Source: Actinophytocola xinjiangensis (lineage in GTDB: Bacteria > Actinomycetota > Actinomycetes > Mycobacteriales > Pseudonocardiaceae). From it: DNA of 64,000 nt. Positions 1 through 64,000 of this stretch are shown here, in pieces; position 1 is the stretch's first letter, and each line of letters opens with the position of its first letter. The DNA lies in contig NZ_MSIF01000006.1 in NCBI RefSeq assembly GCF_001921215.1, forward strand, positions 310,001 through 374,000, read 5' to 3'. A program made the position numbers and the translations under genes. The notes beneath the pieces were generated by a model. It was not told the origin of the DNA. It did no database searches and saw only the letters and a program-made list of their open reading frames with translations.

Positions 1-644
1 GCGATCTGGCGCACCACGGCGAGGTCGTGGGTGATGAACAGGACCGACAGCTCGTGCTCGCGCCGCAGGTCCACCAGCAGCCGCAGGATCTGCGACTGCA
101 CCGAGACGTCGAGCGCGGAGACCGCCTCGTCGCACACCAGCAGCCGGGGCGCCAGCGCCAGCGCCCTGGCGATGCTGACCCGCTGCTGCTGGCCGCCGGA
201 CAGTGCCGACGGCCGGCGGGTGGCGACCCCGGCGTCCAGGCCGACGTCGGCCAGCACGGCCGCCAGCGCCTCGGCGCGGTCACCCGCCGGCGCGACGGCC
301 GGGTGGGTCCGCCACGCCTCCCGGATGATCGCGCCGACGGTCATCCGCGGGTTGAGCGAGGAACCGGGGTCCTGGAACACCATCTGCAGGCCACGCTGGG
401 CCGACGCCGGACGTCGGTCGACCGGCCCGAGCGGCTGGCCCTCGAAGGTGATCGTTCCGGCCTGGGGGCGCACCAGGCCCATCACGCACCGGGCGATCGT
501 CGACTTGCCCGACCCGGACTCGCCGACCAACGCCAGTGTCTCGCCGGGCAGCACGTCCAGGCTCACGTCGTCGACCGCCCGCACCGACCGCCGGCCGCGC
601 CCGGTGTAGGTCACCCGCAGGTCACGGATCTCCAGCACGGTCAC
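1..644 (-). CDS. Oligopeptide/oligosaccharide ABC importer ATP-binding subunit (DppF/OppF type), cut by the window edge
   Basis: Cytoplasmic ATPase that would power uptake through the two permeases of this operon. The visible 214 residues start with a GTG overlapping the stop of the upstream ATPase gene (GTGA). They show a Walker A (GESGSGKS), a Q-loop (VFQDPGSSLNP), the ABC signature (LSGGQQQR) and a Walker B (LLVCDEAVSALD), then FITHDLAVV with the switch histidine. The 3' end lies outside the window, so the C-terminal oligopeptide-transporter domain is not seen. It is the last visible gene of the operon running from 5996 down to 1. The family is certain; the substrate is not. Confidence 0.93.
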   Translation of the reverse strand, partial: MTVLEIRDLRVTYTGRGRRSVRAVDDVSLDVLPGETLALVGESGSGKSTIARCVMGLVRPQAGTITFEGQPLGPVDRRPASAQRGLQMVFQDPGSSLNPRMTVGAIIREAWRTHPAVAPAGDRAEALAAVLADVGLDAGVATRRPSALSGGQQQRVSIARALALAPRLLVCDEAVSALDVSVQSQILRLLVDLRREHELSVLFITHDLAVVRQI

Positions 645-1624
645 GGCGTCACCTCCTCGGCGAGGTGGCAGGCGCTGAACCGTCCCGGCTCCAGCTCACG
701 CAGTCGCGGGGTCTCGGTCCGGCAGCGGTCGGTGACCAGCGGGCACCGGGGGTGGAAGGCGCAGCCGGCCGGCCGGTCGAACGGGTTGGCCGGCGCTCCC
801 GGCAGTGGCCGCGCGATCGCCGAGCGGGTACGTACCGAGGGCACGTTGTTGGCCAGCGCCCGGGTGTAGGGGTGGCGCGGCGAGTCGAGGACCGCGCGGG
901 CCGGTCCGCGTTCGGCGACCCGTCCCGCGTACATCACCACCAGGTCGTCCGCGACGTTCGCCATCACCCGCAGGTCATGGCTGACCAGCAGCAACGCCGT
1001 GCCCTCCCGCTCGCGCAGGCCGGCGATCAGCGCCAGCACACGGGCCTGGGTGGTGACGTCCAGCGCGGTCGTCGGCTCGTCGGCGATGATCAGCCGCGGT
1101 TCGCCGGCCAGCGCCATCGCGATCATCACCCGCTGGCGCTGGCCGCCGGACAGCTCGTGCGGGTAGGCGTCGATCCGCTGCTCCGGGTCGGGGATGCCGA
1201 CCCGGTCCAGCAGTTCGAGCACCTTCGCCCGGACCGCGTCGCGGGACAGGCCGTCGCGGCGCGGGATCTCACCGATCTGGCGGCCGACGGTCTGGGTCGG
1301 GTTCAACGCCTGGAGCGGGTCCTGGAAGATCACGGCGATCTCACGGCCGCGTACCTGGCGGACCCGGCGCGCGCGGGCACCGAGCAGGTCCTCCTCGCGC
1401 CACCAGACGTGCCCGGCGGTGCGGGCCCCCGCCGGCAGCAGCTGGACGAGGGCCATCGCGGTCATCGTCTTGCCGCTGCCGGACTCGCCGATCAGGCCGG
1501 TCGTGCGGCCGGCGTCCACGGAGAAGGAGATCCGGTCGAGCACGGTTCCCGTGGTGGCGCCGGCCGCGAGGACGACCTCCAGGTCCTCGACGTCGAGCAG
1601 CGCGGTGGGTGGACGGTCAGTCAC
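641..1624 (-). CDS. Oligopeptide/oligosaccharide ABC importer ATP-binding subunit (DppD/OppD type)
   Basis: First of the paired ATPases (about 327 residues). It has Walker A (GESGSGKT), signature (LSGGQRQR), Walker B (LIIADEPTTALD) and the C-terminal oligopeptide-transporter extension with the cysteines expected in this family (CAFHPRCP region). The GTG at 1622-1624 is chosen because it begins the conserved domain directly and overlaps the stop of the binding-protein gene by 8 bases. The longer upstream reading frame is only the shadow of that gene. It ends in a GTGA overlap with the next ATPase. ABC identity is sure; peptide versus glycan specificity cannot be read from the sequence. Confidence 0.95.
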   Translation of the reverse strand: MTDRPPTALLDVEDLEVVLAAGATTGTVLDRISFSVDAGRTTGLIGESGSGKTMTAMALVQLLPAGARTAGHVWWREEDLLGARARRVRQVRGREIAVIFQDPLQALNPTQTVGRQIGEIPRRDGLSRDAVRAKVLELLDRVGIPDPEQRIDAYPHELSGGQRQRVMIAMALAGEPRLIIADEPTTALDVTTQARVLALIAGLREREGTALLLVSHDLRVMANVADDLVVMYAGRVAERGPARAVLDSPRHPYTRALANNVPSVRTRSAIARPLPGAPANPFDRPAGCAFHPRCPLVTDRCRTETPRLRELEPGRFSACHLAEEVTP

Positions 1625-3134
1625 CGGAGACGGTGACCTTGGTGAAGTAGGGCGTCGCCTCGGCCGACGGCTCGAACCCCTGGACGGTGTCGCGCCACGC
1701 GTAGGGCTGCTCGACGAACATCGCGTACATGCCGACGGCGTCGTCCCAGATGATCTCGGTGGCCTGCGCGTAGAGGTCCTCCCGCTCGGCGGTGTCACTG
1801 GTCGCGCCGGCGGCCGCGACCAGCTCGTCGAGCTTCGGGTTGCAGTAGCCGGTGCGCTTGGCCGCACACGGGTAGAGCCGGCCGAGGTTGGTGGCCGCGT
1901 CGAAGCCCTGCGAGCCCAGCTGCTGGAAGTTCAGGTCCCACTTCAGGGCCAGCAGGTCCTCCAGGAAGACCGCCTGCTCCTTCTCCAGCGGCTCGGCCCG
2001 CACACCGATCTCGGCGAGGTCGGACACCACGGCCTGCACGAACTCGCGGAAGTTCGGCTGGGAGAACTGGAAACGCAGCACCGTGTCGTAGTCGAACCCG
2101 GCCGCGTCCAGCGCCGCCTTCGCCGCCGCCGGGTCGTGCTCGACCGGTTCCTGTGCCGCGTAGCCGAACACCGCCGGGCTGACCGGCGCGTCGGCCACGG
2201 TGCCGGTCTTGGGGTAGAGCGACTTCACGATCGCGTCGAAGTCGACCGCCTGGCGCAGCGCCCGCCGGACCTCGGGGGTCGTCAGCGAGGGCGTGGAACT
2301 GTTGAACCACATGGTGAACACGCCCGGGCCGGGCACGGTCTCGACGGTGATGGCCTCGTCGGCCTCCAGCTGGGTGATCTGGTCGTCGGGCATGGTCCAG
2401 GTGACGTCGACCTCGCCGGTGCGCAGCGCGGTCATCCTGGCCGAGACCTCCGGAATGGACCGGAACACCAGCGCGTCCAGCGTCGGCGCGCCGTCCCAGT
2501 ACTCGGGGTTGGGCACCAGCTTCAGGTCCTGTCCCGGCTCGAACGACTCGACGGTGAACGGGCCGGAGCCGACCGGCTTGTCGAAGAAGCCGTCCTCACC
2601 GGCCGTGGCCGGGGTGACGAAGAACGACGAGATCTTGCCGAGGAACGCGGCGTCCGGCGCGCCGGCGGTGAACACCACGGTGTCCTCGGCCGGTGCGGCC
2701 ACCGTGTACCCCTCGAAGTTGCCGGCCAGCGGCCCGGCCTCGGCGAGCACCCGCTCGAACGAGGCGACCACGTCCTTCGCGGTGACCGCCGAGCCGTCGG
2801 AGTACTTCACGCCCTGGCGCAACGTGATCGTCCACTCCGACGCGTCCTCGTTGGACGTCCACTTCTCCGCCAGCTCACCGGTGAACTCACCGGGCCCGGT
2901 GCTGATCACCAGCTGGCTGAAGATCGCCCGTGACGCGACCTGGGTGCCGGCGTCCATGGACGCCGCCCCGTGCGGGTCGAGGTTCTCGATGGGGATCGGG
3001 CCGGCGACGTCGAGCACGCCGCCTCCTCCCCCGTCGCCGCCACCGTCGCCCGACGGCGAGGACGAGTCGCCCAGCGAGCACGCCGAGGCGGCCATCAGCA
3101 CGGCGAGGGCCGCCGCTACCAGCCTGACTCTCAT
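1617..3134 (-). CDS. Family 5 extracellular solute-binding lipoprotein of the ABC importer
   Basis: Membrane-anchored receptor (505 residues) that captures the substrate outside the cell. The N-terminus is a lipoprotein signal with lipobox MAASAC and lipidated Cys19, then a Ser/Gly-rich linker and a family 5 (peptide/nickel/oligosaccharide) binding fold. The ATG at 3132-3134 is preceded by a strong AGGAAGG ribosome site; upstream in-frame residues are not signal-like. It lies between the permease and ATPase genes and overlaps the latter. Family 5 receptors with a LacI regulator often bind oligosaccharides, but that is inference. Confidence 0.94.
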   Translation of the reverse strand: MRVRLVAAALAVLMAASACSLGDSSSPSGDGGGDGGGGGVLDVAGPIPIENLDPHGAASMDAGTQVASRAIFSQLVISTGPGEFTGELAEKWTSNEDASEWTITLRQGVKYSDGSAVTAKDVVASFERVLAEAGPLAGNFEGYTVAAPAEDTVVFTAGAPDAAFLGKISSFFVTPATAGEDGFFDKPVGSGPFTVESFEPGQDLKLVPNPEYWDGAPTLDALVFRSIPEVSARMTALRTGEVDVTWTMPDDQITQLEADEAITVETVPGPGVFTMWFNSSTPSLTTPEVRRALRQAVDFDAIVKSLYPKTGTVADAPVSPAVFGYAAQEPVEHDPAAAKAALDAAGFDYDTVLRFQFSQPNFREFVQAVVSDLAEIGVRAEPLEKEQAVFLEDLLALKWDLNFQQLGSQGFDAATNLGRLYPCAAKRTGYCNPKLDELVAAAGATSDTAEREDLYAQATEIIWDDAVGMYAMFVEQPYAWRDTVQGFEPSAEATPYFTKVTVSGD

Positions 3135-3169
3135 GGGAATTCCTTCCTGGAGGGTGGTTTTCGGGGCGA

Positions 3170-4027
3170 CTAGTCCCGTTTGCGGGTGAACCGCCGGGTG
3201 AGCCGGTCGCCGATCAGTCCGACACAGATGACGAGGATGGTGAGGGCCGCGCCGGGGAAGACGGTGATCCACCAGGCCGTCGCGAGGTACTCGCGGCCGC
3301 CGGCGATGCTCTGGCCCCAGGACACGACGTCGGGCGGCAGCCCGAGGTTGAGGAAGCTCAGCGCCGCCTCGGCGAGCACGGCCGACGCCAGTTCGATCGT
3401 GGCGAGCGCGATCACCGACCCGGCGAGGAACGGCACGACGTGTCTGGTGAGCGTGGCCGGGGTGGACACGCCCATGGTGCGGGCGGCGTCGACCCAGTCC
3501 CGTTCGCGCACCGACATCGCGATCCCCCGCGACAGCCGGGCGAAGCCGACCCAGCCGCCGATGGACAGCGCGATGATGACCACGAGCGGGCCCCGGTCGA
3601 GCAGGCCGGCGATGATGATCGCCAGCAGGATGCCGGGGAAGGCCATCATGATGTCGATGAGCCGGGAGATGACCAGGTCGGGGAACCGTCCGAAGTAGCC
3701 GGCGACCGCCCCCAGGGCGATCCCGACCGTCGCGGTGATCAGCACGACGGCGATCCCGATGACGAACGAGGTCCGCGCGCCGTGCACGACCTGGGCCAGC
3801 ACGTCGCGGCCGACGCCGTCGGTGCCCAGCAGCGCCGTGCCGGACCCGGTCGCCGACCCCGGCGGCAGCAGCCGGTCGGTGACCGAGGTCGCCACCGGGT
3901 CGAAGTCGATGACCAGCGGGCCGAACAGCGCGGCCAGCAGGTAGATTCCGATGATCACGTAGGGCACCGCGGCCAGCGGTCGCCGGCGCGTCGCGGTTGG
4001 CGCGGTGAGAACGGCGGTCTCGCTCAT
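3170..4027 (-). CDS. ABC importer permease (DppC/OppC type)
   Basis: Inner-membrane permease of 285 residues with an N-terminal helix (VPYVIIGIYLLAALFGP) and the binding-protein-dependent transport domain. The EAA-type loop contacting the ATPases is visible around DAARTMGVSTPATLTRHVVP. The ATG at 4025-4027 overlaps the stop of the preceding permease gene (ATGA), so the two half-channels are translationally coupled. It pairs with the 4024-4953 gene product. Confidence 0.93.
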   Translation of the reverse strand: MSETAVLTAPTATRRRPLAAVPYVIIGIYLLAALFGPLVIDFDPVATSVTDRLLPPGSATGSGTALLGTDGVGRDVLAQVVHGARTSFVIGIAVVLITATVGIALGAVAGYFGRFPDLVISRLIDIMMAFPGILLAIIIAGLLDRGPLVVIIALSIGGWVGFARLSRGIAMSVRERDWVDAARTMGVSTPATLTRHVVPFLAGSVIALATIELASAVLAEAALSFLNLGLPPDVVSWGQSIAGGREYLATAWWITVFPGAALTILVICVGLIGDRLTRRFTRKRD

Positions 4028-4953
4028 CGGCGCGCCTCCAGCCGGATCCGGGGATCGAGCCGCGCGTTGACGACGTCCGCGGCGAGGTTGAGCACGATCA
4101 CGCACACCGCGATCAGCACGGTGGCCGCCTGGACGAGCGCGAAGTCGCGGTTCTCCACGGCGTTCACCAGCATCGACCCCAGCCCCGGCCAGGCGAACAC
4201 GGTCTCGATCACCACCGCGCCGCCGACCAGCGTCCCCAGTTGCAGCCCGACGACGGTGACCACGGGGATCAGCGAGTTCTTCAGCACGTGGCCGCCGAGG
4301 ACCTGGGTCTCGGTCAGCCCCTTGGACCGCGCGGTCCGCACGAACGACTCGGTCATCGTCTCGGCGACCGCGCCGCGGGTGATCCGGGCGACCAGGGCGG
4401 TGAACGGGATCGCCAGCGTGACCGCCGGCAGCACCAGGTGCCCGAGCGTGCCGCCACCCGCGCTGGGGAACAGCCGCAGTTGCAGGGCGAAGACCAGGAT
4501 GAACATGATCCCCACCCAGAACGGCGGAATGGCCTGGAGTCCCAGGGCGACGGTCGACACCGCCCGGTCGACGAGGCTGCCCGGCCGCCGGCCGGCGAGG
4601 ACACCGAGGACCAGCCCGCAGCAGATGGCGATCAGCGCGGCGGTGACCGTGAGGGTGACGGTGGCGGGGAACCGGCCGAACACCACGTCCATCGCCGGGC
4701 GCCCGTAGCGGTAGGACTCGCCGAAGTCGAGGGTGAGCACGTCGCCGAGATAGTCGAGGTACTGCACCAGAACCGGCTGGTCGAGCCCGAGGGCGTGCCG
4801 CAGGGCGGTGAGCTGCTCCTGGGTCGCGTCCGGGCCGAGCGCGACCGTCGCCTGATCGCCGGGGGCGAGCCGGATGACCACGAACACCGCGCTCACCACG
4901 CCCCAGATCGTGACCAGCCCGATCAGCAGGCGGCGGCCGACCAGGCGGGTCAC
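4024..4953 (-). CDS. ABC importer permease (DppB/OppB type)
   Basis: Inner-membrane permease of 309 residues. It has the DppB-type N-terminal helix, the periplasmic loop with the ALGLDQP segment, and an EAA loop (RTARSKGLTETQVLGGHVLKN). The start is the GTG at 4951-4953, which overlaps the stop of the LacI-type gene (GTGA) and opens directly on the conserved TRLVGRRLL sequence. It forms the heterodimeric pore with the 3170-4027 product. Confidence 0.94.
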   Translation of the reverse strand: MTRLVGRRLLIGLVTIWGVVSAVFVVIRLAPGDQATVALGPDATQEQLTALRHALGLDQPVLVQYLDYLGDVLTLDFGESYRYGRPAMDVVFGRFPATVTLTVTAALIAICCGLVLGVLAGRRPGSLVDRAVSTVALGLQAIPPFWVGIMFILVFALQLRLFPSAGGGTLGHLVLPAVTLAIPFTALVARITRGAVAETMTESFVRTARSKGLTETQVLGGHVLKNSLIPVVTVVGLQLGTLVGGAVVIETVFAWPGLGSMLVNAVENRDFALVQAATVLIAVCVIVLNLAADVVNARLDPRIRLEARR

Positions 4954-5996
4954 GGTGTCACCCTGGGGGCGACCGAGTCGCCGGTGATCTGCGTACAGGC
5001 CAGGTAGGTGCGGCGCGGCCGGCCGTCCTCGTTGTCGAGAAGTTCGAGCAGCAGGCGGACCGCTTCGCGGCCCATGTCCTCGCGGGGCACCGAGAACCGG
5101 GTCCACTCGCGGCGGGCGGGGTCGCTGAACGGCGGGTCACCGAGCAGGACGACCGAGCAGTCCCCCGGGATGTCGACCCCGGCCCCGGCGGCGGCCCGCT
5201 CGACCTCGACGATCGCCGTGTCATCCTCGGCCGGCTCGACCAGCAGGGCGCTCACCCCGGCGCGAACCCAGTCCCGCAACAGATCCGCCGTCACCGGTCC
5301 GGTGTGGACAATGACCTCGTCCTCGGCGATGCCCGCCTCCGTGAGCCCCTGCCGGAAGCCCTGCGCGCGGTCGCGGGTCGGCTCCTGGTCGTCGTCGAGC
5401 TGGAGGTAGGCCAGGCGGCGGTGACCCTGGGCGGCCAGGGTGGCGACCAGTTCACCGGTCGCGCCGACGTAGTCGGCGGCCACGTAGGACAGCTCGACGC
5501 CCGCGACCTCACGACGGCCGACGAAGACGAACGGGAAGTCCTCCTTGGCCAGTTCGGCCAGGTCGTCGCGGTGCAGGTGGCGGCCGAGCAGGACACACCC
5601 GTCGGCGACCTTCAGCCGGTTGACGCCCTTGGCGTAGATGCGGCGGTTGCCCTCGGCGGTGGCCGAGCTGAACAGGAGCAGGTCGTAGCCGTAGGCGGCG
5701 GTCGCCTCCTCGACACCGAGGAGGAAGGGGAAGTAGAAGTCCCGCTGGGCCACCGGGAAGACGGGTTCGAAGGTGTAGAGCCCGAGCATGCGGTTACGTC
5801 CACCCTTGAGACTGCGGGCGACGGCGTTGACGGTGTAGCCGAGCTGCTCGGCGGCGTCGAGGACGGCCTGCCGGGTGGCCTCGGCGACCTGGCTGCTGGC
5901 GGCACCACCGCTGATGACGAGGGACACGGTGGCTTGGGAGACGCCGGCCTGACGGGCGACGTCTACCTGGGTCGGGGACCGGCGTTGGCCTGCCAT
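4950..5996 (-). CDS. LacI-family transcriptional regulator, first gene of the ABC importer operon
   Basis: DNA-binding repressor of 348 residues. The N-terminal LacI helix-turn-helix reads TQVDVARQAGVSQATVSLVI, followed by the hinge helix (VNAVARSLKGGRN) and a periplasmic-binding-protein-like sensor domain ending in the usual VPREDMGREAVRLLLELLD dimer region. It is the first gene of the operon and its stop overlaps the first permease gene, so it probably controls its own operon. LacI regulators mostly sense sugars or nucleosides, which argues that the importer handles a glycan. A palindrome with a central CG lies just upstream of its start. Confidence 0.93.
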   Translation of the reverse strand: MAGQRRSPTQVDVARQAGVSQATVSLVISGGAASSQVAEATRQAVLDAAEQLGYTVNAVARSLKGGRNRMLGLYTFEPVFPVAQRDFYFPFLLGVEEATAAYGYDLLLFSSATAEGNRRIYAKGVNRLKVADGCVLLGRHLHRDDLAELAKEDFPFVFVGRREVAGVELSYVAADYVGATGELVATLAAQGHRRLAYLQLDDDQEPTRDRAQGFRQGLTEAGIAEDEVIVHTGPVTADLLRDWVRAGVSALLVEPAEDDTAIVEVERAAAGAGVDIPGDCSVVLLGDPPFSDPARREWTRFSVPREDMGREAVRLLLELLDNEDGRPRRTYLACTQITGDSVAPRVTP

Positions 5997-6007
5997 TGGT
6001 GTCCTTA

Positions 6008-6015
6008 ATACGTAT
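6008..6015. promoter_or_regulatory. Candidate LacI-type operator upstream of the importer operon
   Basis: Perfect 8-base palindrome ATACGTAT centred on CG, about a dozen bases before the regulator start; outer bases pair only partly. LacI operators typically have a central CG, and this is the only such site between the regulator and the next gene. Inference from position and symmetry. Confidence 0.4.
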
Positions 6016-6132
6016 CAGCGAGGTGGTGAGCGGTGACGGTACGCAGGTTCTCCGCGTGTCGTCAAGAGGGGGTTTTCGCTGGTTGCCGGTGTGCCGCGGG
6101 CCCCTTGGGTCGTCGTGGAGCGGGTCGCGCCG

Positions 6133-6858
6133 TCAGCCAAGCGCCCTGGCGAGGAGGAACTGGGCCATGGTGTTCGTGGTGACTTCGAAGTGGTGCCGCC
6201 GGGTGGGGGTGGGGTTGAAGAAGCCGTGCCGCTGATCCGGGTAGAGCACCAGTTCCACGGGGTTGGCCGTCGCACCGGCCCGGTCGGCGAACGTGACCGA
6301 GTTCTGGTGGTGCACGGCGGTGTCGGCCGTTCCGTGCATGATCAGCGTTGGGGGGAGGTGGGGTCCGAGTTGGTGCAGTGGGGAGTACCGGGCGGCCTCG
6401 TCGTCGGTGGCGAAGTGGCGGCGACCAAAGGCTTGCGGGAACTCCCCCGTCGTGTCGGTGACCGGGTTGAGCAGGATGGTGGCGGCGGGGCGATGGCGCG
6501 GGTCGGCTTCCGGAAACAGGGTTGCCATCAGGGCCAGGTGACCTCCCGCCGAGCCGCCTATGGTCACGACCTGACCCGGACCGGCGTTCAGTTCTTCGCT
6601 TCGCTCGAAGACCGTTGCCATGGCGAGCAGGGTGTCGTCCACCGCCGCGTGCGGGCCTTCGGTTCGGTACTCGACCAACACCGTTCCCACGCCCAGGTCG
6701 GCCAGGTGCGCGGCCTGGGGGCGGAACTGGGTCCAGTCACCCCGGACCCAGCCGCCGCCGTGGAAGAAGACCGCCAGTGGCGTGCCCGTTGACAGGACGT
6801 GCAAGCTCAACGTTCGACCGTGGACGGTTCGGTAGGGGATCTGGCGCACGGGCGTCAT
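6133..6858 (-). CDS. Alpha/beta-hydrolase esterase (hormone-sensitive-lipase-like)
   Basis: Predicted cytoplasmic carboxylesterase of about 241 residues. The HSL-family oxyanion motif HGGGW is present, the nucleophile elbow is GGSAGG, an acid lies in HGTADTA and the catalytic histidine in DQRHGF. No signal peptide is visible. The ATG at 6856-6858 is preferred; a GTG at 6892-6894 would add 12 residues, and neither has a good ribosome site. It stands alone, divergent from the epoxide-hydrolase-like gene at 7068. The natural substrate is unknown. Confidence 0.85.
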   Translation of the reverse strand: MTPVRQIPYRTVHGRTLSLHVLSTGTPLAVFFHGGGWVRGDWTQFRPQAAHLADLGVGTVLVEYRTEGPHAAVDDTLLAMATVFERSEELNAGPGQVVTIGGSAGGHLALMATLFPEADPRHRPAATILLNPVTDTTGEFPQAFGRRHFATDDEAARYSPLHQLGPHLPPTLIMHGTADTAVHHQNSVTFADRAGATANPVELVLYPDQRHGFFNPTPTRRHHFEVTTNTMAQFLLARALG

Positions 6859-7067
6859 TATGAGCACGGTGACGCACCGTGCATCAGCGAACACACCGCG
6901 GAGCCGCTCGCGGCTATCACGCGGGGTGGATTCCCACTTCTTTCTGGTTGCTTTGTTTGTTCCCCAGAGGCTTGTTTCTTCGGTGCCAATTGGACTACGT
7001 TTGCGTCACTTCCAGCCGATCATCCCAAACGGACAATCGTTTTGTCGTTCACGAAAGGAGAAAATGA

Positions 7068-8069
7068 GTGTCCCGACGTGACAAGCCATTCCGACGGGCC
7101 CGGCGCGGCCTCTACGCCGCCCTGACCGCCGTCGTCGTCCTGCTGGTGGGCTCGGCGGTCAGCGCGGCCTCCCCTGCCGATCGGCCGGGGACCCGGAACC
7201 TGCCAGGGTTCAGCCATGGGACCGTTGCCGTGCAGGGGTCCACGCTGCACTACGTGCGCGGCGGTTCCGGCCCGCCGCTCATCCTGCTGCACGGGTGGCC
7301 GCAGACCTGGTGGGAATGGTCGAAGGTCATGCCGGCGCTTGCCGAGAACCACACCGTGATCGCCTTCGATCTCCCAGGGCTGGGTGATTCGAGCATTCCG
7401 TCCGACGGATTCGACAAGGTCACCACGGCCAAACGAATCCGGGAAGGGGTGCAGAAGCTCGGGTTCACGCAGGTCTCCCTGCTCGCGCACGACACCGGTT
7501 CTCTCGTCGCCTACCCGTACGCCCGGGATTACCCGAACGAGGTCACTCGGATGGCTGTCCTGGAAACGCCATTGTCCGGGTTCGGACTGGAGGACTTCTA
7601 CGGGGTCAGCTTCCACCTCGGGCTGAACCAGACGGTCGCCCCGGTCCCGGAGGCGCTCATCGACAACGACGACGTCTCCACCTACCTCGGGTGGATGTTC
7701 AGCGGCGCCCGCTACCCCGACCGCATCGACCAGGCGGCCTTCTTCCAGGCCTACGCCAGCCCCGCCCGCCGCGGCGCCGGGTACGAGTACTACCGCGCCT
7801 TCGCCGCCGACGCGACCAACAACCAGGCCAACGCCACCAAGCGGTTGCCCATGCCCGTTCTCGCGATGGGAGCCGAGTTCACCTTCGGTCCGGTCGTGGC
7901 GAACTCGTTCTCCCAGGTCGGTGACGACGTCCGAGGCGTCATCGCACCGGACAGTGGGCACTGGATCGCCGAGGAGAACCCGCAGTTCCTCATCGACTGC
8001 GCGGAACTGTTCTTCGGACCCGCGGGCACCCCCGCCCCACGTCCCGAACTGGCGACCTGCGTCGCCTGA
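7068..8069 (+). CDS. Secreted epoxide-hydrolase-like alpha/beta-hydrolase
   Basis: Exported hydrolase of 333 residues. An Arg-rich N-terminus and hydrophobic helix (LYAALTAVVVLLVGSAVSAAS) form a signal peptide. The fold shows HGWPQ as oxyanion region and HDTGS at the nucleophile elbow. An aspartate in that place is typical of epoxide hydrolases and dehalogenases rather than serine esterases. The catalytic His is in SGHWIAEENP. The GTG at 7068 is chosen because the ATG four bases upstream meets a stop after five codons, and AAAGGAG at 7054-7060 is spaced correctly for the GTG. A strong terminator follows. Confidence 0.88.
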   Translation: MSRRDKPFRRARRGLYAALTAVVVLLVGSAVSAASPADRPGTRNLPGFSHGTVAVQGSTLHYVRGGSGPPLILLHGWPQTWWEWSKVMPALAENHTVIAFDLPGLGDSSIPSDGFDKVTTAKRIREGVQKLGFTQVSLLAHDTGSLVAYPYARDYPNEVTRMAVLETPLSGFGLEDFYGVSFHLGLNQTVAPVPEALIDNDDVSTYLGWMFSGARYPDRIDQAAFFQAYASPARRGAGYEYYRAFAADATNNQANATKRLPMPVLAMGAEFTFGPVVANSFSQVGDDVRGVIAPDSGHWIAEENPQFLIDCAELFFGPAGTPAPRPELATCVA

Positions 8070-8078
8070 GGTGAGAAC

Positions 8079-8113
8079 CGTCGGCCCCGCGCGAGCACCG
8101 CGCGGGGCCGACG
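8079..8113. terminator. Bidirectional hairpin terminator between convergent genes
   Basis: A perfect 15-base inverted repeat (arms 8079-8093 and 8099-8113, loop of 5) lies between the hydrolase stop and the stop of the convergent TetR gene. It has no T-run, as usual in actinomycetes. Confidence 0.85.
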
Positions 8114-8117
8114 TGTG

Positions 8118-8825
8118 TCAGGCGAAGATGTCCTCGACCGCCAGGGCCGCCAGCTTGGCCTCGATCGTCGACCGCGACCACGTCGACTCGTCGGCCGGTT
8201 CGATGTTGGCGACCAGCAGACCGGCGAAGGCGATCGCGGCGACATCCGGGCCGGCGTCGGTCGGGCGGCCAGCCAACTCGCCGACGACCAGGCCGCGCAT
8301 CAGCGCCAGGCCGATCCGGGCGAGCGTCGGATAGTCGACCACCGACCGGAAGCCGAAGAACTCGATGAGCATCCGGTAGCTCCCCGCCACCCGGTCGGTC
8401 AGCAGGTCGTCCGCCTCCGCCAGCGCGTCGGCGACCTGGTCGCGCAACGGACCCGGTGGCATCGTGCGCAACGCCAGGATCAGCGCCAGGTACGTCTGCC
8501 AGCGACGGGCCTCCACCCGGTCGAGGTCGAAGTCGTCGGCGGCGGTCACCCGCACGACCTCCTCCAGCGTCCGCGCGCGCTGGGCCCGGGTACGCAACCG
8601 GCCGGCGTGCGCGTGCACCAGGTCGCGGACCAACCTCGTACTGTGCTCGTTCCTGGTCGGGGCCACCGGGACGGCCTGCCTGGCCAGCTCCACCGACAGG
8701 TCGGCGAGGAACGCGTCCTTGTGCGGCCAGCACCGGTAGGCGGCCGTGCGCGAGACGTCCGCCTCGCGGATCGCCTCCTCGAAGCTCAGGTGGTCGAGCC
8801 CCACCGCCAGTCCCCCGCCGCGCAC
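8118..8825 (-). CDS. TetR-family regulator with an unclear N-terminus
   Basis: TetR-like repressor of about 235 residues with the recognition-helix region FEEAIREADVSRTAAYRCWPHKD and an all-helical ligand domain. The first standard start codon is the GTG at 8823-8825. Reading further upstream in frame gives a TetR-like first helix (RRRRVLDSASATV) for some 27 codons with no ATG, GTG or TTG before a stop. Either a CTG start is used, or the true start was lost and the short form is made. The upstream region also carries the terminator hairpin of the neighbouring gene. Target unknown. Confidence 0.8.
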   Translation of the reverse strand: MRGGGLAVGLDHLSFEEAIREADVSRTAAYRCWPHKDAFLADLSVELARQAVPVAPTRNEHSTRLVRDLVHAHAGRLRTRAQRARTLEEVVRVTAADDFDLDRVEARRWQTYLALILALRTMPPGPLRDQVADALAEADDLLTDRVAGSYRMLIEFFGFRSVVDYPTLARIGLALMRGLVVGELAGRPTDAGPDVAAIAFAGLLVANIEPADESTWSRSTIEAKLAALAVEDIFA

Positions 8826-8894
8826 GGTGGCCGACGCGGAGTCCAGTACCCGGCGGCGGCGCTGTGGTTGCGCCGCGCCGCCCGGTAGGGGAAC

Positions 8895-8937
8895 CGGCGG
8901 CAGCTGACCTCACCCCTCGCGAGGTCAGCTGCCGCCG
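8895..8937. terminator. Strong hairpin downstream of the small secreted-protein gene
   Basis: A 17-base perfect stem (arms 8895-8911 and 8921-8937, 9-base loop) sits 6 bases after the stop of the minus-strand gene ending at 8943. It also lies just before the TetR reading frame, so it could insulate or attenuate that gene. Confidence 0.8.
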
Positions 8938-8942
8938 TTGGC

Positions 8943-9485
8943 TCACTCGCGGTTGGTCCCCCACCCGAACCAGCGGGTGCACGTCGACGCCGACACCTTG
9001 CGGTGGGAGCTGATGCTGTTGCGCCACCAGTCCTTGTTGCCGCTCGCATCGCCGTAGTACTGCAGGGCGTTGACCCACTCCCCCGGACCGACGCAGAACC
9101 GGTCGCCGTTCGCCTTGCCCTCGGCGGTCTCGTTGTAGTCCGGGTAGTTGTAGAACTCGATGTGCGAGTCCGTCGTGTTCACGATGGAGTCGATCTCGTT
9201 GTCCCAGTTCTTGACCTGCCCGGCGTCGTCGCCGTGGTCGCTGTCGCCGCCGCTGTTGTCCTTGGCGCCGTTGCCGCCGTCGCACTTCTCCCGGGAGTAG
9301 AAGTAGACGTAGCCCGAGTTCTCGTACTCGTGGGCGGTCTGGTTGCAGTCCAGCTCGGCCGTTCCGACGTCGCCGGCACCCGGCGCCGCCGACGAGGCGC
9401 CGGCCGGGAACACCCCGAACACCAGCACGACGCCGAGCGCCGCGACGACGATCCGGCGTGTCCGCCGGCCAACCATGGTCCTCAT
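8943..9485 (-). CDS. Small secreted protein of unknown function, partner of the PLD-like protein
   Basis: I do not recognise this 180-residue protein. A twin-arginine-like N-terminus (GRRTRRIVVAALG) and a hydrophobic helix ending near ASSAAPG indicate export. The mature part is rich in Asp, Asn, Tyr and Trp and has four cysteines (CNQ, KCD, FCVG, STCTRW) that could form two disulfides. The ATG at 9483-9485 has a GGAGGAG site 6 bases upstream; an ATG at 9506 overlapping the upstream stop is the alternative. It follows the PLD-like gene in the same operon and is closed by a strong terminator, so the two are probably secreted together. Confidence 0.7.
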   Translation of the reverse strand: MRTMVGRRTRRIVVAALGVVLVFGVFPAGASSAAPGAGDVGTAELDCNQTAHEYENSGYVYFYSREKCDGGNGAKDNSGGDSDHGDDAGQVKNWDNEIDSIVNTTDSHIEFYNYPDYNETAEGKANGDRFCVGPGEWVNALQYYGDASGNKDWWRNSISSHRKVSASTCTRWFGWGTNRE

Positions 9486-9502
9486 CCCGCTCCTCCCCGC
9501 GC

Positions 9503-10813
9503 TCATCGCTTGAACTTGCTGGTCTGCCAGGTCAGGCTGGCCGCCTGACGCGCCTCGAAGAAGTACGACCGGAACGCGTCGTGCACGGCGGCGTCCCTGA
9601 TCTCCAGCTGCGTCTCGTCGCTGACCCGCACCGACCGCCCGGTGAAGTTGAACGTGCCGGTGAAGACGACCTTCTGGTCGGGCTTGCCGTCGAAGTAGCC
9701 GTCGATCAGGATGTCCTTGGAGTGCAGTCCGCCCTTCGACGAGTTCGCGTAGAACTCGCGCACCTCCGGCCCGTGGTGGTCGCCCTTCGGCTTGCGCAGC
9801 AACGCCTCCAGCGGTCCGTCGTTGCCGCCGGCACCCTTGCCGACCTTGTCGACGATGACGTCGACGTAGCAGCCCTGGTCGTCCATGGCCTTGAGCTTCC
9901 TGGCCAGCACGGTGCCGGTGCTCTCCCAGAGCGTTCCGCTGATGTTCCACACGGCCACCCGCACGATCGGATAGTTGCCGGGGTCGGTCCCGCCGGTGTC
10001 GCTGGTCTTCGTGCAGTCGACCCGGTTGAGGATGTCCAGCAGCGTGTTCCCGGACGCCCTCGGCGAGTGGTAGACCGAGTACTTGCCCAGGTTCGACGGC
10101 GGCATCATGTTGTAGAAGTCGTTGTGCTGCTCACCGGCGATGAGGTACTCGAAGTACCGGGCGTAGTGGTCGTAGACCCGGGGCTCGTCGGCCACGGTGT
10201 AGGCGCTGTTCCACATCCCGGTGCCCGAGCCGCCGGACTTGAAGTTGTGCGAGGTCTGCAGGACCACCTTGTCGGTGCCCCTGGTCCGGCTGAACAGCAG
10301 GAACTTGTTGTGCATCTTGGCCTCGGGGTCGTAGTCCTCACCGCCGCCACCGCCGATGCAGGCCCGGGACCCCAGCTCACAGGTGGTGATCCACGAGGTG
10401 CTCCCCGGGCTGTTGTCGAAACTGGACTTCACCCGCTCGAACTCGCTGTAGTTGTGCGGTTCCGCGCCCGTCGCGGCGCCCCGGTCCACGATGATCCGGA
10501 CCCGCACGTCGCGGTGGGCCATCTCCATCAGTGCCGTGGCGATGTCGGTGTGGGCGAACATGTGGGCGGCCACGTCGATCGTCTCGCCGCGCTCGGTGCC
10601 GCAGATGAGGTAGACGATCCGCTCGGCGATGTCGTCGCGTTTGCCGGTGTCCGGGTTGTTGTAGGTCAGGCCCGACTGGACCGCCGCCGTGTCGACCGGC
10701 GCGCTCTGCTCGGCCGGGCAGACGTCGTTCTGCGCTACCGCCGGTCCGACGGTGGTCAGGGTGGCGGTCAGCGCGGCCACGAGGCCGATGGCGTAGAGCT
10801 TGTTCCTTCGCAT
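9503..10813 (-). CDS. Secreted phospholipase D-like protein
   Basis: Exported protein of 436 residues with a signal peptide cut near AQNDV and two PLD half-domains. The first half has HNK at 168-170 (MHNKFLLF) but a serine where the HKD aspartate normally lies, with the following Asn in SHNF. The second half has a full HxKxxxxD (LHSKDILIDG) and TGTFNFTGRS. The mixed HKD motifs fit the PLD-like superfamily; lipid versus nuclease activity cannot be decided. The ATG at 10811-10813 opens on the signal peptide. The gene is upstream of, and about 17 bases from, the small secreted-protein gene. Confidence 0.85.
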   Translation of the reverse strand: MRRNKLYAIGLVAALTATLTTVGPAVAQNDVCPAEQSAPVDTAAVQSGLTYNNPDTGKRDDIAERIVYLICGTERGETIDVAAHMFAHTDIATALMEMAHRDVRVRIIVDRGAATGAEPHNYSEFERVKSSFDNSPGSTSWITTCELGSRACIGGGGGEDYDPEAKMHNKFLLFSRTRGTDKVVLQTSHNFKSGGSGTGMWNSAYTVADEPRVYDHYARYFEYLIAGEQHNDFYNMMPPSNLGKYSVYHSPRASGNTLLDILNRVDCTKTSDTGGTDPGNYPIVRVAVWNISGTLWESTGTVLARKLKAMDDQGCYVDVIVDKVGKGAGGNDGPLEALLRKPKGDHHGPEVREFYANSSKGGLHSKDILIDGYFDGKPDQKVVFTGTFNFTGRSVRVSDETQLEIRDAAVHDAFRSYFFEARQAASLTWQTSKFKR

Positions 10814-10900
10814 CCTTGTCCTTCCCCCTTCGTCCTCGTGACGGTGCCAGACCTGTCCGAACCGGATGGCCTGTTTCGGCCAGCGCCGAAAGAGGTCGCC

Positions 10901-11857
10901 TCAGGCCGGGTTGCTGTCCAGCAGCGCGGCCCCCAGCGCGGTGAGGCTGTGCCGGACGCGGTTGCCGTGCTGCGTGCTGGTGACCAGCCCCGCGCCCCGC
11001 AGCACGCCCGCGTGCTCGCTGGCCGAGGACACCGACACGCCGGCCCGCCGGGCCAGTTCGGTGGTGGTGGACTCCTCGACCAGGGTCCGCAGGACCGCGG
11101 CCCGGGTGTGGCCCAGGAGCAGGCCGAGGTCGTTGCCGGGCAGGGTGTCGTTGGGCGAGCGGTGCGCCTGCGCCGGGTAGACCAGCACGGGCGGCAGGTC
11201 GGGGTCGGCGAGGGTGACGGGCATGCCCCGGCAGAAGTACGAGGGCACCAGCACCAGGCCCCGGCCCTCCAGCCGCAGTTCGCGGTCGATCGGGTAGTCG
11301 GCGACCAGGTACGGCGGCTGCCAGCTCAGGCCGTTGCCGAAGGTGCGCAGCATGGCCTCGGTGCCGCCGGCGCACTGGGCCAGTACGCGGCGGCGGCGGT
11401 CACCCTGGACGCGTTCGCTGATCTGGCGCCAGGCGGGGACCAGCGCGGTGGTGTGGTGGTGGCGCAGCGCCCGGCCCAGGCCGTGCAGTACCTGGGGTTC
11501 GCCGTCGGCGATCCGTCTGGTCCAGGACGGGAGCACGGTGTCCTCGGCCATCCTGGCCAGTTCGGCGCGCAGCCGGCGGCGCGGTGTGCTCAGCACCGCG
11601 TCGATGCCCTCCTCCAGCCCGGCGCCCAGCGACGCGACCGGGGTGAGGAAGTCCGGGAAGTAGCCACGTGGCGGCATCAGCGGTGCCATCGCGCGCAGGG
11701 CCTGGCGGCCGTGCGGGGCGTCGCCGCCGCGCAGGACGGGGTCGGGGCGCTGTTCGCCCAGTTGCTGGACGCTGAGCAGGATCTCCCAGAGCTGGTCGGG
11801 CCCGTCGGCGATCCGGGTCCTGGCGAGGTCCCCGGCCGTGAAATGGACGCGCAGCAC
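10901..11857 (-). CDS. ArsR-type winged-helix regulator with a large N-terminal domain
   Basis: Regulator of 318 residues whose C-terminal 90 residues form a winged helix (LLGHTRAAVLRTLVEESTTTELARRAGVSVSSASEHAGVLRGAGLV). The N-terminal two thirds is a helical domain seen in a family of actinomycete ArsR-like proteins (I recall it as DUF5937) and may bind a ligand. The GTG at 11855-11857 has a GGGGGGAG site six bases upstream. It is divergent from the TetR gene at 11966, sharing a 108-base region that carries two operator-like repeats. Confidence 0.85.
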   Translation of the reverse strand: MLRVHFTAGDLARTRIADGPDQLWEILLSVQQLGEQRPDPVLRGGDAPHGRQALRAMAPLMPPRGYFPDFLTPVASLGAGLEEGIDAVLSTPRRRLRAELARMAEDTVLPSWTRRIADGEPQVLHGLGRALRHHHTTALVPAWRQISERVQGDRRRRVLAQCAGGTEAMLRTFGNGLSWQPPYLVADYPIDRELRLEGRGLVLVPSYFCRGMPVTLADPDLPPVLVYPAQAHRSPNDTLPGNDLGLLLGHTRAAVLRTLVEESTTTELARRAGVSVSSASEHAGVLRGAGLVTSTQHGNRVRHSLTALGAALLDSNPA

Positions 11858-11892
11858 CGGATCTCCCCCCGATTTTCGACATCCCCCGAAGC

Positions 11893-11942
11893 GGGAACGA
11901 CCGTTCTCGGCTGATAGCGTAGCGCCGAGAACAGCCGTTCTC
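11893..11942. promoter_or_regulatory. Twin palindromic operators between divergent ArsR- and TetR-type genes
   Basis: Two 16-base near-perfect palindromes, GGGAACGACCGTTCTC at 11893-11908 and GAGAACAGCCGTTCTC at 11927-11942, sit 34 bases apart centre to centre. A possible -10 (TAGCGT, 11915-11920) falls between them. GAACnnnCGTTC-type repeats are common TetR sites, so autoregulation plus control of the divergent gene is likely. Confidence 0.65.
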
Positions 11943-11965
11943 AAGCGTTTCGGAACGGAGCACCG

Positions 11966-12526
11966 ATGTCGGACGTCGACGACCAGGCGCGGACCAGGGT
12001 GCTCGACGCTGCGGACACGCTGTTCTACTCCCACGGCATCCGCGCGGTGGGGATGGACCGCATCCGGGACCTCTCCGGGGTCCCGCTCCGCCGGCTGTAC
12101 CGGTGCTTCCCGTCCAAGGACGAGCTGGTCGTGGCCTATCTGCGCCGCCGGGACCGGGTCGCGCGGGCGGCGCTGGCCGAACGGGTGGGCCGCCACACCG
12201 ACCCCCGGGAGCGGGTGCTGGAGGTCTACGAGTGGCTGCACGACTGGTTCCACGAGGCCGGGTTCCGGGGCTGTGCGTTCACCAACGCGTTCAGCGAGGT
12301 CGGCGGGGACAACGCGGAGGCGGCCCGCACGGTCCGCGCGCACCAGCAGGCGGTCCGGGCCTACCTGCGTGAGCTGGTCGGGGTGCTGAACGCCGCCGAT
12401 CCGGATAGCCTGACCGACCAGTTGATGGTATTGGTTTCGGGCGCGATCAACACCGCGCTCATCACCGGCTCGCCGGAACCAGCGCGGCACGCCCGCGCGG
12501 CCGCCGCGTCCCTCCTGCCGTCCTGA
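11966..12526 (+). CDS. TetR/AcrR-family regulator
   Basis: Repressor of 186 residues with a standard TetR DNA-binding domain (ARTRVLDAADTLFYSHGIRAVGMDRIRDLSGVPLRRLYRCF region, residues about 8-50) followed by KDELVVAYL and an all-helical ligand domain of the TetR_C type. The ATG at 11966 follows ACGGAG with good spacing. It is transcribed away from the ArsR-like gene, and twin palindromes upstream are its probable operators. No exporter or enzyme gene lies next to it, so its regulon may be the ArsR-like gene or elsewhere. Confidence 0.9.
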   Translation: MSDVDDQARTRVLDAADTLFYSHGIRAVGMDRIRDLSGVPLRRLYRCFPSKDELVVAYLRRRDRVARAALAERVGRHTDPRERVLEVYEWLHDWFHEAGFRGCAFTNAFSEVGGDNAEAARTVRAHQQAVRAYLRELVGVLNAADPDSLTDQLMVLVSGAINTALITGSPEPARHARAAAASLLPS

Positions 12527-12569
12527 GCGGGGAAGACGGTGCCACCTCGGTGGTGCGCACCGGGCTCAC

Positions 12570-12599
12570 GGGCCGCGGGAGGGACCCGGAGGGCGGCCC
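12570..12599. terminator. Possible terminator between the TetR and galC-like genes
   Basis: A GC-rich inverted repeat (GGGCCGC at 12570-12576 with GCGGCCC at 12593-12599) has a long 16-base loop. It lies between two convergent genes, so either or both could end here. Stem short; low certainty. Confidence 0.4.
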
Positions 12600-13298
12600 T
12601 CAGAGGTTCCTCACGTCAGGGTGGTTCACGTACTCCACGCCCAGGTCGGCGAGTGTGCGGCGCAGGCCGTAACGATCCAGGCCCAGCTCACCGGCGGTGA
12701 GGGCCTCACGGGTCGCCTCCTCCGTGGCGACCCTGGCCCGCGCGGCCACCAGCGTCGCGGTGGCGGCGAGCCGGGGGACGCACAGCACGCCGTCGTCGTC
12801 GGCGAGCACCACGTCGCCGGGGCACACGGTCTGACCGCCGAGCACGACCGGCACGTTGACCGAGCCGGCGGCGGCCTTCACCGTGCCCTGCGCGCTGACC
12901 GACCCGGACCACGCGGGGAAGCCCATCGCCCGCAGCTCGGCGGTGTCCCGCACGCCGGCGGTGGTGACCACGCCGCGCACGCCCCGGTGGCGCAGCGCCG
13001 TGGCCAGCAGCTCGCCGAACGAGCCGTCGCGGGAGGGCGAGGTCGTGGTGACCACCAGGAGGTCCCCCGGGCGGCACTGCTCGACGGCCGCGTGGATCAT
13101 CAGGTTGTCGCCGGGCCGGCTGAGCACGGTCACCGCCGTGCCGGCGATCCGGGTGTCCCGCTGGACCGGGCGCAGGTCGGGGCCGAGGTAGCCGTCGCGG
13201 CCCAGCGCCTCGTGCACGGTGGCCACGCCGAGGACGGCGAGCGCGTCGACCTGCGCCATGGCCGCCCTGGGGTGGCCGGTCACCACCACGGTCCTCAT
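12600..13298 (-). CDS. galC: 4-carboxy-4-hydroxy-2-oxoadipate aldolase-like protein (RraA/HMG aldolase family)
   Basis: Class II pyruvate aldolase fold of 232 residues. It would cleave 4-carboxy-4-hydroxy-2-oxoadipate to pyruvate and oxaloacetate at the end of the gallate and 4,5-protocatechuate routes. The catalytic Arg-Asp pair is in AGVRDTAEL, and the family signatures GDxLxVT and PGDVVLADDDGVLCVP are present. The protein is longer than RraA (about 160 residues) and matches the aldolase length. Its ATG overlaps the stop of the LmbE-like gene (ATGA), so the two are coupled. The GalB-type neighbour is what favours the aldolase call over a generic RraA-like one. Confidence 0.68.
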   Translation of the reverse strand: MRTVVVTGHPRAAMAQVDALAVLGVATVHEALGRDGYLGPDLRPVQRDTRIAGTAVTVLSRPGDNLMIHAAVEQCRPGDLLVVTTTSPSRDGSFGELLATALRHRGVRGVVTTAGVRDTAELRAMGFPAWSGSVSAQGTVKAAAGSVNVPVVLGGQTVCPGDVVLADDDGVLCVPRLAATATLVAARARVATEEATREALTAGELGLDRYGLRRTLADLGVEYVNHPDVRNL

Positions 13299-14029
13299 GC
13301 CAGCACCCCGGTGACCTGCGGGTAGAGCCGGACGTAGGCCTCGGCCCTGGTGTCGTGCGGCAGGCCGAGGTTGGGGCCGGCGTTGCGCCGCAGCTGGACT
13401 CCGCGCCGGGTGGCCAGATCGGTGTAGTAGTCCCACATGTGCCGTTGCGCCGGCAGGCACTCCATGGCCGCGCGCTTGCGGTCGAACACGCCGGTGATGT
13501 CCAGCAGCACGTCCGGCCGGAACTCGCACTGTTCGGGCTGGTGCGGTTCGAACAGGAACACCGGCGGGGCGCCGAGCGGCTCGCCGGGGGCGTCGTAGCC
13601 GACGGCCTGGGCGAGCACCCGCGCCTGCAACGCCATCCGCGCGGCGGCCGGGTGGTCGCCGTTGTAGGGGTCGGCCAGGGCGTGGGTGAGGACGGTGGTC
13701 GGCGCCAGCTCGCGGTGGACGCGCACCAGCTGGTCGACGACCTCGGGGGTCTCGGGCAGCGGGTAGTCGCCGAGGTCGAGGAAGCGCACCTCGGCGCCGA
13801 GCGCGGCGGCGGCGTTCTCGGCCTCCTCGCGGCGGATCGCCTTGATCTCGGTGAGCGAGCGGCCCTCGCGCCAGGCGCGGGCGGACTCGCCGCGTTCGCC
13901 GAAGCTCAGGCACACCACCGTGACCCGTTCGCCCCGGGACGCCGCCAGGGCGATCGCCCCGCCCGCGCGCCACACGAAGTCGCCCGCATGGGCGCTGACC
14001 ACCAACAGGTTTCCCGGGTTGTCCGTCAC
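13295..14029 (-). CDS. galB: LmbE/PIG-L-family zinc hydrolase resembling 4-oxalomesaconate hydratase GalB
   Basis: Protein of 244 residues in the LmbE fold. Instead of the usual PHPDD metal motif it reads SAHAGDFVWRAGG, with His14 and Asp17 as metal ligands and GDHPAAA later. That variant is the one I associate with GalB of Pseudomonas putida, a zinc hydratase acting on 4-oxalomesaconate. The next gene encodes the aldolase that would use its product. A GTG at 14027-14029 is chosen; a TTG at 14044 would add five residues. No gallate dioxygenase or isomerase gene is in the window. De-acetylase function cannot be excluded. Confidence 0.65.
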   Translation of the reverse strand: MTDNPGNLLVVSAHAGDFVWRAGGAIALAASRGERVTVVCLSFGERGESARAWREGRSLTEIKAIRREEAENAAAALGAEVRFLDLGDYPLPETPEVVDQLVRVHRELAPTTVLTHALADPYNGDHPAAARMALQARVLAQAVGYDAPGEPLGAPPVFLFEPHQPEQCEFRPDVLLDITGVFDRKRAAMECLPAQRHMWDYYTDLATRRGVQLRRNAGPNLGLPHDTRAEAYVRLYPQVTGVLA

Positions 14030-14059
14030 GACCCCGAGTCTCAACTTTGCGCGACTATT

Positions 14060-14069
14060 TTGTCAACAA
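14060..14069. promoter_or_regulatory. Candidate GntR/FCD operator in front of the galB-galC-like pair
   Basis: TTGTCAACAA is a palindrome of the TTGT-NN-ACAA form typical of FCD-type GntR sites. It lies 31-40 bases upstream of the galB-like start and just after the GntR gene, so binding would sit over the pair's promoter. Confidence 0.5.
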
Positions 14070-14083
14070 TCCTGGCGCGGATC

Positions 14084-14731
14084 TCAGCTGACGGTTGCCC
14101 GCAGGGCGTCGATGACGCCACGCAGGTGGGCGCGGGTCGCCTCCTCTGCCGCCACCGGGTCGCCGGCCAGGATCGCCTCGACGATCGCCAGGTGCTCGGG
14201 CAGCGAGACCGCGAGCCGCCCGGGACGCATGGCGAGCTTGAACTGGTGACGGACGTTCTGGGCGCGCAGGCGCTCCAGCAGGTCGCGGGCGGTGCGCTGA
14301 CCGCTGATCTCCCGCACCCGGCGGTGCAGCTCCTCGTTGAGGTTGGAGTAGCCGAGCACGTCACCGGCGGCGACGGCCGCGCGCATCCGGTCGCCGATGG
14401 CCGCCAGCTCGGTGCGCTGACCGGCGGTGACGACCTCGGCGGCCTTGGCGGCGCACAGGCTCTCCAGGGCCAGCCGGACCTCGCTGATCTCGATCGCCTC
14501 GGCCAGCGACACGGCCCGCACCTTGGCCCCACGGTGGGGAATCCGCTCGACCAGACCCTCGCCGGCCAGGGTGACCAGCGCGGAGCGGACCGCCGCCCGG
14601 CTGGCGCCGAGCTGCTCGGACAGGTCGGCCTCCACCAGGCGCTGGTTCGGCCCGAAGTCGCCGCGCACGATGGCCGCGCGCACCGCGTCGGCCACCGACC
14701 CCGGGCTGTCGTTCACTGCCTGTCCACTCAC
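14084..14731 (-). CDS. GntR-family (FCD-type) transcriptional regulator
   Basis: Regulator of about 215 residues. The N-terminal winged helix is recognisable in VADAVRAAIVRGDFGPNQRLVEADLSEQLGASRAAVRSAL-type sequence, with GLVERIPHRGAKV as the wing. The C-terminal FCD domain carries the metal/ligand region (NEELHRRV, EHLAIVEAIL, HLRGVIDAL). In-frame GTG codons at 14740, 14731 and 14716 are all possible starts; the middle one is used here. The galB-galC-like genes follow on the same strand after a gap holding an FCD-type palindrome, so it likely controls them. Confidence 0.88.
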   Translation of the reverse strand: MSGQAVNDSPGSVADAVRAAIVRGDFGPNQRLVEADLSEQLGASRAAVRSALVTLAGEGLVERIPHRGAKVRAVSLAEAIEISEVRLALESLCAAKAAEVVTAGQRTELAAIGDRMRAAVAAGDVLGYSNLNEELHRRVREISGQRTARDLLERLRAQNVRHQFKLAMRPGRLAVSLPEHLAIVEAILAGDPVAAEEATRAHLRGVIDALRATVS

Positions 14732-14745
14732 GGATACCACCCGAT

Positions 14746-14757
14746 ATTGGCGCCAAT
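14746..14757. promoter_or_regulatory. Palindrome ATTGGCGCCAAT between selB and the GntR gene
   Basis: A perfect 12-base palindrome, extendable to 18 bases with one mismatched pair, lies 15 bases before the GntR start and 15 after the selB stop. It may be an operator for GntR autoregulation or for another factor; it is too short to be a good terminator. Confidence 0.4.
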
Positions 14758-14771
14758 CTCGCGCGGCGAGT

Positions 14772-16493
14772 TTACCGAAGGGTGCGGGTGCCGTCGGCGT
14801 GCCGGCGGGTGACCCGGCGGGCGTCGAGCAGCTCCAGCAGCGGCACCGCGACCCGGCGGGTGGTGCCCAGCGCCCGCCGGGCGTCGCTGACGGTGAACGG
14901 CGCCGCGATCCCGGCCAGAACCGTGGCGGCGCGGTCCGGGGCGTCGGCGGCCAGGACGACCGACCCGGCCAGCCGAACGAGCCGCCCGGCCCGTTCGGCC
15001 GCCGCGAGCTGACGCGGGCCGAGACCGAGCGCGGACAGGTCGGCCGCCTCCGGCGCGGTGAACGGCGCCCCGTCGAGCCGGGCCTCCACCGCCGCGACGG
15101 CCTCGGCGAGTTCGGCCGGCAGTCCCGCGACCGCGTCACCGGCCCGCACGAGTCCGTTGTGGACTGTCAGGCTGGTTTCGCGGATGGCTTGGCGCAGCAC
15201 GGGATCCGGCACGCCGAACTCGCGGCGCAGAGCCTCGATCGGCAGGCCGGCGGCGATCGGGTGACCGGCCGACCACGCGCGGAACCGGTCGGCGACCCGG
15301 CCGGGCAGCTCACCCAGCAACGTCTCGTCCACCGCCAGGTCCCCCACCGCGACCCCGACCGGCGGGTGGCCCAGCACCCGCAGCTGCGCCAACGGCACGA
15401 CACCGCGCCGCCGCAGGTACGCCGCCGCCGGATCGGCCAGGTCGACGACCCGCTGCCGGGCCGCCCCCCGGCCCGACAGAGGTGGCGGGCACGGGTCGAG
15501 CACCTCGACAGCGGCCAGGATCCGGTGCTCGCCGGGATCGCGCAGCAGGCCGATGTCCCCGGCCCGCAACGCGAGCCCGGACGCCAGCGCCAACCGGGCC
15601 GTGTCCGTCCCCAGTGGACGGACACGGCAGGGCACGGCCGCCGCGCCGACGTGCAGGACCAGAGACCGGCGCTGGGCGGAGTCCCCGCGCAGCCGCACGT
15701 CGATCTCGCCGGTCACGGGGAAGGCCGACGGGGTCAGCAGGGCGTCGCCGCGCCGGACCTCGTCCCGGTCCACGCCGCGCAGGTTCACCGCCACCCTGGC
15801 CACCGCCGCCACCTCCTCGCGCGGACGACCCAGCGCCTGGAGTCCCCGGACGACCACCCGCCGGCCACCGAGGTCGAGCTCGTCGCCGACGCGCAGGGTG
15901 CCGGCGCCGAGAGTGCCGGTCACCACCGTGCCGGCACCCCGGATGGTGAACGCGCGGTCCACCCACAGCCGCACGTCCGCGGCGCGGTCCGGGACGGGCA
16001 GGGCGGCGGTCAGCGCCAGCAGCTCCCGGCGCAGCTCCGGCAGGCCGGCACCGGTCCGGCCGCTCACCGCGACCGCGCGCACACCGGCCAGGCCGGTACC
16101 GGCGAGCTGTTCGCGGGCCAGGTCGGTGGCCGCCGCCGGGTCCGCGCGATCGGACTTGGTCACCACCAGCAGGCCGTGCCGCACGCCGAACGCGTCCAGC
16201 GCGGTGAGGTGCTCGGCCGACTGCTCCGCCCAGCCCTCGTCCGCGGCGACCACGAACATCGCGGCCGGTACCGGACCGGCGCCGGCCAACATGTTCGGCA
16301 CGAACCGCTCGTGTCCCGGGACGTCGACGAAGGCCAGGACCTGGTCGTCGAGCTCGGTCCAGGCGAACCCGAGGTCGATCGTCAGCCCGCGTCGGCGTTC
16401 CTCGGCGAGCCGGTCGGGTTCCATCCCGGTCAACGCGCGGACCAGCGTCGACTTGCCGTGGTCGACGTGGCCGGCGGTGGCGATCACGTGCAC
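14772..16493 (-). CDS. selB: Selenocysteine-specific translation elongation factor SelB
   Basis: GTPase of 573 residues that delivers Sec-tRNA to UGA codons marked by a SECIS hairpin. The N-terminal EF-Tu-like part has G1 GHVDHGKST (residues 8-16), G3 DVPGHERF and TKSD for the guanine site, followed by the beta-barrel domains (FTIRGAGTVVTGTL). The C-terminal part holds the winged helices that bind SECIS RNA. Bacterial SelB is typically about 580-630 residues, so it is full length. The GTG start lies only 12 bases after the tRNA-Sec CCA end, so selC and selB probably share a transcript. Finding selB with tRNA-Sec shows that this strain reads UGA as selenocysteine. Confidence 0.97.
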   Translation of the reverse strand: MHVIATAGHVDHGKSTLVRALTGMEPDRLAEERRRGLTIDLGFAWTELDDQVLAFVDVPGHERFVPNMLAGAGPVPAAMFVVAADEGWAEQSAEHLTALDAFGVRHGLLVVTKSDRADPAAATDLAREQLAGTGLAGVRAVAVSGRTGAGLPELRRELLALTAALPVPDRAADVRLWVDRAFTIRGAGTVVTGTLGAGTLRVGDELDLGGRRVVVRGLQALGRPREEVAAVARVAVNLRGVDRDEVRRGDALLTPSAFPVTGEIDVRLRGDSAQRRSLVLHVGAAAVPCRVRPLGTDTARLALASGLALRAGDIGLLRDPGEHRILAAVEVLDPCPPPLSGRGAARQRVVDLADPAAAYLRRRGVVPLAQLRVLGHPPVGVAVGDLAVDETLLGELPGRVADRFRAWSAGHPIAAGLPIEALRREFGVPDPVLRQAIRETSLTVHNGLVRAGDAVAGLPAELAEAVAAVEARLDGAPFTAPEAADLSALGLGPRQLAAAERAGRLVRLAGSVVLAADAPDRAATVLAGIAAPFTVSDARRALGTTRRVAVPLLELLDARRVTRRHADGTRTLR

Positions 16494-16505
16494 GGGCGGA
16501 CGTCC

Positions 16506-16600
16506 TGGCGGAGGCGAACGGGAATCGAACCCGCCAACGGCAGTGCCTGCCGTTCAACGATGTTGAAGACCGCGCCGGTCACCAGGCCGGAAGCGCCTCC
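16506..16600 (-). tRNA. selC: tRNA-Sec with UCA anticodon
   Basis: A 95-base tRNA read on the minus strand from GGAGGCG at 16600 to an encoded GCCA at 16509-16506. The acceptor has seven Watson-Crick pairs plus a C/T at the eighth position. The anticodon loop reads CTTCAAC with anticodon TCA. A very long variable arm (ACGGCAG-GCA-CTGCCGT) and a T arm with GGTTCGATTCC are present. The length, long extra arm and UCA anticodon are diagnostic of selenocysteine tRNA. It lies directly upstream of selB on the same strand and divergent from the AhpD-like selenoprotein gene. Confidence 0.97.
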
Positions 16601-16643
16601 CCTGGACATGACGATCATCCTCGCAGAAGCCGGCCGTTTCCCG

Positions 16644-16649
16644 TAACCT
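16644..16649 (+). promoter_or_regulatory. Probable -10 element giving a leaderless selenoprotein mRNA
   Basis: TAACCT fits the actinobacterial -10 pattern TANNNT, and 7 bases separate it from the ATG at 16657. No ribosome-binding sequence precedes that ATG. Transcription would therefore begin at or next to the start codon. Confidence 0.55.
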
Positions 16650-16656
16650 CCACGGC

Positions 16657-17667
16657 ATGGCGTGGTTGACGACCATCCCGAGGAGCGAGGCGACCGGCGA
16701 GCTGGCGCGGACCTACGAGGCCATGGCCGCCCGCCCCATCCCGGACGCCTACCAGCCGCCGCACGGCGACGCACCGGGGATCATCCGCGCGCACAGCCTC
16801 GACCCGGAGCTGATGCGGCTCACCTTCGGGGTGTCCGGCGCGCTGCACCGCTCGACGCTGAGCTGGGCGGACCGGGAGCTGATCTCCAGCGTCACCTCCC
16901 GCACCAACCAGTGCTTCTATTGAACATCGGCTCACGCGGAGTTTCTGCGTGTCGCTTCCGGTGACCCCGCCCTGGCGGAAACCGTGCTCACCCGCGCTGA
17001 TGAGAGCCTGTCCGCGCGCGAGGCCGTCCTGGCGCGCTACGCCGCCGCGCTGACCGCGGCGCCGTGGTCGATCACACCCGCGTTCGCCGAGCAGTTCGCC
17101 GCCCACGGCCTCGACGGGGACGCCGTCCAGGCCGCGACCGGCGTGGTCGCCATGTTCAACTACCTGACCAGGGTCGCCGACGCCACCGGCATCGACTTCG
17201 ACTACGCCTCGCCGCTGCCGGTGTTCCAGCCCGACCGCGACCGGGACCCGACCCCGCGCCCCGCCCGGCGGCACTGGCCGTCGGTGGCCGGCGAGGACCG
17301 CACGCTGCCCGCGTTCCCGGACCTCGGCCAGGCCTGGCAGCGCTGGCGCACGCACGTGTTCGACACCGACGAGCCGCTGACCGGCCGCGAACGCCGGCTG
17401 CTGGCCGCCGCGGCCGCCCAGGAGTCCTGCGACCGCACCCGCGCCGAGGACCTGGCCGACACGGTCCCCGGCGACGACCGCGAGTCCCTGCTGGACACCT
17501 TCGCCCGCCGGCTCTCCCGCCAGCCGTGGCGGATGACCCCGGCCGACCTGGACGGTCTGCGCGCCGCCGGCTACCCCGAACCCGCGCTGCTGCACGTGAT
17601 CTCGGTGGTGGCGCTGCAGAACGCCGAGTCCCGCCTGGCCATGGGCCACGCCCTCACCCGCCGCTGA
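16657..17667 (+). CDS. AhpD-like selenoprotein with in-frame TGA read as selenocysteine (Sec89)
   Basis: Read through the TGA at 16921-16923 the gene encodes 336 residues with two carboxymuconolactone-decarboxylase/AhpD-like domains. The first has the redox motif C86-F-Y-U89-T-S-A-H93, matching the AhpD pattern CxxCxxxH with the second cysteine replaced by Sec. The frame continues without shift for 248 codons after the TGA, with domain sequence on both sides. The second domain (about 235-335) lacks a CxxC. A SECIS-like hairpin follows the TGA, and selB plus tRNA-Sec lie divergently next door. Expected role: thiol- or hydroperoxide-dependent oxidoreductase. An automatic call would split it at 16923 and 16984. 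It overlaps the convergent gene by 14 bases. Confidence 0.92.
16933..16951 (+). promoter_or_regulatory. SECIS-like hairpin downstream of the Sec codon
   Basis: The arms CACGC (16933-16937) and GCGTG (16947-16951) pair, extended by a G-T wobble and two inner pairs to an 8-pair stem with loop GTT. The loop begins with G and lies 17 bases after the TGA, within the spacing and loop rules I recall for bacterial SECIS elements (G in the first two loop positions, 16-37 bases from UGA). It codes for AHAEFLRVA with unusually AT-ending codons (GCT, TTT, CGT, GCT). Confidence 0.8.
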
Positions 17668-18805
17668 GGCGCGACCGGGCGCGGTAGTGGTCCAGGACGT
17701 CCTGGCGCAACAGCGCCCCGAAGCCGGCCGACGCGATCCGCTGGCCGAGCTGGGCCGGCGACACGCCCAGCGCGGTCGCCGTCGCGGCCACGTTCCAGTC
17801 GTGGGAGGCGAGTTGGTTGAGCAGATGGCCCCGACGGGCCTGGTTCTCCGACAGGCGGAAGGTCTTGAGGTAGGCGGTGCGGCCCCGGCGGTCGGTGATC
17901 AGCTCACCGAGGTGGTTGGGTTCGCCGAGCCGGAAACCGGGCAGGAACCGGGACAGCGTGAACTCGCCCAGGCGGTACACCCGGCGCACGTCGTAGCTCG
18001 GCTCCAGCAGTTCGGCGGCCATCACCGAGTCGTGGAACTCCGTCCACTCGCCACGCTGCCGGTCGGCCGCCGCGCGCAGATCGGCGAGCGTGCGGACGTG
18101 GGTGCCGCTGATCGCCGCCCGGAACTCGGGCACCGGCCGGCCGAACAGGCCGTAGTGGTGGACCAGCTCACCGAACAGGTCCTGCACCAGGCTCGGGTGC
18201 AGGGCGCGGTAGTCGTCGGGGTGGGGCACCACGAACGCCGCCGCCAGCGCGTCCGCGACGTAGCAGAGCACGCCGCACTGGCCGGGGTGGATCTCGAACA
18301 CCCGCAGCGCGTCGGCCAGGTCCCGGATCTCCGCGCCCCGGTAGGCCTGTTCCTCGCGCGGCGAGAGCCCCCGGGACACCGCGCGCCGCGACCACTCGTC
18401 CCAGACGACCGTCGGGCCGCCGAAGTGCAGGGCCAGGTAGCCCTGCAGGGCCAGGTGCAGCGGCAGGAACCGCAGCCGGCCGCGCTCCACCCGCCTGGCC
18501 ATCCGGCGCTGCAGGCGCAGCGGCAGGCAGTCGATCGTCGTCGAGTCGTCGTCCTTGGTCAGCTGGGTGCCGTAGGCGGCGGCGAGGGTGTCGTCGGCGC
18601 CCCAGGCGGCGACGAACCCGTGCGGGACGTAGCTGGCGTAGTAGTGGCGCGCGTCCACCGCGACGACGGCGGTCTCGGTCTCGTAGGCGTGGCGGTGCAG
18701 CCGAAGGCCGACGACCGGACGGTCCCGGACCAGTGGCACCAGCCGCACCCCGCCCCACACCTGGGACGGGCCGGCGGTCAGCCCGTCGAGGCTCAGGCCG
18801 GTCAT
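17654..18805 (-). CDS. Uncharacterised protein coupled to a TROVE/vWA-like protein
   Basis: I cannot assign a function to this 383-residue protein. The N-terminal half begins PSQVWGGVRLVPLVRD and is beta-rich with conserved-looking RLHRHAYETETAVVAVDARHYYASYVPHG sequence; I tentatively connect it with the ARPP-2-like proteins described beside Ro/TROVE genes, but cannot confirm this. The last 60 residues contain a Fis-like helix-turn-helix (HDWNVAATATALGVSPAQLGQRI), suggesting nucleic-acid binding. The ATG overlaps the stop of the upstream gene (ATGA), so the two products are made together. Its end overlaps the selenoprotein gene by 14 bases on the other strand. Confidence 0.7.
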   Translation of the reverse strand: MTGLSLDGLTAGPSQVWGGVRLVPLVRDRPVVGLRLHRHAYETETAVVAVDARHYYASYVPHGFVAAWGADDTLAAAYGTQLTKDDDSTTIDCLPLRLQRRMARRVERGRLRFLPLHLALQGYLALHFGGPTVVWDEWSRRAVSRGLSPREEQAYRGAEIRDLADALRVFEIHPGQCGVLCYVADALAAAFVVPHPDDYRALHPSLVQDLFGELVHHYGLFGRPVPEFRAAISGTHVRTLADLRAAADRQRGEWTEFHDSVMAAELLEPSYDVRRVYRLGEFTLSRFLPGFRLGEPNHLGELITDRRGRTAYLKTFRLSENQARRGHLLNQLASHDWNVAATATALGVSPAQLGQRIASAGFGALLRQDVLDHYRARSRLSGG

Positions 18806-20208
18806 CGGGCCGGCCCCGCGAACCGGGCGACCCGCTGGTCGAGGTAGGACCGCAGCCGGTCGAGGTCGCCGGTGCCGGCGGCCAGCCCGGCGAACTCCAC
18901 CAGCGCCGGGAGGTCCTCGGCGTTGCGCACACCCACGGTCGGCACCCCGGCGCAGAGCCGGTGCACGTCGAAGTCGTCGGCGTCGTAGACCGGGTTGAGG
19001 TGCACCACGGCCGTGCGGCCGTCGGGGTCCAGGCGCTCGCGCCACACCCGCAGCACCTCGGCGGCCAGCCCCGGCGGGGCGTTGTCCCAGCCGTCGGACA
19101 CGATCAGCAGCCGGTCCGGGGCGTGGTCGAGGGCGTCGAGCACGCGCTCACCGAGCGGGGTCGGGCCGAACGGGTGGAGCAGCAACGCGTCGGTCCGCCC
19201 GGAGGTCCACAGTGGAACGTAGGTCGTCGCCAGGGCCTCGCACAGGAAGTGCGCGGCCAACGCGACGGCCAGCGGGCGGCGACGCTTGTGGGTCGAGCCG
19301 ATCGAGGAGAAGCTGTCGTCGAGCACGGCGGCCACCCGGCCCCAGCGTCCGGCGTGCTCACCGGCGACCCGCCGCGCGGCGACGCGCAGCGCACCGGTCA
19401 GCTCGGCCCGCCGCAGGGCACGGTCGTCGCCGGGCAGCGACAGCACGTAGGACGCGAGCCTGGTCAACGGCATGGTGTCCAGGTCGGGCGCGACCCCGAC
19501 ACCCGCCCGGGCGGCGGACTCGCGCAGCCGCAGCCGCTCCAGGCGGGTCATCGTCGGCGTGGCACGCTCCAGGAACGTCGCCCGGTCGATGCCGTGCCTG
19601 GCCGCGAACCCCTCGGCGACGGTGAACGGCAGTTCGTAGACAGCGCTCCGCTCGTGGTGCGCGCGCCGCCACGCGTCCAGGATCGGCGTGGCGTAACGAC
19701 TCTGGCGGCGCGGGGCGAACAGGAACGGGCCGAGTTCGGCCGGCGGCGCGAGGTGGGTGTGGCGCACCGTGTCCCTGACCGCGCCCCGGTACTTCACCGC
19801 GTCGAACGCCAGGTCCGGCCGGGCGGCCAGCCAGTCGCGAACGACGGCCCTGGTCAGCCGGTTGTTCACCCGCGCGCGGCGCAGCGAGCGGAACAGGTCG
19901 TAGACCCGCTGGGGCGGCGTCACCGCCAGCCGCGCGGCGATCAGCCGGCCCTCGCGGCGCCGCTCGTCGGGGGTCGTCGTGCCGGGGTCGGCCAGCAGGC
20001 GCGCCACGATCATCGCGGCGTTGTGGTCGTTGACGTCCAGGGCGAGGGTCGCCGCGTAGAGGTCGCGGTAGTTGCCGAGCAGGTAGTCGTGCAGGAACTC
20101 CAGCGACAGCCGCTGGGTGCCGGCGTCCGCGCGGAACTCCCGCTGGCCGGTCGCGGTGATCGCCGCGTTCACGAACAGCAGCAGGTCCGACGCGGCGAGG
20201 GTGTCCAT
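18802..20208 (-). CDS. Ro60-like protein: TROVE-type helical domain plus vWA domain
   Basis: Protein of 468 residues. The first 240 residues are alpha-helical repeats resembling the TROVE module of Ro60 (AVKYRGAVRDTVRHTHL compares with the KYR...RDLLRLSH segment). The C-terminal part is a von Willebrand A fold with a MIDAS-like site (LDDSFSS), a second motif LLIVSDGWDN, and a Rossmann-like end. Bacterial Ro proteins bind Y-RNAs and act in RNA quality control with PNPase or RtcB. No RtcB or obvious Y RNA was seen nearby. The ATG at 20206-20208 follows AGGAGG directly. It overlaps the next gene by four bases. Confidence 0.68.
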   Translation of the reverse strand: MDTLAASDLLLFVNAAITATGQREFRADAGTQRLSLEFLHDYLLGNYRDLYAATLALDVNDHNAAMIVARLLADPGTTTPDERRREGRLIAARLAVTPPQRVYDLFRSLRRARVNNRLTRAVVRDWLAARPDLAFDAVKYRGAVRDTVRHTHLAPPAELGPFLFAPRRQSRYATPILDAWRRAHHERSAVYELPFTVAEGFAARHGIDRATFLERATPTMTRLERLRLRESAARAGVGVAPDLDTMPLTRLASYVLSLPGDDRALRRAELTGALRVAARRVAGEHAGRWGRVAAVLDDSFSSIGSTHKRRRPLAVALAAHFLCEALATTYVPLWTSGRTDALLLHPFGPTPLGERVLDALDHAPDRLLIVSDGWDNAPPGLAAEVLRVWRERLDPDGRTAVVHLNPVYDADDFDVHRLCAGVPTVGVRNAEDLPALVEFAGLAAGTGDLDRLRSYLDQRVARFAGPAR

Positions 20209-20348
20209 CACTCCTCCTGGACGGGCGAACGAGAACGTGGGCGCCGGCCGGGGAATGGGGGTGCGATCAGCGAATCATCGCTTCAGAGGCGGGTTCCGGA
20301 AGTCGCACCGGAGTCCCACGGCCGGCGCCAGGACAGTAGCAACCGGGA

Positions 20349-20365
20349 CACCGGTCAGACCGGTG
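20349..20365. promoter_or_regulatory. 17-base perfect palindrome between the TROVE/vWA gene and the lipase gene
   Basis: The arms CACCGGTC and GACCGGTG are separated by one base. It sits about 79 bases upstream of the lipase ATG and 141 bases upstream of the divergent gene, a typical place for a regulator site. The cognate factor is unknown. Confidence 0.5.
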
Positions 20366-20443
20366 ATTTCGCCGATGTGACGGCGCGGGCGGGGTGGGCA
20401 CAGTGGAACGGTCCCACCTCCTACCCCCTGTTTCGGAGGACCA

Positions 20444-21112
20444 ATGCGTCGAATCCTCGGTCTCGTCGCGGCCATGGCGGTCGCGTTCGCGGTGTTCACG
20501 CCGGCGACCACGGCCAGCGCGTCCACCAGTACCCCGGTGATCTTCGTGCACGGCTACACCGGCAGCGCGTCGAACTGGGTCACCGCGATGAGCGTGTTCC
20601 GGGCGGCCGGCTGGTCGAGCGGCGACCTGTTCGCCTACGAGTACAACTCCTACGGCAACAACGTGACCAACGCGCGCGGCCTGGCCAGCTACGCCGACAC
20701 CGTCAAGGCACGCACCGGCGCGTCGAAGGTCGCCATCGTCAACCACTCCATGGGCGGGCTGGTCAGCCAGTACTACCTCAAGGTGCTCGGCGGCAACGCG
20801 AACGTCAGCCACCTGGCCTCGATCGCGGGGGCCAACCACGGCACCACGGCCGCCGGTGCCTGTCTGGTGTTCGTCACCTGTCAGCAGATGTATCCCGGCT
20901 CGTCGTTCATCGCCCAGATCTCGGCCGGTGACGAGACGCCGGGCGCCACCGAGTACGCGACCTGGTACTCGGCGTGCGACGGCGTGATCCTCCCCTACAC
21001 CAGCACCCGGCTCACCGGCGCGGACAACAACCTCGTCGTCTGCCAGACCCACCTCGGGTTCCTGGCCGACACCGGTGTGCTGGGGCAGATCGCCAGCTAC
21101 GTCAAGGGCTGA
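20444..21112 (+). CDS. Secreted lipase (Streptomyces LipA / lipase class 2 type)
   Basis: Exported lipase of 222 residues that would hydrolyse triglycerides or esters outside the cell. A signal peptide (RRILGLVAAMAVAFAVF...ASA) is followed by the minimal alpha/beta-hydrolase of this family: oxyanion region FVHGYTGSASNW, nucleophile elbow NHSMGG, and the catalytic His in CQTHLGFL. Cysteines in GACLVFVTCQQ and SACDG/VVCQT probably form disulfides. An ATG preceded by TTTCGGAGGACCA makes the start secure. The gene is divergent from the TROVE/vWA operon. Confidence 0.92.
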   Translation: MRRILGLVAAMAVAFAVFTPATTASASTSTPVIFVHGYTGSASNWVTAMSVFRAAGWSSGDLFAYEYNSYGNNVTNARGLASYADTVKARTGASKVAIVNHSMGGLVSQYYLKVLGGNANVSHLASIAGANHGTTAAGACLVFVTCQQMYPGSSFIAQISAGDETPGATEYATWYSACDGVILPYTSTRLTGADNNLVVCQTHLGFLADTGVLGQIASYVKG

Positions 21113-21130
21113 CGCGCGCGCCGCGACGGC

Positions 21131-21787
21131 TCACACGCTGCGCAGCACCGACACCACGACCCCGAGGACCACGGCCTCGTCGCCGTCGATCACCTGGTAG
21201 GCGGGGTTGCGGGGTTCGAGCAGCACGTGGCCGTCGCGGCGGCGGTAGACCTTGACGGTGGCCTCGCCGTCGAGCATGGCGGCCACGATCTGGCCGGAGT
21301 GCGCCTCGGGCTGCTGGCGCACGACGACGATGTCCCCGTCGCAGATGGCCGCGTCGACCATCGAGTCGCCCCGCACCCGCAGGCCGAAGACCGTGCCGCG
21401 CCCGGTCAGCCCGCGCGGCAGCGACAGCACGTCGTCGACGTGTTCCTCGGCCGCGATCGGCACCCCGGCGGCGATGTCACCGACCACCGGCACCGGCACC
21501 TGGTCGGTGGCCGCCCGCTCGTCCGGCTGGCGCAGGAACACCCGCACGTCGATCGCCCGGGAGACCGTGCTGCTGCGCCGCAGGAAACCCTTGTCCTCCA
21601 GGCTCGCCAGGTGTTTGGACACCGACGAGGAGGACCGCAGGCCGACGGCGTCGCCGATCTGCCGGGTGCTCGGCGAGTACCCGTGCCGGCCGACCCAGTC
21701 CCGGATGGCGGCCAGGATCCGCTGCTGGCGCGGCGGCAGGCCGGCGACGTCCAGGTCGCCGAACACGTCATCGTCGAAGGTGGTCAC
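21131..21787 (-). CDS. LexA-like self-cleaving repressor
   Basis: Repressor of 218 residues with an N-terminal winged helix (RQQRILAAIRDWVGRHGYSPSTRQIGDAVGL) and a complete S24 autoprotease: cleavage site Ala107-Gly108, nucleophile Ser142 (GDSM) and Lys179 (TVKVY). It should be cut on RecA-filament contact. The DNA-binding half departs from the usual actinobacterial LexA (SSSSVSKHLASLEDKGFL), and the gene lacks its own promoter gap. Its GTG start lies inside the 3' end of the LysR gene, a 20-base overlap. It may be a second, specialised LexA rather than the main SOS repressor. Confidence 0.87.
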   Translation of the reverse strand: MTTFDDDVFGDLDVAGLPPRQQRILAAIRDWVGRHGYSPSTRQIGDAVGLRSSSSVSKHLASLEDKGFLRRSSTVSRAIDVRVFLRQPDERAATDQVPVPVVGDIAAGVPIAAEEHVDDVLSLPRGLTGRGTVFGLRVRGDSMVDAAICDGDIVVVRQQPEAHSGQIVAAMLDGEATVKVYRRRDGHVLLEPRNPAYQVIDGDEAVVLGVVVSVLRSV

Positions 21788-22694
21788 CGGGCGAATCGTA
21801 GAGGTCGGTCGGTTCGTCGCCGCCGAGGACTCCGAGGACGCCCAGGAACGCGCCGGCCGCCGGTGTGCGGGTGTGCCGGCCCCACACGACGTACTCGACG
21901 CGCATCGGTGCGTCGATGACCTCGACGGTGGCCAGGCCGGGCAGTCGGGGCGCCCAGGCTGCCGGGAGCAGCGCGATGCCCAGGCCCTCCCCCACCAGCC
22001 GGGTCATCAGGTGGTCGACGGTGCTCACCTCGAAGGCGACGTCGCGGGTCAGGCCGGCGGCGGCGAAGGCCTCGTCGGACTGGGCGCGGCCGGCGGTCCC
22101 GGCCGGCAGGTCGACGAACGGCTCCCCGGCCAGGTGGGCCAGGCTCGTGGAGGTCTCGCCGGCCAGTGGGTGGTCCGGCGCGATCACGGCGACCAGCCGG
22201 TCGCAGGCCAGCTCGTGCATGGTGACGCCCTGGGGCTCGGTACTGGTGGGCAGGCCGAGGAAGGCGACGTCGAGGCTGCCCTGCCGGACCTGTTCGACGA
22301 GGTGTTCGCTGGCGCCGACCCGCAGGCTGATCCGCACGTGCGGGTAGGTCTGGCGGAACTCGCGCAGCGCGGCCGGCAGGTCGACGGCGGCGACGGTGGG
22401 GATCAGGCCGACGGCCAGCCGCCCGCGCACCTCGCCGACGGCCGCGGCGGCCTCGGCGGCGGCCCGTTCGGCGGCGGCGAGGCACTGGCGGGCCGCCGGC
22501 AGGAACGCGGTGCCGGCGGGGGTCAGCCGCACCCGGCGGCTGGTGCGCTCGAACAGCCGGGCGCCCAGTTCCCGTTCCAGGCGCGCGACCTGGTGGCTCA
22601 GCGCGGACTGGACGACCAGGCACTGCTGCGCGGCCCGGGTGAAGCTGTTCGTCTCGGCGATCGCGACGACGTAGCGCAGTTGTTGGAGCTCCAT
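21768..22694 (-). CDS. LysR-family transcriptional regulator
   Basis: Regulator of 308 residues. It has a LysR winged helix at the N-terminus (ELQQLRYVVAIAETNSFTRAAQQCLVVQSALSHQVARLE) and a two-lobed co-inducer domain. The ATG at 22692-22694 opens exactly on this domain; an upstream in-frame start is less likely. It is divergent from the EamA exporter gene at 22773, and an inverted repeat lies between them, the classic arrangement for LysR control of a neighbour. Its 3' end overlaps the LexA-like gene. Confidence 0.93.
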   Translation of the reverse strand: MELQQLRYVVAIAETNSFTRAAQQCLVVQSALSHQVARLERELGARLFERTSRRVRLTPAGTAFLPAARQCLAAAERAAAEAAAAVGEVRGRLAVGLIPTVAAVDLPAALREFRQTYPHVRISLRVGASEHLVEQVRQGSLDVAFLGLPTSTEPQGVTMHELACDRLVAVIAPDHPLAGETSTSLAHLAGEPFVDLPAGTAGRAQSDEAFAAAGLTRDVAFEVSTVDHLMTRLVGEGLGIALLPAAWAPRLPGLATVEVIDAPMRVEYVVWGRHTRTPAAGAFLGVLGVLGGDEPTDLYDSPGDHLRR

Positions 22695-22700
22695 CGATCT

Positions 22701-22715
22701 ATCGTGCACCACGAT
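22701..22715. promoter_or_regulatory. Candidate LysR binding site in the LysR/EamA divergent region
   Basis: ATCGTG-CAC-CACGAT is a perfect 6-3-6 inverted repeat only 6 bases from the LysR start and 58 from the EamA start. It suits an autoregulatory and activating LysR site. The call rests on symmetry and position. Confidence 0.55.
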
Positions 22716-22772
22716 TGATGAGGTGACAAACATGTGTTGGACTCATTGATCGTTCGTGGGGAGACTGGAGCC

Positions 22773-23651
22773 ATGACCGGAAACCCGACGCGCGTCGCGT
22801 TGACCGCGCTCGCCCCCGCCGTGTGGGGCACCACCTACGTGGTCACCACCGAACTCCTGCCGCAGGGTCATCCGGTGTTCGCCGCGCTGCTGCGCGCGCT
22901 GCCGGCCGGTCTGATCGCACTCGCGCTGACCAGGACACTGCCGCGCGGCGAGTGGTGGTGGAAGGCCGCGGTGCTCGGCGTGCTGAACATCGGTCTGTTC
23001 AACGTGTTGCTGTTCATCGCCGCCGAGCGCCTGCCCGGCGGCGTCGCCGCGACCCTGGCCGCCGGCCAGCCGCTGGTGGTCGCCCTGCTGGCGGTGGCGG
23101 TCCTGCGCGAACGCCCCTCCGCGTGGCGGTTGGCCTGGGGGGTCACCGGGATCGTCGGCGTCGGCCTGGTGGTGATCGGCCCGGCGGCGGGACTGGACGC
23201 GGTCGGCGTGGTCGCCGGCCTGGCGAGCGCGGTGTCGATGGCCCTCGGGGTGACGCTGACCAAGCGCTGGGGCCGGCCCCCGCAGGCCAGCCCGACGGCC
23301 TTCGCCGGCTGGCAGCTCGCGGCGGCCGGGCTGTTCCTGCTGCCGGTCACGTTCGTCGCCGAAGGCGCGCCACCGGCGATCGACCTGGCCGCCGCGCTCG
23401 GGTACCTGTGGCTGGGTCTGGTCGGCGGGCTGATCGCCTACGTGCTGTGGTTCCAGGGGATCACGTCGCTGCCGGTCACCTCGGTGGCGGTACTGCCGCT
23501 GCTCTCACCGCTGGTGGCCGCGGCGCTCGGCGCCGCGCTGCTCGGTCAACTCCTGGGCCCGGTGCAGCTGATGGGCTTCGCGCTGGCCCTCGGTGCGATC
23601 CTCGCCGGACAGCTGCCCGCCCCCGCCAGGCGCGTCCCCGTCCGGAGCTGA
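22773..23651 (+). CDS. EamA/DMT-family exporter
   Basis: Inner-membrane protein of 292 residues with ten predicted helices in two EamA repeats (each with the WG...and ALLRALPAG / ASAVSMALGVTLTKRWG pattern). Family members export amino acids, metabolites or drugs. The ATG at 22773 follows CTGGAG at a normal distance; the longer reading frame from 22734 starts in the regulatory region. It is divergent from, and probably controlled by, the LysR gene. Substrate not predictable. Confidence 0.9.
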   Translation: MTGNPTRVALTALAPAVWGTTYVVTTELLPQGHPVFAALLRALPAGLIALALTRTLPRGEWWWKAAVLGVLNIGLFNVLLFIAAERLPGGVAATLAAGQPLVVALLAVAVLRERPSAWRLAWGVTGIVGVGLVVIGPAAGLDAVGVVAGLASAVSMALGVTLTKRWGRPPQASPTAFAGWQLAAAGLFLLPVTFVAEGAPPAIDLAAALGYLWLGLVGGLIAYVLWFQGITSLPVTSVAVLPLLSPLVAAALGAALLGQLLGPVQLMGFALALGAILAGQLPAPARRVPVRS

Positions 23652-23657
23652 CCCGGG

Positions 23658-23987
23658 TCACCCTGGCTCGGCGCGGTTCCACCGGAGTTTCACCTCGATC
23701 TGGCCGCCGACCCCGGTACGGGCGATGACCGCGCCGACCTCGGCATCGAACTTGACGCCGAAGGTCAGCTCGATCTCGTCCGGTGCGGTGGCCATCGCGG
23801 TGAACTGGGCCAGGGCCGAGGCGGCGGCGTCCCGGACGTCACCGATGGCCTTCTCGAACTGGGTCCGGGCCTCGCGCAGCACGTCACCCGCGCGGCCGGC
23901 CCTGGCCACGCCGGGCGGGACGTCGACCTCCACCAGTACCGAACCCCCGTCGGTCAGGGGAAACCGGGCGATCTCCTGTTGCGTCAC
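23658..23987 (-). CDS. Small protein with trypsin-co-occurring domain 1 (CU044_2847-like)
   Basis: Small cytoplasmic protein of 109 residues, last gene of the kinase/protease operon. Its pattern is a short beta-rich start (ARFPLTDGGSVLVEVDVPPG), a central helix (VLREARTQFEKAIGDVRDAAASALAQF) and a beta end (EIELTFGVKFDAEVGAVIART...GQIEVKLRW). This matches the small domain that travels with trypsin-like proteases in predicted actinomycete conflict systems. The presence of such a protease four genes upstream supports the match. The GTG at 23985-23987 has an AAGGGA site. Its role is unknown; it may bind or modulate the protease. The gene abuts the EamA gene convergently. Confidence 0.75.
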   Translation of the reverse strand: MTQQEIARFPLTDGGSVLVEVDVPPGVARAGRAGDVLREARTQFEKAIGDVRDAAASALAQFTAMATAPDEIELTFGVKFDAEVGAVIARTGVGGQIEVKLRWNRAEPG

Positions 23988-24003
23988 GCACACGTCCCTT
24001 TCG

Positions 24004-25443
24004 TCAGTGCGGCTCGACCAGCTCGTGCTGGCAGTCGCCGCAGTACCTGGCCGCCGCCGACCAGCGCGTCCCGCAGATCGGGCACTCCCCGTTCGGGCCG
24101 GGCGTGGCGGGCCGGTCGGCACTCGGTGTGTCGACCGGCCCCCGGGTCGTCGTACTCGACCCCATCTCCGCCCAGAGCAGGTCGACGACCCCGATGTCGT
24201 CCCTGATCGATGTCACCCCGTCGCGGGGGTCGCCCGTGATCCTGACCAGCCGCCGGAGCCGGGCCAAGGCCTTCTCGTTGCCGGACTCGGCGGCCAGCAG
24301 GACCGCGCTGCGCCATTCGGCCTCGGCGGTTTCCAGGTCATCGATCCTGTACGCGGCGATCCCGAGCCGGATGTTCTCCCCCAGCGCGGCCTGGTCGGTG
24401 TAGTGCGCGACCCGGGGGTCGATCACGCTGGAGAGCCGGGCGTCGTTGGTCCAGCACGCGAACACGCCCCCCGCACACAGGTTCTCGTACTCGTCCGACC
24501 CCGGACGGCGCCGCTGCACGTCGACGCGGGCGATCCGGATCCGCTCGTCCAGCTCGGCCGCGACACGGTCGGTTCGCAGACACAGGTGGAAGTCCCGCGT
24601 CTGCACCCCCCACGACCCGGTCGCGAACGCCGTGACCCGGTCGGACACCGGCGCCGGCTCCAGCACGTACAGCGTGGGATGGGTCTGGCGCAGGAAGTCG
24701 ACGGTGACGCCGGTCGTCGTCCGGACGACGACCCGCACCTGCGGCACGAGCTTGCCGACCGCCGACAGGGTCATGGCCCGGAACTCCTCGCTCAGGTCCC
24801 GGTGCTCCCGGACGGCGTCCGCCGTGCCGTGCAGTGCCTCGGCGATCCGCCGCAGCTCCCGGGGCTCCCAGTGCTCGCCGATCCCCCGGGAGTCGCAGGT
24901 GAACACCGGTGGGCAGGCGACCAGCTCCTCCTCAAGCACGTCCCGGGACGAGGTGTTCTGGCCGTCGGTGAGCAGGATCGCGTGCCGCACGGCATCCGGA
25001 TAGCGCGCCAGCAGCTGCCTGGTCAGCCGCAGCCACACACCGATCGCGGTGCTGCCGTTGGCCCGCAGCCCGGCGACCGCCTCCCGCGCCGCCGCCCGCG
25101 TTCCCGGTGAGGCGACGGCGAGTTCCGGCTCACGCGGATACACCATGGTGGCCCGCTCGTCGCCCGCGACGACGGCGAACCGGGTGCCGTCGGGCAGGAG
25201 GTCGATCGCGGTGCGGGTGGCCCGGATGGCGGCCACCATCTTCGTCCGGGGGGTGTCCATGGAGGACGAGCGGTCGATCACGATCACCTGGGCGAGTTCG
25301 GGGGCGACCACCGCCGGTCCGGCGCCGGCCACCTTCTCGGTCACGGTCGCGGTCAGACCGAGGATGGCGTGCATCTCCTGTTCCTCCGGTGCCAGGTGGA
25401 CTTCCTGGCTGACCGTCAGACCGAACTCGGGCGCCTGGGCCAT
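24004..25443 (-). CDS. von Willebrand A domain protein with C-terminal zinc ribbon
   Basis: Cytoplasmic protein of 479 residues. A vWA domain at about 45-240 has a complete MIDAS start (VIDRSSSM, Asp57, Ser59, Ser61) and LLTDGQNT later, so it should bind a metal and a protein ligand. A beta-rich middle region follows, then a helical repeat (LGIAAYRIDDLETAEAEWRSAVLLAAESGNEKALARLRRL) similar to a TPR, and a zinc ribbon CPICG...CGDC at the very end. It lies between the kinase gene (19-base gap) and the small terminal gene. A scaffold or adaptor in the kinase pathway is the reasonable inference. Confidence 0.85.
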   Translation of the reverse strand: MAQAPEFGLTVSQEVHLAPEEQEMHAILGLTATVTEKVAGAGPAVVAPELAQVIVIDRSSSMDTPRTKMVAAIRATRTAIDLLPDGTRFAVVAGDERATMVYPREPELAVASPGTRAAAREAVAGLRANGSTAIGVWLRLTRQLLARYPDAVRHAILLTDGQNTSSRDVLEEELVACPPVFTCDSRGIGEHWEPRELRRIAEALHGTADAVREHRDLSEEFRAMTLSAVGKLVPQVRVVVRTTTGVTVDFLRQTHPTLYVLEPAPVSDRVTAFATGSWGVQTRDFHLCLRTDRVAAELDERIRIARVDVQRRRPGSDEYENLCAGGVFACWTNDARLSSVIDPRVAHYTDQAALGENIRLGIAAYRIDDLETAEAEWRSAVLLAAESGNEKALARLRRLVRITGDPRDGVTSIRDDIGVVDLLWAEMGSSTTTRGPVDTPSADRPATPGPNGECPICGTRWSAAARYCGDCQHELVEPH

Positions 25444-25462
25444 GTCGTTGCCCTCCCAGCTC

Positions 25463-27568
25463 TCAGATGTGGGTGACCGGGCGGTGCCGGTTCGCGAGAT
25501 CGATCAGGCGGGTGTGGTCCACCGGGGTCCGGGACTGCCTGGCCAGGCCAAGGTAGGAGGTCTCCAGGTCCCTGCGGGCCGCTCGTTCCTCGGCCCGGTC
25601 GTTCTCGGCCAGCCACCGGGCCAGCCGGGCCTCCCGCAGGACGGTCTCCAGCCGGACCTTCGCCCCGTCGTCCAGGTTCAGGTGGGTCAACCGGTCTGCG
25701 GCGTCGCGCAGGTCCTCGGGGGTCGGGCGGTGGTCACCGAGGTTGCCGCACAGCACCTGGACGGCCGCGACACCGACCGCGACGGTGTGCCGCCACGTCG
25801 AGGTGGTCGTGTCCAGCAGGGCGACGGCCCCGGCCCGGTCCGCGCGCCCGAGCCGGATCCGCACCAGCCCGAACAACGCGCTCACCACCTCCGGGTCCCG
25901 GCGCCACACCGCCTCGTAGAACGACTCCGCGAGGTCGGGACGCTCACCGGCCTCGGCGCAGTAGGCCAGCGCCAGTTTCGGCGCGTCCTCGCCGGGCAGT
26001 GCCCGGTACACCGCGTCGAACTCCCGGGCGGCGACCCGCACCTCCCCGGTCCACAGCGCGATCAGGCCGGCGTGCCAGCACGAGCGCCAATCCTGGTCGT
26101 CGTCGAGCAGTATCCGCGCCTGCGCGAGGTCCGCCCTGGCGGCGTTCGGGTCGGCGGCGGCCAGGTCGGCCCGGCAGCGGTCCAGCGCGTCGGTGAGCCG
26201 GCCCAGGCGGTCGGCCTCCGTGGCGCTGAGCGGTTGACCCTGGTCGTCGGTGGCCGATCCGGCCACGAACCCGCTCGTCGGGTCCTTCGGCTCCGGCAGC
26301 CCGATCGCCACGTCCGTCGGCTCCGGCGGGCCGGACGCGAGGACGACGTCGAGCGGCGAGGTGTCACCGGCGGCGGTCGTCCACCGCTCCAGCCCCGGAA
26401 CCCGGCCCAGGCCGCCGTCGAGCAGAACCGTCCCGCGCTCGAACCAGGCCGACGGCCGGGGGCGGGGCCGGCCGTCGCGCAGCGAGGCGATCTCCCGCAG
26501 CACGCCGTCCAACTGCCCGGCCATCTCCGTCGCCGAGGCGAACCGGCGACGCGGGTCCTGGTGCCGCGCGCGTTCGTACACCAGGACGAACGGCGACCGC
26601 CCGGCCGCGGTGGCCCGTGGCCGGGCGACGACCGCCTGGTGGAGCCGTTGCAGCGTGACCCCGACCGTGTGCAGGTCCGACCGCACGGTCAGTCCGTGTT
26701 CGGCGATCTCGGCGTCGGAGACCACGAACCCGGTGGTGCCGACCCTCGGGCTGATCCGGTCGCCGATCCGCCGAACACCGCCGAAGTCGATCAGCTTGAC
26801 CCGGTTGCTCTGCTCGTCGCGCCCGCCGGAACGCAGGATCACGTTGTTCGGGTTGAGATCGCAGTACAGGTAGCCCCGGCCGTGCAGGTACTGGAGTGCG
26901 GCGAGGATCTGCAGGCCGCACATGATGACGTGCTCGATCGTCAGCGGACCTCGCCACGGCAACCGGTCGGTCCTGGACCTGAGCATCACGTCGGCGAGGA
27001 CCAGACCGCCGACGTACTCCATCACGATGTAGTCCCTCGGCGTCGCGAGCTGCGCGTCCGGGTGGGTGACGAAGTTGTAGATCCGCACGATGTTCGGGTG
27101 CTCGAAGGTGGTCAGCGCCCGCCGCTCGGCCACCGCGGAATCCCCAACGGCGATGTGTCCCTTGAGGACGACGTCGTTGTCGTCGAGGTGGACGTCCTGG
27201 GCCAGGTAGGTCTCGCCCTGGCCGCCCCGCGCCAGAAAGCCACGGACCTTGTACTGGTCGCCGACGAGATCGTTCCTGCGCAGGCTCGCCCCCAACGGCG
27301 TGGCGCATTCCGGGCAGTACTTCGACGCGCGCGGGTCGGGCTCCTTGCGGCAGGTGACACACCACCGCACCCCGTCGCCGGCCACCGGCAGCGGGACCGT
27401 GAAGGCCGGGAAGGACAGGGGATCCCCCTGCTCCGCGTCGTCGGCCGGCGCGGGCCGAGCCGGGGTGCTGGGTGGCCGGGCGGCCTCGTGACCGCAGTTC
27501 TCGCAGTAGCCCATGTCGTCGACCGGGCCGCCGCAGCCGGGGCGGGCACAGGTGGTGGGCGGGCTCAT
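25463..27568 (-). CDS. PknG-like serine/threonine kinase with N-terminal zinc ribbons and C-terminal TPR
   Basis: Soluble kinase of 701 residues. Two zinc ribbons come first (C7-C12-C22-C25 and C70-C73-C85-C88), in the place where PknG has its rubredoxin. The kinase domain (about 105-380) has a glycine loop ARGGQGETY, Lys136, catalytic Asp237 in YCDLNPNN and DFG at Asp261. The usual HRD is replaced by YCD, as in PknG-type kinases. The C-terminal half (about 430-690) is TPR-like. No transmembrane helix is present. Its ATG overlaps the protease stop (ATGA). Upstream genes encode a membrane protein and a binding lipoprotein, as around mycobacterial pknG. The target would be a GarA/OdhI-like FHA protein, not seen here. 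Confidence 0.88.
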   Translation of the reverse strand: MSPPTTCARPGCGGPVDDMGYCENCGHEAARPPSTPARPAPADDAEQGDPLSFPAFTVPLPVAGDGVRWCVTCRKEPDPRASKYCPECATPLGASLRRNDLVGDQYKVRGFLARGGQGETYLAQDVHLDDNDVVLKGHIAVGDSAVAERRALTTFEHPNIVRIYNFVTHPDAQLATPRDYIVMEYVGGLVLADVMLRSRTDRLPWRGPLTIEHVIMCGLQILAALQYLHGRGYLYCDLNPNNVILRSGGRDEQSNRVKLIDFGGVRRIGDRISPRVGTTGFVVSDAEIAEHGLTVRSDLHTVGVTLQRLHQAVVARPRATAAGRSPFVLVYERARHQDPRRRFASATEMAGQLDGVLREIASLRDGRPRPRPSAWFERGTVLLDGGLGRVPGLERWTTAAGDTSPLDVVLASGPPEPTDVAIGLPEPKDPTSGFVAGSATDDQGQPLSATEADRLGRLTDALDRCRADLAAADPNAARADLAQARILLDDDQDWRSCWHAGLIALWTGEVRVAAREFDAVYRALPGEDAPKLALAYCAEAGERPDLAESFYEAVWRRDPEVVSALFGLVRIRLGRADRAGAVALLDTTTSTWRHTVAVGVAAVQVLCGNLGDHRPTPEDLRDAADRLTHLNLDDGAKVRLETVLREARLARWLAENDRAEERAARRDLETSYLGLARQSRTPVDHTRLIDLANRHRPVTHI

Positions 27569-29049
27569 CGCTGCTCCTCCAGCAGACGTCGCAGTGCGTC
27601 GTCGTAGGCCTGGACGGCCGCGCGCACGGCCTCCAGGTCGGGTGGCTCGACGGCGATCAACTCGGTCGCCCGGCGGTGCCGCGCGACGAGAACCTCGTGC
27701 TCGACCATCCCGGCGTCACCCGCCCTGGCCGTCAGTGCCTCCAGCCGGCCGCGTTCCGCCGCGACACCGGTGCCGCGCGGGTTCGCCGGCTCCAGCCGGG
27801 CGACGCGCCGCTCCAGCCGCGGCAACAGCCGCTCGACGACCCCCTCGGGGTCCACCTCGGCCGCCAGCCGCGTGTCGGCCAGCCATCCGGTCAGCCTGGT
27901 GATCTGCCTGGCGTGCCGGCGGTCGAGCGCCGCGACCCGCCGGGCGAGGCCGTCGAGCCTGATCCCCACGGCGCGGATCGCCAGGTCCCGCACCATCGAC
28001 CGGCTCACCGAGTCCTCGTCCCGCAGGCCGAGCACGAGCCGGCCCCCGTACAGCACCAGCGGCGTGAACACGTCCCGGATCAACGACTCCGGGTCCTCGG
28101 CCCGGTCGACCTCCACCGCCACCACGGTCATCGGCGGCGTCCCGGCGGCCAGTCGCTCACGGGAGCTCCGCCCGTCGTCGACGGTCAGCCCCACGCGGTC
28201 GGCGATGCGCCGGGACACCTCCTCGACGGACTGTCCCGCGACGTCGATCGCCAGATCCGCCAGCGGCTCGGTGCCGGGGCCGGACAGCATGACCGCCTGC
28301 CGCAGCGCGTCGACGTCGCGACCACCCACGAGCCGCACCCCGGGTTCCGCCGACCGGGCCCGCAACTGCGTGGCCAGTTCCGTCGCACGGTCGTCGGCGG
28401 GGAGACCGGGACGCGTGAAGCTCGGGTCGACGCCCCGGCCGCCGACGGCCCAGTCATCAACCAGCGGCAGGTGCGCGATGATCGCCTCGGTCGGCAGCAT
28501 CCAGGACAGGCCGGCCTCCTCGTCGGTGTACTCGGCCACGACGATCCCGACGACGTCGCCGGTCAGGTCGTCGACGACGCCCGAACCACTGAACCCGGCC
28601 CGCACCCGCTGCTCGACGTCCGACCGCCGGTTCATCTGCACCCATTCCGGCCCCACGCGCCCGACCAGCGTCGTCAGCGCCCACAGCCCGTCGTCGAACA
28701 GGCGCGGGTAGCCCAGCACGCGGGCCGGCCGGTCCCGGGTGATGGCCAACCGCCGCAGCCGCGCGCCGTCGTCGGCCGGCCGTGGCTCGCGGAGCCGCAG
28801 CAGCGCGACGTCGCCCCGGCGAACGCCAGGGAACTCCGCCACGCACAGCTCGTCCACGACCTCGGCGCCCACGGCGGGCAGGCCGTCGTGACCCATCAGG
28901 TCGACCACCAGCTCGGGCGCCCTCAGCGCGACATGGGCGCAGGTGAGCACGAACTCCGGGCCGAGCAACACGCCGGCGCCGAGAACCAGGTCCGGGTCCT
29001 CGCGGGAACGCACCCTGACCTGCCAGCGGTGCTGGCTCCGGTCGTTCAT
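27565..29049 (-). CDS. Cytoplasmic trypsin-like serine protease with a C-terminal helical region
   Basis: Protein of 494 residues without signal peptide. The first 200 residues are a chymotrypsin-fold protease with an intact triad: His39 in LTCAHV, Asp80 in GDVALLRL and Ser156 in GFSGSG. The rest is a separate alpha/beta domain (about 215-370) and a long charged helical tail rich in Arg and Leu. Proteases of this type occur in predicted actinomycete signalling or conflict systems together with small co-occurring domains and kinases. The ATG at 29047-29049 overlaps the preceding stop, and its own stop overlaps the kinase start. Confidence 0.85.
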   Translation of the reverse strand: MNDRSQHRWQVRVRSREDPDLVLGAGVLLGPEFVLTCAHVALRAPELVVDLMGHDGLPAVGAEVVDELCVAEFPGVRRGDVALLRLREPRPADDGARLRRLAITRDRPARVLGYPRLFDDGLWALTTLVGRVGPEWVQMNRRSDVEQRVRAGFSGSGVVDDLTGDVVGIVVAEYTDEEAGLSWMLPTEAIIAHLPLVDDWAVGGRGVDPSFTRPGLPADDRATELATQLRARSAEPGVRLVGGRDVDALRQAVMLSGPGTEPLADLAIDVAGQSVEEVSRRIADRVGLTVDDGRSSRERLAAGTPPMTVVAVEVDRAEDPESLIRDVFTPLVLYGGRLVLGLRDEDSVSRSMVRDLAIRAVGIRLDGLARRVAALDRRHARQITRLTGWLADTRLAAEVDPEGVVERLLPRLERRVARLEPANPRGTGVAAERGRLEALTARAGDAGMVEHEVLVARHRRATELIAVEPPDLEAVRAAVQAYDDALRRLLEEQR

Positions 29050-30368
29050 GCCGTACACGGCAGGTCAAGCCATTCTTCCGGTGGCACGGCGGCTCTGACC
29101 TCGTCCAGCCCGGCGAGCAGTTCGTCGAGCCGTGCGGGACTGTTCAGGTACTCCAGCACGGCACGGTAGTAGGCGGTGCGCACCGCCGGCGGCAGGATGT
29201 CCACGACGTGGAAGCACAACGGGTCGTCGGACGAGAACACCTCGGCGATGCGTGGGCTGATCGGATCCTGGTACACGTCGGTGTCGACGTCGCGGTTCAG
29301 CGTGAACACACCGCGATCGGACCCCCGTGGCCAGATTCCCTGGGTCGAGTCGCGGGCGAGGAACTCCATCAGCGACCGGGCCTGCGGCGTGTCGGTGAAC
29401 ATCCCCGCGAGGTCGACCGACACCGTCCACACCGGATCGGTGCCCACCGCACCGGGGAAGGGGAAGAAGTCGAAGTCCTCCCCGGCCGTCGGCCGGGACT
29501 CGAAATCCCGGTAGAAACCCATGATGAACGACGACTGGTGTTCGAACAGGCAGCCGGGCGGATCGGTGAACAGCGGCAGCCCGCTGTCCCCGAAGTCGGT
29601 GGAGAACACCGTTCGCGGGCCGCCGTACACGGCACGCGGGTCGGTGGCGAGGCTGCCCCACTCCGCCCACGCCTGGCGTACCTGTTCGGAGGTCCAGGCC
29701 AGGTCACCGGCGGCCCACTGCCGGTAGCGGTCCGGACCGAACCGGTGGACGAAGATGTCCTCGATCAGGTCCGCGCCCGACCAGCCGGAGATCGACGAGT
29801 CGCCCATGCCCATGCACCACGGCGTGATCCCCGACCCGGCGGCCGACCCACCGAAGGCCAACAGCTCCTCCAGCGTTCCCGGCGGCGGGCCGGTCAGCCG
29901 TTTCGGGTTGTACCAGACGAGGCTGGTCAGGTTCGCCTTGATCGGCACGGTGTAGACGTGGTCGACGCCGTCGACCCGGGTGGGCAGCAGCCACGGCGCG
30001 TCGTAGGCCGCTCGCTGCCGCTGGCTGAGCACGTCGTCCAGCGGGTACAGCCCGCCGCCCCTGGCGAACCGGGCGAGATCGCCGGGGCTGGACAGGATCG
30101 CCACGTCCGGCGGGGCGCCGCTGGCCATGCCCGACCGCAGAACCTGGGCCAGCGCACGAGTTTGCTGGTAGTCGTACTCGATGCCGGTTTCCTCGGTGAA
30201 CGCGTCCAGCACCGTGCGGAACTCGCGGCCCTCGGAGTTCTCCCCGGTGTCCAGCCATGGTCCGAGGATGGTCACGGTCGCCGGTTCGGTCACGGCGCAG
30301 GCGGGCAGTCCGGCGGTCACCAGCAGCACGACCAGCCCGATGACGTTACGGCGCACGGATGTCCTCAT
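29046..30368 (-). CDS. Orphan sugar-type solute-binding lipoprotein, probable sensor of the kinase operon
   Basis: Lipoprotein of 440 residues: the signal ends LPAC with lipidated Cys24, followed by a family 1 (sugar) binding fold (TVTILGPWLDTGENSEGREFRTVLDAF region, then PPDVAILSSPGDLARFARGG). No permease or ATPase gene accompanies it. Instead it lies between a four-helix membrane protein and a soluble protease and kinase, overlapping both neighbours by four bases. That arrangement fits a ligand sensor, like GlnH in the GlnH-GlnX-PknG pathway of mycobacteria and corynebacteria, but with a carbohydrate-type rather than amino-acid-type receptor. Ligand unknown. Confidence 0.88.
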   Translation of the reverse strand: MRTSVRRNVIGLVVLLVTAGLPACAVTEPATVTILGPWLDTGENSEGREFRTVLDAFTEETGIEYDYQQTRALAQVLRSGMASGAPPDVAILSSPGDLARFARGGGLYPLDDVLSQRQRAAYDAPWLLPTRVDGVDHVYTVPIKANLTSLVWYNPKRLTGPPPGTLEELLAFGGSAAGSGITPWCMGMGDSSISGWSGADLIEDIFVHRFGPDRYRQWAAGDLAWTSEQVRQAWAEWGSLATDPRAVYGGPRTVFSTDFGDSGLPLFTDPPGCLFEHQSSFIMGFYRDFESRPTAGEDFDFFPFPGAVGTDPVWTVSVDLAGMFTDTPQARSLMEFLARDSTQGIWPRGSDRGVFTLNRDVDTDVYQDPISPRIAEVFSSDDPLCFHVVDILPPAVRTAYYRAVLEYLNSPARLDELLAGLDEVRAAVPPEEWLDLPCTA

Positions 30369-31525
30369 CTCGACCGGAACCGGTAGCGGAACAGCGGGGG
30401 CAGGGTGCCGAGCAGGATCGCCACGACCAGCAGGGCGTCCAGCGCGATCAACCAGGTACGCGAGCCGGTACCCACCTCGGCGGCGTCGGCGTGCGCCCGG
30501 ACGGCGAGCGCCTGCTCGGCGACGTCGCTCTCGGTGACCGTGGGCAGGGGGTCCTGCGCGGCGTTCACGTCCTCGTCGAACCGGGCCAGCGTGGCGCCGC
30601 ACTGGTTCTGGTCGCCGCAGACCGTGCCCACGACCAGGTCGCGCAACTCCACCTGGCCCACCCTGCTCGCGGCGTCGTCCAGCGTCCGCTGCTGGTCGAC
30701 CATGCCGTTGAGCGTGGTGCCCGTGGTCGACAGACCCTCGTCCGACCCGACGAGGTGCCAGGTGAGCAGGGTCGAGCCGATGAGGGCCGCCGCGGCGACC
30801 ACCAGCCAGGGGTTCACCCGGCGGCGGAACCGGCGCAGGTACACGAGGTTGGTGAACGCCAGCAGGGCCAGCAGGGCGACCGCGAGCAGGATGATCGACG
30901 CCTCCGCGTGCCAGGGTGTCGACGCCTCGTCCAGGTGGTCGGCCAACACGTCCTGGTGGGCGCTCAGCAGGCCGTCCAGTTCCCTGAGCAGCGTGGCGTC
31001 CTGCCCGTGCAGCAGCCGCGACGCGTGCCACAGGTCCACGGCGCCCAGGGCCTCGCCGCCCGGTTGCCGGAAGTGGGCGTCGGCCTGGCCGATCATGCCG
31101 ACGTAGGTCACCACCAGCCCCTGGACCAGCCGCAGGGTGCTGCTTCCGTTGCGGGTCATGGTGTGCTCGGCGACCATGGTCAGGCTCTGGCTGGCGATCG
31201 CGACCTGGTTCTGGAACTCGTCGCCGGGGCCGGCGAGCCGCCCGCCGCCCGAGGTGAAGCTGAGGATCGCGGCCTGGTCGGCACGCACCAGCGCGGACCG
31301 CGCGGTCGCGATCTCGCTGATGGCGTTGACCGTGCGGGTCCGCGCGGCGGTCGAGACCTCGTGCACGCGGGCGAACACGAGCAGCCCGCTGACACCGACC
31401 AGCACCCACAACGTGAGCAGCCCGGCGAACAGGCTGATCAGCAGGAGAACGGTGCGGCGCTGCCGCAGATCGCGTACGTAGGACCGCAGCGGGCCATCGG
31501 TGCGTGACACCGTCGTGGTCCCCAT
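30365..31525 (-). CDS. Four-helix membrane protein resembling GlnX, first gene of the kinase operon
   Basis: Membrane protein of 386 residues with helices at about 25-52, 207-231, 239-260 and 357-378. Between helices 1 and 2, and 3 and 4, lie helical extracellular domains of some 150 and 95 residues. The second has two cysteines eight residues apart (VCGDQNQCG). This topology, with the lipoprotein and kinase genes downstream, matches GlnX, which carries the GlnH signal across the membrane to PknG. Similarity is by architecture and context; I cannot claim sequence homology. The ATG at 31523-31525 with AGGTGAG is preferred over a GTG nine bases earlier. Confidence 0.82.
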   Translation of the reverse strand: MGTTTVSRTDGPLRSYVRDLRQRRTVLLLISLFAGLLTLWVLVGVSGLLVFARVHEVSTAARTRTVNAISEIATARSALVRADQAAILSFTSGGGRLAGPGDEFQNQVAIASQSLTMVAEHTMTRNGSSTLRLVQGLVVTYVGMIGQADAHFRQPGGEALGAVDLWHASRLLHGQDATLLRELDGLLSAHQDVLADHLDEASTPWHAEASIILLAVALLALLAFTNLVYLRRFRRRVNPWLVVAAAALIGSTLLTWHLVGSDEGLSTTGTTLNGMVDQQRTLDDAASRVGQVELRDLVVGTVCGDQNQCGATLARFDEDVNAAQDPLPTVTESDVAEQALAVRAHADAAEVGTGSRTWLIALDALLVVAILLGTLPPLFRYRFRSR

Positions 31526-31628
31526 CGAGCTCACCTACCCCCAGGTACCCGCTCAGGGGGTTTCATCGTACGGACTGGGGCTCCCGAAGAACAGCCCTCA
31601 GTGACCGACGGTGACGGCGTGCGACGCT

Positions 31629-32792
31629 CTACCGGCCGGTGCGGCGGTATACCCGCAGCAGCGGCAGGGTCAGCAGGCTCAGCGCGGCGAGCAGCAGGAA
31701 CACCAGCGTCGGCCCGTCGATCAGCACGGCGACGACGCCCGCCAGGACCAGGCCGCCGAGGTTGCCGGTGAGCCAGATCAGGCCGGCGGCGGTGCCCTCG
31801 GTTCCGCCGCCCCGGCGTTCGGTCAGCTCCAGCACGATCGGGAGGGCCGGCAGCAGACCGAAACCGATGAGCGCCAACGCGATGTACCCGGTGGCCACAC
31901 CCGGGACCACCGCGAGAACGACACAGGCGACGGTCGTGACCACCAGGGCGGTGGTCATGGCGAGGACCTCGCGGCTGTGGCGGTGCGCCCAGACCGGCAC
32001 GACCGCGCAGCCGACGACGCCCGCCGCGACACAGGCGAGCAGGATCAGGCCGGACGTCGCCTCCGGGACACCGGCGGGTTCGAGCAGCGGCTGGGCGAAC
32101 GTCGCCATCGTGACGAACACCCCGAACGGCACGAACACCAGCGCGCACAGGGTTCTGATCGTCCGGTCGCGCCAGGCCGTGCGCAGCGCGCCGAACCCGA
32201 CCGGCGCCGGCGGGACCCGGAACGGCGGCGGTGTCCGCAGCACCCGGAGCACGGCCAGCGCGGCGACCACCGCGAGCGCCGCCTGCACCAGCAGCAGCGT
32301 GCCGACGTCCTCGGCGAACACGGCACCGAGACCGAACCCGACGATCAGCCCGGCGAACGTGCTCGCCGACCCGACGGCGATGCCCGCCGGCCGGTCCTCG
32401 TCCGCGAGATAACGCCCGGCGACACTGGTGATCGCGTTCAACACCAACGGTTGTGCCACCGACACGACGAGTTGCCCGGCCAGCGCGACCGCGTACCCGT
32501 CCCCCACGATCCGCAGCAGCGCACCGAGCGCGACGAGCACCGCGCCCACGGCCAGCGCTCCCCGGAACCGGCGGTCCAGCAGCACCCCGGCCGGGATCGC
32601 GAGCAGCACGTACACCAGGGGAAACACGTTGGCCAGCCAGCCAATGGCACCGTCACCGACGCCGTAGTGGCGTGCGGCGGCGTCGGCGACCGGGGCGTAG
32701 GTGACCCAGAGAACCTGCGTGACCGCCGCCAGCGACGCGAACGCCGCGACCGTCGACCAGCGGCTGCGGGACACGACCATGGCGCGCAGCAT
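31629..32792 (-). CDS. Major facilitator superfamily permease
   Basis: Inner-membrane transporter of about 387 residues with twelve predicted helices. The MFS loop 2-3 signature is visible (GVLLDRRFRGALAVGAV), and a second DxxGR-like loop lies in VPVWAHRHSREVLAM. It may carry sugars, drugs or metabolites; nothing in the neighbourhood fixes the substrate. ATG codons at 32792 and 32780 are both possible starts, and neither has a strong ribosome site. It is followed on the same strand by the sensor-kinase operon after a 100-base gap. Confidence 0.88.
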   Translation of the reverse strand: MLRAMVVSRSRWSTVAAFASLAAVTQVLWVTYAPVADAAARHYGVGDGAIGWLANVFPLVYVLLAIPAGVLLDRRFRGALAVGAVLVALGALLRIVGDGYAVALAGQLVVSVAQPLVLNAITSVAGRYLADEDRPAGIAVGSASTFAGLIVGFGLGAVFAEDVGTLLLVQAALAVVAALAVLRVLRTPPPFRVPPAPVGFGALRTAWRDRTIRTLCALVFVPFGVFVTMATFAQPLLEPAGVPEATSGLILLACVAAGVVGCAVVPVWAHRHSREVLAMTTALVVTTVACVVLAVVPGVATGYIALALIGFGLLPALPIVLELTERRGGGTEGTAAGLIWLTGNLGGLVLAGVVAVLIDGPTLVFLLLAALSLLTLPLLRVYRRTGR

Positions 32793-32829
32793 CGCACGCC
32801 GGGCCCACGTCGCGCGCGTGGGCGACCGG

Positions 32830-33060
32830 TCAGTCCCGCGCCTCGACCCGGTCGAGCCACTCCCCCAGATGCGCGGCGAACAGGCCCGCCTGCTCAATGT
32901 GCAGGTTGTGTCCGGCCACGTCGAGCACCGCGAAACTCGCCCTCGGGTAGTGCGGCAGCAGGGCGAACTGGTCCTGGTAACCCGTGACGTGGTCCTGCCG
33001 GCCGGTCAGGATCAGCGCCGGGCGGTCGAACGGAGCGCCGTGGGGCAACCGCGCCATCAC
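32830..33060 (-). pseudogene. Remnant of an alpha/beta-hydrolase gene (C-terminal third only)
   Basis: These 76 codons encode only the end of an alpha/beta-hydrolase: the acid strand (ALILTGRQDHVTG), the catalytic His (VAGHNLHIEQAG) and the last helix (HLGEWLDRVE). Full proteins of this kind have about 250-280 residues, and the upstream 180 or so, including the nucleophile, are absent. The region before it is the response-regulator promoter, so the 5' part was lost. A short expressed peptide cannot be excluded. Confidence 0.7.
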
Positions 33061-33075
33061 CCACTCCTCGCCCCG

Positions 33076-33098
33076 GGATCCTCCACAGGATCTTCACA
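33076..33098. promoter_or_regulatory. Tandem direct repeat, likely OmpR/PhoB-type binding box
   Basis: GGATCCTCCACA (33076-33087) is followed at once by GGATCTTCACA (33088-33098). Head-to-tail repeats of about 11 bases just upstream of a promoter are the usual target of OmpR/PhoB-type dimers, so autoregulation by the gene at 33143 is likely. Confidence 0.55.
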
Positions 33099-33129
33099 TC
33101 TCGCACCGAGGGTCTCCACGGCCGGTGCC

Positions 33130-33135
33130 TAGAGT
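33130..33135 (+). promoter_or_regulatory. -10 element for a leaderless response-regulator mRNA
   Basis: TAGAGT matches TANNNT and ends 7 bases before the ATG at 33143. No Shine-Dalgarno is visible, so the transcript probably starts at the ATG. Confidence 0.5.
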
Positions 33136-33142
33136 CAGCCGC

Positions 33143-33841
33143 ATGGAAGCTGTGGGACGGCGGGTGCTCGTCGTGGAGGACGACGTCACGATCGCCGAGT
33201 CGATCGCGGCGCGGTTGCGGGCCGAGGGGTTCACCGTCACGGTCGCCCACGACGGACCGGCGGCGGTCGCGGCCGACACCGACGGCGACCCGGACGTGCT
33301 GGTGCTGGACGTGATGCTGCCCGGGTTCGACGGCCTGGAGGTGTGCCGGCGGGTTCAGGCGCGCCGGCCGGTGCCCGTGCTGATGCTCACCGCCCGGGCC
33401 GACGAGACCGATCTGCTGGTGGGGCTCGGCGTCGGCGCGGACGACTACCTGACCAAGCCGTTCTCCATGCGGGTGCTGGCCGCGCGGGTGCACGCGCTGC
33501 TGCGCCGGGTGGAGCGTTCGACCCGCGCGGAGGCCGTCGCCGCCCGTATCGTGCTCGGTGACCTGGAGATCGACCTCGACCGGCGGCTGGTGGCCAGGGC
33601 CGGGGTGGCGGCCCAGCTCACGCCGATCGAGTTCGACCTGCTGGTGCACCTGGCGCGGCGCCCTCGGGCGGTGCAGCACCGCGAGCGGCTGCTCAGCGAG
33701 GTGTGGGACTGGGAGACCCACGGCAACGCCTCGGGCACGCGCGCGGTCGACAGCCACGTCAAGGCGTTGCGGCGCAAACTCGGCGCGGACCTGATCCGCA
33801 CGGTGCACGGCGTCGGCTACGCGTTGGAGGTCGGGCCGTGA
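33143..33841 (+). CDS. OmpR/PhoB-family response regulator
   Basis: DNA-binding response regulator of 232 residues. The receiver domain has the acidic pair in VVEDD, phospho-acceptor Asp56 (LVLDVMLPG), Thr in MLTARAD and Lys105 (LTKPF). The winged-helix effector at about 130-230 shows LTPIEFDLLVHL and RAVDSHVKALRRKLG and ends GVGYALE. Its stop overlaps the GTG of the histidine kinase gene (GTGA), so the pair is made together. It probably binds the repeat upstream of itself, and the DUF4173 gene downstream is a candidate target. Confidence 0.96.
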   Translation: MEAVGRRVLVVEDDVTIAESIAARLRAEGFTVTVAHDGPAAVAADTDGDPDVLVLDVMLPGFDGLEVCRRVQARRPVPVLMLTARADETDLLVGLGVGADDYLTKPFSMRVLAARVHALLRRVERSTRAEAVAARIVLGDLEIDLDRRLVARAGVAAQLTPIEFDLLVHLARRPRAVQHRERLLSEVWDWETHGNASGTRAVDSHVKALRRKLGADLIRTVHGVGYALEVGP

Positions 33842-34890
33842 CCACCCGTGAGACCGTGCGCCGGCTGGTCGACCTCCTGCCCCGGCCGCTGGACCCGATC
33901 CGCTCCATCAAGCTCAAGCTCGCCATCCTGCTGGTGTGCTCGGGCGGGGTCGCGTTCACGTTCTTCAACTACCAGATCGGCTGGCTGCCACCGCGCACCA
34001 CGGTCACCGCGATCGTGCTGGCGCTGCTCACCTCGCAGATCCTGGCGCACGGCATGACCCGGCCGCTGCGTGAGATGACCGCCGCCGCGCGGGCGATGGC
34101 CAGGGGCGACTACACCCGGCGGGTCCGGGCGAGCGCGCGCGACGAGGTCGGTGAGCTGGCGGTGGCGTTCAACCAGATGGCCGCCGACCTGGACACCGCC
34201 GACCAGCAGCGGCGCGAGCTGATAGCGAACGTCTCCCACGAGCTGCGGACCCCGATCACCGCGCTCAACGGCGTCCTGGAGAACCTGGTCGACGGGGTCG
34301 CCGAGCCCGACCCGGCGACGCTGCGCACGGCGCTGGCCCAGACCGAGCGGCTCGGTCTTCTGGTCACCGAGCTGCTCGACCTGTCCCGGATCGACGCGGG
34401 CGCGTTCCCGCTGGACCGGGAGGAGTTCGACCTTGAGCTGCTGCTGGACGAGGTCGTCGCCGAGGCGGAGGTGATGGCCGCGGCCGTCGGCCGGGGTGTC
34501 CGGTTCACCGTCGAGGTCCTGCCGGCCGGGGCGCACGCGGTCGCCGACCGGGGGCGGCTGCACCAGGTGGTGCTCAACCTGCTGGACAACGCCGCCCGCC
34601 ACGGTCCGGCCGGCGGCAAGGTGCACGTGTCCGCCCTGGCCCGCACCGACGACGTGGTGATCGAGGTCCACGACGAGGGTCCCGGCATTCCCGCCGAGGA
34701 GCAGCACCGGGTCTTCGAGCGCTTCACCCGGGGTGAGCGGGCCGGGGGCGGCGGCACCGGCCTCGGCCTGGCGATCGCCCGCTGGGTGGTCGACCTGCAC
34801 GGCGGCCGCATCGGAGTCGTGCCGCCGGCCGAGCTGCCGCCGGGTGAGCCGCCCGGTTGCCGGATCCGTGTGGTGCTGCCCACTCCCTGA
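33838..34890 (+). CDS. Sensor histidine kinase
   Basis: Membrane kinase of 350 residues and partner of the preceding regulator. Two helices (about 27-47 and 56-72) enclose an extremely short external loop of some ten residues, so it probably senses the membrane or an accessory protein. HAMP (about 72-125), the HisKA box with His134 (NVSHELRTPI), and the ATPase domain with the N box (LLDNAARHG), G1 (DEGPGIP) and G2 (GTGLGLAI) are all present. The GTG start overlaps the regulator stop. The DUF4173 membrane protein gene 72 bases downstream may be part of the same unit. Confidence 0.95.
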   Translation: MTTRETVRRLVDLLPRPLDPIRSIKLKLAILLVCSGGVAFTFFNYQIGWLPPRTTVTAIVLALLTSQILAHGMTRPLREMTAAARAMARGDYTRRVRASARDEVGELAVAFNQMAADLDTADQQRRELIANVSHELRTPITALNGVLENLVDGVAEPDPATLRTALAQTERLGLLVTELLDLSRIDAGAFPLDREEFDLELLLDEVVAEAEVMAAAVGRGVRFTVEVLPAGAHAVADRGRLHQVVLNLLDNAARHGPAGGKVHVSALARTDDVVIEVHDEGPGIPAEEQHRVFERFTRGERAGGGGTGLGLAIARWVVDLHGGRIGVVPPAELPPGEPPGCRIRVVLPTP

Positions 34891-34962
34891 TCGGTTCGAC
34901 CCCACTGCCGCCCGGTGCTGTCCCGGGCCGCTGACCCCTGCCCGAGAAACTGGAGATGATCC

Positions 34963-36459
34963 ATGCCTGACAGGACCCTGCCGGCCCCGTTCCTGACGCG
35001 GCCGGTGCCCCCGCCGAAGTCGGCGGTGGTGCCCGTGACGCCGGCCGTGCTGCCGGCGGCGGTCGTCGCCGGGCTCGGCGGGGCGGTGCTGCTTCCGTTG
35101 GAGCGGCCGGGGATCGGGGTGGTGCTGACCGGGTTGGTCGTGGCGGGCGCCGTGGTCCACGTCCACCGCCGGTCGCGTCCGGCCGACGCCGCACCGCACT
35201 TCACCGGGATGAGCGCGGTGTGGGCCGCCGCCACGTTCGCGTTGCTGGCCGCCGGGTTCGTCCGCGCGGCCGAGTGGCTGTTCGCGCTGTGTGTGGTGGC
35301 GGCGTGCGTGACCGGGTCGCTGGCGGTGGTTGGCCGGCGGACGTCGAGGTCGCTGTTCTACGAGGCGGTCGCGGTGCCGGTCGAGGCGCTGCGCAGCCTG
35401 CCGTGGGTGATGCGCGCGGTGCGGCGGCGGGCCGAGGAGGCCGACGGCCGGCGGCGGCGCGTGGGGCTCGCGGTGGTGGCGTCGCTGGCGCTGCTGGCGG
35501 TGTTCGTGCCGTTGTTGAGCGGGGCGGACGCGGCGTTCGCGCACCTGGTGTCCTCGGCGGTGCCGGAGATCGACGAGGACGTCTTCGCCGGCTGGCTGCT
35601 GGCCTTCGGCGGGGCCGGGCTGGCGGTCGCCGGGGCGTGCTACCTGCTGGCCGCGCCGCCGGAGCGGGCCGGCGAGAACCCGGCGCGGCGGCGGTTGACG
35701 CACCGGGTGGAGTGGGCGCTGCCGTTGGGGGTGCTGGTGGCGCTGTTCGCGGTGTTCGTCGCCGTGCGGCTGATGGTGTTGTTCGGCGGCGAGGACTACC
35801 TGCGGCGCACCGGTGGCCTGACGGCGGCGGAGTACGCGCGCGGCGGGTTCTGGCAGCTGGGTGTGGCGACCGTGTTGACGCTCGCGCTGGTCGGCGCGGC
35901 GCTGCGCTGGGCACCCAACACCACGGCGGCCGACCGGGCCTGGCAACGGGCACTGCTGGGCGCGCTGAGCGGGTTGAGCCTGGTCCTGGTCGCCTCCGCG
36001 TTGAGTCGCATGTGGACATACCAGCAGGCCTACGGGTTCACCGTGCTGCGGCTGCTGGTCGAGGTCTGCGAGATCTGGCTCGGCGCGGTGTTCGTGCTGG
36101 TCGGGGCGTCGCTGGTGCGGCTGCGGACGGCCTGGCTGCCGCGCGCGGCGGTCGGCACCGCGGCCGCCGCGCTGCTGGCGCTGGTCGTGCTGAACCCGGA
36201 GCGGTTCATCGCCGAGCGCAACATCGACCGGGTCGAGCAGGGCCGGCCGCTGGATGTCGAGTACCTCGGCCGCTTCTCCCCCGATGTCGTGCCGGCCGTC
36301 GAGCGGCTGGCCGAGCCCCAGCGTTCGTGCGTGCTGCGGGAGGTGACCGCGTGGCTGCCGGCCGACTCCTGGACGGCGTGGAACCTCAGCCGCGCGGCGG
36401 CCAGGGAGGTCGCCGTCGGACCGGAACCGGCCACGGGGTGTCTATTGAGGACTCCCTGA
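34963..36459 (+). CDS. DUF4173-type polytopic membrane protein
   Basis: Membrane protein of 498 residues with about a dozen predicted helices and a C-terminal extracytoplasmic region (ERFIAERNIDRVEQGRPLDVEYLGRFSPD) typical of the DUF4153/DUF4173 family. The biochemical role of the family is not known to me. Genes of this family frequently sit behind two-component systems, as here, which suggests a link to envelope sensing. The ATG at 34963 has a usable GGAGATGATCC leader. Confidence 0.85.
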   Translation: MPDRTLPAPFLTRPVPPPKSAVVPVTPAVLPAAVVAGLGGAVLLPLERPGIGVVLTGLVVAGAVVHVHRRSRPADAAPHFTGMSAVWAAATFALLAAGFVRAAEWLFALCVVAACVTGSLAVVGRRTSRSLFYEAVAVPVEALRSLPWVMRAVRRRAEEADGRRRRVGLAVVASLALLAVFVPLLSGADAAFAHLVSSAVPEIDEDVFAGWLLAFGGAGLAVAGACYLLAAPPERAGENPARRRLTHRVEWALPLGVLVALFAVFVAVRLMVLFGGEDYLRRTGGLTAAEYARGGFWQLGVATVLTLALVGAALRWAPNTTAADRAWQRALLGALSGLSLVLVASALSRMWTYQQAYGFTVLRLLVEVCEIWLGAVFVLVGASLVRLRTAWLPRAAVGTAAAALLALVVLNPERFIAERNIDRVEQGRPLDVEYLGRFSPDVVPAVERLAEPQRSCVLREVTAWLPADSWTAWNLSRAAAREVAVGPEPATGCLLRTP

Positions 36460-36548
36460 GCGATCCCACCCGGTGAACACCGTGTAACGCGGATCAGGGT
36501 TGTGGCGGATGTCTCCATCGGACGCCCCGTCGGCTGCCCGCTCGACCG

Positions 36549-36578
36549 TTGAGCGGCGCCGATCACCGGCGTTAGCAT
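36549..36578 (+). promoter_or_regulatory. Predicted sigma-A-type promoter of the LuxR-type gene
   Basis: TTGAGC (36549-36554) and TAGCAT (36573-36578) are 18 bases apart. The start codon lies 26 bases downstream with an AAGGGGAGA ribosome site between. Confidence 0.5.
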
Positions 36579-36603
36579 GGTTCGATCTTGCCCAAGGGGA
36601 GAC

Positions 36604-37563
36604 ATGTCCACCCTGGATTTTTCCGCCGGCCGAGGCATGGCCGAGTTGTCCGACCGCGCGTACCGGGTCGTCGTGCAGGACGGGGTGCGTGACCTCGACG
36701 CGCTCGCCGAGGCACTCGGGCGCGACCGGGACTCCGCGCGCGAGGTCGTCGACATGCTGGCGCGGGTCGGGCTGATGCTGGTCAACGGTGAGGCGTTCGA
36801 ACCACGTCCGCCCCGGATGCCGTTGCAGGCCCTGGCGGACCAGTACGTCCGGGCGGCCGCGGCGGCCAGGGAGGCGTCCGAGGTGCTGGCCGAGGTCTGG
36901 TCCCGCCAGATGTCCACATCGGACTTCCTGGAGGTGGTCACGACCACCGCCCAGGCCATGGAGGTCATGGCCCGCCTGCACGCCGAGGCCGACAACGACG
37001 TCCGCGCGCTGTCCATCGGACCGAGGGGCGAGTCGCCGCCGCAGCCCTCGCCACAGCCGGGTTCCCACGAGGCGATGCGCCGGGGAGTGTCCTACCGGGT
37101 GGTCTACGGCGCGCAGATCCTGCACCAGCGCAACGTGATGGCGATGATCCAGGACGCGGTCTCGCTCGGCCAGTCGGCGCGGGTCTTCCCGGACGTCCCC
37201 TGCAACCTGCACATCGCCGACGGGAAACGCGCCGTGCTGGTGGCGCCGATGCCGGGGCCGGAACGGGTGCACGCCGCGGTGTTCTTCGAGGGCGGGTTCC
37301 TGGACTCGCTGATCGGTGTCTTCGAGACCTACTGGACCCTCGGTGTGCCGATCACCGCCGACCCGCGTGACCAGGGCCCCAGCGACGACATCCGCCGGCT
37401 GCTCTCGCTGCTGGGCGCCGGCCTCACCGACGCGTCGATCGCGCGGGAGCTGGGCGTGAGCGAGCGGACGGTGAACCGCCGGATCATGGCGTTGCAGGAC
37501 ACCCTCGCCGCCCGCAGCCGTTTCCAGCTGGGCGTGCAGGCGGCCCGCCGCGGCTGGCTGTGA
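36604..37563 (+). CDS. LuxR-type regulator with TrmB-like N-terminus
   Basis: Regulator of 319 residues. An N-terminal winged-helix-like segment (YRVVVQDGVRDLDALAEALGRDRDSAREVVDMLARVGLM) precedes a central alpha/beta domain and a C-terminal LuxR helix-turn-helix (LLGAGLTDASIARELGVSERTVNRRIMAL). Such two-HTH proteins are common in actinomycetes, often next to secreted hydrolases; no ligand or receiver domain is recognisable. The ATG at 36604 follows AAGGGGAGAC. It stands alone between the DUF4173 gene and a convergent metallopeptidase gene. Confidence 0.88.
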   Translation: MSTLDFSAGRGMAELSDRAYRVVVQDGVRDLDALAEALGRDRDSAREVVDMLARVGLMLVNGEAFEPRPPRMPLQALADQYVRAAAAAREASEVLAEVWSRQMSTSDFLEVVTTTAQAMEVMARLHAEADNDVRALSIGPRGESPPQPSPQPGSHEAMRRGVSYRVVYGAQILHQRNVMAMIQDAVSLGQSARVFPDVPCNLHIADGKRAVLVAPMPGPERVHAAVFFEGGFLDSLIGVFETYWTLGVPITADPRDQGPSDDIRRLLSLLGAGLTDASIARELGVSERTVNRRIMALQDTLAARSRFQLGVQAARRGWL

Positions 37564-37588
37564 GCACCGGTCGCGGCGGGCCGGCACG

Positions 37589-38854
37589 TCACGCCGCCGG
37601 GGCCTGCGCCGCGTCGGGCAGCAGGAACGTCGGCAGCTGGCGCTCGAACGCCGCGTAGAGCGTGTCGGAGGGCCACACCGGGAACGGCGGCCGGGTCGTG
37701 GCCTGGTCGGCGCCCCACTCCGAGGCCGCGCGGCGCTGGTTGGGCGTGCCGTGGTGGCCGTTGCTGGTGAACGAGCAGTCGCCGACCTCGTAGAAGGCCT
37801 GGGTCGCGGTCCGCAGGCTCTCGCCGGTGAAGCCGAAGCCCCGCTTGTGGGCGACGAAGTAGGTCCCGAAGGCGTCGGCCATCAGCTCGGTGCGCCGGGT
37901 GGCTTCCGGGCCGGTGAGCGGGCTGTCGAAGTAGCCCTGCTCGAACTGCACCTGGTGGGCCATCTCGTGGGCCACCACGGCCTTCGCGCCGGTACCGCCG
38001 AGACCGAGCTCGCCGAGCGCGACCCCGAGACCCTCACCGAAGATGACCTTGTCGGGGAGGCCCTGGAAGATCGGGTCGGTCTCGCCCTCGGCGGTGAACG
38101 CGAACGCGTTGAGCGTGAAGATCGGGTTGCGGCCACCGTCGAGCCCCGGCGCGGTCCGGATCATGTCCATCAGGATGGTGGCGGTGCTGGCCGAGTCCTC
38201 GGGCGTGTCCGCCGGGAACAGCACGCCGATCACTCGGGCCATCCTGGCGTGGTCGGCCAGCATGTCGTTGCGCATGGCGAGGGTCTGGACGTCGGACAGG
38301 TCGACGTCCCAGAACTTCTGCGACTTCCTGACCGTCTGGGTCACCGGCGTCTTGTACTGGTGGGGAATGCCGTAGTCCTTGTCGCGCGCCGTGCCGAACA
38401 GCAGCGCGTCGTAGGTCGGGTAGTCCAGCACGCCCAGGATGAGCAGGGTCAGCAGCGTGCCGAGGTCGACGTCGGCGAGCAGGGTGCTGGTGTAGTCGCT
38501 GAACGCCGTCGGCTGGCACTCGTACTGCGACGGGTCGATGGCCCGCGCCACGGCCTGCTCGACGGGCGAGGGCTCGATGCCCAACTCGGCCCGGAACCGG
38601 GCGAGCCGCTCCTGCCAGTCGGCCGGCAGGGTCGCGGTGATCGCGTCCAGCCGGGCCCGGTCGGCGGCGTCGAGGTGGGCGCGGGCGAGGTCGAGGTTCA
38701 GTGGGGCGACGAACCCCGGAGTCGCGGAGGTCGCCGTGGGGGCCGCCGTGGGGGCCTCGGCGGGGGCGGCCGGGGCGGCGGCGGCCTGGGCCGGTACCAG
38801 CGCGACGGTCACGGCGGCGACCGTCGCGATCAGTAACGGGGTTCTCGGTCTCAT
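37589..38854 (-). CDS. Secreted neutral zinc metallopeptidase
   Basis: Exported protein of 421 residues. A signal peptide (RTPLLIATVAAVTVALVPAQAAAA) and an Ala/Pro-rich spacer precede the body. The zinc site is HEMAH (VVAHEMAHQVQFEQGYF), and a downstream acidic segment (RRTELMADAFGTYF) provides the third ligand, as in the YpfJ/putative neutral zinc metallopeptidase group. Substrate unknown. The gene is monocistronic and convergent with the LuxR-type gene. Confidence 0.88.
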   Translation of the reverse strand: MRPRTPLLIATVAAVTVALVPAQAAAAPAAPAEAPTAAPTATSATPGFVAPLNLDLARAHLDAADRARLDAITATLPADWQERLARFRAELGIEPSPVEQAVARAIDPSQYECQPTAFSDYTSTLLADVDLGTLLTLLILGVLDYPTYDALLFGTARDKDYGIPHQYKTPVTQTVRKSQKFWDVDLSDVQTLAMRNDMLADHARMARVIGVLFPADTPEDSASTATILMDMIRTAPGLDGGRNPIFTLNAFAFTAEGETDPIFQGLPDKVIFGEGLGVALGELGLGGTGAKAVVAHEMAHQVQFEQGYFDSPLTGPEATRRTELMADAFGTYFVAHKRGFGFTGESLRTATQAFYEVGDCSFTSNGHHGTPNQRRAASEWGADQATTRPPFPVWPSDTLYAAFERQLPTFLLPDAAQAPAA

Positions 38855-38993
38855 GAAGACGTCCTTCTGGTCGAACGGGCCCGGTGTCGGCGCCGTGTTC
38901 GATCAGTATTTGCGCCGGCACGGGCCGCGCCCAGACCTCGACGTGGCGGTCTTCCGCCATGTCGGACATCCGACGTCTCGGAGGTGGGACGGC

Positions 38994-40448
38994 CTACCTC
39001 GGGCCTGGCGGGTCGTTGGCCGGTGGGCAGGTCAGGCCGCGCGGCGGCACGGTGAGGTCGATCAGGTAGGCCTCCACCGCCGCGTTCACGCACTCGCTCA
39101 CCTGCGCCCCCGGGTAGTAGGCGGTGTGGCCCCAGCCCTCGTAGGTGATCAGGTGCGAGCCGGACTGCCGCGCCGCGACCTGGCTGAACTCGAGGGGGGT
39201 GGCGGGGTCGTGCCGGTTGCCGATCATCAGCAGCGGCGGCGCGCCCTCGATCTCCAGGTCGTGCTGCGGGTTGCGCACCTCGACCGGGTCGCCGACGCAG
39301 TGGGCGACGTAGTCGACGTACGGGGACCACTCGACGTTCGGGTAGCTCCTGGTCAGTCCGGCGCGCAGGGTGGCGTACACGTCGAAGTCCTCGACCTGCA
39401 ACCGCCAGTCCGCGCAGCGCACCATCGTGAACGGGTCGTTGACCGGCTCGGCGACCGACGGGCCGGCCACCGAGCCGGTGCGCAAGGCCAGCATGGTGTT
39501 GGCGGTCCGCGGCCATTCGCTGGGTAGGTAGGTCCGGAACGAGGTCCGCAGCGAGAGGTGGTAGAAGTCCAGCGGCTGGCCGGTCGCCGGATCGACGAGG
39601 GTGCCGGCGCGTGCCCGGTCCTTGAGGTCGGCGAAGACCGCCCTGGTGTCCAACCCGTTGAGCGCGCAGGACTCCGTGGTGTCACACCAGTCCGCGAAGG
39701 CCACGAAGTTCTCCTCGACGACCCTGGTGTGCTTGTCCGCGTACTCCCGGGGCGAGGTGATGCTGTGGTCGACGTTGCCGTCGTTGAGCATCGCCCGGAT
39801 CCGGCCGGGGAACCGCTCGGCGTACTGCTGGCCCATCAACGTTCCGTAGGAGTAGCCGACGTAGGTCAGCTTCTCCTCGCCGAGTGCCACCCGGATCGCG
39901 TCCATGTCGCGCACCGTCCGCAGGGTGTCCACGTGGTCGGCGATCGGGCCGCTGCGCGACCGGCAGTCCTCGGCGTGCCGCCGGGCCAGGCCCACCAGGT
40001 CGTCGAACTCCTCGGCGGTGGTCGGGTGTGTGGCCTGCAGGTACTCGTCGGACAGGTCGGGGTCGCAGAGCACCCGCTCGCTGGTGTTGACCCCGCGCGG
40101 GTCGAACCCGACCACGTCGAACCGCTGCTCGACCGGCCCGGTCATGGCGGGTCCGCGCTGCACGACCTCGACCCCGGAGCCGCCCGGTCCGCCAGGGTTC
40201 ATCAGGATCGACCCGATCCGCCGCGCCGGATCCGTCGCCGGCCGGCGGGCCAGGCCGATCTGGGTCGTCGGGCCGTCCGGGTCGGCCCAGTCGAGCGGGA
40301 CGGTGAGCGATCCGCACTGCACCGAGGGCGTGTCCGGGCACGGCTGCCAGTCGATCGCCGCGTCGCGCTGGCCGGCCGGGGTACTGGCCGACGCAACAGG
40401 GCTGGTCAGGACGACCGTGGCGACCAGACCCACCAGGATGGCCTTCAC
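38994..40448 (-). CDS. Secreted tripeptidyl aminopeptidase-like alpha/beta-hydrolase (SlpD/SlpE type)
   Basis: Exported serine peptidase of 484 residues. After a signal peptide (VKAILVGLVATVVLTSPVASA) come the proline-iminopeptidase-like fold with oxyanion segment MNPGGPGGSG, nucleophile GYSYGT, the TAP-like C-terminal domain with Asp in GNRHDPATP and the His in EGWGHTAYY. Streptomyces relatives release tripeptides from the N-termini of proteins. The GTG at 40446-40448 has an AAGGGAG site; the longer frame starting MCRG lacks one. It is divergent from the small hydrolase gene at 40599. Confidence 0.92.
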   Translation of the reverse strand: MKAILVGLVATVVLTSPVASASTPAGQRDAAIDWQPCPDTPSVQCGSLTVPLDWADPDGPTTQIGLARRPATDPARRIGSILMNPGGPGGSGVEVVQRGPAMTGPVEQRFDVVGFDPRGVNTSERVLCDPDLSDEYLQATHPTTAEEFDDLVGLARRHAEDCRSRSGPIADHVDTLRTVRDMDAIRVALGEEKLTYVGYSYGTLMGQQYAERFPGRIRAMLNDGNVDHSITSPREYADKHTRVVEENFVAFADWCDTTESCALNGLDTRAVFADLKDRARAGTLVDPATGQPLDFYHLSLRTSFRTYLPSEWPRTANTMLALRTGSVAGPSVAEPVNDPFTMVRCADWRLQVEDFDVYATLRAGLTRSYPNVEWSPYVDYVAHCVGDPVEVRNPQHDLEIEGAPPLLMIGNRHDPATPLEFSQVAARQSGSHLITYEGWGHTAYYPGAQVSECVNAAVEAYLIDLTVPPRGLTCPPANDPPGPR

Positions 40449-40598
40449 GACGCTCCCTTCATCGCGGAAGAAATATCCTCGACACAATGGACCCTGTCGG
40501 ATTCCCGCGTCGAAAGCAATCTCGGAGATGCCCGGTTAGGCCGAACGGACGAGAATACGCGGACCACGAGAAACCCGAATGGACAGAAGGATTTCCCT

Positions 40599-41402
40599 AT
40601 GAGTGTTGTCAGGTCGAGCGATGGAACCTCTATCGCTTACGAGAAGGTCGGGCAGGGTCCCGCGGTCGTCCTGGTGGACGGCGGATTCGCTTACCGTGCC
40701 ATTGACCCGTGGGCGGGAATGTTCGCGGGGGCGCTGGCCGACAGGCACACGGTCTACACCTACGAGCGTCGTGGACGCGGCGAGAGCGGCAACACCGAGC
40801 CCTACGCCAAGGAGCGGGAGATCGAGGACCTCGCGGCGATCATCGCCGAGGCCGGCGGGTCGGCGGCCGTGCTCGGCCTGTCCTCCGGCGGCGTGCTCTG
40901 CCTGGACGCCGCCGCGGCCGGGCTGCCGATCACCCACCTGGCCGTCTACGAGGCCCCGGTCATCGTGGACGACAGCCACGCGCCCCGCCCGGACGACTAC
41001 CTCGCCCAGGCCAAGCAGATCCTCGCCGAGGGCCGCAGCGGCGACGCCGTCGCCTACGCGATGACCACGACGTTCTTCATGCCGGAGGAGGACGTCGCCG
41101 CGATGCGCGCCGAGCCGTGGTTCGGTGCCATGGAGGCCGTGGCGCACACCGTGGCCTACGACGGCGAGATCATGGACGGGCTGATGTCCGGCAAGCCGCT
41201 GCCCGAGGACCGGTGGAACTCCTCGACGGTGAAGACGCTGGTCATCTACGGCGGCGCCAGCGAGCAGTGGGTCCACAACGGCGCGAAGTCCCTCGCGGAC
41301 GTCCTGCCGGTGTCCCACGGCACCGAGTGCCTCGACGGCCAGAACCACGACGTCGACGCCAACCTCCTCGCCGAGACGGTGGCGAAGTTCATCGCCTCCT
41401 GA
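40599..41402 (+). CDS. Small cytoplasmic alpha/beta-hydrolase
   Basis: Hydrolase of 267 residues with nucleophile elbow GLSSGG and a C-terminal catalytic His (GQNHDVD). The usual HG oxyanion motif is replaced by VDGGFAYR, a variant common in a large actinomycete subgroup. There is no signal peptide. The ATG at 40599 follows AGAAGGA. A strong hairpin terminator ends the gene, so it is monocistronic. No substrate can be predicted. Confidence 0.88.
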   Translation: MSVVRSSDGTSIAYEKVGQGPAVVLVDGGFAYRAIDPWAGMFAGALADRHTVYTYERRGRGESGNTEPYAKEREIEDLAAIIAEAGGSAAVLGLSSGGVLCLDAAAAGLPITHLAVYEAPVIVDDSHAPRPDDYLAQAKQILAEGRSGDAVAYAMTTTFFMPEEDVAAMRAEPWFGAMEAVAHTVAYDGEIMDGLMSGKPLPEDRWNSSTVKTLVIYGGASEQWVHNGAKSLADVLPVSHGTECLDGQNHDVDANLLAETVAKFIAS

Positions 41403-41412
41403 CCGGTGACCT

Positions 41413-41448
41413 CGCTGGGCCGGTGCGACCCGTCGCGCCGGCCCAGCG
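41413..41448. terminator. Hairpin terminator after the small hydrolase gene
   Basis: Nested perfect stems lie 11 bases after the stop at 41402: 11 outer pairs (arms 41413-41423 and 41438-41448) and 5 inner pairs (GCGAC/GTCGC), separated by a T/G mismatch. Confidence 0.85.
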
Positions 41449-41554
41449 GTCCGTCCGGAGTCGGCCGCCGGGTGATCTCACCCGGCGGAGGTGAGGTCGC
41501 GGCCCGGCGCACCCGGCACCCTGCGGGGGACCCAGCCACCCCGGGAGGCCCTCG

Positions 41555-43897
41555 ATGGCGCGGACGTTCAACGGGACCATCAACGTCGACGTCCGGGACT
41601 CGGTCCCGGACTGGGAGCCCTACCTGCAGCCCACCGCCCCGACCGACGCCCCGAACGTGCTGTACATCGTGCTGGACGACGTCGGCTTCTCGGCGATGCA
41701 ACCGTGGGGCGGTCTCATCGAGACACCCCACATCAACCGGCTCGCCAGCAACGGTCTGACGTACACCAACTGGCACACCACCGCGCTGTGCTCACCGACC
41801 CGGTCCTGTCTGATCACCGGCCGTAACCACACCACGAACGGGATGGCGTGCATCGCCGAGGCCACCACCGGGTTCCCCAACTCCAACGGGCACATCCCGT
41901 TCGAGTGCGCGACCATCGCCGAGGTCCTCGGCGAACGGGGCTGGAACACCTACCTGCTCGGCAAGTGGCACCTGTGTCCCGCCGACGAGATGAACCTGGC
42001 CTCCACCAAGCGGAACTGGCCGGTCGGGCGCGGCTTCGAACGGTTCTACGGCTTCCTCGGTGGCGAGACCAACCAGTGGTACCCGGATCTGGTGTACGAC
42101 AATCACCCGGTCGAGCAACCGTCCTGGCCGGAGGACGGCTACCACCTGACCACCGATCTCACCGACCGGGCCATCCAGTTCGTCCAGGACGCCAAGGCCA
42201 TCGCACCGGACAAACCGTTCCTCATGTACTTCGCCCCCGGCGCGACCCACGCGCCGCACCACGCCCCGAAGGAGTGGATCGAGAGGTTCCGGGGCCGGTT
42301 CGACGAGGGCTACGAGCGGTACCGCGAACAGGTGTTCGCGCGCCAGAAGGAACTCGGGATCCTCCCGGCGCACGCCGAACTGTCACCGATGAACACCTAC
42401 GCCGACGAGCGCGGCGCGGACGGCACGGAGTGGCCGCCGCTGGACGTGGTCCGGCCGTGGGACTCGCTGTCCGAGGACGAACGGCGGCTGTTCTGCCGGA
42501 TGGCCGAGGTGTACGCGGGTTTCCTCGCGCACACCGACCACGAGATCGGCCGGCTGCTCGACTTCCTGGAGAACTCCGACCAGTTGGCGAACACGATCGT
42601 GGTGTTGGTGTCCGACAACGGCGCCAGTGGCGAGGGCGGACCCAACGGCTCGGTCAACGAGAACAAGTTCTTCAACGGCATCCCCGACGACATCGAGGAC
42701 AACCTGCGCCAGCTCGACGAGCTGGGCTCGCCCGCCACCTACAACCACTACCCCGTCGGCTGGGCCTGGGCGTTCAACACCCCGTTCAAGATGTGGAAGC
42801 GCTACACGTTCGAGGGTGGCGTGGCCGACCCGATGATCGTGTCCTGGCCGCGCGGCATTCCCGCCAGGGGCGAGCTGCGCCACCAGTTCGTGCACGCGAC
42901 CGACGTGGTGCCCACGATCCTGGACTGTCTCGGCATCGAACTGCCGGCCGTGGTGAAGGGCTTCCCACAGGTCCCGATCGAAGGCGTGAGTTTCCGGTCG
43001 ACCTTCGCGGGTGACGACGTGCCGACGCCCAAGGAGACCGCGTTCTTCTCGATGCTCGGGTCCCGCGCCATCTGGCACCAGGGCTGGAAGGCCGTCGCCG
43101 TGCACCCGACGATCGCCGGGTGGGGCCACTACGACAAGGACCGTTGGGAGCTCTACGACACCGAGCACGACCCGACCGAGTCCCACGACCTCGCCACCGA
43201 ACACCCCGACCGGCTCCGGCAGCTGGTCAACCTGTGGTTCCACGAGGCCGGGAAGTACCACGGGCTCCCGCTGATGGACCTGACCGCCCGCGAGATCCTC
43301 GCCGACCCGGACCGGCCGCAGGTCGTGCCGGTCAGGGACCGGTACGTCTACCGGCCCGGCACCGCCGAGATCCCGGAGTCCGCCGCGGTCAACCTCCGCA
43401 ACCGCTCCTTCACGATCACGGCGCTGGTGCGGGTGGACTCGCCGGACGCCGAGGGCGTCCTGTTCTCCCAGGGCGCGTGCTTCGGGGGACACGCGCTCTA
43501 CGTCCGGGACCGCACCCTGCGCTACGTCAACAACTTCGCCGGGATCGACGAGCAGCTCGTCACCTCGACCGCCGAGATCCCGGTCGGCGACGTGGTGCTC
43601 TCGGCCGTGTTCGTCCGCGACGGTGACGGGCTGCCGACCACCGGCACCCTGTCGCTGCACGTCGGCGAGCAGAAGGTCGGACAGGCCAGGATCCGGACCC
43701 AGCCCGGCAACTTCTCGCTCGCCGGTGAGGGGCTCAACGTCGGCAAGGATCCCGGTGAGCCCGTCACCGGCGACTACCCCGGCAGCCGTCCGTACCCGTT
43801 CACCGGCGGCGTCGTCGACCAGGTGGTCGTCGACGTCGCCGGTACCCCGTTCCTGGACCTGGAGAAGGAGGCGGCCGCGATGATGGCGCGGGAGTGA
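41555..43897 (+). CDS. Arylsulfatase (type I sulfatase) with C-terminal extension
   Basis: Sulfatase of 780 residues. The formylglycine motif is C79-S-P-T-R83, which needs maturation by a formylglycine-generating enzyme. Metal ligands are seen in LDDVGF (Asp41, Asp42) and in VLVSDNGASGEGGPNGS. GKWHL and the His-rich THAPHHAP segment complete the site. The last 200 residues form an extra beta-rich domain (NLRNRSFTITALVRV, LFSQGACFGGHALYV) resembling a concanavalin-like or LamG fold. No signal peptide is seen, so it may act in the cytoplasm. It ends 4 bases from the convergent pectate lyase gene. Confidence 0.95.
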   Translation: MARTFNGTINVDVRDSVPDWEPYLQPTAPTDAPNVLYIVLDDVGFSAMQPWGGLIETPHINRLASNGLTYTNWHTTALCSPTRSCLITGRNHTTNGMACIAEATTGFPNSNGHIPFECATIAEVLGERGWNTYLLGKWHLCPADEMNLASTKRNWPVGRGFERFYGFLGGETNQWYPDLVYDNHPVEQPSWPEDGYHLTTDLTDRAIQFVQDAKAIAPDKPFLMYFAPGATHAPHHAPKEWIERFRGRFDEGYERYREQVFARQKELGILPAHAELSPMNTYADERGADGTEWPPLDVVRPWDSLSEDERRLFCRMAEVYAGFLAHTDHEIGRLLDFLENSDQLANTIVVLVSDNGASGEGGPNGSVNENKFFNGIPDDIEDNLRQLDELGSPATYNHYPVGWAWAFNTPFKMWKRYTFEGGVADPMIVSWPRGIPARGELRHQFVHATDVVPTILDCLGIELPAVVKGFPQVPIEGVSFRSTFAGDDVPTPKETAFFSMLGSRAIWHQGWKAVAVHPTIAGWGHYDKDRWELYDTEHDPTESHDLATEHPDRLRQLVNLWFHEAGKYHGLPLMDLTAREILADPDRPQVVPVRDRYVYRPGTAEIPESAAVNLRNRSFTITALVRVDSPDAEGVLFSQGACFGGHALYVRDRTLRYVNNFAGIDEQLVTSTAEIPVGDVVLSAVFVRDGDGLPTTGTLSLHVGEQKVGQARIRTQPGNFSLAGEGLNVGKDPGEPVTGDYPGSRPYPFTGGVVDQVVVDVAGTPFLDLEKEAAAMMARE

Positions 43898-43901
43898 GCG
43901 G

Positions 43902-45446
43902 TCAGCCGAAGGTCACCACCAGGCGGCCGTCCGAGGCGAAGGACCAGCGGAGGGACCCGGTGTAGGCCGAGCAGCGGGAGCCGTTCGAGCCGGACCAGAA
44001 CTGGTTGGAGCTGTCACTGTTGCCGATGATCCGGTCGTTGGAGCCGCTGTCGCAGGAGGTGTTGCCGCGGAAGACCGACGAGCCGCCGTCGAAGTTGAAG
44101 TTGCGTTCCTCGTTGCCGACGCTCACGTTGTCCGACACGGTCATGGTGCCGAGGTTGCGGTTGTAGGTGAAGCCGTGTTTGCCGTTGCCGTGGGCGATCG
44201 AGCGGCGGATGACGTGGTTCACCCCGATGTCCTCGCCGCCGAGCTTGTAGCCGTTGCGGTCGCCGTTGCCGGCCTGCGAGCCGTCGGAGAGCGTGCCGTT
44301 GTCCAGCGCCAGGGAGTCCTCGATGGTCACCGCGCCGATGGGGCCGGTGTCGGACTTGGTGTACAGGTCGTAGCCGTCGTCGATGTTGTTGTGCGACACC
44401 GTGTACCGGAAGACGTTGCCGCCGCCGACGGTGAGTTTGGGGGCGAAGCCGTCGGCGTCCTCGCCGTCGGAGTCGGCGTTGTCGTGGGACACCGAGCTCT
44501 CGATGAGGTTGTTGGCCGGCCACTGGGACTGCGGGGTGTTCGAGGCCAGCCGGGACAGCTGCAGGCCGGTGTCGCGGTTGAACCGGGTCACCGTGCGGCG
44601 GATGATGTTGTTGCTGCCGGCGAGCAGGATCCCGTTGTCCCCGGCGCGTTCGACGACGATGCCGTGGATCGTCCAGTAGGAGCCGCCGATCACCAGGCCG
44701 CGGTTGGCGGTGTCCTCGCTCTGCGCCGAGAAGTTCAGTACCGGGGTCTCGTTCTGGTAGGCCGTGATGGTCTTGCGGGCCGAGGAGGTGCCGCTGTTGT
44801 TCTGCGCGATGGTGATCGTCTGCGTGTGCCGGTAGGTGCCGCCGCGCAGGTAGATCGTCCCGCCGGCGTCGACGCGGGTCAGCGCGGAGGTCAGCGTCGT
44901 CGGGTCGGAGATGGTGCCGGTGGCGCCGTCGGTCCCGCCGGGGGCGACGTAGAGCGTGTCGGCGGTCGGCGGCGGGGTGTCGTCGCCGGTGGTGAGGTCG
45001 AGCGCGTCGAGGTTGGGCAGGCCGGCGCTCGTGGTGGGGTTGAGCCGGATCGTGTTCGTGCCGGCGGTCGTGGCCACGGTGAACGTCCTGGTGGCCCAGG
45101 TGTCCCAGGTGCCGGTGCTCTCGAACGGCACGGACGCGACGGTGGTGCCGTTGACGACCAGGTCGGCCGGGCGGGTACTGGTGGTGCCGTTGGCGAACCG
45201 GACCTGGACCGTCGAGGTGCCGGCGGTGGCGGTCACCGTGAACTGGGCGTGGGCGCCGATCGCGTTGGTGCTGTTGCAGAAGCCGGTTCCGGTGTAGCCG
45301 GGCCAGTCGCTGTCGATGGTGCCGGTGCACACGGCCGGGGACGTCTCGGCCTCGTACCGGGTGGTGGCCGCTGCCGCCGCGCCGGGCGCCAGGACACCGA
45401 CGGTGCCGGCGACGGCGAGCACGGCAACGGGAACTCCGAGTCTCAT
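43902..45446 (-). CDS. Secreted pectate lyase, PL9-like parallel beta-helix with N-terminal carbohydrate-binding module
   Basis: Exported protein of 514 residues. A signal peptide precedes a CBM6/35-like module (about 28-155, TTRYEAETSPAVCTGTIDSDWPGYTGTGF...RLNPTTSAGLPNLDALDL). The catalytic part starts at TLYVAPGGTDGATGTISDPTTLTSAL and runs as a right-handed beta-helix rich in Asn and Gly turns (HDNADSDGEDADGFAPKL), the PL9 calcium/lysine region. It would cleave polygalacturonate by beta-elimination. A GGAGG site supports the ATG at 45444-45446, and a LacI-type operator lies upstream. Confidence 0.9.
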   Translation of the reverse strand: MRLGVPVAVLAVAGTVGVLAPGAAAAATTRYEAETSPAVCTGTIDSDWPGYTGTGFCNSTNAIGAHAQFTVTATAGTSTVQVRFANGTTSTRPADLVVNGTTVASVPFESTGTWDTWATRTFTVATTAGTNTIRLNPTTSAGLPNLDALDLTTGDDTPPPTADTLYVAPGGTDGATGTISDPTTLTSALTRVDAGGTIYLRGGTYRHTQTITIAQNNSGTSSARKTITAYQNETPVLNFSAQSEDTANRGLVIGGSYWTIHGIVVERAGDNGILLAGSNNIIRRTVTRFNRDTGLQLSRLASNTPQSQWPANNLIESSVSHDNADSDGEDADGFAPKLTVGGGNVFRYTVSHNNIDDGYDLYTKSDTGPIGAVTIEDSLALDNGTLSDGSQAGNGDRNGYKLGGEDIGVNHVIRRSIAHGNGKHGFTYNRNLGTMTVSDNVSVGNEERNFNFDGGSSVFRGNTSCDSGSNDRIIGNSDSSNQFWSGSNGSRCSAYTGSLRWSFASDGRLVVTFG

Positions 45447-45465
45447 GAATAACCTCCAAGGCGCG

Positions 45466-45479
45466 GGAAAGCGCTTGCC
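45466..45479. promoter_or_regulatory. LacI-type operator upstream of the pectate lyase gene
   Basis: GGAAAGCGCTTGCC is palindromic around GCGC apart from one pair and matches the AGCGCT core used by many actinomycete sugar-responsive LacI proteins. It lies 20-33 bases before the pectate lyase start, between promoter and ribosome site, so binding would repress. Confidence 0.6.
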
Positions 45480-45667
45480 TTCGACGTTATGCAGGCACCC
45501 GAACAGGTGTCAATCGACGCCGCCGTGGACAATGACGTCCACGGCGGCACCCGTCACCGATCCGCGACACCACCGCTGGCCTGGGAGTTCGACATGATTC
45601 GACGCCCCGATGACGGAATTCTCTGCGTCCACACCGGACCTGTCGGACGGAATCGTCCACCCTCCGG

Positions 45668-47278
45668 TCAGTGTTCGGGGCGGTCCCGGGGAAGAATGCT
45701 CTCCTGGTGGTCGAGTTCCCGTTCCAGGATCCGCAGATCGGCGTCCAGGAGCTGACCCGAATCCCGCCAGCTCAACATTTCCTCCCGTTCGGCGGCGATC
45801 ATCTCCCGTCGGGCCATCAGGCCGTGGTGGTAGTCGGTGTCCACCGGGAGCTCGTCGTCCTCGGCCGAGGACAGGTGCTCGACCCGGCTGGTGTAGCGCT
45901 CCAGGCGCAGCTGGGCCGACTGGCGCAGCGGCTCGGTCGCCGGCGCGAGGTCCGGGTCCTCCTCGACCAGGTCGTCCAACCGCGCCAGCGCCGCCTCGAC
46001 GGCGGCGACCCGCGCCTGGTTGCGGGTCAGCGCCCGCGCGACGTCGGTCCCGGGGATGCGCAGCCGGCGCAGCAGCGGCGCGAACGTCAGACCCTGGCCG
46101 ATCAGCGTCACCAGCACCACCACATACGCGCAGAACAGCAGCAGGTCCCGGTTCGGCACGTCCACCGGCACGATGTACGCGGCCGCCAGGGTGATCACGC
46201 CCCGGGTGCCGGCCCAGCTCAACGCCAGCAGCTCCCGGCCCGACAGCGGCGGGTTGCCCGGTTTCGGGTCACCGCCCAGCCGCGCGTGCATCCTGGTCGG
46301 CAGGTGCGCGCTGGCCAGCAGCCACAGCGGGCGCACGCCCAGCACGATGACCGTCGTCACGGTCGCGGCGATCACCACGGTGCCCGGCTCGTAGACCTTG
46401 AGGTCGGCCACCAGACCGGGCAGCTGCTGTCCGATGAGGACGAACACGTAGCCCTCCAGCAGGTACTCCACGAACCGCCACACCGCGCGCTTCTGCAGCC
46501 GGGCGCCGCTGGACTGCAGGTAGGGGTTGCGGTGGCTGAGCCACAGCCCGGCGACCACGACCGCCAGGACCCCGGAGACGTGCAGCTCCTCGGCGACCAG
46601 GAACGTGGCGAACGGTGTCGCCAGCGACAGCGCGTTGTCGATCAGCGAGTCGGTGATGAACCGGCGCAGCCAGGTCATCAGCAGCGCCACCACCATGCCG
46701 ACGGCCAGCCCGCCGGCCGCCACGAGCAGGAACTGCCCGACCGCGCCGGCCGGCGAGAACGAACCACTCACCGCCGCCGCCACCGCGACCTTGAGGATCG
46801 TCAGCGCGGTCGCGTCGTTGAGCAGCCCCTCCCCCTCGACGATGGTGATCAGCCGGGGCGGCAGCCCCGCGCGGCGGCCGATGGCCAGCGCGGCCACCGG
46901 GTCCGGCGGGGCGACGGCCGCCCCGATCGCGACGGCGACACTGAGCGGCACGGCGATCACCGCGCTCAACCCGAACCCGACCGCCAGCGCGGTCACCACC
47001 ACCAGGAACACCGACAGCCCGACGACCGTGCGCGCGTTGCGACGCAGACCCATCAGGCTCGACTGCAACGCGGCCGCGTACAGCAGCGGCGGGATGATCA
47101 GGTAGAGCACGATCTCCGGATCGAGCTCGAGGGTGGCGCCCGGCAGTGGCAGGTAGCCGTAGCCGATGCCGGCCACCACCAGGAGAATCGGGGCGGGAAG
47201 GCCGGTCCGGTCGGCCACCGCGTGAGCCAGCATCACCACGGCCAACCCACCGAGTACCAGCGCTAACGTCGCGATCAT
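45668..47278 (-). CDS. CPA1-family Na+/H+ antiporter (NhaP type)
   Basis: Membrane antiporter of 536 residues with about twelve helices and a cytoplasmic helical tail of some 120 residues. The CPA1 core is clear: AVAPPDPVAAL, EGEGLLNDATALT with the ion-binding ND, and SWAGTRGVITLAAAYIVP. It exports Na+ in exchange for protons. The ATG at 47276-47278 follows the NhaA-fusion gene on the same strand after a 44-base gap, so two antiporters of different families may share a transcript. Confidence 0.93.
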   Translation of the reverse strand: MIATLALVLGGLAVVMLAHAVADRTGLPAPILLVVAGIGYGYLPLPGATLELDPEIVLYLIIPPLLYAAALQSSLMGLRRNARTVVGLSVFLVVVTALAVGFGLSAVIAVPLSVAVAIGAAVAPPDPVAALAIGRRAGLPPRLITIVEGEGLLNDATALTILKVAVAAAVSGSFSPAGAVGQFLLVAAGGLAVGMVVALLMTWLRRFITDSLIDNALSLATPFATFLVAEELHVSGVLAVVVAGLWLSHRNPYLQSSGARLQKRAVWRFVEYLLEGYVFVLIGQQLPGLVADLKVYEPGTVVIAATVTTVIVLGVRPLWLLASAHLPTRMHARLGGDPKPGNPPLSGRELLALSWAGTRGVITLAAAYIVPVDVPNRDLLLFCAYVVVLVTLIGQGLTFAPLLRRLRIPGTDVARALTRNQARVAAVEAALARLDDLVEEDPDLAPATEPLRQSAQLRLERYTSRVEHLSSAEDDELPVDTDYHHGLMARREMIAAEREEMLSWRDSGQLLDADLRILERELDHQESILPRDRPEH

Positions 47279-47322
47279 GCCCGTATTCTCACGTTCGTGC
47301 ACCGGCGGCCGGGCAGCCGGGG

Positions 47323-49929
47323 TCAGCGCAGCGCGGCCAACTCCTCGGTCGACGGGTTGCGCAGGATCGTCCTGTCCCGCCAGATCACCACCGGCAGGTC
47401 CTCGGGGTCGACGTCCAGGTCGTCCAGCAGGCCGGCCGCCCCGGAGTCCTCGTCGATGTCGGCGAAGTGGTCGACCAGGCCGTTGTCGGCCGCCCACGCG
47501 CGCAGCCGCCGGGTGTCCTCATCCGGCGCGCGGCCGATGATCCGCAGGTCGGGGACGGCCTCCAGGTAGCGGGAGCGGCGCAGCAGCATCGCCCGCAGCA
47601 CCACCTCGTGCAGGCCGGCGGACTCGGTGAACGCGGCGTGCAGCGCCGGCGGGGTCAGCTCGATCACCTCGGCCTCGGTCGTGGCCAGCGCGGTGATCAC
47701 CGGCGACTGGCCGGCGAACAGGCCCAGCTCGCCGACGAACCGGCCGGGACCGCTGACCGCCCGCACGTGCTCGGCCGGGCCGCCGAGGTCGTCGACGGTG
47801 GCCACCGTGCCGTCGGTGATGACGTGGAAGTTGTAGCTGGGGTCGCCCTCGGCGAACAGGATCCGGCCGCGTTCGACCCGGCGGCGGGTGCCGTGCCGGT
47901 CGAGCACGGCCAGGTGTTCCTCGCTCAACGTCGGATAGGTGCTGTCGTCGGCGGTGAGCCGGTCGGCACCGGCCGGGATCTTCTCCGGCGGCACGACCGA
48001 GGTCCTGGTGACCGGGTCGGGCAGCAGCACCACCGGGCGGGGGCCGGGCGGGGGTGCGGTCTCGCCGACGCTCTCCAGCAGCCGCGCCACCAGGGTGTCG
48101 GCGTCGAACGGGCCGGTGTGCCGGCGCTCGCCGACGAAGAACGTCGGGGTGCCGCCGGCGCCGCTGGCCTCGGCCGACTCGGCGTCCTCGCGGACGTGCT
48201 CGGCGAACCGGCCGTCGCCGAGGTCGCGGGTGAACCGGGCGAGGTCCAGGCCGATGGCCGCCGCGTGTTCGACCAGCATCGGCGCCTTGAGCCGGTCCTG
48301 GTTGGCGTAGAGCCGGTCGTGCATCTCCCAGTACCTGCCCTGCGCGCCGGCCGCCTCCGCCGCCTCGGCCGCCAGCTCCGCCTTCGGGTGCACGTCGACC
48401 AGCGGCAGGTGACGGAACACGTAGCGCACCCGGTCGCCGAGCCGCTCCAGCACCTCGTCGACGGCGCCGGTCGCCCGCCCGCAGAACGGGCATTCGAAGT
48501 CGCCGTACTCGACCAGGGTCATCGGCGCGTCGACCGGGCCCCGGATGTGGTCGCGGTCGGGGTCCACGGGCGGCACCAGCGTCCCGGCGGTCCGGCCGTC
48601 CTGGCCGTGGCGCCGGTCGCCGAGCCGGAACAGGCCCCAGCCCAGCAGCGCGGCCAGCAGCGACGCGGCCAGCACACCGACCCTGGCCTGGTCGGCCAGC
48701 GGCGAGTCGCCCAGCGCGAGGTCCACGATGAACAGCGAGATGGTGAACCCGATCCCCGACAGCGCGGCGCCGCCGAGGACCTGGCCGGGGTTGAGCCCCC
48801 TGGCCATCGTGCCCAGCCGCAGCGCCACGGCCGCGTAGGCGCCGCCGGTGATGCCCAGCAGCTTGCCCAGCACCAGGCCGGCGATGATGCCGATCGTGAC
48901 CGGTGAGGTCACCGCCTCGGACAGGGTCTGCGAGCTGAGGCTGACACCGGCGTTGGCCAGCGCGAACAGCGGGACGATCAGGTAGCTGCTGTAGGGCTCG
49001 TAGAGCCGGTGCAGCCGGTCGGCGCTGGGCACCGACCGTTCGATGCCCAGCCGCGCGGCGCGCGCCAGCTCCGGACCGGGTGACTGGCTGAACGCCCTGG
49101 TCAGCCTGGCGGCCTCGGCGACCTCGTCGCGCCGGGGCGCGTAGGCCGGGGTGAACAGGGCGATCACCACACCGGCGATCGTCGGGTGCACCCCGGACTC
49201 GTACATCGCCACCCACACCGCGACGCCGAACACGAAGTAGGCCGGTCCGCGCCAGACCCGCAGGTAGCGCAGCCCCACCATGAGCCCCAGCCCGACCAGC
49301 GACACGATGAACGGCGTCAGCGACAGGTCCTCGGTGTAGAACAGCGCGATGATCGTCAGCGCGCCGACGTCGTCGGCGACGGCCAGGGTCAGCAGGAAGG
49401 TCCGCAGCGCGCCCGGACAGGCCGGGCCGACCAGGGCGAGCACGCCGAGCAGGAACGCGGTGTCGGTGGAGATCACCACACCCCAGGCCCGCGCGGCCTC
49501 GCCGCTGGGGTTGAACAGCAGGTAGACGGCGGCCGGCACGGCCAGGCCGGTGACCGCGGCGGCCAGCGGGACGGCGGCCGTGCGCCGGTCGGCGAGGTCG
49601 CCGACCACCAGTTCCCGCTTGACCTCCAGCCCGACGACGAAGAAGAAGAACACCATGAGCCCGTCGTTGACCCAGTGCCGCAGGTCCAGCGCCAGCTCGC
49701 CGCCGCCGAACCCGATCGACAGCTCGGTGTGCCAGAAGGCCTCGTAGGAGTCCGACCACGGTGAGTTCGCCCACAGCAGCGCGATCACGGTCGCGCCGAG
49801 CAGCAACCCGGCGGCGGCCGCCGGGTTGGCGAAGTAGTCCTTGAGCGGGCGGGCCAGCTGGGCCAGCACGTCGCGGGTACGGGAGGGTGTCGCGCCTTCC
49901 CAGTTCAGCTGGGGTGGGGAGGAACTCAC
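47323..49929 (-). CDS. nhaA: NhaA Na+/H+ antiporter fused to DsbA-like, cyclic-nucleotide-binding and thioredoxin-like domains
   Basis: One 868-residue frame carries four modules. Residues about 20-430 are NhaA with its key Asp156, Asp186 and Asp187 (VISTDTAFLLG, LAVADDVGAL). Residues about 445-620 are a DsbA/thioredoxin_4 domain with active site CPFC and the cis-Pro TPTFFVG. Residues about 655-775 form a cyclic-nucleotide-binding fold (GRILFAEGDPSYNFHVITDGTV, GRFVGELGLFAGQ). The last 85 residues (LRIIGRAPDEDTRRLRAWA...PVVIWRDRTILRNPS) resemble the redox-like spacer between a cNMP domain and thioredoxin reductase in other proteins, here without the reductase. NhaA-thioredoxin fusions are known; the added regulatory pair is unusual. 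The GTG start is within SSSPPQLNWEG. Confidence 0.9.
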   Translation of the reverse strand: MSSSPPQLNWEGATPSRTRDVLAQLARPLKDYFANPAAAAGLLLGATVIALLWANSPWSDSYEAFWHTELSIGFGGGELALDLRHWVNDGLMVFFFFVVGLEVKRELVVGDLADRRTAAVPLAAAVTGLAVPAAVYLLFNPSGEAARAWGVVISTDTAFLLGVLALVGPACPGALRTFLLTLAVADDVGALTIIALFYTEDLSLTPFIVSLVGLGLMVGLRYLRVWRGPAYFVFGVAVWVAMYESGVHPTIAGVVIALFTPAYAPRRDEVAEAARLTRAFSQSPGPELARAARLGIERSVPSADRLHRLYEPYSSYLIVPLFALANAGVSLSSQTLSEAVTSPVTIGIIAGLVLGKLLGITGGAYAAVALRLGTMARGLNPGQVLGGAALSGIGFTISLFIVDLALGDSPLADQARVGVLAASLLAALLGWGLFRLGDRRHGQDGRTAGTLVPPVDPDRDHIRGPVDAPMTLVEYGDFECPFCGRATGAVDEVLERLGDRVRYVFRHLPLVDVHPKAELAAEAAEAAGAQGRYWEMHDRLYANQDRLKAPMLVEHAAAIGLDLARFTRDLGDGRFAEHVREDAESAEASGAGGTPTFFVGERRHTGPFDADTLVARLLESVGETAPPPGPRPVVLLPDPVTRTSVVPPEKIPAGADRLTADDSTYPTLSEEHLAVLDRHGTRRRVERGRILFAEGDPSYNFHVITDGTVATVDDLGGPAEHVRAVSGPGRFVGELGLFAGQSPVITALATTEAEVIELTPPALHAAFTESAGLHEVVLRAMLLRRSRYLEAVPDLRIIGRAPDEDTRRLRAWAADNGLVDHFADIDEDSGAAGLLDDLDVDPEDLPVVIWRDRTILRNPSTEELAALR

Positions 49930-49938
49930 CCGCGGATG

Positions 49939-50319
49939 CTAACCGTCTTCGGGGTCCCGGCGCCTCGGCACGCGCGGGCCGGGTCGTCCCAGTTGGACAT
50001 GGGCGTCGGCGACCGCGCCCAGCCCCTCGACGGCGACGGCCTCGGCCTGGGTGAAGTCGGCCTCGGTGGTGGCCCTGGCGAGCAGCGAGCCGGCGGTGAG
50101 CCACCGTTCCCTGGCGGTGCGCAGCAGGGCGGCGGCGCGTTCGTCGGTGACGTGCTCGGGTCCGTCCTCGACGTAGTGGCCGAGCTGGTGGTAGCGGGAG
50201 CGGGCGGCGACCGCCTCGTCGTTGCTGGCCAGCGCGCGCTGCCGACGTCCGGTCAGCAGTGGGGTGAGCGCGCCGGCCGCCACCACCACGACCGCCACCG
50301 CGATCCACACCCAGCTCAT
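49939..50319 (-). CDS. Small single-helix membrane protein, last gene of a three-gene membrane operon
   Basis: Protein of 126 residues not recognised by function (DUF6403-like by length and pattern). One N-terminal helix (WVWIAVAVVVVAAGALTPLL) is followed by a cytoplasmic helical segment with RYHQLGHYVEDGPEHVTDERAAALL. The ATG overlaps the stop of the preceding gene (ATGA). It probably forms a membrane complex with the two upstream products. Confidence 0.72.
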   Translation of the reverse strand: MSWVWIAVAVVVVAAGALTPLLTGRRQRALASNDEAVAARSRYHQLGHYVEDGPEHVTDERAAALLRTARERWLTAGSLLARATTEADFTQAEAVAVEGLGAVADAHVQLGRPGPRVPRRRDPEDG

Positions 50320-51251
50320 CGTGCCGCCTCCTCGAGTTCGGTCAGTGCGCGTTCCGCCTCGGCCGGCGCGCCAGACTCGACCGTGGCCAGCAGGGCGACG
50401 TACCTGGCCGCCAGGTCGGCCTGCCGGCGCGCCGCCCTGGCGTTGTTCGGTGGCTCGGGGTGCAGGACGGTGTCGGCCAGCCGGTTGAGCCGCGCGTTGA
50501 TCCGCTCGGCGCGGGTGTGCGCGGCGGCGGTCCGGGAGCCCCGGCGGGCGACGAGCCCACCGGTGGCACGGACCAGGACGAACAGCGCGATCGTGCCGGC
50601 GACGATGCCGCCGAGGGCGAGCACGACCTGCCAGGCCTGCGGGGCGTCCGGGGTGGGCGGTGGGGGCACGACGATCCCCCGGCGCGGGACCCCGTTCGGG
50701 CTGTCGCGCATCGTGTAGTGGTCGAACGTGTACACGTATTCCTCGACCTCGGCGAACCGGTCGGTCTCGGTCACCCGGAAGTGGGTACCGAGGTGGACCC
50801 CGCCGACCACACCGCTCACGTAGTCCTGCGGGTCGACCGGGTTGGCGTCGTTGGCGAACTCCGGTCCGACGCAGTACTCGGCGTCGTACTCGCCCCGGTC
50901 GTCGAAGGCGTAGAGGATCACCACGGAGGTGGCGACCAGGTCGGCGATCTCCGCGCAGTGTTCGGCGCGCGGGTCGGTGACGTAGGTCGGGTCGTCGAGC
51001 AGCGGCTCGGCGAGGAGCACGACGACGATCGCCCGGTCGCCGATCAGCTCGCGGGAGCGCTGGGCGTCGATCAGGCCGGGCCCGCCGGGCTGTTCGTAGA
51101 CCGAGGTCGTGCGCAGGCCGTCGACGACCTCGCGCGCCAGGGCGGAGACCGGCTCGGGCGGGGAGGCGACACCGAAGACCAGCACGCAGCCGGCCACCCC
51201 GAGCACGACCGCGCCGACCAGCCAGCGCGGCACACCGAACCAGCGTTTCAT
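50316..51251 (-). CDS. Two-helix membrane protein of unknown function
   Basis: Protein of 311 residues with helices at about 10-30 and 206-228. An external domain of about 170 residues contains two cysteines (HCAE, YCVG) and ends in a Pro-rich linker (IVVPPPPTPDAP). The cytoplasmic tail is helical (RINARLNRLADTVLHPEPPNNARAARRQADLAARYVALLATVE). Its start and stop overlap both neighbours by four bases. I do not recognise a family. Confidence 0.72.
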   Translation of the reverse strand: MKRWFGVPRWLVGAVVLGVAGCVLVFGVASPPEPVSALAREVVDGLRTTSVYEQPGGPGLIDAQRSRELIGDRAIVVVLLAEPLLDDPTYVTDPRAEHCAEIADLVATSVVILYAFDDRGEYDAEYCVGPEFANDANPVDPQDYVSGVVGGVHLGTHFRVTETDRFAEVEEYVYTFDHYTMRDSPNGVPRRGIVVPPPPTPDAPQAWQVVLALGGIVAGTIALFVLVRATGGLVARRGSRTAAAHTRAERINARLNRLADTVLHPEPPNNARAARRQADLAARYVALLATVESGAPAEAERALTELEEAAR

Positions 51252-52714
51252 CGGCGCTTCCCCTTCCGGCGGGCCGACCTCACGGCTCTGGCGGCGACCC
51301 GCGCGGCGTACTTCGCGGCGGCGGCGCGCGCCGACTTCTTCGCGCGCGCCCGGGGTTTCGGTTCGGGCGGGGCCAGCAGGTCGAGTCCTTCCTCGGCGAT
51401 GCGGCGGACCTCGACCATGGCGGCGGCGGTGTGCGCCTGGTCGTAGAGCAGGCGGGCGGTGGCGTGCCGTTCGGCGGCGGCCGGGTCGGCGCCCCGGCCG
51501 TCCTCCTCGGCCGCCAGGACGGTGGCGCCCAGGTCACCGACGGCCGCCATGGCCGCCGCGCTCTCCGCGCGCAACGCCCGTTCCTCGACGGCCGCGGCGG
51601 CGGCGAGCCGGGTGCGCTGGCGGTAGAACGCCGCGCCGCCGAGCACGAGCGCCGAGCCGACCAGCACCCACGGCGCCAGCGTGGCGACCGTGCGTTGCAC
51701 GTCGAAGGGCAGCGCCCGTGGCTGGGGCGGCGGCTGCGGGTAGCCCCACGCGGTCTCGGTCAGCAGCAGGTCGAGGCGCTTGGTGGTGTCGCGCAGCAGG
51801 CCGGTGCTCGGCCGGCCGGTGGCCAGCAGGGACAGGTCGGCGTCGCTGTAGGCGTAGGCGCGGGCGGCGAGGGCCTTGGCCTGGTCGGGGGCGGCGATGT
51901 CGAACCAGTCGCCGTGCAGCACCATCACCACGTCGTCGGGGTAGGCCTTCGCCAGCGGGGTGAGGTGGTCGACGACCGGCTGGCCCGGCTCCAGGCCGGG
52001 GAACGCGGCGATCCGCAGGTCCAGCCCGGACTCCTCCTTGGCGATCTCCACGACCCAGTCCTCCACCGGGTCGGCGCGGCCGGGCGCGTTGTACAGGCGC
52101 CGGTCCCGCAGCGCGTCGACCACCTCGGCCGCGCGGTCCGGATCGGCCGGCACCGGGGCCGGGTAGGTGATGTCGACGTCCTCGGCGACCGACGGCGGCA
52201 GGCCGCGGCTCAGGCGCGCCAGCACGATCAGCCGTTCGGTGATCACCCCGGTGGAGGTGGTGGCGCGCAGTTCGTCGAGGTCGGCCGGCAGGCGGTGGTC
52301 CATGGCCGATCCCCCGCTGACCATCGTGACGTCCAGGCCGGTGGCGACCAGCAGCGGCAGCTCACGGTCCAGCGCCCAGGTCTGGATCGGCCGGGAGACC
52401 ACCTCGTGGTAGTCGTTCTCGGTGCTGTCCTCGCCACCGGTCCGGTACCGGTCGTAGTCGACGTAGGGCAGCACGACCAGCCGGGTCTTCGGCCCGAGTT
52501 CGTCGCGCACCCGGGCCTCGTCGAAGTGGGCCACGGTGCCCGGGGCGCGCACGACCCGGTCACCCCGGTCCAGGGCCGCGATGATCGGGGCCACATCGAG
52601 CCGGCCATCGAGACGGCCGCCGAGACGGGCGCCGGCCGAGGCCGGCGCGGCGAGCAGGCCGAGGCCGATGACCGCGAGCAGGCAGGCGAGGGTTCCACGC
52701 ACGCCCGGCAGCAT
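51248..52714 (-). CDS. Secreted/membrane protein of unknown function, first gene of a three-gene membrane operon
   Basis: Protein of 488 residues with a signal peptide (RGTLACLLAVIGLGLLAAPASA) and an external alpha/beta domain of about 300 residues (VAPIIAALDRGDRVVRAPGTVAHFDE, VVMVLHGDWFDIAAPDQAKALAARA). One helix (TLAPWVLVGSALVLGGAAFY) follows, then a cytoplasmic Ala/Arg/Lys-rich tail. The tail end (RARAKKSARAAAAKYAARVAARAV) is very basic and could touch nucleic acid or phospholipid. The ATG at 52712-52714 opens the signal peptide. The overlaps with the next gene show co-expression. Function unknown. Confidence 0.75.
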   Translation of the reverse strand: MLPGVRGTLACLLAVIGLGLLAAPASAGARLGGRLDGRLDVAPIIAALDRGDRVVRAPGTVAHFDEARVRDELGPKTRLVVLPYVDYDRYRTGGEDSTENDYHEVVSRPIQTWALDRELPLLVATGLDVTMVSGGSAMDHRLPADLDELRATTSTGVITERLIVLARLSRGLPPSVAEDVDITYPAPVPADPDRAAEVVDALRDRRLYNAPGRADPVEDWVVEIAKEESGLDLRIAAFPGLEPGQPVVDHLTPLAKAYPDDVVMVLHGDWFDIAAPDQAKALAARAYAYSDADLSLLATGRPSTGLLRDTTKRLDLLLTETAWGYPQPPPQPRALPFDVQRTVATLAPWVLVGSALVLGGAAFYRQRTRLAAAAAVEERALRAESAAAMAAVGDLGATVLAAEEDGRGADPAAAERHATARLLYDQAHTAAAMVEVRRIAEEGLDLLAPPEPKPRARAKKSARAAAAKYAARVAARAVRSARRKGKRR

Positions 52715-52772
52715 TCCAAACAGGACTGTCCGGGGGCAGTGGAATCCGGAAAGGGAGCCCGGACCGTGACGC

Positions 52773-53603
52773 TCAGCAGCTGACGAGCAGCCCGGTGAGC
52801 GCGTAGCAGGTGCTGGTGGCCCGGTCGTCGCTCGGGTCGGGGTCGGCCGGCGTGCTCGCCGCCCGCACGACCGAGGTGGTGAACGGTCCGAGGGCGAGCA
52901 GGCCGGTGCCGGTGGAGAACCGCACGGTGCGTGACTGACCGGCCGCGAGCGTGTCAACCGCGCAGGTCACCGCGCGCCCGCCGCCAGGGACACAGTCGCT
53001 GGAGCCGGCCCAGCCAAGGCCCGGCGCGTAGGTGGCGGCCAGCCGGATCCCGGTCGCGGTGACGTCGCCGTCGTTGGTGACGGTGACCGCGTAGTCCACC
53101 CGGGGCGCCAGCAGGCCGTGCACCGTGGCCCTGAGTCCGACGCGCAGGTCGGCGGCCTCGGCGGTGACCGTCAGCGCCGGGCCCGGCAGTTCCTCGAAGG
53201 CGTAGTTGCCGCCGGCGAACTGGTGGGTCCACTGGTACACGCCACCGGCGACGTCGTCGCGGACGCGGAAGGTGAACTCGACGGTCGCCACCTCCCCGGG
53301 CGCCAGCTCACCAACGAAACCCCGGTAGGTGGAGCCGAAGTCGAAACAGGGCACGAGCGCGCCGGTGCACGAGACCAGTTCCGCGAGCCCCGTCAGCCCG
53401 CCCACCGAGGCGTGCGCACTGGTGACGGTGAAGTCGGTGGGATTGTGGATCTCCTGCGCGACGGTGAACGTCGTTCCCGGCGCGAGGCTGGTGGTGCTGA
53501 CCGTCACCGCACTGGAATCCGGTGGCGCCGCCTGCGCGACCGGACCCGTCACCAGACCCGCCGCCACGACAACGGCCACGACCGAACCACGCCACGCTTT
53601 CAC
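52773..53603 (-). CDS. Secreted protein with DUF11/CARDB-like beta-sandwich repeats
   Basis: Exported protein of 276 residues. After the signal peptide (RGSVVAVVVAAGLVTGPVAQA) come two Ig-like segments. The first has SLAPGTTFTVAQEIHNPTDFTVTSA and LAPGEVATVEFTFRV; the second has VDYAVTVTNDGDVTATGIRL and LAAGQSRTVRFS, both typical of conserved-repeat DUF11 domains. Cysteines (SCTGALVPC, DCVP, TCAV, CYA, SC) suggest disulfides. The GTG at 53601-53603 with GGGGAG is chosen over an ATG at 53624. A wall-surface or adhesive role is plausible but unproven. Confidence 0.78.
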   Translation of the reverse strand: MKAWRGSVVAVVVAAGLVTGPVAQAAPPDSSAVTVSTTSLAPGTTFTVAQEIHNPTDFTVTSAHASVGGLTGLAELVSCTGALVPCFDFGSTYRGFVGELAPGEVATVEFTFRVRDDVAGGVYQWTHQFAGGNYAFEELPGPALTVTAEAADLRVGLRATVHGLLAPRVDYAVTVTNDGDVTATGIRLAATYAPGLGWAGSSDCVPGGGRAVTCAVDTLAAGQSRTVRFSTGTGLLALGPFTTSVVRAASTPADPDPSDDRATSTCYALTGLLVSC

Positions 53604-53677
53604 CGGCACTCCCCACGTCGACATCTGCCGGGTGGGTCGCCGCGAGGTGCTCCGCCATTACCGAAAACGGTGGGAAT

Positions 53678-54751
53678 TCACCCTCGGAAGCCCAACGTCG
53701 CCGTCTGCTGAGCGGGCAGGACGAGGATCCGGTCGTCGCCGGGGCGGGCGGCGCTGACGCCGTCGGTGTTGCTGGTGAGCATCCACAGCGCGCCGTCCGG
53801 CGCGACCGCGACGTCCCTCAGCCGGCCGTACACGCCGACCAGGTGCTCGACCGGGGTGCCGACCTGTCCGGCGCGGTCGAGCGGAACCTGCCAGAGCCGT
53901 TCGCCGCCCAGTGCGGCGATCCACAGTGAGCCGACGGCGTAGGTGATGCCCGACGGTGAGGCCTGGCCGGTGCGCCAGACGATCTCGGGGGCGGTGAACC
54001 GGGAGCCGATCGACGGGCCCTCGACCTCCGGCCAGCCGTAGTTGTGGCCGGGGCGGATCTCGTTCAGCTCGTCGTAGGTGGCGGAGCCGAACTCGGTGGC
54101 GAAGGCCCGGCCGGCGGGGTCCCAGGCGATGCCCTGGACGTTGCGGTGGCCCAGCGTCCACACGACCGAGTCGGGAAAGGGGTTGCCCGGGGCCGGGCGG
54201 CCGTCCGGGGTCAGCCGCAGGATCTTGCCGCCGAGCGAGGCGAGATCCTGCGGGTACTCGGTGCGGAAGTTGAAACCCGTTGTGGCGTAGAGCATTCCGT
54301 CCGGCCCGAAGCGCAGTCGGCCGCCGTTGGCGTCGTCGGCGACCGGGATGCCGGCGAGGATCGTGCGGATGTCGGTGATGGTGTCGTCGGCGTACCGGAA
54401 GCGGATGATCCGGTTGTCCTGCGCGGTGGAGACGTAGGCGTGGACGAACCGGTCCTGCGCGAAGTGCGGTGACACGGCGAGCCCGAGCAACCCGCCCTGC
54501 GGCCGGCGCACGACCCCCGGTATGACGCCGACGGCGCTCACCTGGCCGGCCGGGGTGACCCGCAGCAGCCGTGCGGTGTCCCGCTCGGACACGAGGGCGT
54601 CGCCCCCGGGGAGGAACGCGATCGCCCACGGCGTGCGCAGTCCCTGGGCGATCGTGGTCACCGCCGGTTCCGCGTGCGCCGATACCGCGCCACCACTCAC
54701 GAACGGGATGAACAGGCACGACACGGCAAGCACGCATCTGGCGATCTTCAT
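53678..54751 (-). CDS. Secreted PQQ-dependent sugar dehydrogenase-like beta-propeller
   Basis: Exported protein of 357 residues. The signal peptide ends near AHAEP. The six-bladed soluble glucose dehydrogenase fold is shown by TPWAIAFLPGGDALVSERDTARL, GLLGLAVSPHF, GGRLRFGPDGMLYATTG, GKILRLTPDGRPAPGNPF, YTLGHRNVQG-type WTLGHRNVQGIAW and YGWPEVEGP. Such proteins oxidise sugars with PQQ; PQQ biosynthesis genes are not in the window, so the enzyme may rely on distant genes. It is divergent from the Rrf2 gene. Confidence 0.9.
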   Translation of the reverse strand: MKIARCVLAVSCLFIPFVSGGAVSAHAEPAVTTIAQGLRTPWAIAFLPGGDALVSERDTARLLRVTPAGQVSAVGVIPGVVRRPQGGLLGLAVSPHFAQDRFVHAYVSTAQDNRIIRFRYADDTITDIRTILAGIPVADDANGGRLRFGPDGMLYATTGFNFRTEYPQDLASLGGKILRLTPDGRPAPGNPFPDSVVWTLGHRNVQGIAWDPAGRAFATEFGSATYDELNEIRPGHNYGWPEVEGPSIGSRFTAPEIVWRTGQASPSGITYAVGSLWIAALGGERLWQVPLDRAGQVGTPVEHLVGVYGRLRDVAVAPDGALWMLTSNTDGVSAARPGDDRILVLPAQQTATLGFRG

Positions 54752-54850
54752 GCGACCATGGTTGCCCACCCTCGAACCCGGCCTCGACCGGAACACGCCG
54801 GGTTCCACCCGATCCGGCGACGCACCCGGTTGACGCCCGCCAGAAACCGT

Positions 54851-54869
54851 AACTACGATCGTTGCAGTT
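54851..54869. promoter_or_regulatory. Rrf2 operator half-match upstream of the Rrf2 gene
   Basis: AACTACGATCGTTGCAGTT shares the CGTTGCAGTT-type half with the strong palindrome in front of the exporter gene at 55371-55389. It lies about 21 bases upstream of the Rrf2 start, suggesting autoregulation. Confidence 0.55.
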
Positions 54870-54889
54870 TCCGTGGGAGAGGTGTCCGG

Positions 54890-55330
54890 GTGGGGCTCAG
54901 CAGCAGGAGTGCGGTGGCGATCCACGCGCTGACGATGTTGGCGCGCTGGGACGATCGCACGCTCACCTCGGCCGAGATCGCCGAGAGCCTGTCCAGCAAC
55001 CCGGTTCTCGTGCGCCGCATCCTCGGCAACCTGCGCGACGCCGACCTGGTGTGGTCCACCGAGGGGCGCGGCGGCGGCTGGTCCCTGGTCCGCCGGCCAC
55101 GGGAGATCACCCTGCTTGACGCCTACGCCGCCGTCGAGCAGGGCCCGGTGCTCTCCCGCCATCCCCACTCCCCCAACGAGTCCTGCGAGGTCGGGCGGCA
55201 CATGCGGGGCGTGCTGGAAACCGAGTTCCTGGACGCCGAACGGGCCATGGAGCAACGTCTGGCCGCGACCACGATCGCCGACCTGGTCCAGCAGGTGCTC
55301 ATCGCCGAGCGCTCGCGGGGAACCGCCTGA
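54890..55330 (+). CDS. Rrf2-family regulator
   Basis: Regulator of 146 residues with an Rrf2 winged helix (SRSAVAIHALTMLARWDDRTLTSAEIAESLSSNPVLVRRILGNLRDADLV) and the wing GRGGGWSLVRRP. Only one cysteine occurs in the region where iron-sulfur Rrf2 proteins carry three (NESCEVG), so it is probably an YwnA-like, cluster-free member. The GTG at 54890 has GAGAGG upstream. The exporter gene follows 75 bases later, and both genes carry related operator sequences, so it likely represses itself and the exporter. Confidence 0.88.
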   Translation: MGLSSRSAVAIHALTMLARWDDRTLTSAEIAESLSSNPVLVRRILGNLRDADLVWSTEGRGGGWSLVRRPREITLLDAYAAVEQGPVLSRHPHSPNESCEVGRHMRGVLETEFLDAERAMEQRLAATTIADLVQQVLIAERSRGTA

Positions 55331-55370
55331 CGAACCGACTTTCACCCCTTGTCCTTCCGCATGCCCTAAC

Positions 55371-55389
55371 TGCAACCATCATGGTTGCA
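55371..55389. promoter_or_regulatory. Perfect 19-base palindrome, operator of the MFS exporter gene
   Basis: TGCAACCAT-C-ATGGTTGCA has 9-base arms and lies directly before the GGAGG site of the exporter gene. A related sequence precedes the Rrf2 gene. Repressor binding here would block transcription. Confidence 0.7.
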
Positions 55390-55404
55390 TTTTGGAGGAT
55401 CCCG

Positions 55405-56796
55405 ATGCCCCTGCTGGCCGTCCTCATGCCGGCGGTCCTGGTGACGGTCGTCGCCAGCGACATGGTCACCCTCATGCTCCCGGCCATGGCCGCCGGATTC
55501 GGCGCGTCCGAGGCGGAGATCGCGTGGGTCGTCACCGGCTACCTGCTGGCGTTCTCGGTCGGCATCCCGGTCTACGGCCGGGTCGCAGACCGGGTGCCGC
55601 TGCGGCGGCTGTTCACCGTCGCGCTGGCCGGTTACGTCGTCGGCAACGTGGTGTGCGCGCTCGCCCCGACCCTGCCCGTGCTCGTGGCCGGCCGGATCCT
55701 CACCGGGGCCGGCGCGGCCGCCCTGCCGGTGCTCTCGGTCGTGGCGATCACCCGGCTGCTGCCCGAACACCGCCGTGGCACGGGAATCGGCCTGGTGTCG
55801 GCCGCCTCCGGGATCGGCGCCGCGGCCGGCCCGGCGCTCGGTGGCGTGGTGGGCCAGTACCTCGGCTGGCCGGCCCTGTTCTGGCTCATGGCGGCCTCGG
55901 CGCTCGTGCTGCTGCCGCTGGCCGCCCGGGCACTGACCGGACAGACACCGCCCGGCGACGCGACGCGGTTCGACCTGCTCGGTGGCGTGTTCCTCGGCGG
56001 CGGCGCCGGTCTGGCGCTATTCGGGATGACCCAGGCACAGGTGGCCGGCTTCGCCGCGCGGGCGTCGTGGGTCAGCCTGCTGGCGGCGGCCGTCCTGCTG
56101 GCGCTGTTCGCCTGGCGCACGGTCCGGGCCGCCGAGCCGTTCGCGCCGCCGGAGCTGTTCGCCAACCGGGCCTACCGGGCCACGGTCCTGATCGCCCTGC
56201 TGGCGATGGTCGTCAACCTCGGCGGGCTGGTCCTGGTGCCACTGCTGGTGGTGGAGGTCAACGGCCTCGACCCGGGTGTCGGCGCCCTGGTGATGATCCC
56301 CGCCGGGATCGCCGTCGCCGTGCTCTCGCCGGCGATCGGGCGTCTCACCGACCGGTGGGGCACCCGGTCGCTGGTGGTCACCGGGCTCGGGTTGATGGCC
56401 CTGGCCGGGCTGTGCCTGTCGACACTCACCGGCGGTGCGTCGGTGGTGCCCGCCGGGGCCGGGGTACTCCTGCTCGCCGTCGGCTTCATCCTGGTGATCA
56501 CGCCGATCATCGGCGCGGCGGCCGGCACGCTGCCGCCGGAGCGGGTCGGTGTCGGCCTCGGACTGGTGCAGGGCGCCCAGTTCCTCGGCGCGGGCGCCGG
56601 ACCGGCACTGTTCGGCGCGCTGGTATCGGCCCGGCGGCAGAGCGACGCCGCCGCCGTCAACCCGCTGCACTCCGGCGCGGACGGCGCCGCCTACTCCGAC
56701 GCCTTCCTCGCCATGGCGGCGATCGCCGTCCTCACGACGGCACTGGCGTACCGGCTCGCCGGCGGTGCGCCAGGTAGCCGATCGAGGCCGGCATGA
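55405..56796 (+). CDS. MFS drug-efflux-type exporter (DHA2 type)
   Basis: Membrane protein of 463 residues with about fourteen helices. The MFS motif A appears in YGRVADRVPLRRLF and motif C in GLVSAASGIGAAAGPALGG, both typical of drug:H+ antiporters. The ATG at 55405 follows TTGGAGGATCCC; an ATG at 55381 lies within the operator and is not likely to be used. It is preceded by its probable repressor. Its last 65 bases overlap the convergent membrane-protein gene. Substrate unknown. Confidence 0.92.
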   Translation: MPLLAVLMPAVLVTVVASDMVTLMLPAMAAGFGASEAEIAWVVTGYLLAFSVGIPVYGRVADRVPLRRLFTVALAGYVVGNVVCALAPTLPVLVAGRILTGAGAAALPVLSVVAITRLLPEHRRGTGIGLVSAASGIGAAAGPALGGVVGQYLGWPALFWLMAASALVLLPLAARALTGQTPPGDATRFDLLGGVFLGGGAGLALFGMTQAQVAGFAARASWVSLLAAAVLLALFAWRTVRAAEPFAPPELFANRAYRATVLIALLAMVVNLGGLVLVPLLVVEVNGLDPGVGALVMIPAGIAVAVLSPAIGRLTDRWGTRSLVVTGLGLMALAGLCLSTLTGGASVVPAGAGVLLLAVGFILVITPIIGAAAGTLPPERVGVGLGLVQGAQFLGAGAGPALFGALVSARRQSDAAAVNPLHSGADGAAYSDAFLAMAAIAVLTTALAYRLAGGAPGSRSRPA

Positions 56797-57232
56797 GCAA
56801 CACCGGCCACAGCGCCGCGCACAGGTAGCTGCCCAGGCACAGCCACGCCCACCCGTCGTAGGGCTGCCCGGCGAACGGGTCCACCTTGTCCCAGGCGATC
56901 ACCGACATGCCGACGATCAGCAGGAGCAGCCCCGACCCGGCGATCCCGGCCACGCCGACCAGCGTCCCCGCCCGCCGGCGCAGCCACTCGGGCGTCCAGC
57001 GTGGAGTGAGCCGGCGGACGTCCACGACGAGCGCGAAGGCACACGCGGCGGCGAGCAGTTGCAGGACCGACAGGGTCAGCACGTACCAGGTTCCGGTGCC
57101 CGGGATGTCCTGCGCCGCACGCCATCGCGCCGGGGTGCCCAGCGTCGGCCCGGCGGCGAGCACGATCCGCCACAGCGCGGTCGGTACCGCGGCGGCGAAC
57201 GCGCCGTAGGCACACCACCTGATCCACCTCAT
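56732..57232 (-). CDS. Small four-helix membrane protein of unknown function
   Basis: Protein of 166 residues with four predicted helices (WCAYGAFAAAVPTALW, TWYVLTLSVLQLLAAACAFALVV, LVGVAGIAGSGLLLLIVGMSVIA, GWAWLCLGSYLCAALWPVLLM). I do not recognise the family. The ATG overlaps the stop of the SDR-like gene (ATGA), so the two are co-translated. Its 3' end overlaps the end of the convergent exporter gene by 65 bases. Confidence 0.75.
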   Translation of the reverse strand: MRWIRWCAYGAFAAAVPTALWRIVLAAGPTLGTPARWRAAQDIPGTGTWYVLTLSVLQLLAAACAFALVVDVRRLTPRWTPEWLRRRAGTLVGVAGIAGSGLLLLIVGMSVIAWDKVDPFAGQPYDGWAWLCLGSYLCAALWPVLLMPASIGYLAHRRRAGTPVPS

Positions 57233-58080
57233 GTCGCCACGGTAGCCAGCAGGCGGGTGGTCACCTCCCGCAGGCGTCGGGCGTTGGCGGGGTCGAGGGT
57301 CTCCAGGGTGAGCGGCAGGGTGGTGTCCCGGTCGACCGCGGTCAGCGGGGCGGCCGGCGGCCGGTCGAGGAAACCGTGGATCGGCGCGACGGCGCGGTCC
57401 ACCGGCCGGGCGGCCAGCCGGGCGGCCAGGCGCAGCAGCACCCTGACCGGTGCCGGCAGCGGGCTGAGGTCGCCGCTCCTGGTGAACCCGGGGTGGTAGA
57501 GGACGTAGCGGATCGGGTTGTCCGGCTGGGCGGCGAAGGCGACACCGAGCAGGTCGTTGGCGCGACCGGCCTGGAGCTGGGCGGTGACCGTGCCGTAGCG
57601 GCGTTCCAGCTGCGGGTCGTCCCAGTGGATGCGGCCCTTGGTGACGCCGACGCCGGCCACGTTGACGATCACCGGGTGGGCGGCGCGGCGCAGGGCCGGC
57701 GTGAGGCCCTCGCCGAGCAGGTGGCGGCTGAGGTAGTACAGGGCGAACGTGCGTTCCAGCCCCTCGGCGGTGGTGATCCGCCGGGGTGCCTGCCGGTTGG
57801 CGAACAGGCACAGCGCGTCGATGACCTCGTGGCGGCCCAGGATCCGCTCCGCCACGTCCCTGGTCGCCGCGACGCCGGACAGGTCGACGCGGTGGAACTC
57901 GACCCGGTCGCCGGCGCCGAGCCGGGTCGCGTCGGCGAGCAGCAACTCGCCCTTGGTCTCGTTGCTGCCGAGCACGACGACCCGGTCGCCGCGTTCGGCG
58001 CGGGCCAGGGCCAGGGCGCGGCCCATGCCGTCGGTGCCGCCGCTGACGACCACGGTCTTCGCCTGGTGCTGGTGGGACAC
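57229..58080 (-). CDS. SDR-fold protein lacking the canonical catalytic residues
   Basis: Protein of 283 residues with a Rossmann fold (VVVSGGTDGMGRALALARAERGDRVVVLG). The usual Ser and Tyr-x-x-x-Lys of short-chain dehydrogenases are missing: the NVSS position reads NVAGVG and the YxxxK position reads QLQAGRAN. The cofactor loop SGGTDGMG is kept, so NAD(P) binding is possible while the chemistry is not standard. It may be a degenerate or non-enzymatic member. The gene is divergent from an HxlR-type regulator, a common arrangement for quinone or aldehyde stress genes. The GTG at 58078-58080 is the start. Confidence 0.82.
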   Translation of the reverse strand: MSHQHQAKTVVVSGGTDGMGRALALARAERGDRVVVLGSNETKGELLLADATRLGAGDRVEFHRVDLSGVAATRDVAERILGRHEVIDALCLFANRQAPRRITTAEGLERTFALYYLSRHLLGEGLTPALRRAAHPVIVNVAGVGVTKGRIHWDDPQLERRYGTVTAQLQAGRANDLLGVAFAAQPDNPIRYVLYHPGFTRSGDLSPLPAPVRVLLRLAARLAARPVDRAVAPIHGFLDRPPAAPLTAVDRDTTLPLTLETLDPANARRLREVTTRLLATVAT

Positions 58081-58168
58081 GGTTCTCCTCGTTCAGTGCC
58101 ATCGGGTGACCTTCGGGGGGCACGCCTATCCTCGGTAGGGAGTCCGCCGGGCGGAAGGAGGCAGTTTC

Positions 58169-58570
58169 GTGTCCCGTAGGAACACCGATGTTCCTTCCGT
58201 GGTCAGCGCGCCGCTGCCCAGTCCCGTTCCGTCCGAGGAGTACGAGCGGTGCCCGGTCACCGACGTGCTGCGGCGGGTGGGTGACAAGTGGACGGTCCTG
58301 GTGATCGTGTTGCTGGGCCGGCGGCCGTACCGCTTCAACGAGTTGCACCGCGACATCGAGAACATCAGCCAGCGGATGCTGACCCGCACCCTGCGCGGCC
58401 TGGAGACCGACGGGCTGGTCCACCGCGAGGTCTTCCCCACCGTTCCGCCCAGCGTCGAGTACAGCCTCACCCCACTGGGACGCTCACTGCTGGTGCCGCT
58501 CTCCGCGCTCGCCGACTGGGTCATCGACCATCGCGGTGAGATCGCGGCCGCCCGGCACGCCGCTCAGTGA
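58169..58570 (+). CDS. HxlR-family transcriptional regulator
   Basis: Winged-helix regulator of 133 residues. The hallmark region is CPVTDVLRRVGDKWTVLVIVLLGRRPYRFNELHRDIENISQRMLTRTLRGLE, with an N-terminal cysteine where redox-sensing members (HypR, QorR) carry their sensor thiol. The GTG at 58169 follows GAAGGAGG. It is divergent from the SDR-like gene; the near-palindrome CCTATCCTCGGTAGG at 58125-58139 in between is a candidate operator. Confidence 0.92.
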   Translation: MSRRNTDVPSVVSAPLPSPVPSEEYERCPVTDVLRRVGDKWTVLVIVLLGRRPYRFNELHRDIENISQRMLTRTLRGLETDGLVHREVFPTVPPSVEYSLTPLGRSLLVPLSALADWVIDHRGEIAAARHAAQ

Positions 58571-58628
58571 TCTGATGAATCTCCGCTTCACTAGGCCATT
58601 CGGTCGCGTCCAGACACTGGGCAGCATC

Positions 58629-58658
58629 TTGACCGGTCATACATCGGATCTCTAGCCT
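58629..58658 (+). promoter_or_regulatory. Predicted promoter of the GH95 gene
   Basis: TTGACC (58629-58634) and TAGCCT (58653-58658) are 18 bases apart, about 40 bases before the ATG at 58699. A GACCGGTC palindrome overlaps the -35 region and may be an operator. Confidence 0.5.
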
Positions 58659-58698
58659 GCGAATGACCTGTCCCAGCGAGGAACGCGGGTAGACGGAC

Positions 58699-61600
58699 AT
58701 GGACGTTCAACGGAGAGCGCGACGACGCAACGCTGCCGTGATCACCGCGGTGCTGACGTTGTCGCTGGTCAGCACGGGTGGTACCGGGGCGGCCGGCCAA
58801 CCGGGCGAACGCGACCACGGGCCGGCACCCGCCGGCGAGGCGCTGACACTGTGGTACGACGAACCGGCGACCGACTGGGAGACCCGGTCGCTGCCCATCG
58901 GCAGCGGGGCGCTGGGCGCCTCGGTGTTCGGCGGCATCCAGAACGAGCAGGTGCAGTTCAACGAGAAGTCCCTGTGGACCGGCGGTCCCGGCTCCCCCGG
59001 CTACGACTTCGGCAACTGGACCACGCCCCGGCCGGGGGCGATCGAGCAGGTCCAGGACCGGATCACCGCCGAGGGCGAGGCCGACCCCAACTGGGTCGCC
59101 TCGGTGCTCGGGCAGCCCAAGACCGGGTTCGGCGCCTACCAGAACTTCGGTGAGCTGCGGATCTCCCAGCCTCGGGCACCGCAGGACGTCACCGGCTACC
59201 GGCGCGATCTCGACATCGCCGACGCCACCGCCGGGGTCGGCTACACCGCCGGCGGCACCACCTTCGCCAGGGAGTACTTCGCCTCGGCCGCCGACCAGGT
59301 GATCGTCGGCCGCTACACCGCCAGCGAGCGCGGGCAGCTGGACCTCACGGTGTCGATCACCGCACCCAGCAACAGGTCGCGCACCTTCGTCGCGCGGGAC
59401 GGCCGGATCACCTTCTCCGGCAACCTCAACGACAACAGGATGCGTTTCGAGTCGCAGGTGCAGGTGAGCACCACCGGCGGCACCCGCACCGACAACCCGG
59501 ACGGCACGGTCACCGTCGCCGGCGCGGACGAGGTCGTGCTGGTGATGGCCGCCGGCACCGACTACGCCCCCGTCCACCCGACCTACCGGGGCGAGGACCC
59601 GCACGCCGCGGTCACCGACCGCGTCGACGACGCCGTCGCCCGGTCCTACCAGGACCTGCGGGCCCGCCACGTCGCCGACCACACCGAACTGTTCGGGCGC
59701 GTCTCGCTCGACATCGGCCAGCGGATGCCCGACCTGCCGACCGACGACCTGCTCTCCGCCTACCGGACCCGCGACCTGCCCTCGGCGCACCGCAAGGCGC
59801 TGGAGGTGCTGTACTTCCAGTACGGCCGCTACCTGCTGGTGGGATCCTCGCGCGCCGGCTCGCTGCCGGCGAACCTGCAGGGCGTGTGGAACAACTCGAC
59901 GTCCCCGCCGTGGAGCGCCGACTACCACGTCAACATCAACCTGCAGATGAACTACTGGCCGGCCGAGGTCACCAACCTGTCCGAGACGACCGCGCCGCTG
60001 TTCGACTACGTCGACTCGATGGTCGCGCCCGGTGAGGTGACCGCCCGGGAGATGTACGGCAACCGGGGCTGGGTGGTGAACAACGAGACCAACCCGTTCG
60101 GCTTCACCGGTGTGCACAACTACGCCGCGTCCTTCTGGATGCCCGAGGCCGGCGCGTGGCTGGCCCAGCACTACTACGACCACTACCTGTACACCAACGA
60201 CCAGGAGTTCCTGCGCGAGCGCGCGTACCCGGTGATGAAGTCGCTGACCGAGTTCTGGGCCGACGAGCTGGTCACCGACCCGCGTGACGGCACGCTGGTG
60301 GTGAGCCCCAGCTTCTCCCCCGAGCAGGGCCCGTTCTCCGCCGGTGCCTCGATCTCCCAGCAGATCGTGTGGGACCTGTTCACCAACACCCAGCAGGCCG
60401 CGCGGACCCTGCGGGACAACGCGACCGTACGGTCCACATCGGACATCCTGGCCAAGCTCGATCCGGGGCTGCGGGTCGGCAGCTGGGGCCAGCTCCAGGA
60501 GTGGAAGTCCGACTGGGACGACCCGGACAACACCCACCGGCACGTCTCGCACCTGTTCGCGTTGCACCCCGGCAAGCAGCTGTCGGCACGCGGGAACCCG
60601 GAGCTGGCGCAGGCCGCCCGTACCTCGCTGGAGGCGCGTGGCGACGGCGGCACCGGCTGGAGCAAGGCGTGGAAGATCAACTTCTGGGCGCGGCTGCTGG
60701 ACGGCAACCACTCGTACCTGATGCTGGAGGAGCAGCTCAAGAACAGCACCCTGCCCAACCTGTGGGACACCCACCCGCCGTTCCAGATCGACGGCAACTT
60801 CGGTGCCACCGCCGGTGTGGCGGAAATGCTGCTCCAGAGCCAGGACGGCGTGATCGACGTGCTCCCCGCGCTGCCCGACGCGTGGGCCGACGGCGAGATC
60901 AAGGGCCTCAAGGCGCGCGGCGACGTCACGGTGGACACCCGGTGGACCGGCGGCGTGCCGACCAGCATCACCCTCACCCCCGGCCGTTCCGGTGAGCTGA
61001 CGGTCGGCAGCGACCTGTTCACCGGCCGCTTCCGGCTGGTGGACGCCGAGACCGGCAAGAACGTCCAGTACCGGCGGGACGGCCGGACGGTCACCTTCCG
61101 CGTCCAGGAGAACCGCCGCTACGTCGCGGCGGCCGCCGGTTCGGTGTCGGTCGCCGCGCCGGACGTGGTCACCGCCGACACCCCGTTCGACGCGACGGTG
61201 ACGGTCAACGCGCTGGACGCGACCGTGCCGACCACCAGGGTGTCGCTCGCGGCGCCGGAGGGCTGGGCGGTCACCCCGGCCAGCCACCGCGTCCAGTCGC
61301 TGCGCGAGGGACAGTCACGGGAGTACACCTTCCAGGTCACCCCGGTCAGCGGATCGGCGAAGGCCGAGAGCCTGACCGCGACGCTGGGAACCTGGGGGCT
61401 GACCGGGGTCACCCAGGTGAGGATCGAACCGCTGCCGCCGTGCGCCGTGCCGCCGTCCGGGGAACCGCTGCTGGCGTGGGACCCGACCGAGGGCACGACG
61501 ATCGGTGACGTCTCGCCGAACGGGCGCGACGGCACGGTCGTCGGCACGGCGGCCTACGACCCGTCCGCGCCCACCGGCTCCGGGTTGACCGTCGACGGCC

Positions 61601-62076
61601 AGACCTACGTGCGGACCGAACCGACGACGTTGGGGTTCCTGAAGGAGGCGACGTTCGCCGCCGAGGTCCGGGTCGACGACACCGGGTCCTACCGCCGGCT
61701 CTGGGACTTCCAGCCCAGCGGTGACCCGGGCACCGACGGGGTGCTGATCGACCTGACGCCGTCGAACGCCGTGCGGTTCATCGGCGCCAACGTCGGGGTG
61801 ACCACCAACGCGGTGGTCCCGACCGGCCGCTGGGTCGACCTCGTGGTGGTGATGTCCGACGCCGGTGAGGTCGAGGTGTACGTGGACGGGGCGCGGGCCG
61901 GCGGCGGCCTGGTGTCCGAGGAGGGCATCAACGCCTGCGCCACCAGGGAGTTCCGCTTCGCCGCCGACCAGGGCGGCGGTCAGCGGCTGACCGGTGCCCT
62001 CGACCGGGTGGCGGTACTGCCGGACGCGCTGGCGGCCGACGAGGTCGACACCTGGCGTACCCGGGCGTTCGGCTGA
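58699..62076 (+). CDS. Secreted GH95-family alpha-L-fucosidase/galactosidase with NEW3 and LamG-like domains
   Basis: Exported glycosidase of 1125 residues. The signal peptide ([23 protein letters not shown]) is followed by the GH95 N-terminal beta-sandwich ([29 protein letters not shown]) and the (alpha/alpha)6 barrel: [52 protein letters not shown] and [20 protein letters not shown], all strong family signatures. Then come a beta domain, an NEW3-like module (about 815-910) and a LamG-like C-terminus (about 925-1120). It would remove terminal alpha-L-fucose or alpha-L-galactose from plant polymers. It is convergent with the pectate lyase gene. Confidence 0.96.
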
Positions 62077-62090
62077 CGACAACGACGGTA

Positions 62091-62110
62091 GGCCCGGCCT
62101 CGGCCGGGCC
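62091..62110. terminator. Bidirectional terminator between GH95 and pectate lyase genes
   Basis: GGCCCGGCC (62091-62099) and GGCCGGGCC (62102-62110) form a perfect 9-pair stem with a 2-base spacer. It sits between the stops of two convergent genes. Confidence 0.8.
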
Positions 62111-62124
62111 CACCTCGCTGTGTC

Positions 62125-63537
62125 TCAGCCGGTGATACCGGCCTGCGGTCCGGCGCCCGCCGCCAGCAGTGCGGGGACGTCGGCGGCCGGGTCGAGCGTG
62201 TAGCTGTAGAAGTCACGCGGGTTGAAGGCCGAACCCCGGGTCTCCTGGCGGCCGGACGAGCCGGTCACCACGCTCCCGGTCTGGCGCAGTTCGGCGGTGG
62301 TGTCGGGGTAGTAGGGGTTCTTGACGTTCTGGTAGTAGCTGTTCTCGATGACCATCTTGGTGTAGCCGCGTGAGTAGTGGCCGTAGCCGCTGATGTTCTG
62401 CAGGTGGTTGTTGTAGAGGTGGGCGTAGGCGACGTTGTCGGTGCTCGGGTTGCGCTGGTTGGTGTCGTGGATCCAGTTGTGGTGGATGGTGATCCGCGCG
62501 GTGACGTTGGTCGTCCAGCCGATCCCGAAGGACTTGTTGCCCTCGCCGATGACGTTCCACGACACGGTCAGGTTCGTGGTGTCCTTGCGGCTGTCGATCA
62601 GCCCGTCGTTCATCCGCACGATCTTGTTGTGGTCGATCCAGACCCGGTTCGCGGTGTCCATCTGGATGCCGTCGTAGTCGAAGTCCTTGTCGTCCGGGTC
62701 GTCGGAGGCCACCCGGGTGTCGCGGATCGTCAGGTTCCTGATGATCACGTTGCTGGTGCCCTCGCCGAGGAAGAACCCGCCGTTGACGATCTGGCCGTTG
62801 GTGCCGACGCCGACGATCGTCTTGTGGGAACGGACCGGGATCTCCCGGCCGTAGGGCGACACGGTGACGGCCGCGCCGACGCGGATCGTGTACGGTTCGG
62901 CGGCCGAGGCGTACCGTTCGAGGTCGGCCTGACTGGTGACGGTGACGGTCTGGCCGCCCGCGCCGCCGGTGGTCCCGGCCGCCCCGGCGAACCCGTCGGG
63001 GGTGTTCGACCACTGGCTGTCGGCGGTGAACCGCCAGCGTTTGTTGGTGTTGGCCGTACAGGTCTCCTGCACGATCGCGACCCCGTTGTCCTGTCCGGCG
63101 TCCTTGTTGGACAGACACAACCCGGTCACGTCGTTGACGATCTGGTACGAGTCGGTCCCCGACGCCACCAACCGCCACCGCTGCCAGGCCGCGCCGGTGC
63201 AGTCCCACTGCTGGACCTGCGCGAACATCTCGGTCGTGCCGTTGCGGATCTCCAGACACTTCCCGGTGTGCGCGCTGGCCAGCTCGAACGTTCCGCTGGT
63301 GGCCGAGCGCAGCTGGTACCGCTGCCAGGTCGCCCGGGTGCACTGCCACTGCCGCAACAACGCCCCGTTGTCGGTCGTCCCCGACTGCACCTCCATGCAC
63401 TTGCCACTGTTCACCACGGCGATCTGGTAGGTCCCGCCGGCGGCGGGCACGGCGGCCTGGGCCGAGGTCAGCCCGACCACGAGTGTGGCGACGACTCCCG
63501 TCACCGCCGCCACGACACCGAACATCGTGGATCTCAT
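62125..63537 (-). CDS. Secreted PL1 pectate lyase with N-terminal ricin-type carbohydrate-binding module
   Basis: Exported protein of 470 residues. A signal peptide precedes a ricin-B module (about 35-160), shown by repeated sugar-binding patterns (GKCMEVQSGTTDNGALLRQWQC, GKCLEIRNGTTEMFAQVQQWDC, LCLSNKDAGQDNGVAIVQ). The catalytic part is a PL1 beta-helix: KTIVGVGTNGQIVNGGFFLG, NVIIRNLTIRD, DYDGIQMDTANRVWIDHNKI, DGLIDSRKDTTNLTVSWN and HHNWIHDTNQRNP with the calcium and catalytic residues. It would cut polygalacturonate. It lies directly downstream of the pectinesterase gene, so the two are co-expressed. Confidence 0.95.
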   Translation of the reverse strand: MRSTMFGVVAAVTGVVATLVVGLTSAQAAVPAAGGTYQIAVVNSGKCMEVQSGTTDNGALLRQWQCTRATWQRYQLRSATSGTFELASAHTGKCLEIRNGTTEMFAQVQQWDCTGAAWQRWRLVASGTDSYQIVNDVTGLCLSNKDAGQDNGVAIVQETCTANTNKRWRFTADSQWSNTPDGFAGAAGTTGGAGGQTVTVTSQADLERYASAAEPYTIRVGAAVTVSPYGREIPVRSHKTIVGVGTNGQIVNGGFFLGEGTSNVIIRNLTIRDTRVASDDPDDKDFDYDGIQMDTANRVWIDHNKIVRMNDGLIDSRKDTTNLTVSWNVIGEGNKSFGIGWTTNVTARITIHHNWIHDTNQRNPSTDNVAYAHLYNNHLQNISGYGHYSRGYTKMVIENSYYQNVKNPYYPDTTAELRQTGSVVTGSSGRQETRGSAFNPRDFYSYTLDPAADVPALLAAGAGPQAGITG

Positions 63538-63557
63538 CTGATGTTTGTCCTTTCCGC

Positions 63558-64000
63558 TCAGCCGATCGGGTTCCACCCGTCGGTGCCCGCCAGGTACTTC
63601 TGCGGGGTGTACTCCCCCGCCTGCGCGTCGCTCAGTTGCGGCCGGTTCGAGTTGGTGCCGGCGCCGGCGCCGGTGTTGCGGTACTCCAGGAACCTGGCGT
63701 CGCGCCAGGAGTTGTCGGACATGTCGGTCCACGGCTGGGAGGTGCGGATCGTGCCGCTGAGCGAGGTCTCCCGGTACAGCACCTGGGCGTTGGGTCGCCA
63801 CGGCCGGCCGAGGGTGGTGTTGTTGGAGCCCGAGCCGGTGATCGTCGACTGGTAGAACATCAGCCCGTACCGTTTCTCGGCGGCGGTGCTGGCGGCCGTG
63901 ATCGGGCCGCCGGTGGACCGCTTCTCGTACACCGAGGTGCGGTGGAAGACCATGGTGCCGCCGCCGAAGATGAAGTCGACGGTGCCCTCGACGTAGGAGT
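63558..64000 (-). CDS. Pectinesterase, C-terminal part (cut by the window edge)
   Basis: Only the last 147 codons are inside the window. They start within YVEGTVDFIFGGGTMVFHR, the pectin methylesterase motif with the catalytic Asp in the VDFIFG segment, and continue through LGRPWRPNAQVLYRETSLSG, the family hallmark LGRPW. The tail GWNPIG ends the protein. It demethylates pectin, making it a substrate for the pectate lyase encoded 20 bases downstream on the same strand. The signal peptide and N-terminal part lie beyond position 64000. Confidence 0.93.
   Translation of the reverse strand, partial: SYVEGTVDFIFGGGTMVFHRTSVYEKRSTGGPITAASTAAEKRYGLMFYQSTITGSGSNNTTLGRPWRPNAQVLYRETSLSGTIRTSQPWTDMSDNSWRDARFLEYRNTGAGAGTNSNRPQLSDAQAGEYTPQKYLAGTDGWNPIG

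Follow-up and report, generated by a model that had tools for sequence, protein, structure and literature searches.

The plus-strand frame at 16657-17667 of the window (the whole 64,000-nucleotide stretch of Actinophytocola xinjiangensis DNA that was analyzed) raises the question of whether its only internal stop codon ends a protein or specifies an amino acid. Translation placed a single internal TGA at codon 89 (16921-16923), with a second TGA as the final stop (17665-17667). The first-pass annotation had proposed that the internal TGA lies at the second redox cysteine of an AhpD/carboxymuconolactone decarboxylase (CMD) motif, with domain sequence on both sides. We found that it occupies codon 89 in the active-site motif C86-F-Y-U89-T-S-A-H93, in which selenocysteine (Sec) would replace the second Cys of CxxCxxxH. 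Furthermore, the Pfam CMD match spans residues 50-106 through the Sec, with an E value of 1.1e-10 for the whole protein compared to 3.8e-4 for residues 1-88 alone. Based on the frame and on full-length orthologues that read alike, the predicted coding sequence (16657-17667, plus strand) specifies 336 amino acids with Sec at residue 89. We consider it highly probable that the gene of this soil actinomycete encodes a 336-residue selenoprotein in which the UGA at 16921 is decoded as Sec under the guidance of a SECIS element, and which is built of tandem AhpD-like domains and, judged by homology, acts as a redox enzyme. At the level of sequence, the reading frame, the exchange of TGA for Cys codons, a conserved hairpin, the decoding machinery and a domain duplication all argue for this reading. 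The list of open reading frames in the window (minimum 90 amino acids) shows only the later piece of this frame, at 16984-17667. Since a gene caller that halts at UGA would split the gene or start it late, its annotations are probably missing or wrong.

The identity of the codon at this site in homologues points to Sec insertion at residue 89. Full-length orthologues with one TGA inside each are present in a genome of the same genus (G094, 69% identical), in G030 (66%), and in G349 and G445 (48-49%). A single-protein search found no relatives in the genome-contig collection; a scan with a five-row alignment gave 15 loci, from Actinomycetota, Polyangiaceae (Myxococcota), Planctomycetota metagenome-assembled genomes (MAGs) and one MAG labelled Proteobacteria, and all 15 have TGA at the site. 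Among 163 genomes drawn from the class of Minicystis, 27 had matches at 1e-25. All 10 of the full-length matches contained the TGA, two of them (L133 and L134) being repeats of earlier genes (L053 and L058), and the 27 loci read from this draw comprised 25 with TGA at the site and 2 with TGC. By contrast, all 34 mostly more distant homologues, namely 32 loci among the many more matches listed together with the two TGC loci, have a Cys codon (TGC or TGT) aligned with residue 89, in a motif that was picked by a pattern allowing Ser as well as Cys or Sec at that position and that may be incidental in the weak matches L004-L006. Cys homologues aligned at this residue were what the first-pass annotation had suggested looking for. 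The TGA is thus kept in homologues that are approximately 31-69% identical and belong to several phyla (16921-16923 in the window, plus strand). Neither homologues ending at residue 88 nor a loss of conservation after the TGA, outcomes that had been named as counting against Sec, was seen: no homologue read stops at the TGA, and of 124 columns invariant among five orthologues 47 precede residue 89 and 76 follow it. A lone stop in an otherwise open frame would also fit a fresh pseudogene or a sequencing error, whereby mutation or misreading turned a sense codon into TGA in a gene that is now dead or has been split, but because the TGA is common to separately sequenced genomes that are 69, 66 and 49% identical and to Myxococcota, with coding conserved past it and extra constraint on the hairpin codons described below, we set this reading aside as exceedingly improbable.

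The full-length gene is sparsely distributed. In a draw of 297 genomes from the family, 175 had some match at 1e-5 and only 3 had the full-length form, while selB scored above its cut-off in 154, indicating that Sec decoding is common in the family and the AhpD-like gene rare. At the level of the order, 4 of 397 genomes matched at 1e-20. Three of the 396 genomes drawn from the phylum matched at 1e-25: the host genome itself and two with single-domain Sec proteins. Two patterns gave no matches in viral contigs, and among plasmids 5 records matched, none of which covered 80% of the query.

If the UGA is decoded as Sec, a SECIS element should guide insertion. A SECIS-like hairpin had been claimed to follow the TGA, and we located one at 16933-16951 (plus strand), starting 9 nt after the TGA and within the coding sequence: CACGCGGA-GUU-UCUGCGUG, an 8-bp stem with the loop GUU at 16941-16943. 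According to the accessible text of a 2026 review (PMC13188914), bacterial SECIS elements have a loop of 3-9 nt, a stem of 4-16 bp, a G among the first two loop nucleotides, a distance of 16-37 nt from the UGA and a minimum free energy (MFE) of -7.5 or lower. The hairpin has a 3-nt loop that starts with G, an 8-bp stem, a UGA-to-loop distance of 17 nt and an MFE of -14.0, and lies within every one of these published limits. Judged by fold energy only, the window hairpin does not stand out (z of -2.0, with 8 of 200 shuffles folding as well); the z values at five other loci were -4.1, -2.2, -3.3, -3.6 and -2.5. Constraint at the codon level, on the other hand, is strong evidence for the hairpin. 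Over 12 rows, which omit L051 as a near copy of L049, codons 92-99 had a mean pairwise identity of 0.924 compared to 0.517 for 89 other conserved columns, a value reached by none of 100000 random draws. All 12 rows encode Phe96 as TTT, and the hairpin contains codons that are rare in the host: TTT accounts for 1 of 73 Phe codons (counted in eight family-supported window genes and in the AhpD-like gene outside the hairpin, and excluding ORF 12600-13973, which is probably no gene), GCT for 5 of 431 and CGT for 13 of 286. The change of GCA to GCG in the window converts an A-U pair to G-U. No two-sided base changes supporting the stem were seen in the aligned loci; the hairpin is too invariant for them, and the stem therefore rests on geometry and codon constraint rather than on covariation.

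The same hairpin recurs across the two-domain genes. Of 23 two-domain loci, 19 have the 19-mer unchanged and none departs from it by more than one mismatch, a count that starts from 24 candidates, leaves out L143 with its short upstream frame (one mismatch in the hairpin) and includes L059, whose match ends at residue 107 and whose two-domain status is putative. In the window, the only match to the 19-mer at three or fewer mismatches is the hairpin itself, with 0.04 expected. The loci of the 15-locus scan were selected on the peptides AHAEFLRV and RxNxCFYC, such that identity of the peptide, and not of the codons, was partly selected; the profile-selected loci L135-L142 gave 6 exact hairpins and 2 with one mismatch. 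Cys homologues often read AHGAILR, indicating that part of the peptide in the hairpin region reflects constraint on the protein. Accordingly, the proposal that the hairpin alone sets this peptide was only partly supported. Among 20 other Sec loci, in which two domains were not demonstrated, 4 have the hairpin within one mismatch (L060, which is cut by the end of its contig, L061, L160 and L146) and 16 differ by 6-11 bases. Twelve of those 16 fold a hairpin roughly 8 nt further downstream, GACCUCCG...GAGGUC. In the class of Minicystis, 12 single-domain Sec AhpD genes (L145, L147-L155, L158 and L159) share a hairpin, GACCTCCG...GAGGTC, that mostly lies over the peptide DDLRxEV and is apparently a second conserved type of SECIS.

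Sec decoding also requires selA, selB, selC and selD, and all four are present in the host genome. The gene for tRNA-Sec, selC, lies at 16506-16600 on the minus strand; ARAGORN assigned it the anticodon TCA and it scored 69.2 bits with Rfam RF01852 against a gathering score of 47. Next to it, the minus-strand frame at 14772-16493 encodes a 573-residue Sec-specific elongation factor, SelB (TIGR00475, 281 bits; cut-off 242). Both genes are upstream of the AhpD-like gene and divergent from it, in agreement with what had been noted from the sequence. On another contig of this 9.5-Mb genome, selA and selD score above their cut-offs and lie side by side and divergent; the window itself has a G+C content of 72%. 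In the mechanism we favor, ribosomes would read the UGA at 16921 as Sec using the tRNA-Sec, SelB, SelA and SelD of the host, with insertion guided by the putative SECIS hairpin that begins 9 nt downstream of the UGA inside the coding sequence. Across genomes with a Sec AhpD homologue, selB was above its cut-off in 17 of 19, compared to 2 of 14 controls, and RF01852 passed in 19 of 19, compared to 5 of 14 controls, so a borderline RF01852 match proves little. This bears on two Streptosporangiaceae MAGs (G1327 with L049 and G1328 with L051) in which the TGA gene and the hairpin are present, selB was not above its cut-off and RF01852 was borderline (49.4 and 47.6, against 47): either these are incomplete bins or they hold TGA genes in genomes that lack Sec decoding.

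Readthrough of UGA is known in bacteria generally, and low-level insertion of another amino acid, for example Trp, could give a regulated long form that contains no selenium. We regard this as very unlikely here, as the site aligns with a catalytic Cys in 34 of 34 homologues, the hairpin has SECIS geometry, tRNA-Sec and selB adjoin the gene, and selA and selD are in the genome. Turning back to Sec decoding, no formate dehydrogenase (TIGR01553) scored above the cut-off in the host genome and none of 8 weaker matches had a stop within it. The AhpD-like gene may therefore be a main client of the host's Sec machinery, with other clients possible. It would add a client besides formate dehydrogenase, Sec-containing forms of which are reported, in the accessible text of PMC7176365, for another actinobacterium, DSM 45062.

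The first-pass annotation had judged a protein with this architecture, encoded next to selB and selC in an actinomycete, to be unusual. The adjacency to selB and selC holds in the window. The protein itself, however, is also encoded in Myxococcota and in further Actinomycetota; no tRNA-Sec or SelB was found in the available flanks of the 14 other two-domain loci checked, a set to which L135-L142 do not belong. A distant member of the phylum (L063; G1069:C1:310260-310781 and 311646-311737) has a single-domain CHYU AhpD-like Sec gene that adjoins tRNA-Sec and selB and whose sequence after the TGA differs from that of the window gene.

The region around the start codon contains a possible -10 element, TAACCT (16644-16649, plus strand; TANNNT pattern), 7 nt before the ATG. 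Of 14 given positions, 9 are preceded by TANNNT at a distance of 5-9 nt, as are 9 of 12 true start codons once L057 and L058, whose positions are match ends, are removed, against a background of 0.7% and with several rows being close kin. This spacing hints at leaderless mRNAs, and transcripts of the AhpD-like gene are possibly leaderless. No match to a sigma-70 consensus was found in 16400-17900. Over 17 loci, we found no conserved neighbors: the shared ORFs were the gene itself, antisense frames, synteny among close kin (L049/L051, L054-L056 and L044/L045) and three single pairs (window/L043, L044/L048 and L056/L058). Beyond pairs of loci or close kin, none of these 17 loci has a neighbor that points to a substrate. 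Just downstream of the Sec gene in L049 (7237-7665) and L051 (7138-7563), on the opposite strand, lies a second AhpD homologue with about 31% identity. The window also encodes, at 17654-18808 on the minus strand, a protein with an ARPP-2 domain (Pfam PF22549, E 4e-132), and its gene is adjoined by an ORF of 469 amino acids without a Pfam match (18802-20211, minus strand).

Two AhpD domains had been proposed, with Sec in the first only, and the Cys/Sec pair is indeed confined to the first domain. Profile matches assign the N-terminal AhpD/CMD domain (TIGR01926) to 16657-17208 of the plus strand, the end being approximate, with the Cys86/Tyr88/Sec89/His93 site. Profile-profile comparison assigns a degenerate AhpD-like domain that lacks the CxxC/U and the His to 17320-17664 of the plus strand, the start being approximate. 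The two domain profiles match each other with a probability of 98.8 and an E value of 1.4e-16, and the C-terminal profile retrieves AhpD structures that are also found with the N-terminal one, with an E value of 2.1e-18 for PDB 6k40. Residues 222-336 have no Pfam match; TIGR04029 matches residues 281-332 weakly (8e-5). The active-site segment is absent from the second copy in 12 of 13 aligned rows. In L057, from Acidimicrobiia, the second copy reads NYCSYSDYW, which is perhaps an intermediate state. By these profile comparisons, the protein is a tandem duplication, in which the first AhpD-like (CMD, TIGR01926) copy carries the predicted Cys-x-Tyr-Sec-x-x-x-His site and the second copy has lost it. 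In a tree that leaves out some copies, contains three long branches and is midpoint-rooted for drawing, the 22 rows labelled two-domain and L060, which the contig end truncates after the first domain, formed one group with support of 100/96 (L049 and L051 being near copies), adjoined with weaker support (89/74) by three single-domain Sec proteins whose genes contain the same hairpin. The simplest reading is a single duplication in a Sec lineage that already bore this hairpin.

Membership in the AhpD family is consistent with a redox function. The window protein passes the TIGR01926 test (123.7 bits against 81.8), as do 5 of 6 kin, with L058 below it at 78.3. All 13 members match TIGR01926, TIGR04030, NF041238 and ahpD_dom at 1e-3. 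Reported roles of AhpD, in the accessible text of PMC8945050, are to pass electrons on from lipoyl systems, with AhpC or OsmC as the acceptors, and to act on organic peroxides directly, and the same text describes an AhpD homologue of D. radiodurans that protects against H2O2 and in which the CxxC matters. The Deinococcus AhpD (PDB 6k40) and Ralstonia 2prr are among the solved structures nearest in sequence to both domains; both are single-domain, and in the alignment 6k40 has Cys where the window protein has Sec. By homology, the protein would be an organic-hydroperoxide reductase or a thiol-disulfide oxidoreductase; peroxidase activity is predicted from sequence. Sec89 and Cys86 would cycle as a selenenyl-sulfide redox pair with His93 as the predicted base, and the C-terminal domain is probably a structural or regulatory partner.

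AhpD-like selenoproteins had been noted as already reported in bacteria, and they are in print. The accessible text of PMC2398784, PMC1088965 and PMC13188914 lists proteins from the Sargasso Sea and GOS (TIGR01926/COG2128/pfam02627, CxxU), which share with the window protein the domain family, the CxxU motif and Sec at the second position. Those listings give motifs and, in the text accessible, make no mention of a second, degenerate domain of the kind that the window protein has. One profile bears directly on them. NF041238 (AhpD_rel_CFYUT), called Sargasso hypothetical protein 1 in the accessible text of PMC13188914, has CFYUT in its name, 357 positions and the NCBI description "(seleno)protein", and it matches the window protein over the Sec domain. 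Nonetheless, the window protein scored 85.1 bits against a threshold of 175 and six kin scored 55-83; across the class, 0 of 394 genomes, the host's own included, matched at 1e-20. The Sec domain of the window protein maps to profile positions 151-337, which places it towards the C-terminal end of the profile, whereas in the window protein it is N-terminal. In the accessible open-licence literature, we found no description of the two-domain Sec AhpD clade or of its SECIS fixed across phyla. Proteins from different phyla that are 35-69% identical to that of the window share this one hairpin almost unchanged in their genes, and the hairpin therefore offers a clean test bed for the recognition needs of SelB and for whether an RNA signal can hold protein sequence in place.

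Among known systems, the sestrins are alike in design. In the accessible text of PMC4674687, sestrin 2 has two homologous AhpD-like domains, of which only the first carries the catalytic C125/Y127/H132, and its authors overlay the two domains on the 2PRR dimer. The spacing of these residues (Cys, Tyr at +2, His at +7) is that of C86/Y88/H93, and both proteins have tandem AhpD-like domains in like order with only the first active. Sestrins (PF04636) differ, on that account, in being eukaryotic, in lacking Sec and in having an extra Sesn-B. Searches with the family profiles retrieved sestrin 2 chains at E values of 3e-5 to 7e-5. We considered a special kinship with sestrins and rejected it. The window protein has no match to PF04636 (PA26) at an E value of 1 or below. 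Five of 13 members do, the best at 2.3e-4, and of 10 kin scanned singly 3 match in the N-terminal domain at no more than 20.4, against a gathering cut-off of 29.4. Single-domain bacterial controls were as strong or stronger (8 of 9 match, up to 26.0, best 5.6e-6). As the PA26 similarity is weak and common to single-domain homologues, special kinship is unsupported, and the likeness of design is probably convergent.

The parallel nevertheless frames the alternative to a peroxidase that survives best: a Sec-containing thiol-disulfide oxidoreductase or redox sensor whose inactive C-terminal domain signals, like Sesn-C in sestrins. All 13 aligned members retain the C-terminal domain but have lost its site, and sestrin 2 likewise pairs an active first domain with a second that has no site (PMC4674687, accessible text). 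Against this, no partner gene or regulator is conserved beside the AhpD-like gene, and the PA26 similarity described above gives no sign of sestrin descent. We therefore consider a sensor possible but rather unlikely, and continue to favor a redox enzyme of the AhpD type. A broader proposal, which we offer tentatively and consider unlikely to hold in all its parts, is that the tandem-AhpD Sec proteins form a distinct clade that spans Actinomycetota, Myxococcota and probably further phyla. In this clade, the near-fixed SECIS would help dictate the codons and the peptide AHAEFLRV, and the inactive second domain would serve as a sensor or regulator. Should this be true, the clade would represent a bacterial, selenium-based counterpart of the sestrin design.
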